Assembly (NCBI RefSeq): GCF_000166135.1
Contig: NC_014666.1
Coordinates: 8,632,601 to 8,696,600, forward strand
Direction of reading: 5' to 3'
Source of the DNA: Pseudofrankia inefficax
GTDB taxonomy: Bacteria > Actinomycetota > Actinomycetes > Frankiales > Frankiaceae
Length of the DNA stretch: 64,000 nucleotides
The position numbers and the translations under genes are program-made. The notes below the pieces were generated by a model. It had not been told where the DNA came from and searched no databases. It saw only the letters and a program-made list of their open reading frames with translations. Shown here piece by piece: positions 1 through 64,000 of this stretch; within the stretch, counting starts at the first letter, position 1; the number at the start of each line of letters is the position of its first letter.

Positions 1-143
1 CGACGTCCACGCGAGAACCCTATGGTCAACCGCCGCCTCCGTCCGCCAGACCGAAGACCCGACCCGACCCGACGCGACGACGGTGAACGGGCTCGCGACC
101 TCCGGGTCGGCCCAGCCGGGACAGCCACCGGGTTCGGGCGCGG

Positions 144-962
144 TCAGGCGAGCTGAGTTCCGCCGTCTACGGAGAGAATCTGGCCGGTGATGAACGCGGC
201 GGCGTCGCAGGCGAGGTAGACGGCGGCGGCGCCGATCTCGGCGGGATAGGCGGTCTGGCGCTGGAGCAGGGTGCGACGGCCGATCGAGTGGAGCTGTTCG
301 GCCCGGGTGGCGGCGAGCCGCGCGAAGACCCCGTTGGGGTGCCACCGACTTCCTGAGCTGGCGGCCTGTTCGGCGTCCTGCGGGAGGGTGCCGTAGGGCG
401 CGATGGCGTTCACGGTGATGCCGTGCTGACCGACCTCCTTGGCCAGGACCTTGGTGAACGCGTGCACCGCGCCCTTCATCGCCGAGTACACCGCGAGCAA
501 CGGGTCGCCGACGATTCCCGAGGTCGACCCGATGTTGATGATCCGCCCGCTCCCGCGCCCGATCATCCCGGGGAGCACCGCGTGGGTGCAGTTCAACGTG
601 CTCAGGAAGTTCAGCGCGATGTCTCGTTCCCAGGTCGCGGGATCCGAGTCGACGAACGCGTCCATGTCGACATTGCCACCGACGTTGTTGACCAGCACGT
701 CGATCCCGCCGAACCGTTCACCGACTGCGGCGACGACGGCCGCCACCTGGGCGCGGTCGGTGACGTCGGCGGCCTGCCACAGCACGTCCTTGGCGCCCTG
801 TTCCAGCAACTGCTCGCAGACCCGCCGGCCCTGCGCCTCGTCGCGGCCGACGATGACGACGCCGGCAGCCTCCTCGGCGAACGCGAGCGCGATCGCCCGG
901 CCGATATTGGCATTGCCGCCGGTGACCACCACCGTGCGGCCGGCTAACCCGGTCTTCACCAT
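144..962 (-). CDS. SDR family NAD(P)-dependent oxidoreductase
   Basis: Classical short-chain dehydrogenase, 272 residues. The N-terminal Rossmann glycine motif is visible as VVVTGGNANIGRA, followed by the NNVGG segment, a catalytic Ser in the GSTSGIVG strand and the YSAMK active-site Tyr/Lys pair. The C-terminus ends in the usual LSVDGGTQ. It reduces or oxidises a hydroxyl/keto group of a small substrate; the exact substrate is unknown. It is the last gene of a leftward operon after a zinc alcohol dehydrogenase and a TIM-barrel isomerase, so a role in sugar or polyol catabolism is inferred. An AAGGAG Shine-Dalgarno sequence lies a few bases before the ATG. Family certain, substrate not. Confidence 0.93.
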   Translation of the reverse strand: MVKTGLAGRTVVVTGGNANIGRAIALAFAEEAAGVVIVGRDEAQGRRVCEQLLEQGAKDVLWQAADVTDRAQVAAVVAAVGERFGGIDVLVNNVGGNVDMDAFVDSDPATWERDIALNFLSTLNCTHAVLPGMIGRGSGRIINIGSTSGIVGDPLLAVYSAMKGAVHAFTKVLAKEVGQHGITVNAIAPYGTLPQDAEQAASSGSRWHPNGVFARLAATRAEQLHSIGRRTLLQRQTAYPAEIGAAAVYLACDAAAFITGQILSVDGGTQLA

Positions 963-972
963 GCTCTCCTTC

Positions 973-2025
973 TCAGCCGGTCGGGAGGTCTACGAGGATC
1001 TTCAGGCGACGGCCGGCCCGCAGGTCGTCGAAGACCTCGCGCAGCTCGTCGAGACCGACCTGCTCGACCCAGCCCTTTGTCGGAAAGGCACCGCCGGCCA
1101 TGAGGTCGATCACCCGGGCGAAGACACCGGGGGCATATCCCAGTGAACCGGTGAGCTCGATCTCCGAACGGGTCAGCACCCACGGGGTGAAGGAGACCGC
1201 CTGTCCGGAAAAGGCGATGCCGACATACCGCCCGCGGGCCCGGAGAACGGCAGGAGCCGCCGCGAAGGTGGCCGCGGCGCCGGCACAGTCCACCGCGACG
1301 TCGACGCCCCGACCCGCCGTGCGGCGGCGCACCTCGTCCGCCACGTCCGTGGCTTCCGGATCGAGGACGTCCGCGACACCGAGCGCGGCGACCGCCGCTC
1401 GCCGAGCGGGCGCGGGCTCGACCAGAAGAATGTCCTCGACCCCGACGGCCCGCAGGCCGAACATGACGCCGATCCCGATCGGCCCGGCGCCGAACACCAC
1501 CGCGGACTGGCCCGGTTCGACGCCGGAACGAAGAACCCCGTTGAACGCCACCGACATGGGCTCCACGAGGGCGCCTTCGGCCAGCGACATCGACGCCGGA
1601 AGTCGATGCACCATCGTCGCCGGCACCACCGTGAATCCGGCCAGCCCACCGCCGTGCGAGCAGATCCCGTGCGTCATCACTTGCCGGCACAGCTGCGGCA
1701 GCCCGGCGTGGCAGCGGTCGCAATCACCACAGGAGTAAAGGGGCTCGACGCAGACCTGGTCTCCGACCGCGACGTCGGCGACGCCCGCGCCGACCGCGGC
1801 CACGACGCCGGCGAACTCGTGACCCATGACCTGAGGAAGGACGCCGCCGGTCAGCGGGTGTGGCACGGTCGTGCAGGCCCGCGGACCCGCGAAGAACTCG
1901 GCCAGGTCGGTACCGCACAGGCCGTTGTGCGCCACGGCCAGCTTCACCTCGCCCGCTCCCGGTTCCGGTTCGGGTATGTCCTCGATCCGGATGTCCTGCG
2001 GGCCGTGCAACCTTGCCGCGATCAT
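973..2025 (-). CDS. Zinc-dependent alcohol/polyol dehydrogenase
   Basis: Medium-chain dehydrogenase of the zinc-binding MDR family, about 350 residues. The catalytic zinc ligands are in GLCGTD and MGHEFAG, the structural-zinc cysteine cluster is CGDCDRCHAGLPQLC, and the NAD-binding Rossmann motif is GAGPIGIGVMFGLRAVG. The overall pattern resembles butanediol, sorbitol or threonine dehydrogenases, so it probably oxidises a secondary alcohol of a polyol or sugar acid with NAD. The ATG at 2025 is preferred because a GAGGCGG sequence is well spaced from it; an in-frame GTG at 2031 is the alternative. Only 10 bases separate it from the SDR and 32 from the upstream isomerase, so the three are likely cotranscribed. 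Confidence 0.92.
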   Translation of the reverse strand: MIAARLHGPQDIRIEDIPEPEPGAGEVKLAVAHNGLCGTDLAEFFAGPRACTTVPHPLTGGVLPQVMGHEFAGVVAAVGAGVADVAVGDQVCVEPLYSCGDCDRCHAGLPQLCRQVMTHGICSHGGGLAGFTVVPATMVHRLPASMSLAEGALVEPMSVAFNGVLRSGVEPGQSAVVFGAGPIGIGVMFGLRAVGVEDILLVEPAPARRAAVAALGVADVLDPEATDVADEVRRRTAGRGVDVAVDCAGAAATFAAAPAVLRARGRYVGIAFSGQAVSFTPWVLTRSEIELTGSLGYAPGVFARVIDLMAGGAFPTKGWVEQVGLDELREVFDDLRAGRRLKILVDLPTG

Positions 2026-2057
2026 GTCCACCGCCTCACGGATGGTTCGTCGGGTGC

Positions 2058-2897
2058 CTACGAACGGGCATTACGGACCAGTTCCCGGACCCGGTCCCGG
2101 GCGAGCAGGGCCGCTTCTGCCGGCGGCATCGCCGCGGTGACCGGCGAAATGACCTCCGGCCCTATCGACCGAAGGGCGCCCAGCCGGTCGAGCGTGCCCA
2201 GCAGCCGGCCGAGGTCGAAACAGCCGTCGCCCGGCAGCAGCCGCTGGAACGTGTCCTGGGCGAGGCTGCCCTGGATGTCTGCGGCCCCGTCGGCGACCTG
2301 CACCGTGAATATCCGGTCGCCGGGAAGCGCCTCCAGCGCGCCGAAGTCGGGGTTTCCCCGAAAGAAGTGCCAGGTGTCGAGAACCAGGCCACCATTGGCC
2401 CGGTCGGCCGCCTGAACGATGGCCGCGGCGCTCGGCAGGTCGCCGATGGCCATCATCGGCATGAACTCCAGCTGCACCCGGACGCCGAACTCGGCCGCCC
2501 GGTCGCACAGAGTCCCGAAAGACGCCGCGACCTCCTCGACGGGCAGGTCACAGGTCGGCTGGGAGAAGACCGTCAGCGACACCGGCCGCAGGGCCTCGCA
2601 CAGTTCCAGCACCTCGCCCGCCGTGAACGCGACGGAGCGCGCCACGGTGAAAGGCTCGCCGTCGTACCAGTTCGCCAGTCCGTCCAGCACGATCTCGAGC
2701 CCCGCGTCGCGCAGCCGGCGGCCCAGCTCGACCGGCGAGATGCCCGCCTCCTGGGCCAGGACCACGTCGAGCGGGCTCAGCGACAGCTGACCGAAGCCAC
2801 CGGCCGTCGCAGCGTCGATTCGGCCCTCAAGCGGGCTCTGCAGGCCGACGGTCCCGGACCACAGGACCCAGTCGATGTCACCCAGCGCCTCGGCCAT
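2058..2897 (-). CDS. Sugar phosphate isomerase/epimerase family protein (AP endonuclease 2-type TIM barrel)
   Basis: A 279-residue protein with the look of the xylose-isomerase-like TIM-barrel family (IolE/IolI/hydroxypyruvate isomerase relatives): GLQSPLEGR near the start, LELCEALRPVSLTVFSQP, a VQLEFMP strand with a metal-binding Glu, and VLDTWHFFRGN, which supplies the Asp and His metal ligands. It probably isomerises or epimerises a sugar or inositol derivative. The open frame extends upstream, but the ATG at 2897 has a GGGAGG ribosome-binding site and begins the family-like sequence. First gene of the operon with the zinc dehydrogenase and the SDR. A palindrome at 3023-3038 is a likely operator. 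Confidence 0.85.
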   Translation of the reverse strand: MAEALGDIDWVLWSGTVGLQSPLEGRIDAATAGGFGQLSLSPLDVVLAQEAGISPVELGRRLRDAGLEIVLDGLANWYDGEPFTVARSVAFTAGEVLELCEALRPVSLTVFSQPTCDLPVEEVAASFGTLCDRAAEFGVRVQLEFMPMMAIGDLPSAAAIVQAADRANGGLVLDTWHFFRGNPDFGALEALPGDRIFTVQVADGAADIQGSLAQDTFQRLLPGDGCFDLGRLLGTLDRLGALRSIGPEVISPVTAAMPPAEAALLARDRVRELVRNARS

Positions 2898-3022
2898 CAG
2901 CCTCCCCTTCCGGGTTCGACGGTGCTGCTGACGGCGCGAACCAGGAAGGCCCACCGAACGCTCTCCTAGTGCGACCGCCGGTCGCGTCTTCTGCCGGAAC
3001 CCTACGCCGAATACCGTTCTCA

Positions 3023-3038
3023 GTGTCACTCTTGACAC
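3023..3038. promoter_or_regulatory. Palindromic operator candidate for the catabolic operon
   Basis: GTGTCA and TGACAC form perfect 6-bp inverted arms separated by CTCT. The site lies about 125 bases upstream of the isomerase start and about 100 bases before the divergent methylase gene. This size and symmetry fit a dimeric GntR/LacI-like repressor site, but no such regulator gene is in the window, so assignment to a family is inference. Confidence 0.4.
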
Positions 3039-3140
3039 CGAGGATCAGGCTATGGTCGAAGGCAGCAAGCGGCGGCGCGGCAGGGCCGGCGACGACCGGA
3101 GGCGCCGGGACCGGGGGGCTGGGCCGGTAGGCTGCCGCGT

Positions 3141-4043
3141 GTGCGGCCGGCGGGAGTACAGGTTGCGGGTCGCGCGCCCGGCGAGCGGTCATTCCTGAAG
3201 TGGGCCGGCGGGAAGACCCGCTATGCCGGCACCCTGGTGACGCTGGCGCCGGAGTTCTCCGGGACGTACCGGGAACCCTTTCTTGGCAGCGGGGCGGTGT
3301 TCTTCGAGCTCCGGCCGGCCAGGGCGGTACTCAGCGACGCGAACGGCGAGCTCGTCGTCTGCTTTCAACAGGTTCGCCAGCAGCCGCGCGAGTTGATGGC
3401 GCTGCTCGACACGATGCCGAACACCGCCGAGCACTTCGAGCGGACGCGGCGGCGCGACCCGGCCGAGCTGTCGGAGCTGGAGCGGGCCGCCCGGGTGATC
3501 TACCTGAACAAGACCAGCTTCCGCGGGCTCTGGCGGGTCAACCGGAAGGGTGAGTTCAACACCCCGTATGGCGCCTACGACCGCCCGTACTACAACCGCG
3601 AGACGCTGTCCCGTGCCGCCGAGGCGCTGAGCGGCGCCGCCGTCGTGGAGACGGATTTCGAGACGGCCGTCGACGCCGCCGAGGCGGGTGACTGGGTTTT
3701 CCTGGACCCGCCGTACGTCCCGCTCGGCGGCTGGTCGGACTTCAAGCGGTACACGGCCGGCCAGTTCGGCGCGCAGGACCATGTCCGGCTGTGCGCGGCG
3801 ATGCGGCGCGCCGACCGGCGTGGCGTGCATCTGATGCTGACGAACAGCGACACCGCTTTCGTACGCGAGCTGTTCGGCCCGCACTTCCATGAGCGACGGC
3901 TCCCGACGCGCCGCGACATCAACCTGGTCGGGCGCAATCGCGGCAGCTGGGACCTGGTGTTCACGAACTACGAGCCGGCCGCCGCGGCGCCCCGCCCGCC
4001 GGACCCACGGCCGGGCTCGGGAATGGCGAGGATCGGGCCGTGA
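3141..4043 (+). CDS. Dam-type DNA adenine N6-methyltransferase
   Basis: A 300-residue D12-class methyltransferase. The N-terminal FLKWAGGK motif and EPFLGSGAVFFEL form the AdoMet site, and VFLDPPY is the catalytic DPPY motif. Between them LNKTSFRGLWRVN and FNTPYGAY match the target-recognition segment of Dam/MboI-M/DpnM enzymes. It should methylate adenine in a short palindrome such as GATC, although the site cannot be read from sequence. The start is a GTG with a short leader before the conserved core. No restriction endonuclease gene is nearby, so it looks like an orphan methylase. The stop overlaps the next gene's GTG (GTGA), suggesting translational coupling with the acetyltransferase. 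Confidence 0.92.
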   Translation: MRPAGVQVAGRAPGERSFLKWAGGKTRYAGTLVTLAPEFSGTYREPFLGSGAVFFELRPARAVLSDANGELVVCFQQVRQQPRELMALLDTMPNTAEHFERTRRRDPAELSELERAARVIYLNKTSFRGLWRVNRKGEFNTPYGAYDRPYYNRETLSRAAEALSGAAVVETDFETAVDAAEAGDWVFLDPPYVPLGGWSDFKRYTAGQFGAQDHVRLCAAMRRADRRGVHLMLTNSDTAFVRELFGPHFHERRLPTRRDINLVGRNRGSWDLVFTNYEPAAAAPRPPDPRPGSGMARIGP

Positions 4044-4495
4044 ATACCGACCAGCCGGCGGACGTCCGCCTCGAACGGGTGAGCGTCGAGGCCACGCTGG
4101 AGCTGCGGCAGCGGGTGCTGCGCCCGCATCTGACGCCCGGCGAGCTGGTCTTCCCGCATGACCGGGAGCCCGACACAGCGCACGTGGTCGCGCTGCTTGC
4201 CGACGGGACGGTCGTCGGGACCGCGTCGGTGCTGCACGAGGGGTCGCCCTGGGGTGCTCCCGGCTGGCGGCTGCGCGGCATGGCGACGGACGAGCGGGTC
4301 CGTGACCAGGGAATCGGCTCCCGGCTGCTGTCCGCGACGATCGACCACGTCCGCGGCCAGGGCGGTGGACTGCTGTGGTGCAACGCCCGCGTCCGGGCGG
4401 TTCCGTTCTACCGGCGCGCCGGCCTCGAGACCCGCGGCGAGCCCTGGGAGGAGCCGTTGATCGGCTCGCACATCGTCATGTGGCGCCTTGTCTGA
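4040..4495 (+). CDS. GNAT family N-acetyltransferase
   Basis: A 151-residue GNAT enzyme. VGTASVLHEG is the beta-4 region, LRGMATDERVRDQGIGSRLL contains the acetyl-CoA pyrophosphate loop (R/Q-x-x-G-x-G/A), and LLWCNARVRAVPFYRRAGLETRG is the typical C-terminal strand-turn. It transfers an acetyl group to an unknown amine; the length is that of a single GNAT domain. It starts with GTG overlapping the methylase stop by four bases, and its 3' end overlaps the convergent ABC permease gene by 20 bases. The C-terminal pattern resembles the small ElaA/PhnO-like GNATs, but no substrate is claimed. Confidence 0.9.
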   Translation: MNTDQPADVRLERVSVEATLELRQRVLRPHLTPGELVFPHDREPDTAHVVALLADGTVVGTASVLHEGSPWGAPGWRLRGMATDERVRDQGIGSRLLSATIDHVRGQGGGLLWCNARVRAVPFYRRAGLETRGEPWEEPLIGSHIVMWRLV

Positions 4496-5855
4496 GAGCG
4501 CCCGTGGACTCGCCGCTTCCCAGCCGGACAGTGGCCCGGGCGGCGATCAGGGTCAGTGCGGCGATCCCGGCCGCGGCCACCGGCGGGACCCACAACTGGG
4601 CGTTCGGCACGAAGCCCTCGTGGCGCGCGTAGGCGAAGGGCCCGATCGTGGCGAGCGAAGCGACCGCGCCGGTCAGGATGCCGACCGCGGCGATGATGGC
4701 CGCTTCCGCGACGACACAGCGATGGATCTGGCGTCGAGTGGCGCCCAACAGCCAGAGACGGCGCAGCTCGTCACGGCGGTCGACCAGCAGCGCGGCCGTC
4801 GAGTTGATCACCATCAACGCCGCGAAAAGACTGATCATGCCGATCACGACGTTGTTGAGCAGGTTGATCGTGTCGGACGTCTGCTTGCTGCCTGCCGGCA
4901 GAGTGCGGCCGTCAATGCTGATCAGCATGAGTCCGCCGATCGCCGTCGCCGTCAGCACGATCACCGGCGCGAGCACGCTGGACAGCCGATGCGCACGCCG
5001 CGACGTGTTGTACGCCGCGAGGTAGCCACCCGCCGCCCCGCCGCGAGCTAGTAGCCAGGCGAACGGTAGCGACAGCCACCGCAGCAGCACCGGCGCGAGC
5101 AGCGCGAACCCGATCCCCACCAGGATGGCGCTGCTGCCACTCGTCGACATCGCGGCATACGGGTCGCTGGACCGCGCGGTCACGGTGATCGTCACGATGG
5201 AGGTGGCGACGCCGTAGCCGATGGCCAGAAACGCGCCGACCACGCGGTACCAGCGCATCCGGCTCGTCTCCGCGTCGCTGTCCCGCAACGTCGCCCCGGC
5301 CGGCGCCCGCGTCGCCCGGCGGGCCGCGACCATCGCCGCGACCGCGGCCGCGAGCAGCACGAGGGCCGCCGCGGCGCCCAGGGACACCGGCCCGGCCTGG
5401 AAGGTCACGGTGGCGGCGACGATCCGGCCGCGCAGCAGGGCGAGCAGTGCCCTCCCGGTGCCAGCCGCGAGCACGGCCCCGACCAACGCCCCGGCGAGCG
5501 CGACGGCGAGCGCCTCCCGGACGATCAGGCGGCGGGCCTGGCGGGGCGTGGCGCCGATGGTGCGCAGCAGCCCGATCTCCCCCGCCCGCCGCGTCGCGGT
5601 GAGCCCCACCGTCGAGGCGACCGAGAACAGGACGATCAGCGTCCCCCAGCCGCCGACGACCGCGCCCATGATCAGCAGGGTCTCCCGATCGTCGCCCCGG
5701 GCCGCGCCACCGCCGTGACCGGCGAGCGCGGTCTCCACCAACGTCGCGAACGAGCCGATGAGCGCTGTTCCCAGCAGCACCGCCAGGAAGGTCGCCGTCG
5801 ACGCCGTCAGCCGATGCCGCAGCGAACGCAGCGCGAGCCCGGTCAGACCGCTCAT
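4476..5855 (-). CDS. ABC transporter permease, MacB/FtsX type
   Basis: A 459-residue membrane protein with an N-terminal transmembrane helix (ASTATFLAVLLGTALIGSF), a short extracytoplasmic segment, and two FtsX-type permease domains. Each carries the family signature: RRAGEIGLLRTIGATPRQARRLIVREA in the first and RRDELRRLWLLGATRRQIHRCVVAEA in the second. The architecture is that of bacterial lipoprotein/peptide or antimicrobial exporters working with a MacB-like ATPase. The upstream ATPase gene overlaps it by four bases (ATGA), so the two form one exporter. No membrane-fusion protein is adjacent, as is usual for Gram-positive members. Substrate unknown. Confidence 0.92.
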   Translation of the reverse strand: MSGLTGLALRSLRHRLTASTATFLAVLLGTALIGSFATLVETALAGHGGGAARGDDRETLLIMGAVVGGWGTLIVLFSVASTVGLTATRRAGEIGLLRTIGATPRQARRLIVREALAVALAGALVGAVLAAGTGRALLALLRGRIVAATVTFQAGPVSLGAAAALVLLAAAVAAMVAARRATRAPAGATLRDSDAETSRMRWYRVVGAFLAIGYGVATSIVTITVTARSSDPYAAMSTSGSSAILVGIGFALLAPVLLRWLSLPFAWLLARGGAAGGYLAAYNTSRRAHRLSSVLAPVIVLTATAIGGLMLISIDGRTLPAGSKQTSDTINLLNNVVIGMISLFAALMVINSTAALLVDRRDELRRLWLLGATRRQIHRCVVAEAAIIAAVGILTGAVASLATIGPFAYARHEGFVPNAQLWVPPVAAAGIAALTLIAARATVRLGSGESTGALRQGAT

Positions 5856-6604
5856 GACCGCACCGCCAGGCCGTCAAGGTGGGTCTGCTGGGCGGACACG
5901 GACTCGACGGTTGGCGAGTCGATGCGGCCCGCGACCCGGCCATCGACAAGAAAGACCACGGAGTCGGCGTGGGCGGCGGCGATCGGGTCATGGGTGACCA
6001 TGACGAGGGTCTGGCCCAGGTCGTCGACGCAGGAGCGCAGCAGGGTGAGGACCTCGCGGGCCGTCGTCGAGTCGAGCGCGCCGGTCGGCTCGTCGGCCAG
6101 GACGATCGCCGGGTCGTTGACCAGGGCACGCGCGATCGCGACCCGCTGCCGCTGGCCGCCGGACAGCCGCGCCGGCAACTGGCCCGCCCGATCGGCGAGG
6201 CCGACCTGGTCGAGCAGGCCACGCACCAGGGCCCGGTCGGGGCGGCGCCCGGCCAGGCGGCGGGGCAGGCCGACGTTCTGCTCGGCCGTCAGGTACGGCA
6301 TGAGGTGGAAGTCCTGGAAGACGAACCCGATCCGGTCGCGGCGCAGCCGGGTCCGCCGGTCCTCGTCCCAGTCGGTGACGTCGGCGCCGGCGACCAGCAC
6401 CCGGCCGCCGGTCGGCCGTTCGACCCCGCCGACGCAGGCGAGGAAGGTGGACTTTCCCGAACCGGAAGGACCCATCAACGCGGTGAATGTCCCCCGCGGG
6501 ACCGTCAGGTCGACGCCCGCGAGCGCGGGCACCGCTTCGGCGCCTTGACCGAATATTCGGGTGAGGTCCCTGGTCTCCAAGGCCGCGATCGCCGGGGCGG
6601 GCAT
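5852..6604 (-). CDS. ABC transporter ATP-binding protein (LolD/MacB type)
   Basis: A 250-residue nucleotide-binding subunit. Walker A is GPSGSGKS, the Q-loop is FVFQDFHLMPYLT, the signature is LSGGQRQRVAIARAL, Walker B is IVLADEPTGALDS, and the H-loop is MVTHDP. The DEPTGALD version of Walker B is typical of the LolD/MacB/FtsE subfamily, which matches the partner permease. It powers export through the permease encoded immediately downstream with a four-base overlap. A methyltransferase gene lies 129 bases upstream on the same strand; that gap contains an inverted repeat, so this gene probably has its own promoter. Confidence 0.95.
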   Translation of the reverse strand: MPAPAIAALETRDLTRIFGQGAEAVPALAGVDLTVPRGTFTALMGPSGSGKSTFLACVGGVERPTGGRVLVAGADVTDWDEDRRTRLRRDRIGFVFQDFHLMPYLTAEQNVGLPRRLAGRRPDRALVRGLLDQVGLADRAGQLPARLSGGQRQRVAIARALVNDPAIVLADEPTGALDSTTAREVLTLLRSCVDDLGQTLVMVTHDPIAAAHADSVVFLVDGRVAGRIDSPTVESVSAQQTHLDGLAVRS

Positions 6605-6628
6605 GGTCGCTCCAGGTGGGTGTCGATG

Positions 6629-6659
6629 TTCCGTAACGGGACGCCACCCACGTTAGGAA
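6629..6659. promoter_or_regulatory. Imperfect inverted repeat upstream of the ABC exporter
   Basis: TTCCGTAACG (6629-6638) and CGTTAGGAA (6651-6659) are near-complementary arms with one extra base in the left arm. The repeat lies 25-55 bases upstream of the exporter ATPase ATG, where a repressor or activator site would be expected. MacB-like exporters are often induced by two-component or TetR systems, but no adjacent regulator identifies the binder. Confidence 0.3.
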
Positions 6660-6733
6660 TGCGAGGCCTGCTCTTCGATGGGCCTGGGCCGCCGACCTGG
6701 GTAGGGCTAAGCCCACCACCCGCGACCGGCGGC

Positions 6734-7348
6734 TCAGCCGGACTTGGCCGCGACCCCCTCGTAAAGAAAGGACGCCACGGCGGGCCGCCCCAGACCGCGA
6801 CGGTCCATGGTCTGCACCGTCAAACCGGCCTTCTCGATGAGAGCGTCGATCGGACGGTTGAGATGACAACCTCCGAAAAAACGCCGCCAGAGCGGGGTGA
6901 ACTGGTCCTGCCGGCGGGCGACGTTGGGCTCCGGCGACCGTCCATGTTCGAGGAAGTGCAACGTGCCGCCGGGCCGCAGCACCCGATGTACCTCGGTCAA
7001 CGCCCGGCCGGCGTCGGGGATCGTGCAGAGGCTGAACGTCACCAGCGCGTGGTCGACCGATTCGGCGGCGAGGGCCAGTTCCTCTCCGTTGTCCCCGACG
7101 AACTCCACCGGGAAGCGCGCCGCCGCGATGCGCCCGGCGGCGAGCCTGACGGCCACCTGCGCCGGCTCGACGGCCAGCAGGCGAGTGACGCCGGCCGGCA
7201 GATGCGGAAGATTGCGCCCAGAACCGAACCCGAGTTCCAGCACCTCGCCGGACAGGCCTTCGACAACGCGCGCCCGGATCGGCTCCATAGGCCGGCCAAG
7301 CGTGAGATTCGTGAGTCGCGGCAGCACCTGGTCGTCGTAAAAGCCCAT
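6734..7348 (-). CDS. Class I SAM-dependent methyltransferase
   Basis: A 204-residue methyltransferase related to the UbiE/phospholipid methyltransferase group. The AdoMet motif I is VLELGFGSGRNLPHLP, motif II is around LLAVEPAQ, and motif IV is VTFSLCTIPDAGRALTEVHRVLRPGGTLHFLEHG. The last is characteristic of small-molecule and lipid methyltransferases. The acceptor is unknown. The ATG at 7348 is chosen because AGGAG lies just before it and the family start MGFYDDQVLPR begins there; the open frame continues upstream. It is on the same strand as the ABC exporter, which could mean shared function, but the gap makes this uncertain. Confidence 0.88.
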   Translation of the reverse strand: MGFYDDQVLPRLTNLTLGRPMEPIRARVVEGLSGEVLELGFGSGRNLPHLPAGVTRLLAVEPAQVAVRLAAGRIAAARFPVEFVGDNGEELALAAESVDHALVTFSLCTIPDAGRALTEVHRVLRPGGTLHFLEHGRSPEPNVARRQDQFTPLWRRFFGGCHLNRPIDALIEKAGLTVQTMDRRGLGRPAVASFLYEGVAAKSG

Positions 7349-7486
7349 TGCCGCTCCTAGTGGTCGCAGACCGCCAGTTTCCAGGAACGGATGGCGACCG
7401 GCCACGAAAGCGGGCTGTGCTGGGCAACGCCCACCGGGCTCACGCCGACGAGACCGACGCCGGCCGCACCCGGCGCGGTCTCGCGG

Positions 7487-10400
7487 CTACTGCCCCCAGG
7501 CGACGACGGACTCGCCGACGCCAGCGGCGTTCTTCGCGGCCACGGTGACCCGGAAATACGGGTCAGCCGCGGTCGGAGCGGTACGCGTGTAGCTGTGGCC
7601 CGAGATCGTGTAGCTGTCCGAGGTGACACCGGACGGGCTGGTCCGGAAAACGGTCACGACATACGTCAGGTTGACCGCGTTACCGCCGACGTTCGCCGGG
7701 ACATCCCAGTTGACGATCAGATGGCCGTGGCCGTCCGGGATCGCCAGGATGCCGGTCGGCGGGCCAGGCGGGACACAGCCAAGGGCCTGCGCCGCCGCTG
7801 ACGGTTCCGACAGGCCGCCGGGCCCGCTGGCCCGGACACTGGCGGTCATCTGGCCGCAGCCGTCCACCGGGACCTGGAAGATGCCTGGCTTCGAAAGCGT
7901 GCGCGTCCCGCCAGGAGTCGAGGTCACCTGGTACGACGTCACGGGGCCGCCGTTGAACGGAGCGATGATCGTCACCGTCACGCCGCCCGGCACCGACTGC
8001 AGGAACAGGCCCGGCACGCCCGGCTGGTTCCCGGGGGGAACCGGCGGGGTGGTGGCCGCCTCGGTCGGGCTGGCCGACGCGGCGGGGCCAACGGTCGTCG
8101 CGGCCGCCGGCAGGCTCGCGGTCGGCGTCGGCGCGGGAACGCTTACCGACGGCGTCAGGCCGATGGCGGTCACCGTCGCCGCGCCGCCGGACGAGCTCAG
8201 CAGGATCGGCACCAGCGTGGCCACCAGCGCGACGACGAGAGCAACCAAGATTGTCACGTTGCGCCGCCGCCGGGCGCCGCGGCGGATCGCGGCCGCCCTG
8301 GCCCGGGCGCCGGGCTGGCCCGGAAGCGACAGCTGCATCGTCGGGGCGCTGTCTACCGACACCCCGGGGTGATCACCTGCCGGGGCCAGCTCGACCGGCT
8401 CCGTCGGCGGCGCGTCCGCGGGGGTGGCCGGGGCGATCGCGGGGGCGGCCAGGTCGGGGAGCAGTGGGCCCACCGGCTGGAACGGCTCCAGCTCGGTGGA
8501 CGGGCGAGCCGACATCATCGGCTGGTCCGGCCCGAACAGGGCAACCTCGGTGCCGGTCGTGCGCGCGGCCGGTGTGCTCGCCGGAGGGTCGAGATCGACC
8601 TCGCCGTCCCACAGCGCGTGCAGCTCGGCGAACCGGATGGGCGGCAGGGCCGGCTCGGACCGGCCACCCGTCTCCTGAATCCAGTCCGGGCCCACGTCGA
8701 TGACGCCGTCGATGTCGATCTCGTTGTCGGCGGCGCGGGCGGCGAGAACCCCGGGCGGAAGCAGCTCGGCCAGCGCGGCGGCCGGGTCCGGCCAGGGCGC
8801 GAGGACCAGCTCGGTGCCCGGGCTGGGCGAGGCCACCTCGTCCGGCGGTGTCGCCGCGGCCGCGGGCGAGCTGGCCGGGGTGGCGTCGCCCTGGGTCACG
8901 TCCGACGGATCCGGGTCGTCGTCTCCCGGGTCGTCGGCGCTCGGGTAGCCGATGCTCAGGTGGATGTCACTCGGGCGATCCTCACCCGACTGGTCGGCCG
9001 ACTTCGGCTCGGCCGGGACGGTGATGGCGCGGATCGAAATCGGGCCAGCGGGAGCCGGGGCCTCGGTCTGGTCCGCCGGCACGTCGCTCTCGGCCGGTAC
9101 ACCCGTCGGGCGGGGGCCGGTGGACAGCACGAGCTCCGACCCCACCGCGGCGGCGACCGGCGCCTCGGCCGCGGGCGGGGCGACGTCCAGCTTCGCGACC
9201 GTGACCTCCGCGGCCGCGACCTCGACGACGGTGATCTCCGCGACGTCCGCGCCGGTCTGGTCGTCATCGAGAAGGTCCTCGAAGGCGATGTCGACGTCGC
9301 GCAGCGGCGTCACGGCAGAAGCCTCGGCACCCGGCCCGGCCTCAACTCCGGGGAGGGACTCGACGCTCGGTCCGGGGGCGGGGTCGTCGTCCGGATCGCT
9401 GATCGAGCCGACTCCCGCGGCGACGGCCGGGAAGGCCCCGACGACGTGGGCGAACACCGAGCCGGCGCCGTCGTCGGCCGGGTCCAGGTCGGTCAGCGGG
9501 GCGAACAGCGGATCGACGACCTGGGCCTCGGGGGCCGGGCCAGCCGGCTCCCGATCAAGTGGCCCGAGATCCGTCGGCTGGGCCGCGGCCGGCTCGGTGC
9601 CCGAGCCGCCGAGGTCTGACGGCTCCACCGGGGGCAGGGTTCCCAGCGCCTCGCCGATCGAGCCGAGAACGGGCACCCAGTCGTCCCACGAGTCGACGCC
9701 CGAGGCTTGCCGGGGCTCGGCGAACGGCTCGCCCGCCGTCGGCACGTCGACCACGACGGGGTCCGAAGCGGCGTTCACACCTTCCACCGCCCCTTCGGGG
9801 CCGAGGTTGGGGAGCGCCATGGGGGCCGGGCCGGCCGGTTCGGTCCCGACCACCGCCGGGTCCACGGTCTCCCGCGAGGCGACCGGCAGCATCAGCGGGA
9901 ACGGGACGTCGGGCGTGGCGACGGCCTCGTCGGAGGAGGACGCGGCCGGGCCCGGAACACTCCGAGCCGGCGCCTCAGGCACCACCTCGACCGTGAAGTC
10001 CGGCCCGGCCCCGACTGTCGGCACGCCGGCGAACGCCGACGCGGCTTCACCCACGGGCTCGGGTGCCACCGACGACTCGTACTCATCCGACGGTCCGACC
10101 TCAACCAGCGGCCCGGTCTCAACCAGCGGCCCGGTCTCAGCGCCCGGAACGCCGTCGAACGCCGGCACGACCTCAACAGGCGGGACGTCGGCGAACGCCG
10201 GCACGGCCTCAGGCTCCGGCCCGAGGACGGACGCCGGCACAGCCTCAACCGGCGGCACGTCGACAGACGGCGGAACAGTCCCTGCCTCGACCGGCGGCAC
10301 GTCGGCGGATGGCGACACAGTCACGGTCGGCGGCACGTCGACGGCCGGCGACACGGTCTCGACCGGAGGCGCGTCCTCAACCGGAGGCGCGTCGGCGGGC

Positions 10401-11635
10401 GCCGGCACAGCGGTCTCGACCAGCGCCGCCGCCAGTGGTGTCGCAACCGCCGCGATCGGAACCGGCGGAATCGGCGCCGGTCGCGGCGCCGGCGGCGCGA
10501 TGGCGGCCGGCGGCGCCCAGGAGAGCCGCGCGGGCGGCGTGCTCGGCTCGGCGGCGGCCGGTGGCTCAGTGGCCGGGCGGGCCGGCCCCGCCGGCAGCGC
10601 GAGGCGAGGCTCGGGCGCACGGGAGCTGTGCCGGCCGGCGGACTTCTCGCCCATCAGCGTGAGCAGCAGGTCGCCCGCGGACGGCCGCTCGCCGGGTTCC
10701 TTGCTGAAGGCCGCGCGGACCAGCGGGGCCAGGTCGGGCGGCAGCGCGCCGAGGTCGGGCATGTCGTGCGTGACCCGGTGCAGCAGCTGCTCGGGGGTGC
10801 CGTCGCCGAACGGCGGCGCCCCGCTCGCGGCGAACGTCATGACCGCCGCCCAGGCGAAGACGTCGGCGGCCGGGCCGACCTCCTCGCCACGAGCCTGTTC
10901 GGGCGCCATGTAGCCGGGGGTGCCGATCTGGCTGGCCTCCGGCGCCGCGTGGCCACGCCGGCCGCGGCCGCGGCCCCTGCCGCCCCGCCCGTGCTGCTGG
11001 CCGGAGGCCTGGCCGCCAAAGCCGTTGGCGATCCCGAAGTCGATCACCCGCGGCCCGGACGGGCCGAGCAGCACGTTGCCGGGCTTGAGGTCATGGTGAG
11101 CGATGCCGGCGCCGTGGATCGCGGTCAGCGCGGCGGCCATGCCGACCGCGAGCCGGGCCAGGTCGCCGGTGCCGAGCGGCCCGCCGGCGTTCACGGCGGC
11201 GCGCAGCGTGGGCCCGGGCACGAACTCGGTGACCAGGTAGGGCAGCGCCGCGTCCGGGTCGGCGTCGAGCACCGCGGCGGTGTAGGCCTCCTCGACCTGG
11301 CGGGCGTGCGCGGTCTCCGCCCGGAACCGCTCGCGGAACTCGGGGTCCCTCGCGTACTCGGACTGGATGACCTTGACGGCGACCCGCCGGCCGTCGACCG
11401 ACTCGCCTAGGTAGACGATGCCCATCCCGCCCTCGCCGAGCAGGCGCAGGACGCGGTAGTCACCGACGAACGCGGGATCCTTCGGGCGGCGAGGAAGACC
11501 GGGCTCGGGCTCGGGGAGCGCGAGCGGCACGCCCTCGTCGAGCTCCCGGGCGCGGGGGGCGCGGCGCGTCAGCAGCCCCACGGAACCACCCGACGGCACG
11601 GAACCGCCCGACTGCACGGAACCACCCAGTGACAC
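7487..11635 (-). CDS. Transmembrane Ser/Thr protein kinase with extracellular FN3 domains
   Basis: A 1382-residue Hanks-type kinase. The kinase domain spans about residues 60-330: glycine loop LLGEGGMGIVY, lysine 88 in VAVKV, catalytic loop HHDLKPGN (the usual HRD arginine is His) and metal-binding VIDFG at 198-201. Residues about 340-1110 are a low-complexity Pro/Ala/Val/Glu linker with VPPVE-type repeats. An Arg-rich stop and a transmembrane helix (VTILVALVVALVATLVPILL, about 1125-1145) follow, then a Ser/Thr/Pro stretch and two fibronectin type III-like domains to the C-terminus. It likely senses the cell envelope and phosphorylates cytoplasmic proteins; ligand and targets are unknown. The first possible start is a GTG inside an 18-bp tandem repeat; a TGA lies upstream in frame. 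Confidence 0.93.
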   Translation of the reverse strand: MSLGGSVQSGGSVPSGGSVGLLTRRAPRARELDEGVPLALPEPEPGLPRRPKDPAFVGDYRVLRLLGEGGMGIVYLGESVDGRRVAVKVIQSEYARDPEFRERFRAETAHARQVEEAYTAAVLDADPDAALPYLVTEFVPGPTLRAAVNAGGPLGTGDLARLAVGMAAALTAIHGAGIAHHDLKPGNVLLGPSGPRVIDFGIANGFGGQASGQQHGRGGRGRGRGRRGHAAPEASQIGTPGYMAPEQARGEEVGPAADVFAWAAVMTFAASGAPPFGDGTPEQLLHRVTHDMPDLGALPPDLAPLVRAAFSKEPGERPSAGDLLLTLMGEKSAGRHSSRAPEPRLALPAGPARPATEPPAAAEPSTPPARLSWAPPAAIAPPAPRPAPIPPVPIAAVATPLAAALVETAVPAPADAPPVEDAPPVETVSPAVDVPPTVTVSPSADVPPVEAGTVPPSVDVPPVEAVPASVLGPEPEAVPAFADVPPVEVVPAFDGVPGAETGPLVETGPLVEVGPSDEYESSVAPEPVGEAASAFAGVPTVGAGPDFTVEVVPEAPARSVPGPAASSSDEAVATPDVPFPLMLPVASRETVDPAVVGTEPAGPAPMALPNLGPEGAVEGVNAASDPVVVDVPTAGEPFAEPRQASGVDSWDDWVPVLGSIGEALGTLPPVEPSDLGGSGTEPAAAQPTDLGPLDREPAGPAPEAQVVDPLFAPLTDLDPADDGAGSVFAHVVGAFPAVAAGVGSISDPDDDPAPGPSVESLPGVEAGPGAEASAVTPLRDVDIAFEDLLDDDQTGADVAEITVVEVAAAEVTVAKLDVAPPAAEAPVAAAVGSELVLSTGPRPTGVPAESDVPADQTEAPAPAGPISIRAITVPAEPKSADQSGEDRPSDIHLSIGYPSADDPGDDDPDPSDVTQGDATPASSPAAAATPPDEVASPSPGTELVLAPWPDPAAALAELLPPGVLAARAADNEIDIDGVIDVGPDWIQETGGRSEPALPPIRFAELHALWDGEVDLDPPASTPAARTTGTEVALFGPDQPMMSARPSTELEPFQPVGPLLPDLAAPAIAPATPADAPPTEPVELAPAGDHPGVSVDSAPTMQLSLPGQPGARARAAAIRRGARRRRNVTILVALVVALVATLVPILLSSSGGAATVTAIGLTPSVSVPAPTPTASLPAAATTVGPAASASPTEAATTPPVPPGNQPGVPGLFLQSVPGGVTVTIIAPFNGGPVTSYQVTSTPGGTRTLSKPGIFQVPVDGCGQMTASVRASGPGGLSEPSAAAQALGCVPPGPPTGILAIPDGHGHLIVNWDVPANVGGNAVNLTYVVTVFRTSPSGVTSDSYTISGHSYTRTAPTAADPYFRVTVAAKNAAGVGESVVAWGQ
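10101..10136. repeat. 18-bp tandem repeat in the kinase linker
   Basis: Two identical 18-bp units lie head to tail and continue into more degenerate copies up to about 10400. They encode the Pro/Val/Glu-rich linker of the kinase. In-frame 18-bp units are expected to expand and contract without frameshifts, so linker length is likely to vary between strains. Confidence 0.75.
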
Positions 11636-11652
11636 GGAGCCACCCGACGACC
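11581..11652. repeat. Four 18-bp tandem units spanning the kinase start codon
   Basis: Four units of 18 bp with the pattern CGGAACCACCCGACGGCA and 1-6 differences between units. Three units encode GGSV-containing hexapeptides at the N-terminus of the kinase; the fourth lies across and upstream of the GTG start. Gain or loss of a unit could therefore move the start codon relative to its upstream signals. Confidence 0.8.
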
Positions 11653-12124
11653 GGTCAAGGGCATCCAGCGGGCGGCACGGTCGGCGAGATCACAATCCCG
11701 ACGTCGCAAGGTTCCTCCCCACCCGGAGCGTGAACCGGCGGAGCGCACCGATCCACGTGTGGTCATCGGGGCAAAATGCTGCGCGGGCCGCAGCGTTCAT
11801 CGCACGCCTCGAATGACCAGATTTTGCACAGACCGGCGCAGACCCGGTCGGCCCGCCCGGCCATCCTGCCGGCAGGTCCGCCCGTCACCAGGACTGTTGC
11901 GCCGCCGGTGTTGGCCAGATTCGGTAACGGCGTCCGAATCGTGGGTGATGGATGAGATAGAGCCCATGGGTGGACACCCGAAAGGGTAGCAATAGGGCCA
12001 ATGGAGCGTCCTCCGCCACCTTCCGATCGGCCGCCTACATCGGGACGCAACGGGCTTCGAGGGACGGATTGGCCTGAATCTCTGCGGGGTCGGCCCGCAG
12101 CGTCGGGCGACCAGGCTGCACACT
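11653..12124. other. Intergenic region, no gene seen
   Basis: This stretch separates the leftward kinase from a rightward hypothetical gene and should hold two divergent promoters. Short open frames on both strands lack a ribosome-binding site or recognisable sequence. The segment 11930-12000 is slightly richer in A/T and is the most likely promoter zone. I see no structured RNA or clear repeat beyond the tandem units at its left edge. Confidence 0.5.
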
Positions 12125-12703
12125 GTGGCGGTGCCGGGACTGCTGCCACCCCCCTCCGCCGGTTTCCCCGTCTACGGTCTGCGTCGCGGACTGCTGGAGC
12201 CGCGATGGCTCGAGCTGTGGGATACCTGGCGCCCGCGGTCGGAGCAGGTGTGGCGAGTCAGCCTCGGGCACGGCGACGCGGCGCATGCGGGACCGCGGGT
12301 CATCGTGACGACGGTGCCACGGCTGCCGGCGGTGCAGATCGGCGAGGTGGGCTACGGACCGACCGTCGCCGACGACGCGATCGGCTGGGCGCAGCAGAGC
12401 ATGCTGCACGCCGTCGCTCCGCCGTTCCCGATGGACTCGGCAGATCGGCAGGAATGGTGGCGCTACCAGCTGGAGCTGGCCGGCTGGCTGTCCACGAACC
12501 TCGACGCCGAGGACTGGTCGACGATGTACATCCCGGTCGACGGTCAGCCCCTGCCGTTCCTGCTTCGCCAGCACGGCCCGGCCTGGGCGGCGTTCACGGA
12601 GGTCGAGACCGGATGGATCGCGATCGACGGTATTCACCGCAGCGCCGTCGGTCTCGCTCTGGAGACCGTCCCGGTGGCCGCCTACGTTCCGATGGCGGTC
12701 TGA
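12125..12703 (+). CDS. Hypothetical protein
   Basis: A 192-residue soluble protein with no signal peptide or membrane segment that I recognise. It contains many Trp residues (LELWDTW, EWWRYQLELAGW, AWAAFTEVETGWIAIDGIH), giving the look of a folded domain such as those in actinobacterial proteins of unknown function that accompany SUKH- or SMI1-like immunity proteins; this resemblance is weak. The C-terminal segment, with WIAIDGIH and LALETV, is the best-conserved-looking part. The start is a GTG without a convincing ribosome-binding site. It converges with the GAF-EAL gene, leaving only 21 bases between stops. Codon use fits the neighbourhood, so I consider it real. Confidence 0.7.
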   Translation: MAVPGLLPPPSAGFPVYGLRRGLLEPRWLELWDTWRPRSEQVWRVSLGHGDAAHAGPRVIVTTVPRLPAVQIGEVGYGPTVADDAIGWAQQSMLHAVAPPFPMDSADRQEWWRYQLELAGWLSTNLDAEDWSTMYIPVDGQPLPFLLRQHGPAWAAFTEVETGWIAIDGIHRSAVGLALETVPVAAYVPMAV

Positions 12704-12724
12704 CCGACGTGTCCCACTTGCCGG

Positions 12725-14125
12725 CTACGGACCGTTATCGCTGGAGTTCGGCGGACTAGCGTCACTTTCGGGCCACCGGGCCGCCTGTCTGGGCCCTCGT
12801 CGCCCCGGCTTGGGCGCCGACGACAGCCGGTCCGGTGGCGCGATGTAGTTGCCCTGGCCGAGCCGCACCCGCGCCGCCCGCACGGTGGCCAGTTCCTCCG
12901 GGGTCTCGATGCCCTCGGCCAGCATGGTCGCCCCGATCTCGTCGGCGACCTGGATGAGCGCACGGGCGATCACCTGCCGGGCCGGGTCGCTGTCGATCCC
13001 GTGCGTGAGAAACCGGTCCATCTTGACGAGATCAGGACGCAGCACCAGGAACTGCGCGAGACCCGCGTAGCCCGAGCCGACATCGTCCGCGCCGATCCGC
13101 ACACCGCGCGCCCGTACCTCCCCGATCACCCGGAGCGCCTCGGACTCGGCCTCAAGCTGGTTGTGTTCGGTGATTTCCAGAAGCAACCGGCTCGGCTCGA
13201 CCTCCCCGATCAGGTCCACCAGCCCCGGGCGCACGCTGTTGGGCGAGACGTTGACCGAGAGAAATACCCCCGGGGGCAAACGCCCCAGCTCCGCCAGCGC
13301 GGCCCGTACGGCCGCGAACTCCAGCTCGACGCCCAGGCCCACCGCCGCCGCGCAGGCGAACCACCGTTCCGTCTCCGTCTGGGTCCCGTTTCCAGAACCG
13401 CAGGAGCCTCCAGACCCGGTGCGGTCCCCGCCGGCCTGGGCCGGCGAGGCGAACCCGGCCGGGCGCTCCCCGGGGCCGGCCCCGGCCAGCTCCGCATACG
13501 GTGGGAACCGGGCCAGCGCCTCGACACCGACGACCCTGCCACCGGGCCTCAGGTCGGCGATCGGCTGGTAGACCATGTCAGGGCCACCAGCGTCGATGAC
13601 GGCATTGATCCGGTCCCAGTACGCCCGTCGCCGCTCCCACATCCGGGGCAGGTCCGAGACCGAGTCGGCGATCATCTCGGCGGCCAGCCGCAGGAAACGG
13701 ACATCGCGTTCCTGCAGGTCAGGGCACGGATCGTGAGCCACCGCCGTGAGTACGCCGTAGAACGCGCCGTCGCGTTCGAACACCGTCGCCGAGACGTACG
13801 CACCGGATCGCAGTGCCTTGACCGCGGGCAGGCGCCGCACCGCGTCGTGACCGCGGACGTCCCGGACGAGCGCGGGAAGCTCGCCGCTGATGACCCGGGG
13901 ATAGGCGGTGGCCGCGTGGTGCATGCGCGCGCCGACGCTGACGCCGAACGACTCGCCGTCACCGTCCAGGGCCTCGACGACCATGAGGTCGCCCTCGGCT
14001 CGGGCCAGCCAGACGACGTCCATCCCCAACCGGTGCCGGACGGCCTCCAGCAGGTCGGCGACGGCGCGGTCCTGCTCCGGAACGGGCAGCTCAGGCCCGA
14101 ATGTCGCCTTCCGGTTCCTCGCCAC
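12725..14125 (-). CDS. GAF-EAL cyclic-di-GMP phosphodiesterase
   Basis: A protein of about 466 residues with an N-terminal GAF-like sensor (LLEAVRHRLGMDVVWLARAEGD to LRLAAEMIADSV) and a C-terminal EAL domain. The EAL active-site residues are visible: VGVEALARF, the Asn in LSVNVSPNS, LLLEITEHNQ, GADDVGSGYAGL, LVKMDR and MLAEGIET. A Gly/Ser-rich insertion of about 40 residues follows EALARF. Retention of these residues predicts hydrolysis of c-di-GMP to pGpG, with the GAF domain sensing an unknown ligand. The GTG at 14125 is preferred for a GGGGGGAAGG ribosome-binding site; an upstream in-frame ATG at 14191 is possible. In actinomycetes c-di-GMP controls development, and BldC is encoded next door. 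Confidence 0.9.
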   Translation of the reverse strand: MARNRKATFGPELPVPEQDRAVADLLEAVRHRLGMDVVWLARAEGDLMVVEALDGDGESFGVSVGARMHHAATAYPRVISGELPALVRDVRGHDAVRRLPAVKALRSGAYVSATVFERDGAFYGVLTAVAHDPCPDLQERDVRFLRLAAEMIADSVSDLPRMWERRRAYWDRINAVIDAGGPDMVYQPIADLRPGGRVVGVEALARFPPYAELAGAGPGERPAGFASPAQAGGDRTGSGGSCGSGNGTQTETERWFACAAAVGLGVELEFAAVRAALAELGRLPPGVFLSVNVSPNSVRPGLVDLIGEVEPSRLLLEITEHNQLEAESEALRVIGEVRARGVRIGADDVGSGYAGLAQFLVLRPDLVKMDRFLTHGIDSDPARQVIARALIQVADEIGATMLAEGIETPEELATVRAARVRLGQGNYIAPPDRLSSAPKPGRRGPRQAARWPESDASPPNSSDNGP

Positions 14126-14259
14126 GGCCTTCCCCCCACCGGTCTGCCGGCACGGGCGAAGCGCCCCCGGCCGAGTGCCTACCTGCAGCATTCCCCGCCC
14201 GATCCGGTTCGCTCACCTGCGCAGACAGGCCCCGGCAGCGAAGAGACAGGCCCGGACAG

Positions 14260-14295
14260 CACGAGGACGGACGGCGTATGCCGTCCGTCCTCGTG
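14260..14295. terminator. Perfect 16-bp hairpin between bldC and the GAF-EAL gene
   Basis: Arms of 16 bp at 14260-14275 and 14280-14295 are perfectly complementary around the loop GTAT. No U-run follows on either strand. It lies about 350 bases beyond the bldC stop and about 135 bases upstream of the GAF-EAL start. It could terminate a transcript or form a structured leader. The rest of 14126-14643 holds no gene that I can support; two copies of an 11-mer (14525-14535 and 14612-14622) are noted separately. Confidence 0.6.
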
Positions 14296-14643
14296 TTGGT
14301 GCCGGCGAACTGTTGGTGCGTCTGAACCGGGCGGCCCTGGGACGGGCCGACCGGTTCGTCGCCGCAGGGATCCCCGCCGAGCTACGCGACAGCGCAGTCT
14401 CGGCGGGCAAGCCCCTTTTCCCGATCCGGCAGATCGGTGGGACGGGCACGTGAAGGAACTGAGCCGGCACGCCAGAACGACCGATGACCAGGGCCCGGAG
14501 GCCACCAGCTCATCGGCGCTGGCAGGTTGGCGTGCCTGCCCAGAAACCCACCCCGTCGGTACGCGCCGCGCCGACCCCCGGCCGCCGTCCCCGTGAGCGG
14601 CCAGACAGTTGGGTTGGCGTGCAACCGACTTGGATCAATCCAC

Positions 14644-14850
14644 CTAGAGGTCGCCCCCCATGCTGGGGACACCCTTCAACAGGGCACGGACCTCCGCCTC
14701 CCGGTAGCGCCGATGGCCACCGAGCGTGCGGATCGACGTCAGCTTCCCGGCCTTGGCCCACCGGGTGACGGTTTTCGGATCAACCCGAAACATCGTCGCC
14801 ACCTCGGCCGGCGTCAGCAGGGGCTCGGCGTCCGGCGTTCTCGTCGTCAT
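14644..14850 (-). CDS. bldC: BldC-type MerR-like developmental regulator
   Basis: A 68-residue protein made of a single MerR-type winged helix-turn-helix: LLTPAEVATMFRVDPKTVTRWAKAGKL, then SIRTLGGHRRYREAEVRALL. Length and sequence match Streptomyces BldC, which lacks an effector domain and binds DNA as head-to-tail oligomers to control vegetative growth and sporulation. The ATG is preceded by GGGAGG. Its neighbours towards higher coordinates (conserved hypothetical, valine dehydrogenase, DUF3073, purM, purF) follow the order known around Streptomyces bldC, which supports orthology. Confidence 0.93.
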   Translation of the reverse strand: MTTRTPDAEPLLTPAEVATMFRVDPKTVTRWAKAGKLTSIRTLGGHRRYREAEVRALLKGVPSMGGDL

Positions 14851-15002
14851 TGCGTTGGCCTCCCGTCACAGAGCGTCGCTCCGTCCCATACAGATCGTGC
14901 ATCCTTCGGGGGCATTTCGGACATGGCACGTCGGGACCATCTGCTGACTAGTCACAGCTCGTCCGAAGCGGGTGGCGACTCTCTGTTAACTAACGCCGGA
15001 GC

Positions 15003-15833
15003 TCAGCTCGCGGATTCCCGTGCCTGCATGGGTCGCCAGCGGACGAGGACGCGCTCGTAGGCCTCCGTCGCCCGGTCTGTTCGCCCTTGGCGTAACGCTC
15101 TGACCGCCTCGGCGAGGTCCTCCACGGAGCTGTCCTGGCGCAGCACGTCGTCCTCGAGCAGGTCGACCAGCCCGTCGTAGTCCAGCTCGACCCTGCTGCG
15201 CGGGTGGAAGGAGTCCAACCAGCGGGCCAGGTCGGTCACGCCCTCCGCCGCGGCGCCGTCCGGCATCGAGGCGCGCATCGCGGCCAACGTGTCGGTCGCC
15301 TCGGCGACCCGCCGCCGGGCCAGGCCGATCTCGGTCCGGTAGACCATCGACCGCTCGGCCGTGTCGCCCGTGACGAGCATCCGCTCGGCCGGGTCGAACA
15401 GCAGGAACCACGGCGCAGGGACCGTCCAGGTCGACGTCTGGATGTGCACCTTCAGCTCGGGCCGCCGGGCCCGCCAGCGGTCCAGCTCGGTCTCGGCCGA
15501 GTCGATGACGCGCCGCGGCAGGAACACGTCCGCGATCCGCTCGGGCATCCCGACCCGGAAATCGACGGCCGCCTGCCAGACCCGCAGCTGGGTCGACCAG
15601 GGGCAGACGAACATCAGGCCGTCGACCATCTGCACGAACGCGGACTCGCCCGCGACGTCGAGCGACGGGCGCACGGTGGCGACGAGCGCGACCACCCGCT
15701 CCCGGCGGGTGCCGGCCCGGCGGGATGGCGGAGCCGTCGCCGCGAAGCGCTGCCAACGCAGCCGCTCGGCCGGTGAGAAAGCGGCCAACGGCTCGTAGAC
15801 CCGCAGATACGCCGCCGGAGAGACGACAGGCAC
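15003..15833 (-). CDS. Conserved actinobacterial protein of unknown function
   Basis: A 276-residue soluble protein. It has an N-terminal [23 protein letters not shown], a hydrophobic central segment ([22 protein letters not shown]), a mid region with [18 protein letters not shown], and a helical C-terminus rich in Arg and Glu. It is a member of the conserved family found beside bldC and valine dehydrogenase in actinomycetes; no biochemical role is known to me. It starts with GTG after an AAGG sequence and lies upstream of bldC on the same strand, about 150 bases apart. The gene is divergent from valine dehydrogenase. Confidence is high that it is a gene and low as to what it does. Confidence 0.85.
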
Positions 15834-16044
15834 CCTTGGACCCCCTCCCCAGCCTGATCCGCCGAGCCGAGGCTATCTCGCCGAGGACCGGGCGGTGGGT
15901 TCGCGGCCGGGACAGCAGACGGCCGGGGGTCGATGGACGGCGTGGGGCGTGGACGAGAACGGCGGTTCAACGCGAGACCAAGCGCGACAGGGGCGCCTAG
16001 CGCCCGAGCGCGGCGGGCCGGGTACCCGCCGTAGGGTTCCAGGC

Positions 16045-17154
16045 ATGACAACGGCGTCCGCCTATCCCGGCGAGCCGCGGGTCCCGTCGTCGGTGTTCGA
16101 CGCCGGCGCCGAGCACGAGCAGGTCGTCTTCTGCTCCGACCCCGCGTCCGGCCTTCGCGCGATCATCGCCATCTTCTCCACCGCACTGGGCCCGGCTCTG
16201 GGCGGCACGCGGTTCCATCCCTACCCGGACGAGTCCGCGGCGCTCGCCGACGCGCTGGCGCTCTCCCGGGCGATGGCCTACAAGGCCGCCTGCGCCGGCC
16301 TGGATCTCGGCGGCGGCAAGGCCGTCATCATCGGCGACCCGACGAAGGACTCCTCCGAGGCGCTGCTGCGGGCCTACGGCCGGTTCGTGGCCTCCCTGCA
16401 TGGGCGCTACATCACGGCCTGCGACGTCGGCACCTACGTCGAGGACATGGACATCGTGGCCCGGGAGGCGCGCTGGGTGGTCGGCCGCTCGCCGGCCCAC
16501 GGCGGGTCGGGCGACTCCGGCGTCCTGACCGCGTACGGCGTGTTCGAGGGGATGCGGGCCAGCGCCGCCCGGGTCTGGGGCAGCCCGACCCTGGCGGGGC
16601 GCACCGTGGCCGTCAGCGGCGTCGGCAAGGTGGGCGCCCGGCTCGTCGGGCACCTGATCGAGGACGGCGCGTCGGTGCTGGCGACGGACGTCAACCCCGC
16701 CGCGCTGGCCCGGCTGCGCACCCTCCACCCGCAGGTCGAGATCGTCGACGACCCGGACGAGCTGGTCGGCGCGGCCGCGGACGTCTACTCGCCGTGCGCG
16801 CTCGGCGGCGCGCTCACGGAGGACACCGTCGGCAGGCTGCGGGCGAAGGTGGTGTGTGGCGGAGCCAACAACCAGCTCGCCCATGCCGGCGTCGACAAGC
16901 TGCTCGCCGAGGCGGGAATCCTGTACGCGCCGGACTTCGTCGTCAACGCCGGCGGGCTGATCCAGGTCGCCGACGAGATCGAGGGCTACCGGGAGGATCG
17001 GGCCAAGGCGTCCGCCGCACGGATCTTCCGGACGACTCGGAGCGTCTTCGAACTGGCCGAGGCCGAGGGGCAGACGCCTGGTGCCGCCGCGGTGACGCTC
17101 GCGGAACGCCGCATGACCGGAATCGGCCGCCTTCGCCGCATCCTGTTGCCCTAG
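16045..17154 (+). CDS. vdh: Valine (branched-chain amino acid) dehydrogenase
   Basis: A 369-residue Glu/Leu/Phe/Val dehydrogenase. The substrate domain shows [12 protein letters not shown], the catalytic lysine regions [19 protein letters not shown], and [12 protein letters not shown]. The NAD-binding domain has [17 protein letters not shown], and CGGANNQL plus [11 protein letters not shown] complete the family signature. It oxidatively deaminates valine, leucine or isoleucine to the 2-oxo acid plus ammonia, the first step supplying branched acyl-CoA precursors. Length and position beside bldC match the Streptomyces vdh gene. The open frame extends upstream, but the ATG at 16045 begins the family-like sequence. 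The DUF3073 gene follows after a 216-base gap. Confidence 0.93.
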
Positions 17155-17370
17155 GACCGCTCTTCGGCCCGTTGCGCGCACCGATCTCCTTCGCTTCCGG
17201 CGGGGCAACGGGAGGGCGCGAAGTACCCGAAGGCGGACGCTCTGCGGCCCGCCGCCGGCAACTGCGGGGTTGGCGTGCCGACCGGCCCGCGATCCCTGTA
17301 GTCTCGGTAAGCACGAGACAGTTAGAGCACCGGGGCGGGTCCCCGTCGTCACGTTCGAGGGGGTCGAGCC

Positions 17371-17583
17371 ATGGGGCGCGGCCGAGCGAAGGCCAAGCAG
17401 ACGAAAGTCGCCCGCGAGCTCAAGTACAACTCGCCCAATATGGATCTCGACCGGTTGAAGGCGGATCTGGGCGTTAACGGGACGACCACTCGGAGCAGTA
17501 CGGCCGAGGGTGATGATCCCAACGCGGACGATGAATACGACGACGACGAGTACAGCGCGTATCTCGCCGACGACGATGATTAG
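17371..17583 (+). CDS. DUF3073 family protein
   Basis: A 70-residue protein with a basic N-terminus (MGRGRAKAKQTKVARELKY) and a strongly acidic tail rich in Asp, Glu and Tyr (DDEYDDDEYSAYLADDDD). This two-part charge pattern is the hallmark of DUF3073, a family widespread in actinobacteria and usually sited between valine dehydrogenase and purM. The basic N-terminus resembles nucleic-acid-binding tails, so a role in binding RNA or DNA is conceivable but unproven. The ATG has GAGGGGG about nine bases upstream. It converges with purM, and hairpins lie in between. Confidence 0.92.
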   Translation: MGRGRAKAKQTKVARELKYNSPNMDLDRLKADLGVNGTTTRSSTAEGDDPNADDEYDDDEYSAYLADDDD

Positions 17584-17600
17584 CCCGGCCCATCCGGCTC

Positions 17601-17661
17601 GCTGACTTCCAGTCAGCTCGCCTGAGTCCGCGCCAACGCTCCCGAGGCTCAGCCCGGGAGC
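17601..17661. terminator. Two hairpins between convergent DUF3073 and purM
   Basis: Hairpin one: GCTGAC (17601-17606) pairs with GTCAGC (17612-17617) around TTCCA. Hairpin two: GCTCCCG (17638-17644) pairs with CGGGAGC (17655-17661). They sit just after the DUF3073 stop and about 150 bases past purM, fitting bidirectional termination. Neither has a U-tract. Confidence 0.5.
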
Positions 17662-17806
17662 TTGGCGGGCCAGGGCCGAACCAGGTCCGGCAGTCGCCGG
17701 TAGCACACCGCCGGATCGCGTGCCGTGACATGCCTTGGGCCGGTCATCCCCACACCGAACGGCTGCCCGGCCGGCGGCGCCGGGCAGGCCATCCGGTCAT
17801 GGTCAG

Positions 17807-18925
17807 TCAGGGATGGGTGCCGGTCAGGCGGGCCGTCAGGCCGTTCTCGGCGCCGGCCGCGGAGACGTGGCCGGCGAGCCAGGCCGGGACGTCACGGTCG
17901 GCCAGCACGGCCAGCGTCCCGTCGACCGCCGTGGGAGCCACGACGGCGATCATTCCGATGCCCTGGTTGAACGTCTGCTCCATCTCCGCGAGCGGAATGT
18001 CGCCACGTTCGGCCAGCAGGGTGAAGATCGACGGCGGGGTCCAGGTGGACCGGTCGAGCGTCGCCAGCAGCCCGGTGGGGATCACCCGGGCCAGGTTCGC
18101 GGCCAGCCCACCGCCGGTGATGTGCGCGAACGCCCGCACCTCGGCCGCCGCGGCGAGCGCCAGGCAGTCCTTCGCGTAGATCCGGGTCGGGGTCAGCAGC
18201 GCCTCGCCCAGCGTCGTGCCGAGCGTCGGCTCGACCGCCCGCAGCGCGGCCTGGCCAGCGGTGCCGATACCACCGGGGGCCGCCGGGTCGACGGCCCCGA
18301 ACAGCACATGACGCACCAGCGAGAAGCCGTTCGAATGCACCCCGGACGACGCCATCGCGATCAGCGCGTCGCCCGCACGGACCCGCTCCGGGCCCAGCAC
18401 GTCGTCGGCCTCCACGACACCGATGCCGGTCGCGGCCAGGTCGTAGTCGTCCGCGCCCATCAGGCCCGGATGCTCGGCGGTCTCGCCGCCGACGAGGGCG
18501 CAGCCGGCCTGCTCGCAGCCGGTCGCGATCCCGGCGACGATCGACGCGACCCGGCTCGGGTCGAGCGAGCCGCAGGCGATGTAGTCCAGCAGGAACAGCG
18601 GCTCGGCGCCGCAGACGACCAGATCGTCGACGACCATCGCGACCAGGTCGATGCCGACCGTGTCGTGGACGTCCAGTGCCCGGGCCAGGGCGAGCTTCGT
18701 GCCGACGCCGTCGGTCGACGAGGCCAGCAACGGCTTGCGGTAACGGCTGGTGTCCAGGGCGAACAGGCCGGCGAAGCCACCCAGGGACCCCACCACCTCC
18801 GGCCGGGTCGCTCGGGCGACGTGCCCGCGCATCGCCTCGACGGCGCGTTCGCCGGCCGCCACGTCCACGCCCGCGGCGCGGTACGACGCACCGGTCGACG
18901 CGCGATCGCCGTCCGTGCCGGTCAT
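17807..18925 (-). CDS. purM: Phosphoribosylformylglycinamidine cyclo-ligase
   Basis: A 372-residue AIR synthetase that performs step five of purine synthesis, closing FGAM to AIR with ATP. Visible motifs include LLASSTDGVGTKL, VDDLVVCGAEPLFLLDYIA, VGGETAEHPG, ASSGVHSNGFSL, the Gly-rich FAHITGGGLAANLARVIP, and FNQGIGM near the C-terminus. Length is normal for bacterial PurM. The ATG at 18925 overlaps the purF stop (ATGA), so purF and purM are translationally coupled. The open frame runs further upstream inside purF, but the conserved start is clear. The two enzymes act close together in the pathway. Confidence 0.96.
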   Translation of the reverse strand: MTGTDGDRASTGASYRAAGVDVAAGERAVEAMRGHVARATRPEVVGSLGGFAGLFALDTSRYRKPLLASSTDGVGTKLALARALDVHDTVGIDLVAMVVDDLVVCGAEPLFLLDYIACGSLDPSRVASIVAGIATGCEQAGCALVGGETAEHPGLMGADDYDLAATGIGVVEADDVLGPERVRAGDALIAMASSGVHSNGFSLVRHVLFGAVDPAAPGGIGTAGQAALRAVEPTLGTTLGEALLTPTRIYAKDCLALAAAAEVRAFAHITGGGLAANLARVIPTGLLATLDRSTWTPPSIFTLLAERGDIPLAEMEQTFNQGIGMIAVVAPTAVDGTLAVLADRDVPAWLAGHVSAAGAENGLTARLTGTHP

Positions 18926-20709
18926 GAGCGCCTGCTTCCCGCCGGGGCCGCGTCCGCGGCCGGGCCGTCGATCACGGCCATGTCCTCGAGCGTGTCGAGA
19001 CCCGCGAGGCCGGCCAGTTCGTCCAGCGCGTCGGGCGACGGGTCGGCGCCGTTCATCCCGATCACGACCCGGCGGCGGAACGCCTCCGCGAGCGCGGCCC
19101 CGGTCGCGGCACCGCTGCCCATCGCCTCCAGCTGGTGCTTGCCGCCCAGCCGGTCGGAATCCGTGAGCGGCACCGGGTAGACGCCGTCGAAGCAGGCCCG
19201 GCACAGCTCGTTCGCCGGCTGCCTGGACGCCTCGACCAGGCCGTCGAGCGACACGTAGGCCAGCGAGTCGGCGCCGAGCGACGCGCGGATCTCCTCGACC
19301 CCGAGGCCGCTGGCGATCAGCTCGGCCCTGGTCGCGAAGTCGATGCCGTAGAAGCAGGGCCAACGCACCGGCGGCGACGAGATCCGCACGTGGACCTCGG
19401 CGGCGCCGGCCTCGCGCAGCATCCGCACCAGCGCCCGCTGGGTGTTGCCCCGCACGATCGAGTCGTCGACGACGACCAGCCGGCGGCCCTCGATCACCTC
19501 GCGCAACGGGTTGAGCTTCAGCCGGATGCCCCGTTGGCGGATCTTCTGCGACGGCTGGATGAACGTCCGGCCGACGTAGGAGTTCTTCACCAGCCCCTCA
19601 CCGAACGGGATGCCGGAGGCCTCGGCGTAGCCGACGGCGGCCGGCACGCCCGACTGCGGGACCGGGATCACCAGGTCCGCCTCGACCGGCGCCTCGCGGG
19701 CCAGCGTCCGGCCGGTCTCGACCCGGGTGGCGTGCACCGACCGGCCGGCGATCGTCGTGTCCGGGCGGGCCAGGTAGACGAACTCGAACAGGCAGCCGTG
19801 CCGGTCGGCCGGGGCGAAGCGCAACGACCGCGGCCCCGCCTCGTCGATGACCAGCAGCTCGCCGGGCTCGACCTCACGGACGAACGTCGCGCCGACGATG
19901 TCCAGCGCGCAGGTCTCGCTGGCGACCACCCAGGAGCCGGACGGATGCTCCGTGCCGCCCTCGGTCCGGCCGTCGAGGCGCCCGAGGACCAGCGGATGGA
20001 TGCCGTGGGTGTCGCGGGCCGCGTAGACGGTCGCGGCGTCGGAGAAGACCAGCGAGAACGCGCCCCGCAGCCGGGGCAGCACGTCCAGCGCGGCCTCGAC
20101 CAGGGTCGGGCCGGGGTGCTCGGCCAGCAGCGCGGTGATCAGGTCGGAGTCGGTGGTGGCGTTCATCCCGGCGTCCCGGCTCTCGCCGAGGCCCTCGGCC
20201 AGCTCCAGGATGTTGGTCAGGTTGCCGTTGTGGGCCAGGGCCACGCCGCCGCCCAGCCGGGCGGTCCGGTACGAGGGCTGGGCGTTCTCCCAGGTCGAGG
20301 AACCGGTCGTCGAGTAGCGCGTGTGCCCGACGGCAAGGTGGCCGGACAGGCTGGAGAGGGTCCGCTCGTCGAACACCTGGGCGACCAGCCCCAGCTCCTT
20401 GAAGACCACGATCGTGCGGCCGTCGGCGACCGCCATGCCGGCGGCCTCCTGGCCGCGGTGCTGGAGCGCGTACAGGCCGTAGTAGGTGAGGTTCGCGATG
20501 TCCTCGCCCGGCGCCCAGATGCCGAAGACCCCGCAGGCGTCCTGGGGCCCCGCCTCGTCGCGCAGCTCACGCTCCCAGGCCCGGTCATCCGTGCCGACGG
20601 TGTCCCGGCCGCCCGTGCCGCCGGTGGTACAGCCAGGTTCGGTGGGCGGCGTCGGGCTACCGGAGCCTCCCGCGTCTGGGGTAGCAGCCGTCCCCTTGGT
20701 CACTGGCAC
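18922..20709 (-). CDS. purF: Amidophosphoribosyltransferase
   Basis: About 595 residues; catalyses the first committed step of purine synthesis, PRPP plus glutamine to phosphoribosylamine. The N-terminal nucleophile Cys of the glutaminase domain is in DACGVFG, after roughly 58 residues of low-complexity pre-sequence that would be removed. RYSTTGSS and LAHNGNLTN follow; the phosphoribosyltransferase PRPP loop is LVVVDDSIVRGNTQ. Cysteines in CFYGID and NELCRACFDGVYP may belong to the Fe-S cluster of the Bacillus-type enzyme. The GTG at 20709 is chosen for a GAGGAG sequence just upstream; another GTG six bases in is equally possible. It overlaps purM by four bases. Confidence 0.95.
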   Translation of the reverse strand: MPVTKGTAATPDAGGSGSPTPPTEPGCTTGGTGGRDTVGTDDRAWERELRDEAGPQDACGVFGIWAPGEDIANLTYYGLYALQHRGQEAAGMAVADGRTIVVFKELGLVAQVFDERTLSSLSGHLAVGHTRYSTTGSSTWENAQPSYRTARLGGGVALAHNGNLTNILELAEGLGESRDAGMNATTDSDLITALLAEHPGPTLVEAALDVLPRLRGAFSLVFSDAATVYAARDTHGIHPLVLGRLDGRTEGGTEHPSGSWVVASETCALDIVGATFVREVEPGELLVIDEAGPRSLRFAPADRHGCLFEFVYLARPDTTIAGRSVHATRVETGRTLAREAPVEADLVIPVPQSGVPAAVGYAEASGIPFGEGLVKNSYVGRTFIQPSQKIRQRGIRLKLNPLREVIEGRRLVVVDDSIVRGNTQRALVRMLREAGAAEVHVRISSPPVRWPCFYGIDFATRAELIASGLGVEEIRASLGADSLAYVSLDGLVEASRQPANELCRACFDGVYPVPLTDSDRLGGKHQLEAMGSGAATGAALAEAFRRRVVIGMNGADPSPDALDELAGLAGLDTLEDMAVIDGPAADAAPAGSRRS

Positions 20710-21102
20710 CAGTCTCCTCGCCGTCAGGCCGTTTGAGGGGTGCCGGGGATCTGTCCCCCGGGCAGGCAACACGGGACGTGGACGGTCTTGTACGCGAAGG
20801 TGGACGCACCGTCGACAGCCACCGGCTTTCACGCTAACAGGGGCCGGGTGAGCGAGCATTTCCCTTCGGACATACCCGTGACCAGTGCCACGGCGATCGG
20901 CCGGAACGGGCGCGGAGCGCCGCCGCCCGCTCCGCCTGGTCCGGGCGCTGAGCGCCCTCCCCGAGGTGGTACGAAGCCGGCGAAAAGGTCCGGCGAACGG
21001 CGTTGGTCAAGGGCCGGCATGTCGGCTGGTTTTGCCGGTGAGGTCGGAACTATGCAACCGATCTGGCAATGACCTTGGAAACTCGCCCTGGCCTGAAGGT
21101 GG
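20710..21102. other. Leader/intergenic region upstream of purF
   Basis: This stretch lies between the stop of the leftward maleylpyruvate-isomerase-like gene and the purF start, so it should hold the purF promoter on the minus strand and may hold a terminator for the upstream gene. I could not identify a purine riboswitch core or a PUR-box-like palindrome in it. No convincing small gene is present. Confidence 0.4.
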
Positions 21103-21930
21103 CTACAGCAGCGGGAGCCACGGGCGCAGGTCGGCGCGATCGCCACTGGCGGTGATCCGGCCGTCGGCCAGGGCGGTGGCCCAGTCGAGCCGGCCGGCCG
21201 CCACCTCCACGAACGCGACCGGATCGGCCTCGACCACGTTCGGCGGGGTCCCGCGGGTGTGCCGGGGGCCCTCGACCACCTGGACCGCGGCGAACGGCGG
21301 CACCCGGACCTCCACCGACCGGCCGGGCGCCCGCGCCGCCAGCAGGTCGACGAGCGCCCGGGTGACGATCCGCACCGCGTCCCGGGCCGGGGTGAACCCG
21401 AGATCCAGCCCGTGCACGACCCCCTCGACACACCGGGTCACGACGAAGTCCCCGAGCCGGATCGGCCCGCCCGGCGAGTCGATCACCCTGTCCCAGCCCG
21501 CGGGCGTCCCGGCGCCGAGGGCGGCGGTGAGAGCCTCGGCCGACGCGGCCACCGCGGTCCGGAGCCGGGCCCGCAGCTCGCCCGCGCCCAGACCCGCGGC
21601 GTCGGACCGGGCCGTGTCCGCGACCGCCTCCGCCCGCGCGCCGACCCCGCCCAGGTACTCGACGACGTCCGCTCCGCTGGCGGCCGCTCCATTCGCGATA
21701 CCGCCAGCGGTACCGGCAGGATCGGCCGAGAGTGCCACGGCCAGCGCTCCGCCGGAACGGGCGCAGTGCGCGACCAGGTCACCGACGGTCCAGCCCGGCA
21801 GCGGGCTGGCCGTGTCGAAGGCGGCGTCCGGCAGGGCGTCGACCCCGGCACTGACGAGCCGCCACTGCTCACCGAACGCCTCGGCGAGCCGCGCGTCGTC
21901 CGGCCGTCTGGTCCTGGCTTGTCGTGCCAT
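21103..21930 (-). CDS. Maleylpyruvate isomerase/DinB-like family protein
   Basis: A 275-residue protein. The N-terminal half resembles the mycothiol-dependent maleylpyruvate isomerase/DinB helical bundle: LPDAAFDTASPLPGWTVGDLVAHCARSGGAL, with a metal-binding-type His in VAHC and another in VEGVVHGLDLG. The C-terminal part (VVEADPVAFVEVAAGRLDWA) is the sterol-carrier-like MDMPI C-domain often fused in actinobacteria. The usual function would be a mycothiol-dependent transfer or isomerisation; substrate unknown. The ATG at 21930 is preferred because the family sequence starts there. It is encoded next to purF and divergently from the sacsin-like gene, a pairing I also associate with Streptomyces genomes. 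Confidence 0.85.
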   Translation of the reverse strand: MARQARTRRPDDARLAEAFGEQWRLVSAGVDALPDAAFDTASPLPGWTVGDLVAHCARSGGALAVALSADPAGTAGGIANGAAASGADVVEYLGGVGARAEAVADTARSDAAGLGAGELRARLRTAVAASAEALTAALGAGTPAGWDRVIDSPGGPIRLGDFVVTRCVEGVVHGLDLGFTPARDAVRIVTRALVDLLAARAPGRSVEVRVPPFAAVQVVEGPRHTRGTPPNVVEADPVAFVEVAAGRLDWATALADGRITASGDRADLRPWLPLL

Positions 21931-22097
21931 CGGCCCATACTGCCGTGATCCTGCCGATCGCCGCATCCGGCGCGCGGGTCCCGGCGGCCGGGTGGTGGCC
22001 GCCCGAGTGCCGCACCCAGTGGCCGCGGGGCGGGACGACTCGGTCCCAGATGGACGGCCACCCGCCAACCGGGCGCGCGGGTCGCGAAGATAGAGCG

Positions 22098-25000
22098 GTG
22101 GAAGCGACGCATCTCGACGCGATCGACGGCGCGGGGCCGGCAGGCCCCGACCTCCCCGCCGGCCAAGCAGACCCGCTCGACCCGTTCGGCACGGCGGCGA
22201 TCCGATCCCGGGTGCTCGACGCGTGGGCCGCGTCGCCGGCCCGGTTCCGGGAGGACGCCAACGCCGAGGAGGACGCGGCCCTGGGCGCCTACCGCGACCG
22301 GCTCGTCGCCGAACTGCTGCAGAACGGGGTCGACGCGGCCGCCGCGGCCGGCGTACCCGGCCGGGTCCTGATCCGGCTGGCCGGGGACCTGCTGGAGGTC
22401 GCGAACACCGGGGCGCCGCTGACCGCCGAGGGCGTCGAGGCGCTCAGCACGCTACGCGCGTCGGCGAAACGGGACGTGGCCGCCGTCGGCCGGTTCGGCG
22501 CCGGCTTCGCGGCCGTGCTGGCCGTCAGCGACGACCCGTCCGTCGTCTCGCGCGACCCCAGGAACCCGGAGACCGCACGCGGGGTCCGCTGGTCGAAGGA
22601 CTGGACCGCAGCCGCGGTGCACGAGATCGGCGCCGCCGGGCTGCGCGCCGAGCTGGGCCGTAGGGAAGGAGCCGCGCCGGTGCTGCGGCTGCCGTTCGCC
22701 GCGTCGGCGCCGCCCCGGCCGCCCGTCGGGTACGACACGGTCGTGCGCCTGCCGCTGCGCGACGCCGACGCCGTCGCGACGGCGCACGACCTGCTCGCCG
22801 CCTTCGACCCGACCCTGTTGCTCGTGCTGCCGGGCCTGAGCGAGGTCGTGCTGGACATCGACGGCCAGCTGAGCAGGCACAGCTGCGACTGGGAGTACGT
22901 CGGTGCCGGCGAGCCAGGAGCCGAGCTGGCGGCCGCCACCGCCGAGGCCCGGGGCGTCGAGCCGGGCGGTTCCCCCTTCGCGCCGGCGTCTGGCGCCGAC
23001 GTGGCCTCGGGACCCGTGGAGACGCCGTTGGACGCGCGGCTGGAGATCGCGCTGCTGAACGGGGAGCGCTGGCGCGGCTGCGTGCGGCGCGGCACGATCC
23101 CGGGCGCGCTGCTCGCCGACCGTCCGGTCGAGGAGCGGACCAGGACCGGCTACGTGGCTCGGGTGATGGTGCGCGACGGCGGCTGGCCGACCGGCGTACC
23201 GAAGGTGGTCCGGGCACCACAGCCGACCGACGAGGCGCTGTCGCTGCCGGTGCTGGCCAGCGTCGAACTGCCGTTGGAGCCGTCCCGCCGGCACACCGTC
23301 GCCGGTCCGCTGCGCGACTGGCTCACCGACCGGCTCGCCGAGGCGGTCGCCGCGCTCGCCATCCACCTCGGCACCGCCGGTTCCACCGACGACCCGGCGG
23401 GTTTCGCCGGCCCCGATGGCGATGGCGCCGACGGCGCGGATGACGACCTGTTCGCCGCCTTTGCCGCGACGTCGGGCGCGACGCGGGCGGAGGCCATCGC
23501 GGTACCCGGGGCGGATCCGCTGGTACCGCCGGACCCGCTGGCCGCGCTCGAGCTGGTTCCGGCCGGGCTGCCCGCCGGCGCCGTCGACGGCCGGCTGCGG
23601 GACGCCGTCGCAGCGATGCTGCCCGAGGCCGCGATGCTGCCGGGCGGCCGGCTCGGTCGCGAATGTGTCGTCTGCGACCTCGGCCCGGCCACCGACGCCG
23701 TGACCGCCCTGCTCGCCGGCCCGCACCCGCTCGTCCGCGTCGACGCGGACCATCACACCGACCACGGGGTCGCCTCCAGCCCCGATCTGGTCGACGCCGA
23801 GTTCGACAGCGGCTTCGGGGTCGCCGTCGAGCTGGGCGGGAAGACCGACGACCCGGCGGCGGCCGTCGCCGGCCTGCTGCCCGCGCGGTACGCCGCCCGG
23901 CACTGGCGGCGGGCACTGGACGCCCTCGGCGTGCGCCGGCTGGACAGCGCGGGCCTGGTGGAGGTGCTGGCCGGGCTGCGCCGGCCTCCGGCCTGGTGGT
24001 CGGCGTTGTACTCGGCTCTGATCACCGCGCCGGACCGGGACGCCCTTGGCGCGCTGCCGGTCCCGATCGCGACGGTGGCCGACGAGGACACCCGGACGTT
24101 CCGCGGCTCCGGCGGCGCGGCCAGCCAGAACCCGCCAGCCGACGGCGGCGCGGCGATCGGGGCGTCTCTGCGGGTGCGGATGGTCACCGGGCCGCGCGGG
24201 GTGCTGCTGCCCACCGACGGGCTGGATGTGGTCGCGTTGGCGGCCTCCGGGTTGCCACTGCGGGTGGTGCACCCGGAGGCCTGTCTCGGCGGCGCCCGCG
24301 ACGCCCTGCGCACGCTCGGCGCCGTCGAGGGCACCCCGGCGGGCGTGCTGCGCGACCCGGCGGTGCACGAGGCCGTCGTCGACGCCGACCCCGACGACGA
24401 TCCGGAGGAGCTGCGGGCGCTCGCCGCCGCGGTGCTCGCGCTGGTCCGCGACGCCGGGCTCACCACCGAGCAGCTGGCGGGCGGGTTGGACTGGCTGGGC
24501 GAGCTGCTGCTGCCGGACGTCGAGGGCGAGTTCGTCCCGGCCTCCGAGCTGCTCATCGCCGACGGCCCGCTGGACCGGCTGGTCGCCGCCGACGCCCCGT
24601 TCGCCGTCCTCGCGCCCGAGCTCACCGACGCCTGGTCGCCGGAGGTCCTGGAGGCCGTCGGGGTGCTGCGGACGTTCGGCGTGCTCTACGCGAACGACGT
24701 GACCCTCGACCCGGACGAGCCGGTCCTGCTCGACCTGGACGACAGCGACACCTGGGTCGAGGAGGCGGCCGAGTCCCCGGCCCTGGCCACCGCCCGGGCC
24801 GCCGCGGCGCGGGCCGGCTCGGGCCGGGGCTCCTACGGCGACTTCGCCGGGAGCGCCCCGATCGTGCTCGGGAGCTTCGCCGCCGTGCGCGACCTGGAGC
24901 TGGTCGACTCGGCCGCCTGGCCGCGGGCGCTCGCCGAGCTGGCCCGGCCGCCGCTGCGGGACGTCGTCCTCGGGGACGAGCCGTCCTACACCCGCTGGTG

Positions 25001-25949
25001 GCTGTCCCGCCATGCCCTGCTGCCGGTCGCGAGCCGGGCCGTCACCGGCTCGGGCGCCTCGGACGATGGCGTCGAGGCCGGCTTCGACGAGGATCTCGAC
25101 GAGCTGGGGCCGCGGGCCGCCAGGGTGGTCCGGCTGCCCCCGCCGGAGCTGCGGCTGCCGGAGGCGGACCCGCTGCTCGACGGCCTGTTCGCCCCCGCGG
25201 CCCCGCTGCCGGGCGTCGACCCGGAGCTGCTGCGCGCGCTCGGCTGCCGGTTCACGCTGGACGACGTCCTCGGCGACCTGGCCGGCGTGCTCGACCTGCT
25301 CGACCGGCTCGGCGACGCCGACCGGGACATCCCCTGGCCCAGCGCCCGGGCCCTCTACGTGGCCGCGGTGACCGCCGCGACGCTGCTCGCGACCGGCCCG
25401 GACGGCCGGCCCGGCGGCGGCCTCGCCGACGGCAGGCTGGACCCGCCGCTGACCGTCCGCACCCCGCTCGGCGTCGTCCCCACCGGCGACGCGGTGATCC
25501 TGGACGCGCCCGACCTGCTCACGCTGGTCGGGGACGCGGCGCCGCTGCGGCTCCCGCTGGACCGCGCGGCCGAGGTCGGCCACGTCCTGGGCGTACCGCT
25601 GGCCACCGCGCTGGCCGACTGCCCGATCCTCGCCGACCCCGAGGATGCCGCGATCGGTCAGCACGCTCCGGACGGGACGCCGTACGTCCAGCACACCCGG
25701 CTCACGGTCGCGGACCTTTCCGGCCGGCCGACCCGGACCGGTTGGCGGGTCGTCGGCGGTATCGGCGGCGAGATCCACGTCGACGCCTCCGCCGGCACCG
25801 ACGCGCTGGCCCGGGCGCTGGCCTGGCACGCCGGCACCTGGCACCGCCGCCACGCCCTGGCGGCCGCGCTGCGCGACCCGGGCGGCACCGCCTTCCGCGA
25901 CGCCGAGGACGACCTCGACGACTCCGGCGTCCCCCTGTGGGGAAGCTGA
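22098..25949 (+). CDS. Sacsin/HSP90-type ATPase-domain giant protein
   Basis: A protein of about 1283 residues. The N-terminal 200 residues form a GHKL-type ATPase: AYRDRLVAELLQNGVDAA (helix with the metal-binding Asn), LLEVANTGAPLTAEGVEALS (degenerate ATP-lid motif) and VGRFGAGFAAVLAVSDDP (glycine loop). This arrangement is the HSP90-like domain of sacsin-type proteins. The remaining about 1000 residues are acidic, Leu/Ala/Asp-rich and contain repeated LGA/LPDVEGEFVPASELL-like segments. It may be a chaperone-like or scaffold protein; no function is established to my knowledge. The start is uncertain: a GTG at 22098 fits the edge of the conserved region, and an ATG at 22050 is possible. A DUF2530 gene follows 16 bases downstream. 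Confidence 0.85.
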   Translation: MEATHLDAIDGAGPAGPDLPAGQADPLDPFGTAAIRSRVLDAWAASPARFREDANAEEDAALGAYRDRLVAELLQNGVDAAAAAGVPGRVLIRLAGDLLEVANTGAPLTAEGVEALSTLRASAKRDVAAVGRFGAGFAAVLAVSDDPSVVSRDPRNPETARGVRWSKDWTAAAVHEIGAAGLRAELGRREGAAPVLRLPFAASAPPRPPVGYDTVVRLPLRDADAVATAHDLLAAFDPTLLLVLPGLSEVVLDIDGQLSRHSCDWEYVGAGEPGAELAAATAEARGVEPGGSPFAPASGADVASGPVETPLDARLEIALLNGERWRGCVRRGTIPGALLADRPVEERTRTGYVARVMVRDGGWPTGVPKVVRAPQPTDEALSLPVLASVELPLEPSRRHTVAGPLRDWLTDRLAEAVAALAIHLGTAGSTDDPAGFAGPDGDGADGADDDLFAAFAATSGATRAEAIAVPGADPLVPPDPLAALELVPAGLPAGAVDGRLRDAVAAMLPEAAMLPGGRLGRECVVCDLGPATDAVTALLAGPHPLVRVDADHHTDHGVASSPDLVDAEFDSGFGVAVELGGKTDDPAAAVAGLLPARYAARHWRRALDALGVRRLDSAGLVEVLAGLRRPPAWWSALYSALITAPDRDALGALPVPIATVADEDTRTFRGSGGAASQNPPADGGAAIGASLRVRMVTGPRGVLLPTDGLDVVALAASGLPLRVVHPEACLGGARDALRTLGAVEGTPAGVLRDPAVHEAVVDADPDDDPEELRALAAAVLALVRDAGLTTEQLAGGLDWLGELLLPDVEGEFVPASELLIADGPLDRLVAADAPFAVLAPELTDAWSPEVLEAVGVLRTFGVLYANDVTLDPDEPVLLDLDDSDTWVEEAAESPALATARAAAARAGSGRGSYGDFAGSAPIVLGSFAAVRDLELVDSAAWPRALAELARPPLRDVVLGDEPSYTRWWLSRHALLPVASRAVTGSGASDDGVEAGFDEDLDELGPRAARVVRLPPPELRLPEADPLLDGLFAPAAPLPGVDPELLRALGCRFTLDDVLGDLAGVLDLLDRLGDADRDIPWPSARALYVAAVTAATLLATGPDGRPGGGLADGRLDPPLTVRTPLGVVPTGDAVILDAPDLLTLVGDAAPLRLPLDRAAEVGHVLGVPLATALADCPILADPEDAAIGQHAPDGTPYVQHTRLTVADLSGRPTRTGWRVVGGIGGEIHVDASAGTDALARALAWHAGTWHRRHALAAALRDPGGTAFRDAEDDLDDSGVPLWGS

Positions 25950-25965
25950 GCGTAACGTCGCCGGG

Positions 25966-26331
25966 GTGGAGGCGAAGACGCCGTTGGACCAGGACACGGG
26001 CACGGCGGGACGGCCGCCGTCCGGCCGAACGCCGACCGCGCTCGAGGCCGCCGAGGCCGGTACGGACGGGGTCGCCGACGGTGGCGGGCCGGGCGGCGGC
26101 GGGTTGGCGCCGCTGCCCTACGACGGCGTCGGCTCGGTCGCCGTGGGCACCGTCGTGTGGCTGATCGCGTTGATCGTCATGATCGCGATGGCCGGCACGC
26201 TGCGTCACGACGGCCACCTGTGGTGGCTGGCGACGGCCGCGTGCGGCTTCGGCCTCGGCCTGGTCGGCCTGTTCATCGTCATCCGCCGCCGCAACCGGAT
26301 CCGGCGCGGCGAGCGATCCAGCGCGAACTGA
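25966..26331 (+). CDS. DUF2530 family small membrane protein
   Basis: A 121-residue protein with a charged, Gly-rich N-terminus (residues 1-50) and two transmembrane helices: VGTVVWLIALIVMIAMAG and LWWLATAACGFGLGLVGLFIVI, ending in a strongly basic tail RRRNRIRRGER. The motif LPYDGVGSVAVGT...VVWL with HDGHLWWL is typical of DUF2530. The topology suggests both termini are in the cytoplasm. It starts with GTG 16 bases after the sacsin-like gene, so the two are probably cotranscribed; in that context it may anchor or accompany the large protein, but this is inference. Confidence 0.85.
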   Translation: MEAKTPLDQDTGTAGRPPSGRTPTALEAAEAGTDGVADGGGPGGGGLAPLPYDGVGSVAVGTVVWLIALIVMIAMAGTLRHDGHLWWLATAACGFGLGLVGLFIVIRRRNRIRRGERSSAN

Positions 26332-26352
26332 GCGGACCGGCCGGACCCGGGC

Positions 26353-26925
26353 TCAGCCCTCCGGCTCCTGAGCCAGTCCGTCGGGCGCGGGCACGTCGGT
26401 CAGCGTGGCGTAGCGGCCGTCGTGGTAGACGAGCGGCTCGTCGGCCCGGTCCACCTGGCAGCCGATCACCTCGGCGACGACCAGGTAGCTCTCCCCGGCC
26501 GAGATCCGGTGTTCGATCCTGGCCCGCAGCCAGACGGCGACGTCCGACAGCAGCGGCTCCCCCGTCGGCAGCGTCTCCCACCGGGTCGGCGCGGCGAACC
26601 GGTCGATACCGCGGGTGGCGAACCGCCGGGCGATCTCCTCGTGCCCGGACGACAGCAGGTGGATGATCAGGGTCTCGGCCTCGAGCACCGCGGGCGCGCT
26701 GGACGACGTCACCGCCAGCGAGAGCGACAGCAGCGGTGGGGCGGCCGACAGCGACGCGACCGAGGTGGCGGTGAACCCGACCGGGCCGGCCGCGCCGACG
26801 CACGTGACCACCGTGACCCCGGCGGCGTGCCTGCGGAACGCCTGCCGAAGAGCGTCCGCCTCGATCGCCGGGCCCGCGGCGGCTGCCCGCCGCGTGTCCC
26901 TGGCAACCTCCGGCACGCTGGTCAT
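26353..26925 (-). CDS. Flavin reductase family protein
   Basis: A 190-residue flavin reductase-like (HpaC/ActVB type) protein. LRQAFRRHAAGVTVVTC, GFTATSVASLSAAPPLLSLSL and the Ser/Thr-rich FMN phosphate-binding region fit the family, as does the IIHLLSSGHEEIARRFA segment. The late AGESYLVVAEVIGCQVDRADEPLVYHDGRYATL is the family C-terminus with the substrate/NADH His. It supplies reduced FMN/FAD to a monooxygenase; no monooxygenase is adjacent. The ATG at 26925 is favoured by an AAGGGTGG sequence upstream. It converges with the DUF2530 gene, and a palindrome 23-45 bases upstream suggests control by a regulator. Confidence 0.9.
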   Translation of the reverse strand: MTSVPEVARDTRRAAAAGPAIEADALRQAFRRHAAGVTVVTCVGAAGPVGFTATSVASLSAAPPLLSLSLAVTSSSAPAVLEAETLIIHLLSSGHEEIARRFATRGIDRFAAPTRWETLPTGEPLLSDVAVWLRARIEHRISAGESYLVVAEVIGCQVDRADEPLVYHDGRYATLTDVPAPDGLAQEPEG

Positions 26926-26947
26926 GACCACCCTTCGAGTCAGAAAA

Positions 26948-26970
26948 CGACTAGCCGAATGTCCTAGTCG
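26948..26970. promoter_or_regulatory. Palindromic operator candidate upstream of flavin reductase
   Basis: CGACTAG (26948-26954) and CTAGTCG (26964-26970) form perfect 7-bp arms with a nine-base spacer. The site lies 23-45 bases upstream of the flavin reductase ATG, where repressor binding would block transcription. The spacing is compatible with a MarR- or TetR-type dimer. A MarR gene lies 3 kb away, but there is no direct evidence that it binds here. Confidence 0.45.
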
Positions 26971-27044
26971 AAGTCTCACACGGCTTGCCCGGCCGGTCCC
27001 CCGGGACGCGACGTGACGAAGGCAGCGTTACCGGGACGGGCCGC

Positions 27045-27635
27045 TCAGGCGACGGTGTCGACGGCGGCCGGCCGGTAGCGGTACCCGACGCGGCGCACGG
27101 TCTCGATCCTGGACCGGTTGTCCGGGCCGAGCTTGCGGCGCAGCCGGGTGACCAGCACGTCGACGGTCCGGCCGGCCTGGCCGGGGTCGTCGTCGACCCG
27201 GTGTCCCCAGACGTGGCGCAGCAGGGCGGCCCGTGAGTACACCCGGCCAGGGTGGCGGACCAGGAAGTCCAGCACCTCGAACTCCAGATAGGTCAGGTTC
27301 AGCAGCTCGCCGTCGAGCCACGCGGCCCAGGCCGACCGGTCGACGGCCAGGCCCGCGCGGCTGCTCGTGATAGGCGCCGCGTAGGCACTGGTCGCCGTGG
27401 CGCCACCGGGCGCACCGGCGACGAGCGGTGCACGGTTGAACTGGCGGAGGTCGAACCGCTCGCCCGGGCGGGCGACGCCGACCGGCCGGCTCAGCGGGCC
27501 GCGGGCCGGCTGCGCCACCTGGGTCGCCGGGCTGGCCGGCCCAGACAGGCGGCGGACGGGGGCGACGGGCGCGAGCGAGCGCGTTGCGGCCAGCTGCTCC
27601 GAGGCGGCGCGGACCGTGGCGGGCTGGGGCGACAT
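27045..27635 (-). CDS. OmpR/PhoB-type winged-helix DNA-binding protein without receiver
   Basis: A 196-residue protein. Residues about 1-100 are a Pro/Ala/Arg-rich, probably disordered region. Residues about 100-190 are a PhoB-type winged helix: LTYLEFEVLDFLVRHPGRVYSRAALLRHVWGH, then AGRTVDVLVTRLRRKLG and IETVRRVGYRYRP. No receiver domain is present, so it is not a classical response regulator and may be controlled by interaction with another protein. The ATG at 27635 has AAGGAG seven bases upstream. Target genes are unknown. A direct repeat of TTAAGTC sits about 490 bases upstream. Confidence 0.9.
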   Translation of the reverse strand: MSPQPATVRAASEQLAATRSLAPVAPVRRLSGPASPATQVAQPARGPLSRPVGVARPGERFDLRQFNRAPLVAGAPGGATATSAYAAPITSSRAGLAVDRSAWAAWLDGELLNLTYLEFEVLDFLVRHPGRVYSRAALLRHVWGHRVDDDPGQAGRTVDVLVTRLRRKLGPDNRSRIETVRRVGYRYRPAAVDTVA

Positions 27636-28148
27636 GGCGTTCTCCTTGGGCGTGGCGGCTGAGCGAGAGAGGCTTCGGGTGGTGGCGCGCGAGGCGGGTT
27701 CCGCCCGCGGTAGCCGCCCGCCGGGCGGTCTCCCAGGGCTCATGCCCAGGGCTTCGCGGGGTGGAAGGCCGCCGGTGGCTGCGCCCCGGCAGGGTCCCGG
27801 CGACGCGATGGCGCGCCGGCCAGGAAGTGGGCTGGGATGAGCGGCGGGCGAGGCCCGGCGCGGCTGGCCCCCGGAGGCAATCCCGGGAGGCGATGTGGGC
27901 CGCGTTGCTGACCGAGTCAGTGAGCGGTGCGGCCTGGAGTGGCTGGCGGCAGGATCGGCGGGGTCCTCAGCGGACCGGACAGGCCGCGGAAGCGACCCGG
28001 AGCAGGTCGATGTGGCCCCGGGTGACCAGGTAAGCCGGCTTCAGCACAAGCCAACAGAAACACACCTGTAGCCGGCCCGCCAACGTTTCGGCAGTGTGGC
28101 GTGATTCACTTTTCCACTTCTTGACTTAACAAACTGGACTTAAGTGCG
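27636..28148. other. Intergenic region with a GACTTAA direct repeat
   Basis: I see no supported gene here. The right part (28085-28145) is A/T-rich compared with the window and holds two copies of GACTTAA, at 28123-28129 and 28137-28143, 14 bases apart from start to start. Seven-base direct repeats are the usual target form of PhoB-type winged helices, and the leftward gene downstream encodes such a protein, so an autoregulatory site is possible. Confidence 0.4.
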
Positions 28149-28694
28149 TCAGGACCCGGTCAACGACCAGCTCGACTCGACCGCGTAGACCGGCTGGGGG
28201 CCCAGCACACTGCTCACCAGGTCGAACCGATCGACCGTCCAGGCAAGGGGCGGCAGTTCGCCCAGGGCGGCCATCACCGCGCGCAGGTCCACGGGCTCGG
28301 TCGAGGGCCGGGCGTAGGCAAGGGTGAGGTGGGCCCGCAGCGGGCGGGGGTCCAGGTCGGCCACGCCCGACCGCTGCGCCGCGCGCCGGATCCCCGCGGC
28401 CAGCGGGGCCAGGTCGCCGTCGACCCCGGCCCACAGGACCCGGTCGCCGAACCGCCCGACGCCGGCCAGGACCGCGTCCACCGGTGGATGGCGTCGCGCG
28501 ACCCGGCCGAGCCGCTCGGTCAGCTCGGCGCGCAGGGCGTCCTCGACCGAGCCGAGGAACGCGAGCGTCAGATGGCTGCGGGCCAGGTCCACCCAGCGCA
28601 GCGCCGGCGCGGTCGGTCTCGCTAGGGCCACCGCCACGCCGATCGCCTCGATGACCTCGGCCGGCGGCGTCGCGGCGACGAACAGCCTCGCCAT
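28149..28694 (-). CDS. thpR: RNA 2',3'-cyclic phosphodiesterase
   Basis: A 181-residue 2H phosphoesterase of the LigT/ThpR family. The two catalytic HxT motifs are SHLTLAFLG and AHLTLAYAR, and MARLFVAATPP at the start plus LRWVDL are typical. It opens 2',3'-cyclic phosphate RNA ends and was first described as a 2'-5' RNA ligase; the physiological substrate in bacteria is unclear. Length is normal. The ATG at 28694 matches the family start; the frame is open further upstream, including an ATG at 28712. It is divergent from the oxidoreductase gene, with about 120 bases between them. Confidence 0.92.
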   Translation of the reverse strand: MARLFVAATPPAEVIEAIGVAVALARPTAPALRWVDLARSHLTLAFLGSVEDALRAELTERLGRVARRHPPVDAVLAGVGRFGDRVLWAGVDGDLAPLAAGIRRAAQRSGVADLDPRPLRAHLTLAYARPSTEPVDLRAVMAALGELPPLAWTVDRFDLVSSVLGPQPVYAVESSWSLTGS

Positions 28695-28815
28695 GCCCCG
28701 ATCATCGCCCATCCTGGGCAGACCGGCCCGACCGCCAAAGATCGAGAAGATTGCCGGCGGCGGCTCGGCCCAACCGGTCGTCGCGTGCGCGCGGTCGGAG
28801 GCACTATCTGGTGCC

Positions 28816-29829
28816 ATGACCACCGTTCCCGAGCTCGTCGGTCCGCGCGACCCGATCGCGGCGCAGACCTGGCGAGAGCAGCGGCGGGCGGCCCGGCGAC
28901 GCGACCCACAGCTTCCGGTCGCCGCGGCGCTGGTCACCGACGGATCCGAGCGGCTGACCGCGCGGCTGCTGCGCGAGGCCGGCATGGACGTGGTCGGGCT
29001 GCTCGCGCCGGAGCCGCTGGAGTCGCTGGCCTGGGCCGCCGACGTGGGGGCGCCGCGCGCCTACGGCGACCTCGCCGCGCTGCTGTCGGACGACGTCGAG
29101 GCGGTGTGTATCGAGCTGGCGCCGCCGGGGTCCGACCTGATCGCCCAGCGGGCCGCCGAGGCCGGGCTCCACGTGCTGCTGGTCCGGGCGCTGACCGCCG
29201 ACCCGGAGGCGCTGCGCGCCGTCGCCGACGTCGCGGAGGACGCCGATCTCGCGCACGTCGTGGCGTTCGACGACCGGGCCTGGCCGGCGGCCTGGCACGT
29301 GCAGGCGTCGGTGCCCGGGCTTGGCCGGCTCACCCAGATGACCGTCGTCGGCGCTCCGTCGGGGCCGCTCGGCCGGGCGGAGATCCTCGACCTGACCGTC
29401 CGTTGGTGTGGCGAGGTGCTGGCGGTCTGCGCCGACCCGGCCGGCATGCCCGCCCCCCTGCTGACCAGCACCGCTCCGGTGACCCTCGCGCTGCTGACCG
29501 CGAGCGGCGCGACGGTCCTCGTCCACGAGCAGATGGGCGCCAGGCTCACCGACGCGACGTTCACGCTGTGCGGCGAGGCCGGCCGGATCGTGGTCGAGGG
29601 TCGCCGGGTCCGCCGGTCCGACCACGAAGGAGTGCGCACCGTGTGGATGCCGCCGCCGGTCTCGGATCGGCCGGGCCTGGTCGAGGCGACCTACGACCTG
29701 CTGCGCGCGGTCGAGCAGGACGACCCGGCGATGGTCCGCGGCGCCACCGTCCACGACCTGCTCACCGTGACCCGGCTCCAGGACGCGGCACGGCGCTCCC
29801 GCGACGCCGGCGGCTGGGTGGAGCTTTAG
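28816..29829 (+). CDS. Gfo/Idh/MocA-like oxidoreductase (putative)
   Basis: A 337-residue protein whose layout fits the Gfo/Idh/MocA family: a Rossmann half beginning PVAAALVTDGSERLTARLLREAGMDVVGLL, then DDVEAVCIELAPPGSDLIAQRAAEAGLHVLLVRAL (the segment after the fourth strand), and a beta-rich C-terminal half with VWMPPP. The consensus GxGxxG is degenerate and the usual EKP motif is LVRAL rather than EKPL, so catalysis with NAD(P) is uncertain and it may be a diverged or regulatory member. The N-terminal 30 residues, with an Arg-rich WREQRRAARRRDPQ helix, are an extra. The ATG is clear. It lies upstream of a MarR gene. Confidence 0.72.
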   Translation: MTTVPELVGPRDPIAAQTWREQRRAARRRDPQLPVAAALVTDGSERLTARLLREAGMDVVGLLAPEPLESLAWAADVGAPRAYGDLAALLSDDVEAVCIELAPPGSDLIAQRAAEAGLHVLLVRALTADPEALRAVADVAEDADLAHVVAFDDRAWPAAWHVQASVPGLGRLTQMTVVGAPSGPLGRAEILDLTVRWCGEVLAVCADPAGMPAPLLTSTAPVTLALLTASGATVLVHEQMGARLTDATFTLCGEAGRIVVEGRRVRRSDHEGVRTVWMPPPVSDRPGLVEATYDLLRAVEQDDPAMVRGATVHDLLTVTRLQDAARRSRDAGGWVEL

Positions 29830-29926
29830 CCCCAGCGGCGGTCGGGTATCCGTCGTCTCCCCCGGTCAAAGCCGCCTTTAGCCGAGCGGCGGCTAGATCC
29901 CGAACTGGGGTCATGAGTACCGTCAG

Positions 29927-30355
29927 ATGATGGACAGCGCCGCGAAGACCGAGCTTGCGTCGGCATTGCGCCTTTCGGTGATGCGGCTGTCGCGTCGGAT
30001 GCGCCAGGAGCGGTCGAGCAGCCTCACGCCGACGCAGATCGCGGTACTCGCCACGCTGGAGCGGCACGGCCCGATGACGTTGGGCGAGATCGCGACGCAT
30101 GAGCGGGTCCAGCCGCCGTCGATGACCCGGGTCATCAGCAATCTCGCGGATTCCGGCCTGGTGGCGAGGTCCGCGCATCCCACTGACGGCCGGCAGGTCA
30201 TCGCGGAGGTCACCGAGGCCGGCCGCGCGCTGCTGGAGGCGGACCGGCGCCGTCGCGACGAATGGCTGGCCGAACGGCTGGCGGAGCTCTCCGACCTCGA
30301 GATCGCCGCGCTTCGCCGAGCGGCCCCGATCCTGGAGCGGCTCGCCGGCTCCTGA
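29927..30355 (+). CDS. MarR family transcriptional regulator
   Basis: A 142-residue MarR repressor: ALRLSVMRLSRRMRQE dimer helix, LTPTQIAVLATLERHGPMTLGEIATHERVQPPSMTRVISNLADSGLVAR winged helix, wing SAHPTDGRQVIAEVTEAGRALL, and a C-terminal dimer helix. Two consecutive Met codons start it. MarR proteins usually repress adjacent or divergent genes and respond to aromatic or oxidising compounds; here the neighbours are the oxidoreductase upstream and citrate synthase downstream, so the target is not evident. The flavin reductase operator at 26948 is one candidate. Confidence 0.93.
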   Translation: MMDSAAKTELASALRLSVMRLSRRMRQERSSSLTPTQIAVLATLERHGPMTLGEIATHERVQPPSMTRVISNLADSGLVARSAHPTDGRQVIAEVTEAGRALLEADRRRRDEWLAERLAELSDLEIAALRRAAPILERLAGS

Positions 30356-30807
30356 ACCGACCGCGCCGGCGCGGCGCGAGGCCCGCGGACCCCCGTCCGT
30401 CCGGCGATCTGCCACCGAGTGTGACGACTTGCACCCGAAACAGCCGCTGGTCGCGGCGCGCCCGCCAGCCGCCGCGGCGATGCTCAACACATCCCCATCC
30501 CCGCGGGGTATCACCCCTCCTGAGCAACACCCGCCGGCCGGACCAATACGCCAGGTGGCCAGGTCACGGCGCTGCGCGGTGGGCTCACAACAGCACGGAC
30601 CAACGCGACCACGGGGGACAGACCGGGTGGCGCAGCCCACGTCGGATGTTCCGCACCGATCACGCGCATGTGGCGCCTCCAGCGACGAGACTTGGGAGCA
30701 ACGAACTGCCAGCAAACCGGCGTGAGGGCTCCGCAACCCCGGACTCGGGCGCCGGCGTCGTGCCAGCCCGTCGACCGACTGCGCTGCCACAGCGAGAGGA
30801 GCCCGGC
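30356..30807. other. Long leader/intergenic region before citrate synthase
   Basis: About 450 bases between the MarR stop and the citrate synthase GTG. The frame of citrate synthase remains open back through this stretch, but no conserved residues or ribosome-binding site support translation there. It should carry the citrate synthase promoter and may give a long 5' leader. I see no known riboswitch core. Confidence 0.4.
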
Positions 30808-32175
<1,368 letters not shown>

Positions 32176-32206
32176 CCCCCCGGTCCAGCAGCCGCACGGT
32201 ACGACC

Positions 32207-32252
32207 AAAAGGCCGGCCCGCCCCCTGATCCACGGGGTCGGGCCGGCCTTTC
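32207..32252 (+). terminator. Rho-independent-like terminator after citrate synthase
   Basis: AAAGGCCGGCCCG (32208-32220) pairs with CGGGCCGGCCTTT (32239-32251), a perfect 13-bp stem ending in TTT on the sense strand, with an A-run on the 5' side that would serve the opposite strand. It sits 32 bases after the stop. Confidence 0.85.
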
Positions 32253-32267
32253 GTCGTCCGCCGGCAT

Positions 32268-32346
32268 ATTGATCGCCGTTTTGGCCCTCGGATGGTTGTA
32301 TCCGTGGCACGAACGCGACCACGCGAGGGCCTAAACGGCGATCAAT
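32268..32346. repeat. Cloverleaf-like palindromic element
   Basis: Arms of 23 bp at 32268-32290 and 32324-32346 are complementary except for one position. Inside are two more hairpins: CGGAT/ATCCG (32289-32293 with 32300-32304) and CGTGG/CCACG (32303-32307 with 32319-32323), which share one or two bases. The core GCCCTCGGATGG recurs in the terminator at 37661. It lies between convergent citrate synthase and pdxH. It may be a dispersed palindromic (REP/MITE-like) element or a bidirectional terminator. Confidence 0.7.
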
Positions 32347-32388
32347 GGGGCCGTCGCTGGCCACGGCCGGCGCGGGAAGGCGCGGAAG

Positions 32389-33150
32389 TTAGGGGGACAG
32401 GCGTTCGATGACCCAGTTCTCTGGGCCATCGGGGTTTTCCGGGCCATCGGGGCCGGGAGCGGTGACCCGGCGGTAGCGAAGGCGGTCGTGGAGACGGTCG
32501 GGGCGGCCCTGCCAGAACTCGACCGTTTCGGGCACGACCAGCAGGCCGCCCCAGAAGGCCGGGACAGGGATCTCGGTGCCCTCGGGCCAGCGTTCGGCAA
32601 AATGCGCGTCGCGCCGTTCCAGCTCCGCGCGCGAGGCCAGCACGGCGGACTGCCGGCTGGCCCAGGCGCCGAGCTGGCTGCCGCGCGGCCGAGAACGGAA
32701 GTACTCGTCCGAATGGGTTCGGGAGATCCGTTCGACGGCGCCGATGACAATCACCTGGCGTTCCAGCGAGTACCAGGGGAAGACGAGGCTGCCGTGCGGG
32801 TTGGCGGCACTCTCCTGGCCCTTGCGCGAGGAGTAGTTCGTGAACAGCAGGAAGCCCTCGGCGCTGAAGCCCTTCAGTAGCACAGTGCGGGCGCTCGGCC
32901 GGCCGTCAGCGTCGGCCGTGCCGAAGACCATGGCGTTCGGCTCGAGCACCCCGGAGCCGGGGGCCTCGGCATCGGCGAACCAGCGGGCGAACTGCTCCAC
33001 CCAGGTGGACGCCAAGGAGTCCTCGTCGAGCCAGCCGGAGTCGTAGACGCGCCGCAGCCCACCAAGGTTCGCGGTCGCGTCCGCGCCGTCGCTGGCCGGT
33101 TCGCCGGCCGGCCGGCGGGGCCTGGCGGGTGCGGCGTCGCGGGCGGCCAT
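32389..33150 (-). CDS. pdxH: Pyridoxamine 5'-phosphate oxidase
   Basis: A 253-residue FMN-dependent oxidase of vitamin B6 synthesis and salvage that makes pyridoxal 5'-phosphate. Motifs: RTVLLKGFSAEGFLLFTNYSSRKGQES (FMN- and PLP-binding), LVFPWYSLERQVIVIGAVERI, SRPRGSQLGAWASRQS, and FWGGLLVVPETVEFWQGRPDRLHDRLRY at the end. The N-terminal 25 residues are a disordered-looking Arg/Pro/Ala extension. A six-residue tandem repeat (PDGPEN twice) precedes the family C-terminus WVIERLSP. It faces the second citrate synthase across a shared promoter region. PLP is the cofactor of SerC encoded nearby. Confidence 0.95.
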   Translation of the reverse strand: MAARDAAPARPRRPAGEPASDGADATANLGGLRRVYDSGWLDEDSLASTWVEQFARWFADAEAPGSGVLEPNAMVFGTADADGRPSARTVLLKGFSAEGFLLFTNYSSRKGQESAANPHGSLVFPWYSLERQVIVIGAVERISRTHSDEYFRSRPRGSQLGAWASRQSAVLASRAELERRDAHFAERWPEGTEIPVPAFWGGLLVVPETVEFWQGRPDRLHDRLRYRRVTAPGPDGPENPDGPENWVIERLSP

Positions 33151-33524
33151 ACGCCCGATCCTGGCACCGTCGCCACGCCCGCGATCCCGCGGCGCCCCGC
33201 CGGACCAGCGGGAGACCGGCGGCGACGCGCCGCCGATGACCGTTACACGCCGGTTTCAGCCTCCGGCCGGCTTCGGCCCAATGTGAGGTACGACACCTCG
33301 TCGTCATGGGGGTTTCTCCGCGGCACTACTGAGGCGAAGGTCCGTCGAGAAGAGTTGGATGGAGGGATGGCCGGAGGGCGCCCAACCTGGCGGGCTCCGT
33401 CAGCCACGCACAGCCGCGGCGGCAGGACGCTCGCCACCCGGGCGACACGGGATCCGACCCGAACCAGGCACCACCGAACGACAACAGGAATCAGTCGCGT
33501 ACTCAGAGCGGAGATCCGGACTCG
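33151..33524. other. Divergent promoter region of pdxH and citrate synthase 2
   Basis: About 374 bases without a supported gene. The segment 33270-33320 is A/T-richer and the likeliest promoter site. Short open frames on the plus strand overlap the citrate synthase start in other frames and look like shadows. No clear operator palindrome was found. Confidence 0.4.
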
Positions 33525-35751
<2,227 letters not shown>

Positions 35752-35779
35752 CGGCGCTGCGCCCGGCCACCACGACGGC

Positions 35780-35831
35780 CGCGAGAACGGCCAGCCGGTT
35801 CCCCTCGGGGAGCTGGCCGGCCGTTCTCGCG
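35780..35831. terminator. GC-rich terminator-like hairpin after serC
   Basis: CGCGAGAACGGCC (35780-35792) pairs perfectly with GGCCGTTCTCGCG (35819-35831); inner bases extend the structure. There is no U-run, as is common in high-GC actinomycetes. It begins 29 bases after the serC stop. Confidence 0.7.
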
Positions 35832-36063
35832 TGCGCGGGCCGCTACCCGGACACCGGATCAGCGCCAGTGGCTCAAAAAGAAACCCGCACCCAACGTGCG
35901 CGCTAGTCCGGGACCCGGATCGGGTATCCACTTTGCGATATTGGTACCGTTCCTGCCGGCGACGGGCCTCTTGAGAAGGATGCCCCGTCGAGTCTGGCTA
36001 GCCGGGGCCGCGCGGGAATCATGACCGCCGTGGACCCGTCGTCCTGCAAGGGAGAACGGATCC

Positions 36064-36876
36064 ATGCGTAACTCCAGAATGCGGGCCGCTACGGCCGGCC
36101 TGCTCGGCGCGGCGCTGGTCGCGATCGCGAGCCCCGCCTGGGCCGCGGACACGCCGACCCCGACAGCGACCTCGTGCACCACCGCGACACCGACCGCGGC
36201 CACCACCTCGGCGGCGGCCGCGACGCCGACGACCGAGGCGACGGCGAGCGCGGGTGCGACCGCTTCCGCGTCCGCGGCCACCCCCACGGCGGCCGAGACG
36301 ACGACGGCCGCCGCCTGCCTCGTCGGCGGGGCGGGCACCACGACCACGACGCCTGAGGTGAGCACCCCCGCGGCGCCGGCCACGACGACGAGCCCGAGCC
36401 CGGGCGTCATCGTCATTCCGGGTATCGGCCCGATCAACCTGGACATCAAGAAGGACTGCGACGCCTTCAACTCGTTCTCGCCGGTCAAGCTGCCCTGTGA
36501 CAAGCAGATCACGGGCATCCAGGACTTCGTGCCGAACCCGCTGATCATCACGGCCAAGTGCGGCCCGGACGGCCCGATCTGGACCGTCACGAACACCGGC
36601 ACGGCCGCGCTCGGCTACGGCTGGTTCGACATCAACCTCGGTGGCGGCGTCTCGATGATCGCCCCCGGTGAGACCCAGACGCTGAACAGCCACTCGATCG
36701 CCGTGATCGCCTCGCCCTGGGACGCCAAGACCAGCACCCTGCTGGTGGCGATCCCGGCCGTCGGCTACTCGACCTGCCCCGGCGGCACCTCGGTGAAGAT
36801 CCCGCCGATCGCGCTGCCGGTCGCCCCGCCCGCCACGGGCGTGGCCGTCCCGGGCACCCCGCACTTCACGGGCTGA
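36064..36876 (+). CDS. Secreted Thr/Ala/Pro-rich protein
   Basis: A 270-residue exported protein. A Sec signal peptide (residues 1-27, cleavage after PAWA) precedes a Thr/Ala/Pro-rich segment (28-115), then a compact C-terminal domain with four or more Cys (KKDCDAFNSFSPVKLPCDKQ, TAKCGPDGPIW, YSTCPGG), which may form disulfide bonds outside the cell. Motifs such as WTVTNTGTAALGYGWFDINLGGG suggest a beta-sandwich, similar to domains in actinobacterial surface proteins, but I cannot name a family. The ATG has GGGAGAA upstream. Two bases separate it from the L,D-transpeptidase gene, so the pair is an operon linked to the cell wall. Confidence 0.85.
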   Translation: MRNSRMRAATAGLLGAALVAIASPAWAADTPTPTATSCTTATPTAATTSAAAATPTTEATASAGATASASAATPTAAETTTAAACLVGGAGTTTTTPEVSTPAAPATTTSPSPGVIVIPGIGPINLDIKKDCDAFNSFSPVKLPCDKQITGIQDFVPNPLIITAKCGPDGPIWTVTNTGTAALGYGWFDINLGGGVSMIAPGETQTLNSHSIAVIASPWDAKTSTLLVAIPAVGYSTCPGGTSVKIPPIALPVAPPATGVAVPGTPHFTG

Positions 36877-36878
36877 CC

Positions 36879-37643
36879 GTGCGCCTCTCACCCTCGCTCG
36901 CCCGCGTCGCGGCGACGGCGGCCATCGTCGCCGTGGCCGGTTGCGGCGGTGGCAAGGGCTCCTCGTCCGCCACCTCGACCCAGATCCCCGACACCGTGAA
37001 GAGCGAGCTCTCCGCCGTGGCCGGGGTCGGCGTAGACAGCACGATCCTCACCGCGAACAGCAGTTCGGTAGCCGTCTACGCGGCGCCCAGCACGTCCGGC
37101 TCGGCCGGGACCGTGAAGCTCCACCTCGCCAACCCGAACCAGGACGGCGCCAAGCTGGTCTTCCTGGTGACCGCGAAGCTGCCCGGCTGGTGGCAGGTCC
37201 TCCTGCCGGTCCAGCCCAACGGCAGCACCGGCTGGGTCAAGACCGACCAGGTGACGGCGAGCACCACGCCGTACCGGATCGTGGTCTCGCGAGGCCAGCA
37301 CACGCTGACCCTCTACAAGTCGGGTGGCGTGATCGCCGTTGAGAAGGTCGCGATCGGCACCTCGGACACCCCGACGCCGGGCGGACGGTTCTACCTCGCC
37401 GAGCTGCTCAAGCCGCCGAACCCTGGTGGCCCGTACGGCCCCTACGCGTTCGGGCTGAGTGGCTTCTCGACCACGTTGGCGTCGTTCGACGGGACGAAGC
37501 CGGTCATCGGCCTGCACGGCACCAACGAGCCACAGCTGCTGGGCCATGACGTCTCGCACGGATGCATCCGGCTCAGCAACGACGCGATCACCCGGCTCGC
37601 CGGAACGGTCCCGACCGGCACTCCGGTCGACATCATCGCCTGA
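36879..37643 (+). CDS. L,D-transpeptidase lipoprotein (YkuD)
   Basis: A 254-residue lipoprotein. The lipobox is VAVAGC, giving a lipidated Cys. A Ser/Val-rich segment with an SH3-like fold (SSSVAVYAAPSTSGS ... WWQVLLPVQPNGSTGWVKTDQV) is followed by the YkuD catalytic domain: PYRIVVSRGQHTLTLYKSG and the active site IGLHGTNEP ... SHGCIRLSN, where the Cys is the nucleophile. It makes 3-3 crosslinks in peptidoglycan or attaches proteins to it. It starts with a GTG two bases after the secreted protein's stop and is followed by a good terminator. Confidence 0.94.
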   Translation: MRLSPSLARVAATAAIVAVAGCGGGKGSSSATSTQIPDTVKSELSAVAGVGVDSTILTANSSSVAVYAAPSTSGSAGTVKLHLANPNQDGAKLVFLVTAKLPGWWQVLLPVQPNGSTGWVKTDQVTASTTPYRIVVSRGQHTLTLYKSGGVIAVEKVAIGTSDTPTPGGRFYLAELLKPPNPGGPYGPYAFGLSGFSTTLASFDGTKPVIGLHGTNEPQLLGHDVSHGCIRLSNDAITRLAGTVPTGTPVDIIA

Positions 37644-37660
37644 GTCCCCAGGACGGTCAT

Positions 37661-37703
37661 GACCGCGGTTTCAGCCCTCGGATGGCTGGAACCGCGGTCT
37701 TTT
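37661..37703 (+). terminator. Rho-independent terminator after L,D-transpeptidase
   Basis: Arms at 37661-37676 and 37684-37699 pair over 16 bp with one T-G wobble around the seven-base loop CTCGGAT, followed by TTTT. Part of the loop and right arm (GCCCTCGGATGG) matches the core of the palindrome at 32268. Confidence 0.85.
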
Positions 37704-38058
37704 CTCGACTGCCGAAGCCGCGACGAGCGATCAGGCTGACGGCTGGGCCCTGACGGCCGCGAGACGCCGTCCCGGGCCCGGTCCGGACGCGGCGGCCAGT
37801 CAACTTCGCAGGTAGGAGGGTTAGCCCGGCTCAGCCGGGTAGATGCCCAGAGCCGGTCGCGGGCCCTGAGCCACGCAACCAAGGCCAGGCGGAGGTTGTG
37901 GGGACTCCTCCGCCACCGGGGAACCGCGAACGTGCGTGAGTTGGAGGGCTCCGCGCGTCATCGTCGGTCCCACCCGGCCGCGGTCGCGCCGACCCTACGC
38001 TCGGAGGGGGGCGTACGGAGGCGCGACCGCGGCCGCGAGCTGACTGACCGCTACCTGA
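37704..38058. other. Intergenic region, no gene seen
   Basis: About 355 bases between the terminator and a small leftward gene. Open frames here lack ribosome-binding sites and similarity. Nothing notable was found. Confidence 0.4.
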
Positions 38059-38304
38059 CTAGGGGCGCTCGCCGCGGACGACGTTGAGGCGGGGGCGCTC
38101 CTGCTGCGCGCCGGCCGTCTTCTCCGCGGCCGTGCGGTAGCGGTCGAAGGCCGCCTGAGCACGGCTCTCCAGATCGTCCACCAGGGCCAGCTGGGCCCGG
38201 ACCCGCCGCTCGCCCGCCGGTCCGGCGGCCAGCAGGTCCGACAGGCAGTGATCCACTGCGCGCCGCGCCGCCAGCCACCCAAGGAGCAGGCGGGAACGAT
38301 CCAT
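38059..38304 (-). CDS. Small hypothetical protein
   Basis: An 81-residue helical protein: MDRSRLLLGWLAARRAVDHCLSDLL, then ERRVRAQLALVDDLESRAQAAFDRYRTAAEKTAG. Heptad-like Leu/Ala spacing suggests a coiled coil or a small helical bundle. No family recognised. The open frame extends upstream to 38493, but the ATG at 38304 begins the sequence that looks folded. No strong ribosome-binding site is seen. It may be a real gene of low expression, or not a gene. Confidence 0.5.
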   Translation of the reverse strand: MDRSRLLLGWLAARRAVDHCLSDLLAAGPAGERRVRAQLALVDDLESRAQAAFDRYRTAAEKTAGAQQERPRLNVVRGERP

Positions 38305-38787
38305 GTCCGATAGCTCGTCCACCGAGAGTTGTCCCTCCGGATTGCCGATTGCTCGCTCCGGTCGCGTCTCCTGACTACCTACCCTGGGGGCAGTCGCGCT
38401 TCGCAGTGCGACGTGTCCGCGCCGGTCCGCCGCCGGCTGGCTCGGCGCCCGCGCTGATTTCCACTCCCAGAGTGCCGCACAAGGGCCGGCCACGCCCGAC
38501 AGTTCGCCGAACCCCTCCCCACCGTGTCATCCTCTCGCGCCCGCCCGGACGCCAGACGCCGCCCGCCACCGAGTGACGCGCGCAACCCCGCCACCAGCGC
38601 GCCTCTACCGCCAGCGAACGGCCTCGGCCGTGCCTGACCACCGACCGGCGCCGCGACCGCGTGTGGCGGACACGACCTGGAATGTCACCGGGTCAGGCCC
38701 GCCGGAAGGCGGTCGAGACGTGGCAAAGCGACCACTGACGGCCATGATGGACAACCGGACGTCGGGTCCGCCCAAGGAAACGGCAAA
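38305..38787. other. Intergenic region upstream of the lipoprotein esterase
   Basis: About 480 bases with no supported gene. The 38730-38787 part holds the AAGGAAA ribosome-binding site and probable promoter of the following gene. The minus-strand frame running from 38641 to 38375 has no homology that I recognise. Confidence 0.4.
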
Positions 38788-39936
38788 ATGGGCGATGTGT
38801 CGGCCGTCCGTCGCCGCCGGGCCGCCACGGTCTGGCTCCTCAGCCTCCTGTTCGCCGCCCTGGCCGCCGCCGGTTGCGGCTTCCCGGCCGGCGACCCGTC
38901 CGCTGGCGGCGCCGCGGCCGGCGCGACCCCGGCCGCCGTGGCCGCCGCCGCCACCCCCACCCATACGACCGGCCCTGACGCCTACGAGCGCTCCGGCCGC
39001 ACGTCCCAGCTGCACCTCGTGCTGCCCGGTCCGGACACGGCCGGCCCGTACCCGCTGGTGGTCGCGCTGCACAGCCTGTTCCACTCGGCGGCCGAGACCG
39101 AGGGCTGGGGGCTGAGCCAGCTCGCCCAGACCGCCGGCTTCGCGATGGTCAGCCCGGACGGCATCGACGGGTCGTGGGACGCGGGCAGCTGCTGCGGCGA
39201 CGCCGCCAGCAAGGACGTCGACGACGTCGCCTACCTGCACGCGCTGATCCAGCACCTGGAGACGAACTACCCGATCGACCCGACGCGGGTCCTGATCGTC
39301 GGCCTGTCCAACGGCGGCATGATGGCCTACCGCTACGCCTGCGAGCACCCCGAGGACATCGCCGGGATCGCCGTGGTCGCCGGCAGCCTGGAACAGCCCG
39401 GATGCAAGCCGAAGACGCCGCTGACCGTCGTCTCCGTCCACGGCGGCAAGGACCAGCACGTGCCGGGGGCCGGAACCACCTGGCAGCGCGATCTCGCAGC
39501 GCCGATCACCTCGACGGCGGACAGCCTGGCCCCGTTCCGGGCCGAGGACCGCTGCGAGCCGGCCACGAGCCCTGGCGACGTGACGGCGACCGGCCCGGAC
39601 GGCGCGCCCCGCCTGAGCGAGACGCTCAGCGCAGGCAGCCCGGCGGTGACCCCGGCACAGATCCGCGCCACGCTGGCCGGGGCTCGCCCCACCGGCGACC
39701 CGGCCTCGGCCGATGCCGCGCCGATCACGCCGGTGCCGGTTGACGCGGCGACGAACCCGACCGACGCCGTGCGGACCGAGTCCACCTGCGCCGCGAGCGC
39801 CCGGGTCGTCGAGTACTTCCTGCCGAACGTCGACCACGGCTGGCCCGCGTCGACCGGCCCGGCCGCCTTCGACACCGCGACGGTCGTCTGGCGCATCCTG
39901 AGCGGCGCCCGCGCCAACCCGGTCCCGAACCGGTAG
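38788..39936 (+). CDS. PHB depolymerase/LpqC-like lipoprotein esterase
   Basis: A 382-residue alpha/beta hydrolase with a lipobox (AALAAAGC, residues 23-30) that would anchor it outside the membrane. The fold markers are PLVVALHSLFHSAAETEGWG (oxyanion-hole region), MVSPDGIDGSWDAG, and the nucleophile elbow VGLSNGGMMAYRYACE (GLSNG). A late His, NVDHGWPAS, would complete the triad. It fits poly(3-hydroxybutyrate) depolymerase/feruloyl esterase-like family members such as mycobacterial LpqC. An insertion of about 80 residues between the core strands (about 250-330) is rich in Pro/Ala/Asp. The ATG has AAGGAAA upstream. Confidence 0.88.
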   Translation: MGDVSAVRRRRAATVWLLSLLFAALAAAGCGFPAGDPSAGGAAAGATPAAVAAAATPTHTTGPDAYERSGRTSQLHLVLPGPDTAGPYPLVVALHSLFHSAAETEGWGLSQLAQTAGFAMVSPDGIDGSWDAGSCCGDAASKDVDDVAYLHALIQHLETNYPIDPTRVLIVGLSNGGMMAYRYACEHPEDIAGIAVVAGSLEQPGCKPKTPLTVVSVHGGKDQHVPGAGTTWQRDLAAPITSTADSLAPFRAEDRCEPATSPGDVTATGPDGAPRLSETLSAGSPAVTPAQIRATLAGARPTGDPASADAAPITPVPVDAATNPTDAVRTESTCAASARVVEYFLPNVDHGWPASTGPAAFDTATVVWRILSGARANPVPNR

Positions 39937-39951
39937 GCCCGCCGGCCGGCG

Positions 39952-41889
39952 TCAGGACGCGGGCTGGAAGGACGCCCGCAGCGACCGCATCAGGCCGTCC
40001 AGCTCGGACGAGGAGTCCGCCGGCACCCGGACGATGAGGACGTACTCGGCGCCTGGACCGTCCACGGAGTGCATCATGTACGCGACCTTCTGGCCCTGAC
40101 GCGTGTACGTGCCGGTCAGCTCCCACACCGTGGCGCCGCTGATCGGGTCCTTCACGTTGCCGGAGCCGGTGACCGCGTGGCCGGCCAGGGTGTTGAACTC
40201 CAGCGCGTCCACCTTCGAGACGGCGGCCGCGCCGTCGGTCAGGCCGACCCGGCGCGCGACGCCGACCATCCGGGGACCACTCGGCTCGACGAAGAAGACG
40301 GCCGTGCTGTCCGGGTGGATCGTCCAGGCGCCAGGGTGCGAGAAGGTCGACTTCGCGTTGCTCGTGGTGGCCGTGTAGGCGGCCCAGTCCGCCGGGACGG
40401 CCGGGGCCGGCGTGGCGCTGCTGGTCGGCGACGGGGCGGCGGCGGGCGCGCTGGCCGTCGGCGTGAGGCTCGCCGTGGCGGCCGTCGTCGCGTCGGCGCT
40501 TGGGCGGATCTTCTCCCAGATGACGCCGGCACCGACCCCGAGGCCCAGCGCGAACCCGAGCCAGACCAGCGCGATCACCAGTCGGCGCCAGAACAGCGCC
40601 ATGCCGAGGTCGGGCCGTTCGGAGTCTGCCGCGTCGTCGTCCAGCTCGTCGTCGTCGGCCTCGGCGAAGGCCGCCAGCCGGCCCGAGCCGCCCTCCGTCC
40701 CAAAGCGTCCGGACGGGCCGCTGGCTGCCCGACGCGGGCCGGTACCACCCCGGAGGGCATCCCGCCCGCCAGCGGGGCCCTCGCGGTCCGCGCGGGGGCC
40801 GCGCTCGCCATCCCAGTCCCGGGCGCGGCCCAGGTCGGCTACCGGGTCGCCGACGCTGTCGAGGAGGTCGTCGTCGCGGTCGTCGGGCCAGGGGCCGCCC
40901 CGGCGCGGACGGCTGATCATCGTCCGTTCGCTGGGCGACTCCGCCGGAGGGTTTTCGAACCGCCCGCGGGGGCCGGTCCCACCGGTGCTGTTCCTGGGAG
41001 CGGTGCCGTTCCTCGGGGCGGCGCCGTTCCCAGGAGCGCCGCCGTTCCCGGGGGCGCTGGTACGGGCGTTCCGGCCGCCGGTATCGCGGCCGGTTCCGCC
41101 CGGTGAGCGCGGGCTGAGCATCGTCTGCTCGACGCGGGACTCGGGGAGTGGTGCGCCGAAGCGGTCGCGCGCGGACGGCTCCTGACGGGCCTCGGCCGGG
41201 CGAGGCCCGGTGCCGCCGGTCCGCCGGCGTCCCCCGGTCGCCTGGTCGGCCGGGCGGCGACCAGCCACGGGGGCGCGATCGCCAGCCGGGCCCGCGCCCT
41301 CGGCCGGGGGGCGGCCGGCTACCGGGCCCCGGCCGCCGGTCGCGCCGCCAGCCGGTGGCACCAGCACCTTGCGGCCCGTGAAGCCCGGCCTGGAGTCGTC
41401 GCCGTCGCGACCGTTCGCGGCACGGCCATCCGGGCCGGCCGCCGGCCGGCCGCGCCGCTCGCCGCCCTGGCCCGTTCGGTCCGGGCCTCCCGGTGGGTAC
41501 GCACCGGTGTTCCGCGCGCGGCCGGCCGGCCGGTACGGGTCGTCGTCACCGTCCCAGGCCCCGCCGGCGGGGCCTGGGTCACGCCGGTAGGGGTCGTCCG
41601 GGCGGCGCGGTGGGGGTCCGCCGCGGTTCGAGTCCCAGTTCGCCGCGCGGCCGGGCTGGCCGCCGGCCGGGCCGGGCTGGCGCCCGCCCTGGACGTTGCG
41701 CGGGTTCTGGTCGTCCGGACGACGGCCGACGGCGTTCCGGGGGTCGGCCGCCGGCCCGCCACGGCGGGGATCCGGGCGATCGCCGCGGTGGTCGTCCCCG
41801 CGGTAGCCACCTGGCTCATCGGCGCGCCGACCACTCGCCGGAGATCGGCGTGGGTCAGCCGGGCCCGGTCGGCGTGGACTGTCCGTCAC
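39952..41889 (-). CDS. Membrane protein with disordered Arg/Gly/Pro N-terminus
   Basis: A 645-residue protein with one transmembrane helix at about 436-458 (LVIALVWLGFALGLGVGAGV). The 430 cytoplasmic residues are extremely rich in Arg, Gly, Pro and Asp with no hydrophobic core (disordered). The extracytoplasmic C-terminus starts with a Thr/Ala/Pro stretch and ends in a compact domain of about 140 residues: STFSHPGAWTIHPD, VFFVEPSGPRMVG, YTRQGQKVAYMMHSVDGPGAEYVLIVRV. This is a typical actinobacterial PsbP/LppP-like or DUF-type extracellular domain, but I cannot name it. The start is a GTG. It may sit at the cell surface next to the MscL and HtrA genes. Confidence 0.82.
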   Translation of the reverse strand: MTDSPRRPGPADPRRSPASGRRADEPGGYRGDDHRGDRPDPRRGGPAADPRNAVGRRPDDQNPRNVQGGRQPGPAGGQPGRAANWDSNRGGPPPRRPDDPYRRDPGPAGGAWDGDDDPYRPAGRARNTGAYPPGGPDRTGQGGERRGRPAAGPDGRAANGRDGDDSRPGFTGRKVLVPPAGGATGGRGPVAGRPPAEGAGPAGDRAPVAGRRPADQATGGRRRTGGTGPRPAEARQEPSARDRFGAPLPESRVEQTMLSPRSPGGTGRDTGGRNARTSAPGNGGAPGNGAAPRNGTAPRNSTGGTGPRGRFENPPAESPSERTMISRPRRGGPWPDDRDDDLLDSVGDPVADLGRARDWDGERGPRADREGPAGGRDALRGGTGPRRAASGPSGRFGTEGGSGRLAAFAEADDDELDDDAADSERPDLGMALFWRRLVIALVWLGFALGLGVGAGVIWEKIRPSADATTAATASLTPTASAPAAAPSPTSSATPAPAVPADWAAYTATTSNAKSTFSHPGAWTIHPDSTAVFFVEPSGPRMVGVARRVGLTDGAAAVSKVDALEFNTLAGHAVTGSGNVKDPISGATVWELTGTYTRQGQKVAYMMHSVDGPGAEYVLIVRVPADSSSELDGLMRSLRASFQPAS

Positions 41890-42453
41890 CAGGCAGCCTC
41901 CCTCCGGGTGTCATCCGGCAAGCCCCCCGTCCGGCGCGCTGCCTCAGACCGGTGTACCACGCCGTTGGTCGCCCATTGCGGGAGACCCCGCGCCAGAAGC
42001 CGTCATTCCGCGCCAATACCGTCGAATTCACCGGGATCGGCACGCAACGCGACCGGGCGCACTCGTCCGGGTGACCGCTTCGGCACGCCTCGACGCGACC
42101 GGTCACCGAAGAACGCGGCGAACGCCAGGCCGGCCCGGCCGGCGGTTGGTGGACCGTTGACGCGACACGCCCGATTTGGCGTCGATGAGACTTTTGCCGT
42201 TCGATAGCGGCGCCAATTCCCATTCATTCCGTTCGGACCACTCAAACGCTGGTTCGGGCCTTTCGTCTACGGTGGCCCGACGGACGGCACCCGCTCGCCC
42301 GGCGCCTCGGCCTCGGCGCGGTCGGCCGCCGGCCGGGTGGGCGGCCTCCACCGGGGCGCGGCGACGCGGCCAATCCAGCACGACGAGAAACCAGCCAGCT
42401 TCGCGACCGGTCGCAGACGCCACGGGCCAAGGGACCGACCCAGAGGGGAACCT
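41890..42453. other. Intergenic region before mscL
   Basis: About 560 bases. Two A/T-richer stretches (42000-42045 and 42165-42245) probably hold the divergent promoters of the membrane protein gene and mscL. I found no riboswitch or palindrome worth naming and no supportable gene; the open frame running into mscL upstream of 42454 has no conserved residues. Confidence 0.4.
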
Positions 42454-42888
42454 ATGCGCAACACCCTGCAAGGCTTCAAGAACTTCCTGATGCGCGGCAA
42501 CATCATCGATCTGGCGGTCGCTGTCGTCGTCGGCACCGCGTTCACCGCGCTGGTGAAATCGCTGGTGGACAACATCCTCACCCCGCTGATCGCGGCCATC
42601 GCCGGCAAGCCGAGCTTCCAGGGGCTGACCTTCCGGATCCACCACAGCACCTTCACCTATGGACTGTTCATCAACGACGCGATCTCGTTCCTGATCGTCG
42701 CCGCCGTGATCTACTTCCTCGTGGTGATGCCGCTGGCCAAGATCAGCGAGCGGCGCCGCAGTGGCGAGACGCCGACTCAGGACGACCCGGTGCTCTCCGA
42801 CGAGGCCCTGCTGCTGGTCGAGATCCGCGACCTGCTCGCCGCCCGCGGCACCGCCGGTCAGGCCAGCGAGCCGCCCAAGGGACTCTGA
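42454..42888 (+). CDS. mscL: Large-conductance mechanosensitive channel
   Basis: A 144-residue MscL channel that releases solutes during osmotic downshock. The amphipathic N-terminus and first membrane helix are LQGFKNFLMRGNIIDLAVAVVVGTAFTALVKSLVDNI, with the pore-lining Gly/Ala/Val pattern; a periplasmic loop (LTFRIHHSTFTYGLFIND) and a second helix (AISFLIVAAVIYFLVVMPL) follow, then a charged C-terminal helix. Length is slightly above the usual 130-140 because of the tail. A GAGGGGAA ribosome-binding site precedes the ATG. It is followed by an HtrA protease gene on the same strand with about 190 bases between them. Confidence 0.96.
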   Translation: MRNTLQGFKNFLMRGNIIDLAVAVVVGTAFTALVKSLVDNILTPLIAAIAGKPSFQGLTFRIHHSTFTYGLFINDAISFLIVAAVIYFLVVMPLAKISERRRSGETPTQDDPVLSDEALLLVEIRDLLAARGTAGQASEPPKGL

Positions 42889-43081
42889 GTCGGCCCGCCG
42901 GGGCCTCCGCGCCGGCCCCGGACGGCGGACCAGCCCGGCGGCTGTCCGCAGAGCGACCACGACCGACGAGCGAAGCTGCCCAGATGGCTGTCGGGCAGCC
43001 GATAGGCTGACCGGGACCGCTTAGCGGAAACGTTGGTCGGGCTTCAGCAAGCGCTCAGGGTCCGCCGGGAAAGTGCCTCTC

Positions 43082-44695
43082 ATGACAACGCGTCCCACCT
43101 TCAACACCACCGCGGTCGACGGCAACGACCCGGGCGGTCGGCCGTTCGACGCCCGGGAGGGGTCGGAGACAGCGTTCGACCCTGCTCGTCATCTCTCGGA
43201 CGACTCCGAGTACCGCTCGCCCTGGGCCCGGCCCGACGGCTCCGCGCTGTCGTCGCCGGAGAACCCGGGATTCAACGCGGCCCCCGCTGGCCCGCCGGCC
43301 ACCGGCGGCTTTCCCATTGACCCGCCGACCAACGGGGTACCCATGGCGTTCCGGGCGCAGGACGCGCCGAACCCGCCGACCAACCCCGGCCAGGGCGGCC
43401 CCTGGGGCCCGCCGCCGGGATCTCCGTGGGCGGGCCGGCCCGGCGAGAGCTGGTCCGCGCCCCAGTACCCGCCGCCGGGCGGGATGTACTCCGGTGGCCC
43501 GGGTGGCCCCGGCGGCCCTGGCGGCCCCGTCACCGGATCCGCGCGTTCCGGGCCGATGGGCGGCCGGCGCAAGCTGATCGCCGCGGCCGTCGCGCTCGCA
43601 CTCGTCAGCGGCGGTGTAGGCGGCGGAATCGGCGCCCTGGTCGCCGACAGCGATCATTCGACGACGCAGGTCGTCACCGGCTCCGGGCTGACCCGCTCCA
43701 CCGACTCGAACCCGGTGGCGCCGGCGGCCGACAACACCGTCAGCAAGGCCGCGCAGGTCATCCTGCCGAGCGTCGTGACGATCTCCGAGGTCGGCAACAA
43801 CGAGGCCGGCACCGGCTCGGGCATCATCATCCGCGCCGACGGCTACATCCTGACCAACAACCACGTGGTGTCCGGCGCCTCGGGAGCCTCCGGCTCGCTG
43901 ACGGTCACCCTGCAGTCCGGAGACACCGTCGACGCGACCGTGGTCGGCACCGACCCGAGCTCGGACCTCGCCGTTGTCAAGATCAATAAGTCGGGCCTGA
44001 CCGCGGCGACGTTCGGCGACTCGGACGCGCTGCAGATCGGCGAGCTGGTCGTCGCCGTCGGCAGCCCGCTCGGCCTGGCCGGCACGGTCACGTCCGGCAT
44101 CGTCAGCGCCGTGCATCGCCCGGTGCGGACCGGCGACAGCCAGGTCCAGGACGCCAACGCGGTCCTCGACGCGATCCAGACGGACGCCCCGATCAACCCG
44201 GGCAACTCCGGCGGTCCGCTGGTCAACAGCAAGGGCCAGATCGTCGGCATCAACAGCGCGATCGCCACCGTCGACAGCGGCAGCAGCAGCCCGTTCGGGG
44301 GCCAGCAGCAGCAGTCCGGCAACATCGGCGTCGGCTTCGCCATCGCCAGCAACTACGCACAGAAGATCGCCCAGCAGCTGATCACCTCCGGCAAGGCGGT
44401 CCACCCGTACCTCGGGATCAACGCGCAGGACGCCGGCAACGACCCGACGGGCACCGGCATCGGCGGCAAGGGTGCGCAGATCCAGAACCTCGTCAACGGC
44501 GGCCCCGCGCAGCAGGCCGGCCTGCAGTCGGGCGACATCATCACCAAGATCGGCGACCGGACCGTGTCCGACGTCGACGCGCTGATCGCGGCGGTCCGCG
44601 CCCACGAGATCGGCGAATCGGTGACGGTGACCTACACCCGCAACGGCCAGAGCCAGACCGCCAAGGTCACCCTGGCGCAGCAGCCGTCCTCCTAG
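43082..44695 (+). CDS. HtrA/DegP-like trypsin-type serine protease with PDZ domain
   Basis: A 537-residue membrane protease. A Pro/Gly-rich cytoplasmic N-terminus (about 1-160) precedes a transmembrane helix (LIAAAVALALVSGGVGGGIG, about 163-183). The trypsin-like domain has the triad His261 in NNHVVSG, Asp295 in SSDLAVVK and Ser376 in GNSGGPL. A PDZ domain ends the protein: YLGINAQDAG, then GAQIQNLVNGGPAQQAGLQSGDIITKIGDRTV. It degrades or refolds damaged extracytoplasmic proteins, like PepD and other actinobacterial HtrA enzymes. The ATG at 43082 is preferred; a GTG at 43073 is possible. A long perfect hairpin follows. Confidence 0.95.
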   Translation: MTTRPTFNTTAVDGNDPGGRPFDAREGSETAFDPARHLSDDSEYRSPWARPDGSALSSPENPGFNAAPAGPPATGGFPIDPPTNGVPMAFRAQDAPNPPTNPGQGGPWGPPPGSPWAGRPGESWSAPQYPPPGGMYSGGPGGPGGPGGPVTGSARSGPMGGRRKLIAAAVALALVSGGVGGGIGALVADSDHSTTQVVTGSGLTRSTDSNPVAPAADNTVSKAAQVILPSVVTISEVGNNEAGTGSGIIIRADGYILTNNHVVSGASGASGSLTVTLQSGDTVDATVVGTDPSSDLAVVKINKSGLTAATFGDSDALQIGELVVAVGSPLGLAGTVTSGIVSAVHRPVRTGDSQVQDANAVLDAIQTDAPINPGNSGGPLVNSKGQIVGINSAIATVDSGSSSPFGGQQQQSGNIGVGFAIASNYAQKIAQQLITSGKAVHPYLGINAQDAGNDPTGTGIGGKGAQIQNLVNGGPAQQAGLQSGDIITKIGDRTVSDVDALIAAVRAHEIGESVTVTYTRNGQSQTAKVTLAQQPSS

Positions 44696-44707
44696 CCCGA
44701 CGAGTCG

Positions 44708-44760
44708 TGACGTGCCGAGGCCCGGCCGGTGAGGTTCACCGGCCGGGCCTCGGCACGTCA
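44708..44760. terminator. Perfect 25-bp hairpin downstream of HtrA gene
   Basis: Arms at 44708-44732 and 44736-44760 are perfectly complementary over 25 bp around the three-base loop GGT. It begins 12 bases after the htrA stop and lacks a U-run. It would be a very stable terminator or a barrier to 3' exonucleases. Confidence 0.85.
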
Positions 44761-45383
44761 GGGCCGCCCGCCGCGGGTCCGGCACGGCGGGCGCCCTAGC
44801 GGCCAGGTCCCGCACCACAACGGGCGCGGACGGCCGGGCCGGTGATTTCGCTGAAAACGGCCGTCGGCGATTTCAGATTCACCCACCAGTACCACACCGT
44901 ATACACAGGTAATGCCGGCCCGGAACGCCGCGAGAACATTCCGGTAACGATTCGGCGCAACCGACGTATAGCGGGACACGGAAGTGGTCCGCCGTGAGCG
45001 GGGTACCTCGATGATCGAGTCGTCGGGACGCAAAATCCGGTCCAAGCGGACGGATGTGCGAGCCAGGTCCGGTATCCGGACAGTCCACCGGAACCTGGGC
45101 ACCGGTGGCCCGGGCGCAGCCGCGCCCGCCGCCCCGCGATCGCCCAGGCCCAGGGGCCCGGATTCTGGCCGGACCCGCTGTACGAACGCTGCCACCACGT
45201 GAAATCATCGAGGTCAGCGGGGGGCCGCGTAGTTGGATCCCGATGGATCAAGTGCTGCCATCGCCGTCAAGTCGGATGAGCTGTCGAACGCGCGACACGG
45301 CGATCTTCGCAAGCTTCACCCTCACCGAACGGCAGGCTCCTAATATTGGTGCGTCCGAGTAAGCGACGGGAGCGGCGGGCGAT
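44761..45383. other. Intergenic region upstream of the sigma-like gene
   Basis: About 620 bases without a supportable gene. Minus-strand open frames (for example 44758-45251) have no ribosome-binding site or recognisable domain. A/T-richer stretches at 44855-44990 and 45215-45360 could hold promoters, including that of the sigma-like gene, whose ATG is preceded by GGGAGCGG. Confidence 0.45.
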
Positions 45384-47138
45384 ATGGGCGGCGACGCGGA
45401 TCTGGTGGCGCGAGTGCGTCGCGGTGACCGTCAGGCGTTCGACGATCTTTACGATCGGTATGCAGACGACGTCTTCTCGATGTGCCTCGTCGTTCTCGGT
45501 GATCCGACCGTGGCGCGGGCCGCCGCCGGCACCGCTTTCGCGCTGGTCGCTCGTACCCGGATGAACCCGCTTTCCGAGCCGTCCAGGCTGCGGTCCTGGT
45601 TGCTCGAGCTCGCTCGCGGCAGTGCGCTGGCCTGGTCGGGCTCGCCGCAGGCGCGCAGTGTGCCCGTCCCGCACGGCGTCAGCGCCGAGGAGATGATCGA
45701 GGGCGCGGTCGTGCCCGCGCCCGCCAGCCTGCACGCCGGCCTCGCCCGTACCTTCGACCGAGCCGCGAGCACCGCCGCGCACGAGCGCGCCGCGACCGAG
45801 CACCTCGCCGCCCGCAACCTCCCCCGCCCGAGGACCACCGAGGCCGCCGCCGCGCTGACCGGCGCGGCCGCCCTGGCGGCGCAGGGCGGCGGCGACGTCC
45901 CGGCGACCGGGGCCGGGCTCCGGGACGCGGCGAGCGAGCCCGAGCTCGTGGGTGCCGCTGCGGGCTCGGCCGACGTCGAGGACGCGACCGTCGGCGCCGC
46001 ATCGCACGAGGCCGCCGCGCAGCACGAGGCCAGCGAGGCCCCCACGCACGCCGTCAAGGCGGGCCAGGCCGACTCGGCCCAGGGCCACGAGCTGGAGACC
46101 CTGGCCGAGGTCACCCTCGACGCGGCGGCGAACGTCGCCCGGGCCGCCAAGACCGCCGGCCGCTTCAGCAGGAAATCGGCCGGGCACGGCACGAAGGCCG
46201 CCAGGCCTGCCGCCGGCGACCTCGCCGCCCACGCCACGGCAGACCATGGCACCGTCGCCGGCGGGGCCAGCCTCGGCGGCCACGCCGGCGGTGCCGACCA
46301 GCCCGTGGCCCTGGTCAAGCGGTCGCTCGGCGTCGCCGCGGAGAGTGCCGACGACCTCGACGTCGACCCGCCGACGCTCGACACCGAGCTCCCGGCCAAC
46401 GTCCTGCCGTTCGCCCCGGCGAACCCGTTCTACAGCGACGACCAGTTCTACGCGGACGGCCAGGGCGCACCGCTCGTCCCGATCGACGACCTGGAGATCC
46501 GCCACGGTCGAGGCCTCAGCTCCGACTGGCGCACCCGGCCGGCGATAGCGATCGCCGCCTCGTTGGTGGTCGCGGTCGCCGGTATCACCGCCGCGCTCAA
46601 CTGGCCGACGCCGTCGGCGAACCTGTCGGCCGAGAACTTCCCGGACGCGGCGATCGTCGCGCCCTCGCTGGTGGTCAGCTCGGCGGCGACCAACGGCGGC
46701 CCGACCACGCCGCCCGGGTTCACCCCGCCGGCGGCGCCTCCGGCGCCTGTGGTGATCATCACCCACAGCCAGCCGCGACCCGTCGTCGACCATCACCTGA
46801 TCGTCGCGACGACACCGCCACCGCCGTCGGACGCCGGCGCGCCCACCCAGCCGTCGGTCACCCCGTCGCCGACAGCCACGGTCGTCTCGCCGCCCGCGAC
46901 GACGCACGGGCCCACGTCGACCGCGAGCCCGACTGCGACACCGACCCGGCCGTCGCACACTCCGTCGCCGACCGGCGGGGCGCCGACCAGCCCGGTCCCG
47001 ACCCAGCCCGCGCAGACGACCCCACCGCCGGCCGGCGGGACGACCCAGCCGATGACCTCGGCCTCGCCACCGCTCCACCTGCCCCACCCGCCGGCCGTCC
47101 TCGGCACGATCGACTCGGGCAGCACGGCCAACATGTAG
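45384..47138 (+). CDS. Membrane-anchored sigma-70 region 2-like protein
   Basis: A 584-residue protein. Residues 1-85 look like ECF sigma region 2 (LVARVRRGDRQAFDDLYDRYADDVFSMCLVVLGDPTVARAAAGTAF, then RLRSWLLELARGSALAW). No region 4 helix-turn-helix follows: residues 90-385 are Ala/Glu/Asp-rich and low complexity. A transmembrane helix at about 387-407 (AIAIAASLVVAVAGITAAL) leads to a Pro/Thr/Ser extracellular tail to the end. This resembles ECF proteins that have C-terminal membrane extensions, but the missing region 4 makes it unlikely to work alone as a sigma factor. It may be a decoy, a diverged regulator or a remnant. No anti-sigma gene is adjacent. Confidence 0.8.
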   Translation: MGGDADLVARVRRGDRQAFDDLYDRYADDVFSMCLVVLGDPTVARAAAGTAFALVARTRMNPLSEPSRLRSWLLELARGSALAWSGSPQARSVPVPHGVSAEEMIEGAVVPAPASLHAGLARTFDRAASTAAHERAATEHLAARNLPRPRTTEAAAALTGAAALAAQGGGDVPATGAGLRDAASEPELVGAAAGSADVEDATVGAASHEAAAQHEASEAPTHAVKAGQADSAQGHELETLAEVTLDAAANVARAAKTAGRFSRKSAGHGTKAARPAAGDLAAHATADHGTVAGGASLGGHAGGADQPVALVKRSLGVAAESADDLDVDPPTLDTELPANVLPFAPANPFYSDDQFYADGQGAPLVPIDDLEIRHGRGLSSDWRTRPAIAIAASLVVAVAGITAALNWPTPSANLSAENFPDAAIVAPSLVVSSAATNGGPTTPPGFTPPAAPPAPVVIITHSQPRPVVDHHLIVATTPPPPSDAGAPTQPSVTPSPTATVVSPPATTHGPTSTASPTATPTRPSHTPSPTGGAPTSPVPTQPAQTTPPPAGGTTQPMTSASPPLHLPHPPAVLGTIDSGSTANM

Positions 47139-47146
47139 CCGGGCGG

Positions 47147-47162
47147 CCGGCCGATCGGCCGG
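47147..47162. terminator. 16-bp palindrome between convergent genes
   Basis: CCGGCCGATCGGCCGG is a perfect palindrome sitting in the 24 bases between the stop of the sigma-like gene and the stop of the response regulator. It could end both transcripts; no U-run is present. Confidence 0.5.
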
Positions 47163-47810
47163 TCAGGACTCGCGCAGATAGGTGAGGACCGCCAGCACGC
47201 GGCGATGGTCGCTGCCGGAGGCCTCCAGGCCCAGCTTGGCGAAGACGTTGGAGATGTGCTTCTCGACGGCGCCGGCGCTCACCACCAGGTGCGTGGCGAT
47301 CGCGGCGTTCGAACGCCCCTCCGCCATCAGCTGGAGGACCTCCCGCTCGCGCGGGGTCAGCATGGCCATCGGGTCGTCCCGGCGGCTGCGGACCAGCAGC
47401 TGCGCGACCACCTCCGGGTCCATCACCGTGCCACCGCCGGCCACCCGCCGGACCGCGTCGACGAACTCGCGGACGTCGGCCACCCGGTCCTTGAGCAGGT
47501 AGCCGATCGAGCCGGCGCCGTCGGCCAGCAACTCGGCGGCGTACTGCTTCTCGACGTACTGGCTCAGCACCAGCACGGGCGAGCCGGGCACCTCGGCGCG
47601 GGCCGAGATCGCCGCCCGCAGGCCCTCGTCCCGGTGGGACGGCGGCATCCGCACGTCCACGACCGAGACGTCCGGACGGTGTGTGGTGATCGCGCCCACC
47701 AGGGCCGGCCCGTCGCCGACGGCGGCCACGATCTCGCAGCCCGCGTCGGTCAGCAGCCTGGACAGCCCTTCCCGCAGCAGCACCGAGTCCTCGGCGATGA
47801 CGACACGCAC
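47163..47810 (-). CDS. NarL/FixJ-type response regulator
   Basis: A 215-residue two-component response regulator. The receiver has the phospho-acceptor Asp in VSVVDVRMPP, acidic residues in VIAEDSVLLREGL, and the late Lys in YLLKDRVAD. The LuxR-type helix-turn-helix is LTPREREVLQLMAEGRSNAAIATHLVVSAGAVEKHISNVFAKLGL. It activates or represses genes once phosphorylated. No histidine kinase gene is adjacent in this window, so its partner is unknown. The GTG at 47810 is chosen because GGGAGGGG lies directly upstream; an in-frame GTG at 47822 overlaps that site. Confidence 0.93.
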   Translation of the reverse strand: MRVVIAEDSVLLREGLSRLLTDAGCEIVAAVGDGPALVGAITTHRPDVSVVDVRMPPSHRDEGLRAAISARAEVPGSPVLVLSQYVEKQYAAELLADGAGSIGYLLKDRVADVREFVDAVRRVAGGGTVMDPEVVAQLLVRSRRDDPMAMLTPREREVLQLMAEGRSNAAIATHLVVSAGAVEKHISNVFAKLGLEASGSDHRRVLAVLTYLRES

Positions 47811-47856
47811 GGCCCCTCCCACTCCTCGTCGGCAGCGAGCCCCGGCCGGTCGGCGC

Positions 47857-48672
47857 TCAGCCCCCGGTGCCGGGCAGGGCGACCGGGTCGCCGGGCCGGA
47901 CCGTGCCGGCCGTCAGCACCGTGGCATAGCTGCCGCAGTCGGTGTGACCGTAATGGGTCTGGAGTTCCTTGAGCACTTTGAGGTCCCGTTCGGCGGTCCG
48001 CGGGTTGACGGTCGTCGCGGCGCAGCGCCGGATGTCCTTCAGCACCCGCAGCCGGACCCGCCCGATGATGATCTCCTGACCGGCCCAGTCCCGCTCGGCC
48101 CAGGCCGGGATGCCGTCGAGGTGAAGGTTCGCCCGGAACCGCAGCGGGTCGACCGGCTGGCCGACCCGCTCGGCGAAGTCGCGCACGCTGGCGAGGTTGA
48201 GCACCGAGACGGCGCGCATCACCTCCTGGCCGTCCGGCCCCCCGTCCGTGAACCGGTGGCCGCCACGCGCGGTGACCAGGCGCGGGAGCGCGTCGTCGCC
48301 GGACGTCCTGGCCGTGTCGGCGGCGAGCGCGCCGAAGTACTGCTCGACAGCCCTCCGGCCGGATGCCGTGGCGAGGTCGGCCGACCAGCGGCGAGTGCCT
48401 TCGTCGACGGTGAGCAGCCCGGTCCGGGGGTCGTAGGCGGTACGGACCCTGGCGAGCGTCTCGTCGCGCATCAGCATGAGGAAGTGCCGCTTGCCCAGCG
48501 CCACCGGACGGTCCTCGTCGAAGGCGGTGCTCGGTAGCGCGAGCGCGAACATCCGGTCCCCCGGGACGCCGTCGCCGGCGGCCAGGGCCACCTCGTCGAG
48601 CGGTTCGCCGGTCAGGCCCTTGACGGGGTAGCGGTAGAGCTCGGCGAGGCGGGGACCGGTCGACACACCCAT
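47857..48672 (-). CDS. MOSC domain-containing protein (YcbX/mARC-like)
   Basis: A 271-residue protein. The N-terminal beta-barrel domain (LAELYRYPVKGLTGEPLDEVALAAGDGVPGDRMFAL) leads to the MOSC domain, with the conserved Cys in RRCAATTVNPRTAERD and the C-terminal HTDCGSYATVLTAGTVRPGDPVAL. The layout is that of YcbX/mARC proteins that carry a molybdenum cofactor and reduce N-hydroxylated compounds. The Cys in RRCAATT is the Moco ligand position. It is encoded alone with no adjacent molybdenum genes. The ATG at 48672 begins the conserved sequence; the frame is open to a GTG at 48693. Confidence 0.92.
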   Translation of the reverse strand: MGVSTGPRLAELYRYPVKGLTGEPLDEVALAAGDGVPGDRMFALALPSTAFDEDRPVALGKRHFLMLMRDETLARVRTAYDPRTGLLTVDEGTRRWSADLATASGRRAVEQYFGALAADTARTSGDDALPRLVTARGGHRFTDGGPDGQEVMRAVSVLNLASVRDFAERVGQPVDPLRFRANLHLDGIPAWAERDWAGQEIIIGRVRLRVLKDIRRCAATTVNPRTAERDLKVLKELQTHYGHTDCGSYATVLTAGTVRPGDPVALPGTGG

Positions 48673-48874
48673 CAGCCCCGCTCCCTCGCGCACAGTTCTG
48701 TCGGTGCGTCGACGCTACCCGCCACGCCGACGGCTTCCGGCGAGCCCGGATCGCGGGCCGGGCGCTTCCCCGGTCCGTGCTGGTCAGCGGTCGCCCGCCT
48801 GGCCCGGAATCAAATCGGTCGTGCTGCCGACGCGGGTTCGTGCCACCTGGTCAAGGTGTGGCAGAGTCGCGGAC

Positions 48875-49654
48875 GTGACGTCCGGTCGGGCCCTCGCGCC
48901 GCGGCCGCCTGGCTTGCGCGGAGCCCGAACGGCCCGACCTGACCTCCCGGCGGTCCGAGGCGTGCTGCCGATCGCCAGCCGAGGGCCCGCCGCCGGGCCG
49001 ACGCGCGTGGTCCGGGCCGTCGTGGCCGGCGGGGCGTCGGTGAGCCTCGCGGTCGCGGCGCACACCGCGGCCGGCGCGGCCCCGCCACCGGCCTGGCTGG
49101 TGCTCGCGGCGGGAGTGCTGTTCGTCCGGCTGGCGTACGGGCTCGCCGGACGACGCCGGGGCCTGGCGGCCGTGCTCGGCTGGCTCACCTGCTCGCAGCT
49201 CCTGGCGCACGCGGCCTTCGTGCTCGCCAACCATCCGACGAGCGCGGCTCCCGGGCACCACCACCACGTGCTGCGGCCCAGCGAGCTACTCGTCGAGCTG
49301 GACGGGTCGACCTGGGCGCGCGCCGCGGCCATGGTCCTCGCCCACCTGGCCGCCGTCATCGCCACCGGTCTGCTGCTGCACCGGGCCGACAGGCTGCTGT
49401 GGGCCGCCGCCACGCTGCGCACCACGCTGCCCAGGGCCGCCGCCCGGATCGTCGGTCCGCTGGCCGCGGCCGCCGCCCGGCTCCGCCGGCTGCTGGTGCT
49501 GGCGGCCACCGCCGACGAGGCGAGCGGTAGCCGCCCGGACGACCGGAACCTGACCAGCGCGCCCCCGGTCCGGCCGCGCGCCCAGCCCGTCGGCCGGTCA
49601 GCCCGGCGGCGCGGGCCGCCGGCCGGTCGGGTCGTCACCCGTCCCGCGGTCTGA
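48875..49654 (+). CDS. His-rich multi-pass membrane protein in the copper cluster
   Basis: A protein of about 259 residues with several membrane helices (VVRAVVAGGASVSLAVAAHT, AWLVLAAGVLFVRLAYGLA, AVLGWLTCSQLLAHAAFVLA, AAAMVLAHLAAVIATGLLL). It carries a His-rich extracytoplasmic loop, APGHHHHVLRPSE, a likely metal-binding site. It lies just upstream of ycnI and copCD and is probably part of the same copper-related unit. I do not recognise a named family; membrane partners of this kind accompany YcnI in many actinobacteria. The start is taken as the GTG at 48875; the open frame extends upstream without conserved sequence. Confidence 0.8.
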   Translation: MTSGRALAPRPPGLRGARTARPDLPAVRGVLPIASRGPAAGPTRVVRAVVAGGASVSLAVAAHTAAGAAPPPAWLVLAAGVLFVRLAYGLAGRRRGLAAVLGWLTCSQLLAHAAFVLANHPTSAAPGHHHHVLRPSELLVELDGSTWARAAAMVLAHLAAVIATGLLLHRADRLLWAAATLRTTLPRAAARIVGPLAAAAARLRRLLVLAATADEASGSRPDDRNLTSAPPVRPRAQPVGRSARRRGPPAGRVVTRPAV

Positions 49655-49909
49655 CCAGTCGTTCGCGCGCCCGGATCCTGGGCGGCTGATCCGGCTGATC
49701 CGGCCACTGCCCCGCCTTCTGGTCGCCTGGCCCACGCCCGTCCGCCGCAGGCCGCACACCGCTGCCTGCGCGAACCCCGGTGGCGTGCCGCGGGCGACCC
49801 ATCGCCGCTCCCGCTTCGCCGTGCGCGCGACACCGTGTCGCTCCAGGTCCGGCCGAGCGGGGAGGGCTCCCATTCCTTGTCGCGTGTCCACCTGTGTGGA
49901 AGGTCCCCG

Positions 49910-50653
49910 ATGTCCCGAAAGATGCCCCGGTTCGCCCGAGTTGCCGGCGTGACCGCGATCGGCGCCGTAGCCGTCGTCGCGATGGCGCTGCCGGCCTCGG
50001 CGCATGTCACGGTGTCGCCCCAGAGCGCGCCGGCCGGCGGATACGTCCAGCTCTCGTTCAACGTCCCGTCCGAGAGCGACACCGCGTCGACGACCAAGCT
50101 CGACGTGCAGTTCCCGACCGCCGACCCCATCGCCTCGGTCGAGGTCCAGCCGAAGGCCGGCTGGACGTACGAGGTCAAGTCCGGCGCCCCGAGCAGGCCG
50201 GTCACCGACGACGACGGAAACAAGATCGTCCAGGTCGTCAACGAGATCACCTGGACGGCCACCGGGCCGGGCATCAAGCCCGGTGAGTTCGACACGTTCG
50301 TCGTCTCGGCCGGCCCGCTGCCCACCGACGCGAAGTCCGTCAGCTTCAAGGCGCTGCAGACGTACTCGGACGGCTCGGTCGTTCGTTGGATCGACGAGAG
50401 CCAGGCCGGCCAGCCCGAGCCGGAGCACCCGGCTCCCACCGTGACCCTGACCGCGGCGGCCGAGGGCACGGCCAGCACCACCGGCGCCACGACCGCACCG
50501 GCAGCGGCCCCGGCCACGGCCACGGCCACGGCCAAGGCGGACGACACCGCCCGCGGCCTGGGCATCGCCGGCCTCGTGGTCGGCGTGCTCGGCCTCGTCG
50601 CCGCGGGCCTCGCGCTCGCGTCGACCCGCCGCCGCTCCCACACGGGCGGCTGA
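49910..50653 (+). CDS. ycnI: YcnI/DUF1775 family copper-binding protein
   Basis: A 247-residue exported protein. A signal peptide ends at ASA, leaving His32 at the mature N-terminus (HVTVSPQSAPAGGYVQLSFNVP), the histidine that coordinates copper in YcnI. The DUF1775 domain includes FPTADPIASVEVQPKAGWTY, NEITWTATGPGIKPGEFDTFVVSAGPLP and VVRWIDESQAGQPEPEHPAP. A Thr/Ala-rich linker leads to a C-terminal transmembrane helix (GIAGLVVGVLGLVAAGLAL) that anchors it with a basic tail. A GGAAGG ribosome-binding site precedes the ATG. It works with the CopC-CopD importer encoded 104 bases downstream. Confidence 0.95.
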   Translation: MSRKMPRFARVAGVTAIGAVAVVAMALPASAHVTVSPQSAPAGGYVQLSFNVPSESDTASTTKLDVQFPTADPIASVEVQPKAGWTYEVKSGAPSRPVTDDDGNKIVQVVNEITWTATGPGIKPGEFDTFVVSAGPLPTDAKSVSFKALQTYSDGSVVRWIDESQAGQPEPEHPAPTVTLTAAAEGTASTTGATTAPAAAPATATATAKADDTARGLGIAGLVVGVLGLVAAGLALASTRRRSHTGG

Positions 50654-50757
50654 CCTGGGAACCGTCGGCGGCGGCCCAGGCCGCCGCCGACGGGCCCTCT
50701 CCACCCGGGCGCCGGCCGGTCTTCCCGCCGGGCGCCTGACAGAAAGAGACTGGACGC

Positions 50758-52749
50758 ATGAGCGGCAATTCCGGCACGGCGCACGTACGGCGGCGGCGGG
50801 CGGGCGCGCTGGCGGCGCTGACCGTGACGGCCGTGCTGGCTCTCGTCGGCCTAGGGGCGTCGCCCGCGTGGGCACACGCCATCCTGGAGCGGGCGACGCC
50901 GGCCGGCGGGACGGCGGCCGCGACGTCGCCGGCGACCGTGACCCTCGGGTTCAGCGAGTCGGTCCGGTCGGACTCGACGTCGATCCGGGTGATCGACGCG
51001 CGCGGCACCCGGGTGGACACCGGGGGCGCGCACGGCGGCCCGACGGCCTCCCAGGTCACGATCGCGCTCAAGCCCAACCTGCCGAAGGGCACCTACCTGG
51101 TCAGCTGGCACGTCATCTCGGAGGACAGCCACCCCGTCGCGGGCGGGTACGCGTTCGGGATCGGCCGGGCGCCCACGGCGAGTGAGGCCGCCGCGGCGAA
51201 CACTGCGCAGGCCGGCTCACCGGTGACCGGGTTCGTGTTCGGGGTGGCCCGGCTGGTCGCCTTCGGCGGGATGGCGGTGCTGCTGGGCGCGGGCTTCTTC
51301 CTGCTCGTGCTGTGGCCGGCCGGGCTGCGGCGGCTCGCGGCGCGCCGGCTGCTGGTCGCGGGGTGGATGGCCGCGTTCGTGGGGGCCGCCGCCTGCCTGT
51401 TCCTGCAGGGCCCCTACGGGGACGACCTCGGGCTGTCGGCCCTGTTCCGCTGGGCTCCGCTCGGTTCCACGCTGGCCGACCGGTACGGCAAGCTCACCCT
51501 GATCCGGCTGCTGGCCCTGCTGCTCGCCGTCCCGTTGCTGCGGGCGGTGCTCGCGGCCACCGCCGCACGGCCCGAAGGGCAGCCAGCGCGGACCGGTGAG
51601 CCCGGGTGGCGGCCGTCGGCCTGGACCAGGGCCGAGCTCGGCGGGCTCGCGGTCGCGGTGGCGGCGACGACGGCACTCACCGGTCACGGCGGCGTCGGCT
51701 CGTGGGCGTGGCTGGCGACCGCCAGCATTACCGCGCACCTGCTGGCGATGTCCGTCTGGCTCGGCGGCCTGGCGGTGCTCGCCACGGGCCTGCTCGACCG
51801 CCGCCGCCCGGCACCCTCCGACGGCGAGGACCACGCCGACTGGGCCGAGGCGATCGTCCGCCAGTCCGGCCCACACGACGGCGACGCGGACGGCGAGCTG
51901 GACGACGAGGCCGCGCTCGCCGCCGCCCGTGCCTACCTCGACGAGCACGACGCGGACGTCGCCCCGGTCGAGGCCGACCGGGCGGCGGAGCTGGCCGAGG
52001 TGCTCCCGCGCTGGTCACGCGTCGCCATGACGGCGGTCGGGCTGATCGTGCTGTCCGGCGTCTACCAGAGCTGGCGTGAGCTCGGCGCGGTGGGCGCGCT
52101 GTTCGACACCGCCTACGGCCGGCTGCTGCTCTACAAGCTGTGGTTCGTGCTGGCGATGCTCGGCGTCGGCTTCCTGTCGAACCGGTGGGTGATCCGGCAC
52201 TTCCGCCCGGTCGCGCTGGCGATGACCGCGGAGACCGACGCGGCCCGCGCCGAGGCCGACGACGGCGCCGAGGACGAGCTCGACCAGGAGGGCCGCCGCA
52301 GGGTGACCCAGGGCGCGCTGGGTGTGCTGCGACGCGGGGTGATGGCCGAGGCCGTGATCGGGGTGGCGGTGCTGGCGGTCACCGCGGCGCTCGTGAACCG
52401 CGCTCCCGGCCGCACGACGTACGCGCCACCGTTCCACACGACGACGACCGCCGGACCGCTCACGGTCGACGTGCGCGTCTCGCCGACCCGGACCGGTCTG
52501 GAGACCGTCGCCGTCCGGGTGCGCGACCCGCAGGGCCAGCCGCAGCGGCTCGTGGAGGCGTCCGTGACGCTGTCGCTGCCGGCGGCCCAGGTCGGGCCCA
52601 TCGACGTCCCGATGGTCGCGGCCGGCACCGGTGAGCTGCTCGCCCAGGACGCCCAGGTGCCGCTCGCCGGCTCGTGGCGGATGGGCATCACCGTGCGCAT
52701 CAACGACTTCGACGAGTACTCCACCGCCGTCACCTACACCGTCCGGTGA
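50758..52749 (+). CDS. CopC-CopD fusion copper importer
   Basis: A 663-residue fusion. The signal peptide ends at PAWA, leaving His40 at the mature N-terminus (HAILERATPAGGT), the copper ligand of CopC; the CopC domain continues through WHVISEDSHPVAGGYAFGIG with further His ligands. The CopD part has about eight membrane helices beginning with FVFGVARLVAFGGMAVLLGAG and ends with a C-terminal extracytoplasmic segment of about 100 residues (TTTTAGPLTVDVRVSPTRTGLETVAVRVRD), a YtkA-like domain. Residues about 354-418 form an unusually long acidic cytoplasmic loop (PHDGDADGELDDEA). It takes up copper together with YcnI. Confidence 0.95.
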   Translation: MSGNSGTAHVRRRRAGALAALTVTAVLALVGLGASPAWAHAILERATPAGGTAAATSPATVTLGFSESVRSDSTSIRVIDARGTRVDTGGAHGGPTASQVTIALKPNLPKGTYLVSWHVISEDSHPVAGGYAFGIGRAPTASEAAAANTAQAGSPVTGFVFGVARLVAFGGMAVLLGAGFFLLVLWPAGLRRLAARRLLVAGWMAAFVGAAACLFLQGPYGDDLGLSALFRWAPLGSTLADRYGKLTLIRLLALLLAVPLLRAVLAATAARPEGQPARTGEPGWRPSAWTRAELGGLAVAVAATTALTGHGGVGSWAWLATASITAHLLAMSVWLGGLAVLATGLLDRRRPAPSDGEDHADWAEAIVRQSGPHDGDADGELDDEAALAAARAYLDEHDADVAPVEADRAAELAEVLPRWSRVAMTAVGLIVLSGVYQSWRELGAVGALFDTAYGRLLLYKLWFVLAMLGVGFLSNRWVIRHFRPVALAMTAETDAARAEADDGAEDELDQEGRRRVTQGALGVLRRGVMAEAVIGVAVLAVTAALVNRAPGRTTYAPPFHTTTTAGPLTVDVRVSPTRTGLETVAVRVRDPQGQPQRLVEASVTLSLPAAQVGPIDVPMVAAGTGELLAQDAQVPLAGSWRMGITVRINDFDEYSTAVTYTVR

Positions 52750-52782
52750 CCGGCGGCCCAGGCCAAGGACGGCCCCGGACGT

Positions 52783-53670
52783 CTACCGGGACGGCTCCGT
52801 GAGCAGGCGGCGCAGCTCCAGGCCCAGCGAACGCGGCTCCGTCAGCGGGTTGTGGAAGGTGACCCGCAGCTCATGAGCGCCCGCCTCGTCGACCTGCCAC
52901 AGGGTCAGACCGTCACGGTCGAGCGTCCCGACGGCGATGCCGGCCACGCTGGCCAGGTCCGCCGGGCGCATCGGCACCGCCGGCCCGGCCCCGCCGGGCA
53001 CCTCGGCGGCGACCGCGCGGCCGTGGGCGGCGGCGATGAGCCGCAGCTGGCCCGCGTGCGCGGTGTTCAGGTGCTCGATGAGGTCGGGCGCGTAGGCGGC
53101 GATGAGGTCCGGCTCAGCCAGCGCGTACGCGTCCAGCTCGATCCGGCGGCCGGACGCGGTCGACGGCCACCGCGGCTCGGCGCCGCGGCCCAGCTCGCGC
53201 CGCCCGGCGAGCGCGTTGACCCGGCGCCCGGCCCGGCTGCCACGCCGGCGCGCGCCCGGCTCGGTCGGGGTGGGCAGGCAGAGCAGCACCTCGTCCACCG
53301 ACAGCGCGAGCGCGACGAGCCCATCGTCGTCATAGTCCGGCATGGTCGGGCGCAGCCCAGGGCCGGCGATCCGCCGGGCGATCTGCTCGGCGCTGCCCGG
53401 CATCGTGCGCAGCTGGCCGCCGAGCACGAGCCGCTCGCCGGTGAACCCTGGCACGTCGAGCCGGCAGCGGCGGGAACCCGCCGTCAGGGTCGGCGGGCTC
53501 CCGGCGCCGACCAGCAGGACGGGCTCGCCGCCGTCGTCGATCAGGCCGGTCCAGCCACAGACCCGCGCGCCCGGCAGGGTGAGCAGCGCGTGCCGGGCGC
53601 CGGCCAGCACGGTCCGCGCGTGGATCGCGAGCCGGGGCATCGTGTCGTCGTCCGGTTCCTCCGCGGCCAT
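52783..53670 (-). CDS. DUF2470 heme-utilisation family protein
   Basis: A 295-residue soluble protein. The C-terminal DUF2470 domain is visible as LIEHLNTAHAGQLRLIAAAHG and TLDRDGLTLWQVDEAGAHELRVTFHNPL. The N-terminal half (LLTLPGARVCGWTGLIDDGGEPVLLVGAG, then CRLDVPGFTGERLVLGG) resembles the pyridoxamine-oxidase-like half of heme-oxygenase-like HugZ/DRI proteins. Such proteins bind or degrade heme under iron starvation. The ATG at 53670 follows GGGAGGGG. A sequence closely resembling the DtxR/IdeR iron box lies 28-46 bases upstream, matching iron control. It converges with copCD. Confidence 0.9.
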   Translation of the reverse strand: MAAEEPDDDTMPRLAIHARTVLAGARHALLTLPGARVCGWTGLIDDGGEPVLLVGAGSPPTLTAGSRRCRLDVPGFTGERLVLGGQLRTMPGSAEQIARRIAGPGLRPTMPDYDDDGLVALALSVDEVLLCLPTPTEPGARRRGSRAGRRVNALAGRRELGRGAEPRWPSTASGRRIELDAYALAEPDLIAAYAPDLIEHLNTAHAGQLRLIAAAHGRAVAAEVPGGAGPAVPMRPADLASVAGIAVGTLDRDGLTLWQVDEAGAHELRVTFHNPLTEPRSLGLELRRLLTEPSR

Positions 53671-53697
53671 CAGGCCCCTCCCACCCACAGCAAGTCA

Positions 53698-53716
53698 TGA
53701 AGTTAGGCTTACTTAA
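53698..53716. promoter_or_regulatory. Iron box (DtxR/IdeR/DmdR-like operator)
   Basis: TGAAGTTAGGCTTACTTAA matches the actinobacterial iron-box form TTAGGTTAGGCTCACCTAA at 15 of 19 positions, including the TTAGGCT core. The site is 28 bases upstream of the DUF2470 gene, where a DtxR-family repressor would block transcription in iron-replete cells. The consensus is from memory of the family. An iron-regulator gene is not in the window. Confidence 0.65.
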
Positions 53717-54087
53717 GTGGGCCGCGCGACGTAGGTCAAGCGCTTTCGCGGGCTGATCCGCGGCCACGAGCCGTTTCGGCGGGTGCGCGAGGACGGCGGC
53801 CGGCACCGAGCGGACGGCGTCGCGGCCCGCGACACGCCTTGGCGCCGAGGACGCGTGACTGCTGACGGCTACGCGACGCCAACGCTGTCCGCGTGTCTCA
53901 AGGCCTGGGCAACCGCGGGCCGGAGAGTGGTAGTGCGCGAGGGTGCGGGCGCGGGATTCTAGGCTGTGGTGGTGGCGTCGCCGAGGAAGGTGCGCCGCCA
54001 CCCGCGCCGGCTCCGGCCGGTTGGGACGGTTGTCGACGCGCGGCCACCCGGTGTGCGTGGGTAGACGAGACGGCGAAGGAGGTACAG
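53717..54087. other. Intergenic region
   Basis: About 370 bases between the divergent DUF2470 gene and the small regulator-like gene. It should contain the second promoter. No gene supported; the frame of the downstream gene is open further upstream but unlike the conserved family. Confidence 0.4.
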
Positions 54088-54438
54088 GTGATCTTCAAGC
54101 TGGTCGGGGACGGTCGCCCGTATCCCGACCACGGCCTCGGCCAGCGCGACTGGGCGAAGATCCCGCCACGCCAGGTCCGGCTTGACCAGCTGGTCACGAC
54201 GAAGCGGGTCCTCGCCCTCGATCTGCTGCTCGACGAGGACTCGACCTTCTACGGCGACCTGTTCCCCCACGTCGTCGAATGGGATGGCGCGCTCTACCTG
54301 GAGGACGGGCTACACCGTGCCGTCCGGGCCGCCCTGCAGCAGCGGACGTCCATCCATGCCCGGGTGTACGTGCTCGCCGCCGGCCAGCCCGGTGGGCCGC
54401 CTGCCGACGAGGCCACGATCCCGCGCCCGGCGCGGTGA
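54088..54438 (+). CDS. Conserved small protein with ParB-like signature (VapB-type annotation)
   Basis: A 116-residue protein beginning VIFKLVGDGRPYPDHGLGQRDWAKIPPRQVRLDQLVTTKRVLAL, followed by DEDSTFYGDLFPHVVEWDGALYLEDGLHRAVRAALQQR. The last segment resembles the ParB/Srx GxxR motif. From memory, public pipelines label actinobacterial relatives a VapB-family antitoxin, but no toxin gene is adjacent. Its biochemical role is unknown; it might bind nucleotide or DNA. The GTG start has a perfect AAGGAGG at ideal spacing. The gene converges with a small membrane-protein gene seven bases past its stop. Confidence 0.8.
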   Translation: MIFKLVGDGRPYPDHGLGQRDWAKIPPRQVRLDQLVTTKRVLALDLLLDEDSTFYGDLFPHVVEWDGALYLEDGLHRAVRAALQQRTSIHARVYVLAAGQPGGPPADEATIPRPAR

Positions 54439-54445
54439 CGGGCCG

Positions 54446-54805
54446 TCAGCCGGTCGGGAAGGTGTAGACGACGAACCGGTCCGAGCCGACCTTCGCGAAG
54501 ACGTAGCGCGGGCAGGCCTTCGCCGGCTTGTAGGCGGCGATGGGGCGCAGCACCGGCGAGCGCATGACCTGCTTCACCCGGCCGCCCGCGAGCGACTCCA
54601 TGTCGGACGTGGACACGTCCGGCGGGTTGTCACGGCGCTCGTAGTACGAACGGCAGTACCGGATCTCGTTCGGCCGCGACGTCCACGCGGGGGTGTGGAA
54701 GTACCACAGCAGGTAGAGCTCGCGGAAGACAATCGTGATCAGTCCGATGACGATGAGAGCGCGGACGAAGTTCCCGGCTCGGGACGAGGCGAGGACTGGG
54801 CTCAC
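54446..54805 (-). CDS. Small single-pass membrane protein, conserved
   Basis: A 119-residue protein with one membrane helix (NFVRALIVIGLITIVFRELYLLWYF) near the N-terminus, then a soluble extracytoplasmic part: SRPNEIRYCRSYYERRD, LRPIAAYKPAKACPRYVFAKVGSDRFVVYTFPTG. Two Cys, in YCRSYY and ACPRY, could form a disulfide outside the cell. No family name recognised, but the compact conserved-looking end and normal codon use support a gene. The start is a GTG. It is divergent from the zinc importer. Confidence 0.75.
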   Translation of the reverse strand: MSPVLASSRAGNFVRALIVIGLITIVFRELYLLWYFHTPAWTSRPNEIRYCRSYYERRDNPPDVSTSDMESLAGGRVKQVMRSPVLRPIAAYKPAKACPRYVFAKVGSDRFVVYTFPTG

Positions 54806-54957
54806 AACACCGTGACCCTATTCCCAACTCCGCCGGTTCCCGGACATGTCCCCTGTATCCGACGCATGTGTCGTGCACGGCCGACCAGCGGACACTCGGA
54901 TCGCTCGCCGACGCCCGACTCGGACACGCCCGGCCCGAAGCGGCCGAGTTGACACCG

Positions 54958-54979
54958 TTATCCGAAACCGTTTTCATTA
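54958..54979. promoter_or_regulatory. Probable Zur operator upstream of the zinc importer
   Basis: An A/T-rich imperfect palindrome (centre GAAACCGTTTTC, flanked by TTAT and ATTA) in an otherwise GC-rich region, ending 24 bases before the importer's first GTG. Fur/Zur boxes have this AT-rich inverted form, and a zur gene is at the end of the same cluster. It differs by one base of spacing from the TGAAAA-type boxes that I remember for mycobacterial and Streptomyces Zur, so the exact fit is uncertain. Confidence 0.5.
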
Positions 54980-55002
54980 CGAACGTGCGAAACCATGGCG
55001 GG

Positions 55003-55998
55003 GTGTGCTCCTCCCCCGATCGAGCGGAACGTCGTGCCGGCCGCCGAGCAGGGCGGCGCCCCGCTCGGATCGCGGCGGGGGTGCTCGGTGTGCTGGGCCT
55101 GGCCGCGTCGGTCGCGCTGGCCGGTTGCGGCTCGAGCCAGAGCGGCGGGTCCGGTGCCGCGTCCACCGGGAAGCTGCGCGTCGTCGCGACGACGACCCAG
55201 GCCGGCGACTTCAGCCGGTCGATCGGCGGCGGCCTGGTCACCGTCACCCAGCTGATCAAGCCGAATGTCGACCCGCACGACTTCGAGCCGTCGCCCGCCG
55301 ACCTCGACGCGCTCGCGAAGGCCGACGTGCTGGTCACCAACGGCGCCGGGCTGGAGTCGTGGCTGGACGACGCCGTGTCCGCGTCCGGGTTCGAGGGCAC
55401 CCGGGTGGTGATGGCCGACGGCGTACCACTGCGAGCCGGGTCCGGCGCCGAGGCGGGCCAGCACGACCCGCACATCTGGCACGACCCGCGCAACGCGAAG
55501 ATCATGGTGACGGACATCGAGAAGGGCTTCGCGCGCGCCGACCCGGCCCACGCGCCGGCCTTCGAGAAGAGCCTGGCGACGTATCTGGTGGCCCTCGACG
55601 CGCTCGACCGCCACGACGCCGCCGAGATCGCCACGATCCCGGCCAGCCAGCGGCTCCTGGTCACCAACCACGACGCGTTCGGCTACTACACAGCCCGGTA
55701 TGGGATCACCTACGTCGGCTCGATCATTCCGAGCTTCGACACGTCGGCCGAGCTGTCCGGGAAGACGATCCAGGACATCGTCGCCAAGATCCGGAAGACC
55801 GGGGTCAAGGCCGTCTTCTCCGAGTCGTCGCTGCCGCCGAAGACCGCCGAGTCGATCGGGCGCGAGGCCGGAGTGACCGTCATCGCGGGCGAGGACTCGC
55901 TGTACGCCGACTCGCTCGGGCCGGCCGGGTCCGCGGGTGACACCTACCTGAAGGCCGAGCAGCACAACACCGACGTGATCGTGAAGGCCCTCCGGTGA
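55003..55998 (+). CDS. znuA: Zinc ABC transporter substrate-binding lipoprotein
   Basis: A 331-residue cluster A-I metal-binding protein. The lipobox is VALAGC, after a long Arg-rich N-terminus. The metal His residues are in VDPHDFEPSP, DPHIWHDPRNAK and VTNHDAFGYY, and Glu/Asp in AGEDSLYADSLG complete the site; this set is typical of ZnuA/AdcA-type zinc receptors. There is no extended His-rich loop. GTG at 55003 is the best start: the frame is open farther upstream without conserved sequence. First gene of a four-gene operon, overlapping the ATPase by four bases (GTGA). A probable Zur box precedes it. Confidence 0.93.
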   Translation: MCSSPDRAERRAGRRAGRRPARIAAGVLGVLGLAASVALAGCGSSQSGGSGAASTGKLRVVATTTQAGDFSRSIGGGLVTVTQLIKPNVDPHDFEPSPADLDALAKADVLVTNGAGLESWLDDAVSASGFEGTRVVMADGVPLRAGSGAEAGQHDPHIWHDPRNAKIMVTDIEKGFARADPAHAPAFEKSLATYLVALDALDRHDAAEIATIPASQRLLVTNHDAFGYYTARYGITYVGSIIPSFDTSAELSGKTIQDIVAKIRKTGVKAVFSESSLPPKTAESIGREAGVTVIAGEDSLYADSLGPAGSAGDTYLKAEQHNTDVIVKALR

Positions 55999-56918
55999 GC
56001 GCGGCGGTCCCTGGTCCGGTGGCCACCGCTCACCACCACCGGGCAGGCCGGCCGGCAGCGGTCGGTCGCCGACCGCATACCGTGGCCGACATGAGTTCCG
56101 ACGGCCGCCTGGTCGGCGACGCGCCCGCGACGCCGACCCGCCTCGCCGAGCCGGACGAGGGCGGCGGACCGGACGCGCTGGTACTGGCCGAGGCGACCGT
56201 CGCCTACGGCCGCGTCCCCGCGCTGGAGCGGGTCAGGGGCCGGGTACCGGCCGGGCGGACCGTAGCGCTGATCGGCCCGAACGGCGCAGGCAAGTCCACC
56301 CTGATCCGAGCGATCCTCGGGCTGGTCCCGGTGGTCTCGGGTTCGATCACCGTGCTTGGTGAGACACCAGCCAGAGCGCGCCGCGAGGTGGGCTACGTGC
56401 CTCAGGCCGACACCCTGGACGCCGACTTCCCGGTGTCGGTCGGCCAGGTGGTCCTGATGGGCCGCTACCGGCGGATCGGCTGGGTGCGCCGGCCGGGCGC
56501 GGAGGACCGGGCCGCCGCCGCGGCCGCGCTGGACGCGGTCGGTCTCGCCCACCGGGAGAAGGACCGCTTCGGCACGCTGTCCGGCGGGCAGCGCCAGCGG
56601 GTGCTGCTGGCCAGGGCGATCGCGGCCGCGCCGCGGCTGCTGCTGCTGGACGAGCCGTTCAACGGCGTGGACGCCGTCTCCCAGGACGCGCTGCTCGCGG
56701 CGCTCGCGAAGCTGACCGCCACGGGCACCGCCGTCGTCATCTCGACGCACGACCTCGCGCTCGCGCACCTCGCCTGCGACGACGTCTGCCTGCTCAACCG
56801 CCACCAGTTCGCCTTCGGCCCGCCGGCGGCGACCCTGACCCCGGAGCTGCTGCGCGCCACCTACGGCGGCGCCGCCGTCGAGCTCGGCGCGCACGGTGTC
56901 ATCGTGGCCCGCCCGTGA
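55995..56918 (+). CDS. znuC: Zinc ABC transporter ATP-binding protein
   Basis: A 307-residue ATPase. Walker A GPNGAGKST, Q-loop YVPQAD, signature LSGGQRQRVLLARAI, Walker B LLLLDEPFNGVD and H-loop STHD mark the ZnuC/MntB group. It drives zinc import with the two permeases that follow. About 65 residues precede the family core, so the true start may be downstream: the GTG at 55995 overlaps the receptor stop, and an ATG at 56091 is a plausible alternative that would remove the odd His-rich leader. The gene ends overlapping the first permease (GTGA). Confidence 0.93.
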   Translation: MSAAVPGPVATAHHHRAGRPAAVGRRPHTVADMSSDGRLVGDAPATPTRLAEPDEGGGPDALVLAEATVAYGRVPALERVRGRVPAGRTVALIGPNGAGKSTLIRAILGLVPVVSGSITVLGETPARARREVGYVPQADTLDADFPVSVGQVVLMGRYRRIGWVRRPGAEDRAAAAAALDAVGLAHREKDRFGTLSGGQRQRVLLARAIAAAPRLLLLDEPFNGVDAVSQDALLAALAKLTATGTAVVISTHDLALAHLACDDVCLLNRHQFAFGPPAATLTPELLRATYGGAAVELGAHGVIVARP

Positions 56919-57946
56919 CGCTGATCGACCTGCTCACCGCGCCGTTCGAGCGGCCGTACCTGACCAGGGCGCTGATCGAGCTGCTGCTGCTCGGTGGCGT
57001 CGCGGCCGTGGTCGGCGTGTTCGTGCTGCTGCGCCGGCTGGCGTTTCTCACCGACGCGCTTACCCACACCGTGTTCCCCGGGGTCGTCATCGGCTTCCTG
57101 CTGAGCGGGCAGCCCGGGATCTTCCCCGGCGCGCTCGTGGTGGGCTGCCTGTCCGCCGCGCTGTTCACGGTGCTCGCGGCGACCAGGCGGGTCGAGGAGG
57201 ACGCGACGCTCGCGATCCTGCTGACCGGGTTCTTCGCGATCGGCGTCGTGCTGGTCTCGCGCAGGTCGTCCTACACCTCGGATCTGACGGCGTTCCTGTT
57301 CGGCCGGGTGCTGACCGTGCGGTCGCAGGACATCGAGACGACGGCCGTCGTCGCCGCCGTGGTCCTGCTGCTGCTGGTCGCGCTGCGCAAGGAGCTGCTG
57401 CTGGTCGCGTTCGACGCGCAGGCGGCGCAGGCGGCCGGGTACCGGGTCGTCGTGCTGGATCTGGCGCTCAACCTCTCGATCGCGCTCGTCGTCGTCGCCG
57501 CGGTCCGGGCGGTCGGGACGGTGCTGGTGATCGCGCTGATCGTGGTGCCGGCCGCCGCCGCCCGGCTGCTGTCCGACCGGATCCTGGCGATCACCGCGAT
57601 CGCGGCGGCGTTCGGGATGGCCGGCGGCTGGGCCGGTCTGCTGATCAGCTACAAGATCTCCGTCGACCACGGTGTGCGGCTGGCGACCGGCGCGACCGTC
57701 GTGCTGGTCCTCGTCGCCGGCTACCTGCTCGCGCTGGTCGTCGCGTCGATCCGTGCCCGCGCGAGAATCGGGAGGCCGCGCGCGAGCGCGGACGTCCCGG
57801 CCGGTACGGTCCGCGCCCGGCCGGGCCGGCTCTCGCCCGCCGATCCGGCCCACCTGCCGATCGAGGACTGGCGCCATCCCGCGACGGACCAGGCGGCGCG
57901 GGCCGCGGCGCTGACGGTCGATCCCGAGGCGGGGCGAGCACCGTGA
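56915..57946 (+). CDS. znuB: Zinc ABC transporter permease 1
   Basis: A 343-residue ABC-3 family permease: ALIELLLLGGVAAVVGVFVLLRRLAFLTDALTHTVFPGVVIGFLL and later helices with the coupling sequence DAQAAQAAGYRVV (contact with the ATPase). About eight membrane helices. The C-terminal about 75 residues, rich in Arg and Pro, form a cytoplasmic tail. It starts with a GTG overlapping the ATPase stop. A second permease gene follows with another GTGA overlap; the two proteins probably form a heterodimeric channel. Confidence 0.94.
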   Translation: MTLIDLLTAPFERPYLTRALIELLLLGGVAAVVGVFVLLRRLAFLTDALTHTVFPGVVIGFLLSGQPGIFPGALVVGCLSAALFTVLAATRRVEEDATLAILLTGFFAIGVVLVSRRSSYTSDLTAFLFGRVLTVRSQDIETTAVVAAVVLLLLVALRKELLLVAFDAQAAQAAGYRVVVLDLALNLSIALVVVAAVRAVGTVLVIALIVVPAAAARLLSDRILAITAIAAAFGMAGGWAGLLISYKISVDHGVRLATGATVVLVLVAGYLLALVVASIRARARIGRPRASADVPAGTVRARPGRLSPADPAHLPIEDWRHPATDQAARAAALTVDPEAGRAP

Positions 57947-58854
57947 TGCTCTGGCAGACCCTCGGCGACGGGTACACCCGCCGGGCCCTGGCCGAGGCCG
58001 TGCTCGTCGGCCTGCTCTGCGGCGCGGTCGGCGTGCACATCGTGCTGCGCCGGCTGAGCTTCCTCACCGTGGCCCTCACCCACGCGACGTTCCCGGGTGT
58101 CGTGGTCGCCGCGCTGCTCGGGGTACCGCTGGTCCTCGGCGCCGGTGTCTTCGGGCTCGTCATCGTCGGCGTGGTCGCGCTCGTCGCGGGTGCGCGCGGC
58201 GGATCGGCGGGCGCGCTGCCGTCGGCCGCGCCGACCGGCCGCGGTGGCCGGGACGTCTCCAGCGTGACCGGGGTCGTGCTCTCCGGTGGGTTCGCTCTCG
58301 GCGTCGCGTTGATGTCGGCCCAGGACGGGTTCACCAAGGACCTCACGGCGTTCCTGGTCGGCTCGATCCTCACCGTCGACGAGTCGGACCTGGTCGTCAG
58401 CGCGGTGACGGCGGTCCTCGTGCTGGCCGTGCTCGCCGCGCTGCGCAAGGAGCTGCTGCTCGGCGCCTTCGACCCGACGGCGCTGGCCGCCGGCGGCTAC
58501 CCGGCCCGGCGGCTGGATCTGGTCGTGCTCGTCGCGCTCGAGCTGGCGGTGGTCACGACCGTCCCGGCGGTCGGCACGATCATGGCGATCGCGCTGGTCG
58601 TCGGCCCGGCCGCGACCGCGCGGCTGTGGTGCGTGCGGACCGGCCCGATGACGGCGCTCTCGATGGTGCTGGGAGTGTTCGCCGGTGTCGTCGGCCTGGC
58701 GGTGAGCGCCCAGTGGAACATCGCGGCCGGCGGCGCGATCGTGCTGACGGTCACCGCCCTGTTCGCCGGCTCGCTGCTGCTCGCTCCGTGGCTGCGGGCC
58801 GAGGCCAGGACCGCTCAGGCGCCGGCGGCGGCGCAGCTGGCGCAGCGTCCGTAG
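57943..58854 (+). CDS. Zinc ABC transporter permease 2
   Basis: A 303-residue ABC-3 permease related to the first: LVGLLCGAVGVHIVLRRLSFLTVALTHATFPGVVVAALLG, then the coupling segment DPTALAAGGYPARRL. It has several hydrophobic helices and a Gly/Arg-rich cytoplasmic insertion (RGGSAGALPSAAPTGRGGRD). It overlaps the first permease by four bases and ends 40 bases inside the convergent zur gene, so the two transcripts overlap tail to tail. Two different permeases in one metal operon fit TroCD- or SitCD-like importers that use a heterodimer. Confidence 0.92.
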   Translation: MMLWQTLGDGYTRRALAEAVLVGLLCGAVGVHIVLRRLSFLTVALTHATFPGVVVAALLGVPLVLGAGVFGLVIVGVVALVAGARGGSAGALPSAAPTGRGGRDVSSVTGVVLSGGFALGVALMSAQDGFTKDLTAFLVGSILTVDESDLVVSAVTAVLVLAVLAALRKELLLGAFDPTALAAGGYPARRLDLVVLVALELAVVTTVPAVGTIMAIALVVGPAATARLWCVRTGPMTALSMVLGVFAGVVGLAVSAQWNIAAGGAIVLTVTALFAGSLLLAPWLRAEARTAQAPAAAQLAQRP

Positions 58855-59309
58855 ATCTCGACGGTGTGGGCGACGTCCGTGAAGCCCTCGGCCGCGGCGA
58901 CCTGCTCGGTCCAGTGCTCGATCTCGCGCCCGGCGACCTCGACGGTGTGCCCGCAGATCCGGCACACCAGGTGGTGGTGGTGGGTGTCGGTGGCGCACCG
59001 GCGGTAGACGGTCTCGCCGTCGTCGAGGCGCAGCACGTCGACCTCGCCACGATCGGCGAGCACCTGCAGATGCCGGTAGACGGTGGTCAGCCCGACCGGC
59101 TGGCCGTCGGCGCGCAGCCGGGCGTGCAGCTCCTGCGCGCTGGTGAACGCGTTGGTCGCGGCGAGCGCCGCGGAGACGGCGTCGCCCTGCCGGGTCGACC
59201 GCGTCGCGGCGCCTCGGCCGGCCGTGGCCCTGCCGACGGCAGCCGCCGGACCAGGCCCGGTCGCTTCGTCGCTCGCTTGGCTGCGATTCACGGTCGACAC
59301 ACCATCCAC
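58815..59309 (-). CDS. zur: Fur family regulator, probable zinc uptake regulator
   Basis: A 164-residue Fur-family repressor. The N-terminal winged helix includes FTSAQELHARLRADGQPVGLTTVYRHLQVLADRGEVDVLRLDDGETVYRRC. The metal site shows HHHHLVCRICG and the C-terminal GRCASC with its Cys pair, the structural zinc site of the family. Gene position at the 3' end of the zinc importer, convergent with it, supports Zur rather than Fur. It should bind the AT-rich palindrome upstream of the importer and repress when zinc is sufficient. The start is ambiguous: GTG at 59309 has GAGGTGAG before it; GTGs at 59300 and 59291 are other options. Confidence 0.92.
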   Translation of the reverse strand: MDGVSTVNRSQASDEATGPGPAAAVGRATAGRGAATRSTRQGDAVSAALAATNAFTSAQELHARLRADGQPVGLTTVYRHLQVLADRGEVDVLRLDDGETVYRRCATDTHHHHLVCRICGHTVEVAGREIEHWTEQVAAAEGFTDVAHTVEIYGRCASCAAAGA

Positions 59310-59523
59310 TTTCTCACCTCGGCCGCTACGGGGTCCCAGGACGACCGGCACCTGTATACCCGGCGATCGGCCTCCGAGGGCCAAGGCAGTCACGCCCCTC
59401 GGCCCGGAAGCTAACGAGGTGCGCCAATCGACCCTCCCCGTCGGACACTGACGTAACCGGCGATATCGTGCCGACTCGTACGCGCTACTGGCTGACGCCG
59501 GTGACTCAAAGGAGAACAGTCCG

Positions 59524-60330
59524 ATGGCCGTCCCTCGGCTGAGCCTGCGTGCGAAGGCCGACGGGGAACCCAGCGAGCTGTGGAAGCCGTTCGCCCTCGC
59601 CGGCGCCATCCTGATCGCGGTGGCGGGCGTGCTGACGACCTGCGCAGGCCCCAAGCCCGCGGACTCCACGGCGAACAGCGGTGGCAGCTCGTTCGCGGCG
59701 TCAACCGTCAGCAGCGACGCCCTGACCCGTTGGTACGTCGGCACGCAGGCGATCCGACAGCTCATCGCGCTTGACGTCGCAGCCGTGCGCACCGACCTGG
59801 CCGGCCAGAACGGATCGGCCCTGCAGCCGGTCTGCAGTTCGCTCGCCGACGCCGTCACCGAGGCCCGCGCGCTCACCCCCGGCCCGGACAGCGCGGCCCA
59901 GGACCTGTTCGACGGCGGCCTCGACGGCTACGGCAACGGCGTCGCCGCCTGCGGGAACCTGTTCGACGGCACCGCGGCACCCAAGTCCACCATCGAGCAG
60001 CGCATCCGGGACGGGCTGACCAAGGGCGACGCCCAGTGGTCCGCGCTCGCCACCCGGGTCGGGCAGCCCATGGCCACCTTCTCGCCGCCGGCCCCCTCGG
60101 CCGGCGCCACGCCGGCTCCGCCGCCCGCGACACCCTCCGCCACGCCGCGGCCGACGGCCTCCGCCACGACGGTCCGCCGCACCGCCGCGCCCACCACCCC
60201 GGCCGGGGCCACCACCCCACCGCCGCCGCCCGCGAGCAGCCCGCCGCCGTCCGTCACCGCGGTCCCGTCCACCGAGGCGCCGCCCACCCCGACCCCGAGC
60301 GCGACCAAGACAGGGATCCTCGGCGCCTGA
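59524..60330 (+). CDS. Secreted/membrane-anchored protein with Pro/Thr tail
   Basis: A 268-residue protein. A short cytoplasmic N-terminus precedes a transmembrane helix (FALAGAILIAVAGVLTTCAG), which ends in a lipobox-like TTCAG but lacks the upstream signal of a lipoprotein. A soluble domain follows: TRWYVGTQAIRQLIALDVAAVRTDLAGQNG to EARALTPGPDSAAQDLFDGGLDGYGNGVAACGNLFDG, helical, with several Cys. The last about 90 residues are a Pro/Thr/Ala linker (PPPPPASSPPP). I do not recognise the fold. An AAGGAG ribosome-binding site is present. It lies 215 bases from the divergent zur gene, with no evident link to zinc. Confidence 0.82.
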   Translation: MAVPRLSLRAKADGEPSELWKPFALAGAILIAVAGVLTTCAGPKPADSTANSGGSSFAASTVSSDALTRWYVGTQAIRQLIALDVAAVRTDLAGQNGSALQPVCSSLADAVTEARALTPGPDSAAQDLFDGGLDGYGNGVAACGNLFDGTAAPKSTIEQRIRDGLTKGDAQWSALATRVGQPMATFSPPAPSAGATPAPPPATPSATPRPTASATTVRRTAAPTTPAGATTPPPPPASSPPPSVTAVPSTEAPPTPTPSATKTGILGA

Positions 60331-60605
60331 CCCGGAGCGCGACCCGCTGACCGGCGACCGGGCTGCCCGCGCGCCTGGAACCCGGCGGCCCGCTGACCTG
60401 GAGCTCGGCCGATCGCCGGAGGGTGACCGTCATCTCCGCACGAAGCGTGGTGCCTCTGAACGCAGGACCGCTCACAGCGGGTGAATATCGGCGCCCAGAA
60501 TGCGGTGGTACGGGCCCCCAGAACCCCCCTCATCGCGGGTGGTGCCGCCCTACGCAGCCACTGGGCGTGCATAAACCCGTGGACGGCCCGCCTACCCTGG
60601 ATGGC

Positions 60606-61820
60606 ATGGAGTTCACCCAGTCCGACAAGCTCGCCGGCGTCTGTTACGACGTCCGAGGTCCGATCCTCGACGAGGCGACCCGGATGGAGACTGCAGGCCA
60701 GCGGATCCTGAAGCTGAACATTGGGAACCCCGCTCCGTTCGGCTTCTCCACGCCGCCCGAGGTACTCGCCTCCGTGATGGAGAACCTCGCGAGCGCACAG
60801 GGCTACAGCGACTCCAAGGGACTTCCCGCCGCCCGCGCCGCGGTCGTCGACTACCACCGCCGCAAGGGCATCGCCGGCATCGGACCGGACGACGTCTACC
60901 TCGGCAACGGCGTCTCCGAGCTGATCATGATGTCGCTCCAGGCGCTGCTCAACAACGGCGACGAGGTGCTGCTGCCCGCCCCGGACTACCCGCTGTGGAC
61001 GGCCGTCGTCAGCCTCTGCGGCGGCCGGCCGGTGCACTACCTGTGCGACGAGTCCGCGGACTGGGCCCCCGACATCGCGGACGTCGCCGCCAAGATCACC
61101 CCGCGTACCCGGGCGCTCGTGCTGATCAACCCGAACAACCCGACCGGAGCGGTCTACGACCGGGCCACGGTCGAGGCGCTGGTCGAGCTGGCCCGCCAGC
61201 ACAACCTGATGCTCTTCTCGGACGAGATCTACGACCGGGTGCTCTTCGACGACGCCGAGCACGTCTCCACCGCCGCGCTCGCGCCGGACGTGGTGTGCGT
61301 GACCTTCAACGGGCTGTCGAAGTCCTACCTGCTCGCCGGCTTCCGGGCCGGCTGGATGGTCGTGTCCGGCCCGCGCCAGCACGCCAGCAGCTACATCGAG
61401 GGCCTCAACATCCTGGCCAACATGCGGCTGTGCGCGAACGTCCCGGGCCAGTACGCGGTGGTCGCGGCGCTGGCGAACGACGAGGGCGCCGGCAGCCTGG
61501 TGCTCCCGGGCGGCCGGCTGCGCGAGCAGCGCGACACCGTCGTGAAGCTGCTGGCCGACATCCCCGGGGTCTCCTGCGTCCCGCCGCGCGGCGCGCTGTA
61601 CGCGTTCCCGCGGCTGGACCCGGAGGTCTATCCGATCAAGGATGACGAGCGGTTCGTCCTCGACCTGCTGCGGGCGGAGAAGATTCTTCTGGTGCAGGGC
61701 ACCGGGTTCAACTGGCCGAGGCCCGACCACGTCCGGATCGTCACCCTCCCCACCGTCGACGACCTCACCGCCGCGATCGGCCGGATCGACCACTTCCTGT
61801 CGACGTACACGCAGCGCTAG
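60606..61820 (+). CDS. PLP-dependent aminotransferase (alanine-type)
   Basis: A 404-residue class I aminotransferase. The PLP lysine is in NGLSKSYLLAGFRAGW; GNGVSELIMMSLQALLNNGDEVL, APDYPLWTAVVSL, LVLINPNNPTGAVYD and the Asp/Tyr SDEIYDRVL motif surround the cofactor. The YcgA/AlaA-like N-terminus MEFTQSDKLAGVCYDVRGPILDEATRM suits an alanine-pyruvate aminotransferase (AlaA/AspC-like subgroup). It transfers amino groups between alanine or a related amino acid and 2-oxoglutarate. The ATG is clear from the family start. The next gene begins 91 bases later, after the DnaA-box-like cluster. Confidence 0.92.
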   Translation: MEFTQSDKLAGVCYDVRGPILDEATRMETAGQRILKLNIGNPAPFGFSTPPEVLASVMENLASAQGYSDSKGLPAARAAVVDYHRRKGIAGIGPDDVYLGNGVSELIMMSLQALLNNGDEVLLPAPDYPLWTAVVSLCGGRPVHYLCDESADWAPDIADVAAKITPRTRALVLINPNNPTGAVYDRATVEALVELARQHNLMLFSDEIYDRVLFDDAEHVSTAALAPDVVCVTFNGLSKSYLLAGFRAGWMVVSGPRQHASSYIEGLNILANMRLCANVPGQYAVVAALANDEGAGSLVLPGGRLREQRDTVVKLLADIPGVSCVPPRGALYAFPRLDPEVYPIKDDERFVLDLLRAEKILLVQGTGFNWPRPDHVRIVTLPTVDDLTAAIGRIDHFLSTYTQR

Positions 61821-61854
61821 CGAGTCAGGTCCGAGCGGGGCCCCGGACGACCCG

Positions 61855-62087
61855 TCATCCACACTCTGAGGGAGGATTTCCACAGCCGTATGCACTCTGT
61901 GGACAAGGTCTGTGGATAAGCCTCTCTCAACTGTGGATGCCAGCGTCGAGTCGACCAAGGAGCGGCTACCGGGCGTAGCTGGCCCGGTAGCCCCGGATGG
62001 GTCGGCAAACAGCCCTGAGGCCGGGGCCGACCCGCCACCGGCTGACCGCCCGCGGCGCCGGCCGCGTCCCCAGCGCCCTGTGGATAT
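61855..62087. promoter_or_regulatory. Cluster of six DnaA-box-like 9-mers
   Basis: Six copies of TCCACA-type 9-mers lie within 233 bases. On the plus strand: TCATCCACA (61855-61863) and ATTTCCACA (61876-61884). On the minus strand: TTGTCCACA (61898-61906), TTATCCACA (61911-61919), GCATCCACA (61932-61940) and ATATCCACA (62079-62087). Two are exact matches to known DnaA-box forms: the Streptomyces-preferred TTGTCCACA and the E. coli TTATCCACA. The cluster overlaps the start of the membrane-protein gene. No dnaA or dnaN is in the window, so it is not the usual oriC context. Confidence 0.7.
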
Positions 62088-63903
62088 CGCCGTGCCCGCC
62101 GCGTTGGCCGGCGCGGTCGTCGCCGTTCTGGCGGTGCTGCACACCGTGCTGGCCCGGCCGCTCTGGTACGACGAGATCTGGCGGCCGCACTTCCTGTCCG
62201 CGCCGCCGTCGACGTACTGGGCACAGCTCGCGCACGCGAACACCCCGTCGGCGCTCGGCTGGGCGGTGCTCGTCCGCCTCGTCGGGGACGTCGCCGGGTG
62301 GCACGCCTGGGCCCTGCGGGTTCCCGAACTCGTGGCGCTGGTGGCGCTGCCGGTCGTCACGTACGCGTTCATCCGCCGCTTCGCCGGGCCGGTCGCGGCC
62401 GGCCTCGCGGGGGCGAGCCTCGGGCTGTCCGGGGTGGTCGTCGACCTCGGTACCCAGCTCAAGCCGTACAGCGTCGAGGCGCTGGCCTCCGTCGTCATCG
62501 TCTGGCTGTGGCTGAAGGCGCCGAGCACCGCCACGTGGGGCCCACGGCTCGGCTGGCGCACCGCCGCCGGACTGGTCGCGTTGTTCTCTGTGCCGGCGGC
62601 GCTCCTGATCATCCCGCTGGCCGCCGTCGACGTGGGGACCGCGGGCTACGGCTATCGCTACGGCAGCTGGCGGGTCGGCTGGCGCCACCGGCTTTGGGCC
62701 GGCGCCACCGCTGCGCCGGCGGTCGTGATCTGCGGGCTGCACACGTGGCTGTTCATCGGCCACCAGTCGAGCCAGCGGGCCAGCCAGTTCTGGAACACCC
62801 AGTTCCTTGCCGGCCGCGGCCCGCTGGGCGGCCTGCGGTTCGTCGGCGGGGAGCTGGTCCGGATCTTCGGGGGCGCTCCGACCGGCGTCGACCGCTACGA
62901 CCCGAACCTCGTGCACCCGGCCACCGACGCGACCTTCGCCGCGGCCTGGCTGCTCGCCCCCGCCGCCGCCGTGGCCTTCCTCGTCGGCGCGGCAGCGCTG
63001 GTCCGCGGCAGCACGATCAGCCGGACGGTCCTCGGCATCGGCGGCGCGCACCGCCCGTCCGATCGGCCGGCGACGGCGGACGACGGTGGCTACGTGGTCG
63101 CGGCCGTGCTCGGCGCGCTCGCGCTCGCCCTGGTCGCCAGCGCCGGGCGCTACTGGCCGTTCGGCGCCAACCGCACGAACCTGTTCCTCGTTCCGCTGCT
63201 GGTCACGGTCGTCGCCACCGGTGCCGACCGCCTTGGCCGACGCGCGTTGGCCGACCACCCGCTGGCCCGGCTGGCCCACGTCCGGCGACGGGCCTCGACG
63301 GCTGGCCGGCTCGGCCTGGGCTGGCTCGTCCGGGGCTGCCGGCTGGCCGCGGCCGGCTGGTCTCGGCTCGGACGGCCCGGCCGCGAGATCGCCCGGGTCG
63401 CGCTGGTCGCCGTCCTGGTCGTGCTCGCGGCAGCGCCGGTCGCTTCGGCGAGCGCGCTGGCGCCACTGTGGCGGGACCGCGCCGAGATCCGCCCGGTGGC
63501 GCTCATGGTCGACGCGACGACGCAGGCCCGTCGGCTCTACCGCCCTGGCGACGTCGTCGTGGTCGGCGGCCGGCTCGCCCGGTCCGGCTGGCTGTACGCC
63601 ATGGACGTCAGCGCGGACCGGCCCTTCCTGGCGTCGCCGGCGGAGCCGCCTGGGCGGGTCGGGCCACGAGTGCCCACCGGTGCCACGGTGTTCCTCACCG
63701 CCGTCGGCAGGGGCGAGGCCCTGGCCGCGCTGGCTGGACGGTCTGGGCCAAGGCCGGTCCGGCTGCTGCTGTTCGTCCTCGTCTACGACCGCGCGGGCAC
63801 GGCCGGCGAGCTCGCAAGCCTGCGCACCGCCGGCTGGTGCGCCACCCAGACCTTCGACTACCCCGGCACCGGCTCCCTGCGCGTCCTCACCCGCTGCGCG
63901 TAG
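61912..63903 (+). CDS. GT-C fold-like multi-pass membrane protein
   Basis: A protein of up to 663 residues with about ten or more membrane helices. After a disordered, Pro/Arg-rich N-terminus (about 1-60), the first helix is followed by ARPLWYDEIWRPHFLSAPPSTYW. The acidic YDEIW pair after helix one is a common feature of GT-C glycosyltransferases of the ArnT/PMT type that use lipid-linked sugars. The C-terminal soluble segment (RYRPGDVVVVGGRLARSGWLYAMDVSADRPF) is extracytoplasmic. Enzymatic activity is inference; it might add sugars to cell-envelope polymers. The start is uncertain: the GTG codons at 61912 and 61933 lie within DnaA-box-like sequences, and no strong ribosome-binding site is seen. 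Confidence 0.78.
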   Translation: MDKPLSTVDASVESTKERLPGVAGPVAPDGSANSPEAGADPPPADRPRRRPRPQRPVDIAVPAALAGAVVAVLAVLHTVLARPLWYDEIWRPHFLSAPPSTYWAQLAHANTPSALGWAVLVRLVGDVAGWHAWALRVPELVALVALPVVTYAFIRRFAGPVAAGLAGASLGLSGVVVDLGTQLKPYSVEALASVVIVWLWLKAPSTATWGPRLGWRTAAGLVALFSVPAALLIIPLAAVDVGTAGYGYRYGSWRVGWRHRLWAGATAAPAVVICGLHTWLFIGHQSSQRASQFWNTQFLAGRGPLGGLRFVGGELVRIFGGAPTGVDRYDPNLVHPATDATFAAAWLLAPAAAVAFLVGAAALVRGSTISRTVLGIGGAHRPSDRPATADDGGYVVAAVLGALALALVASAGRYWPFGANRTNLFLVPLLVTVVATGADRLGRRALADHPLARLAHVRRRASTAGRLGLGWLVRGCRLAAAGWSRLGRPGREIARVALVAVLVVLAAAPVASASALAPLWRDRAEIRPVALMVDATTQARRLYRPGDVVVVGGRLARSGWLYAMDVSADRPFLASPAEPPGRVGPRVPTGATVFLTAVGRGEALAALAGRSGPRPVRLLLFVLVYDRAGTAGELASLRTAGWCATQTFDYPGTGSLRVLTRCA

Positions 63904-64000
63904 TCGTCGCCCACCTCGCCCGCCGGATCGAGGCCGCCGCGCAAGCGAGGCGTCGACCGGGTCAGCCGTGGGTCGGGGCCGCCGCGGGCGGGCTGGTCGG
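63904..64000. other. Window end, no gene seen
   Basis: The last 97 bases follow the GT-C-like gene stop and contain no complete gene or clear terminator. A gene could start or end just outside the window. Confidence 0.4.

Follow-up and report, generated by a model that had tools for sequence, protein, structure and literature searches.

In Pseudofrankia inefficax, five closely spaced DnaA boxes lie at the junction between an aminotransferase gene, the conserved neighbour upstream, and a gene encoding a GT-C-like membrane glycosyltransferase, whose start lies under the boxes. We propose with moderate confidence that boxes 1-5 are a selected DnaA-binding array of the oriC-proximal-cluster kind, which titrates DnaA and probably also serves as an operator of the GT-C gene. 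The window (the whole stretch of 64,000 nucleotides analysed) covers positions 8,632,601-8,696,600 of the contig and dnaA is at position 662; with the contig taken as circular, the array is approximately 122 kb from dnaA. Joining of the contig ends is supported by a relative (G004), where a single contig carries both dnaA and the cluster at a distance of 115 kb. The earlier note's description of the boxes as lying away from oriC was therefore misleading. Coordinates within the window are listed in the table.

Features at the aminotransferase/GT-C junction (positions within the window)
Feature	Position	Strand	Description
Class I/II PLP-dependent aminotransferase gene	60606..61820	+	Best NCBIfam model alanine aminotransferase, below cut-off
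Box 1	61855..61863	+	TCATCCACA, weak; core TCCACA in 7/8 Pseudofrankia, 5' triplet variable
Box 2	61876..61884	+	ATTTCCACA; in 8/8 Pseudofrankia, one as GTTTCCACA
Box 3	61898..61906	-	TTGTCCACA, exact consensus; unchanged in 8/8 Pseudofrankia
Box 4	61911..61919	-	TTATCCACA, exact consensus; unchanged in 8/8 Pseudofrankia
GT-C-like membrane glycosyltransferase gene	61912..63903	+	Weak Pfam PMT_2 match, below cut-off
Box 5	61932..61940	-	GCATCCACA, weak; within GT-C reading frame; TCCACA core in 8/8 Pseudofrankia
Box 6	62079..62087	-	ATATCCACA; confined to the window genome plus the two genomes closest to it

A recount confirmed the earlier observation of six TCCACA 9-mers in 233 bases (61855-62087), two of them exact and three close together on the minus strand. 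Genome-wide counts were made by pattern searches of the genome, which is one contig of 8,815,781 bases. The 2,064 TCCACA cores found in these 8.816 Mb give an expectation of 0.055 per 233 bases, as compared to the six present, and the genome-wide chance expectation for five cores packed into 77 bases is approximately 9e-6. Exact TTRTCCACA boxes number only 33 in the entire genome. Across the full 64-kb window, TCCACA is not over-represented (14 cores versus 17 +/- 4 in shuffles), indicating that the box signal is local. Chance or local base composition as the origin of the array is ruled out by these core density statistics.

The GT-C protein is present at the same locus in all eight Pseudofrankia genomes; named loci within the genus include those of Pseudofrankia sp. 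BMG5.36, Pseudofrankia asymbiotica and Frankia sp. AgB1.9. The genus pattern, with distances counted between 9-mer starts, is NNNTCCACA(+) -21- NTTTCCACA(+) -22- TTGTCCACA(-) -13- TTATCCACA(-) -21- NNNTCCACA(-), the last step being the 21 bp from box 4 to box 5. This 21-22-13-21 spacing is identical in 8/8 genomes while the spacers have diverged, and only G007 lacks box 1. Around the junction, 24 of 30 alignment columns in box cores are invariant versus 16 of 95 elsewhere (Fisher P 4e-10), and the six variable box-core columns belong to the box missing from G007. Coding constraint cannot be the explanation for boxes 1-3, which precede the GT-C frame. Judged from this alignment, boxes 1-5 (61855-61940) are under selection: the loss of boxes in close relatives, which had been named as evidence against a DnaA site, is not what is seen, as boxes are kept while spacers change. 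Box 6 is probably not a member of the array, given that it is not conserved beyond the two closest relatives.

A search of 35 Frankiaceae genomes with the pattern TCCACA-N12-15-TGTGGA-N4-8-TGTGGA gave matches in 28, as compared to two matches in all for reversed-pattern controls. In 26 of the 35, a three-box core (one forward box and two reverse boxes) lies between the aminotransferase and GT-C genes: 8/8 Pseudofrankia, 12/13 genomes taken as Frankia and 6/6 taken as Parafrankia, the last two genus names being inferred from matching named loci. Box 2 is the forward box of this core and is mostly TTGTCCACA in Frankia. The two remaining matches (L308 and L309) were considered as instances of the same array, but are actually a cluster at pcnA-NUDIX. 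In Protofrankia coriariae and in Frankia CIT1, meridionalis and CiP1, the aminotransferase gene is present with neither a GT-C gene nor boxes beside it, and only remote GT-C homologues without such arrays are found elsewhere in these genomes.

The array-to-dnaA distance ranges from 81 to 122 kb in the five genomes measured. Exact boxes are concentrated within 125 kb of oriC (11/33, P 1e-9), and this concentration persists when oriC itself is excluded (8/30, P 1e-6). A scan of the 200 kb on either side of oriC in three Pseudofrankia, one Frankia and G186 (probably a Streptomyces, the name being inferred) identified further clusters flanking oriC, each with a locus-specific box spacing. At rplI-dnaB (L034:1499-1652; G000:C1:8756498-8756651), box offsets of 0, 15, 80 and 145 are kept in Pseudofrankia, and clusters are present at the same locus in Frankia and, by gene mapping, in G186. 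The pcnA-NUDIX cluster (L036:1337-1378; G000:C1:8787836-8787877) consists of four same-strand boxes with steps of 9, 12 and 12 that recur in Frankia and a fourth genus (L308). On the opposite side of oriC, 95 kb from dnaA, a cluster with steps of 11 and 13 (L033:1632-1664; G000:C1:95131-95163) separates the 3' end of crgA from that of a convergent gene; boxes after crgA are also found in Frankia and G186. Because it lies between convergent gene ends, the crgA cluster cannot be a promoter. The strongest G186 cluster is at serS-pheA. Orthology of this cluster with the array was rejected as the gene context differs, and the pheA locus of Frankia has no boxes. As the crgA and rplI-dnaB clusters recur in G186 and serS-pheA boxes are absent from Frankia, the set is partly shared, with other members, this array among them, restricted to a single lineage. 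The earlier note had regarded many similar clusters elsewhere in the genome as evidence against a DnaA site; several do exist, but their concentration near oriC is what titration clusters would be expected to show.

Other box series were observed in these genomes. A five-box cluster approximately 480 kb from dnaA (L035:958-1128; G000:C1:8335957-8336127) is flanked, based on a reading of the frames, by amidohydrolase-like and desaturase-like genes, and an array resembling it occurs at G004:C1:3809166, 419 kb from dnaA. In a Frankia genome, three TTATCCACA boxes are exactly 46 bp apart at 63 kb from dnaA (L236:2500-2608; G228:C1:5692500-5692608), and a similar series with steps of approximately 45 bp is found at G045 C1:7432669-7432814.

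The array packs more consensus boxes into a short distance than chance predicts and is positioned near oriC, and the sister clusters around oriC, including the crgA cluster for which only a non-promoter role is possible, support its reading as a titration cluster. DnaA of the window genome has a standard DNA-binding domain with GGRDHTTV. In the proposed mechanism, DnaA would bind the consensus boxes 3 and 4 and then spread cooperatively to the weaker flanking boxes. As the array would be replicated soon after initiation, the doubled sites may capture DnaA and thereby keep it from refiring oriC. This DnaA complex would also cover the GT-C start and probably repress the gene, such that GT-C expression would follow DnaA availability. 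Against titration, five boxes are a modest addition to the total DnaA-binding capacity of the chromosome.

The main rival is that the array is purely an operator, in which DnaA bound across the GT-C start and the first part of the coding region represses an envelope glycosyltransferase, or times it with the replication cycle, and any titration is incidental. We consider this possible, though rather unlikely as the whole explanation, and the operator and titration readings are compatible with each other. The boxes overlap the predicted GT-C start and are conserved along with the gene. The likely start codon is the GTG at 61912, within box 4, and in the window and 7/7 Frankia/Parafrankia loci checked a GTG within a reverse box shares the GT-C frame. 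In one Frankia locus (L074) this GTG is the sole ATG/GTG/TTG ahead of the conserved WYDE motif, and in another (L077) it is the first. In R82 and nodulisporulans, the gap between the aminotransferase and GT-C genes is approximately 450 bp longer, yet the boxes are still near GT-C. Although the start codons are predicted, this overlap and the tracking of GT-C by the boxes argue for a regulatory role at this gene. The array is absent from the four genomes without an adjacent GT-C gene, a pattern that a gene-specific operator explains at least as well as titration alone. An exclusively regulatory role is countered by the sister clusters, which have similarly fixed spacing and, at crgA, lie between convergent gene ends, and by the retention of the locus within about 120 kb of oriC. 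Furthermore, a promoter scan found no sigma-70-like promoter at the array (though actinobacterial promoters are often missed by such scans), and GT-C paralogues have no comparable box array. One such paralogue (approximately 45% identity; G000:C1:8809806-8812421, minus strand; L053 and L060) is located 3-6 kb upstream of dnaA, which places each of the two GT-C copies close to oriC.

The remaining explanations are considerably less probable. A DARS- or datA-like element, at which DnaA paired on opposed boxes exchanges or hydrolyses nucleotide, appears improbable: we know of no cofactor sites or biochemistry for such a function in Frankiaceae. The array core does combine opposed boxes with a third, and in DARS, too, boxes I and II face each other (PMC8682772), but the comparison covered box orientation, and box clusters of any kind commonly include opposed boxes. 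It is very improbable that the junction encodes an RNA hairpin or terminator with coincidentally box-like arms. Forward and reverse boxes are indeed inverted repeats and the stem is extended in a few Frankia sequences, but stem extension in Pseudofrankia or Parafrankia does not exceed that of shuffles, no terminator-like site was found at the array, and the third and outer boxes are left unexplained; this candidate was rejected, covariation outside the boxes being weak and confined to Frankia. Of the roles suggested in the earlier note, titration and gene regulation are favoured by the strict conservation of the array and by the similar clusters around oriC, while a second replication initiation site has become extremely improbable. 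The boxes of the array are denser than those of oriC (five in 86 bp, 61855-61940, versus nine in about 540 bp), but a standard oriC with these nine boxes already adjoins dnaA (dnaA-dnaN). The array overlaps a coding start with no dnaA, dnaN or other replication gene beside it, and it nowhere reaches the AT-richness of oriC (lowest 100-bp G+C 0.55 versus 0.49).

That box clusters on the chromosome titrate DnaA is a long-standing idea for which direct support in E. coli is only recent (PMC12371093). The comparative genomics presented here provide evidence, at base resolution, that several of the clusters flanking oriC in Frankiaceae are under selection. Two clusters common to Frankiaceae and the probable Streptomyces offer precise sites to test, with a simple contrast between one locus tied to a gene start and one between gene ends. 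Although oriC-proximal DnaA-box clusters are already known, the aminotransferase/GT-C locus is a new one, as neither the array nor its Frankiaceae conservation was found in the literature searched, and the start-codon overlap is an unusual feature. More speculatively, a lineage-specific DnaA operator in the start codon of an envelope glycosyltransferase gene might couple envelope synthesis to replication, within a ring of oriC clusters whose per-locus fixed spacing would represent an ordered DnaA-partition system partly common to Frankia and Streptomyces; we advance this tentatively, and doubt that it holds in full.

In Streptomyces coelicolor, Smulczyk-Krawczyszyn et al. reportedly described DnaA-box clusters near oriC in 2006 under the names H69, H24 and D78. 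The serS-pheA cluster of the probable Streptomyces is presumably D78, and the gene context of the array differs from it. As in S. coelicolor, these are actinobacterial DnaA-box clusters that flank oriC in or near intergenic DNA, with the crgA and rplI-dnaB clusters occurring also in the probable Streptomyces; unlike the S. coelicolor type, the aminotransferase/GT-C locus has no counterpart in the probable Streptomyces, whose strongest cluster is the one at serS-pheA. In Bacillus subtilis, oriC-proximal DnaA-box clusters are said to have been described by Okumura et al. in 2012. In both B. subtilis and S. coelicolor, clusters near oriC suppress untimely initiation (PMC4585315; PMC5742627; PMC5010248), those of B. 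subtilis by titrating DnaA and restraining initiation (PMC5010248). The likeness to B. subtilis is in having several clusters concentrated near oriC; the phylum and gene contexts are different. E. coli datA, DARS1 and DARS2 are likewise chromosomal groups of DnaA boxes away from oriC, with opposed boxes in DARS (PMC8682772). No sequence homology between these elements and the array is claimed. DnaA-regulated operators with paired boxes include those of E. coli purH and nrdAB, and the array resembles them in having closely paired boxes at a gene start. Pseudofrankia has 4 bp between the paired boxes and most Frankia have 2 bp, as compared to the 2-3 bp separation favoured by E. coli DnaA (PMC11317965). 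Unlike operators of the purH/nrdAB type, the Pseudofrankia boxes lie across the predicted start codon of a glycosyltransferase gene and the first part of its coding region.
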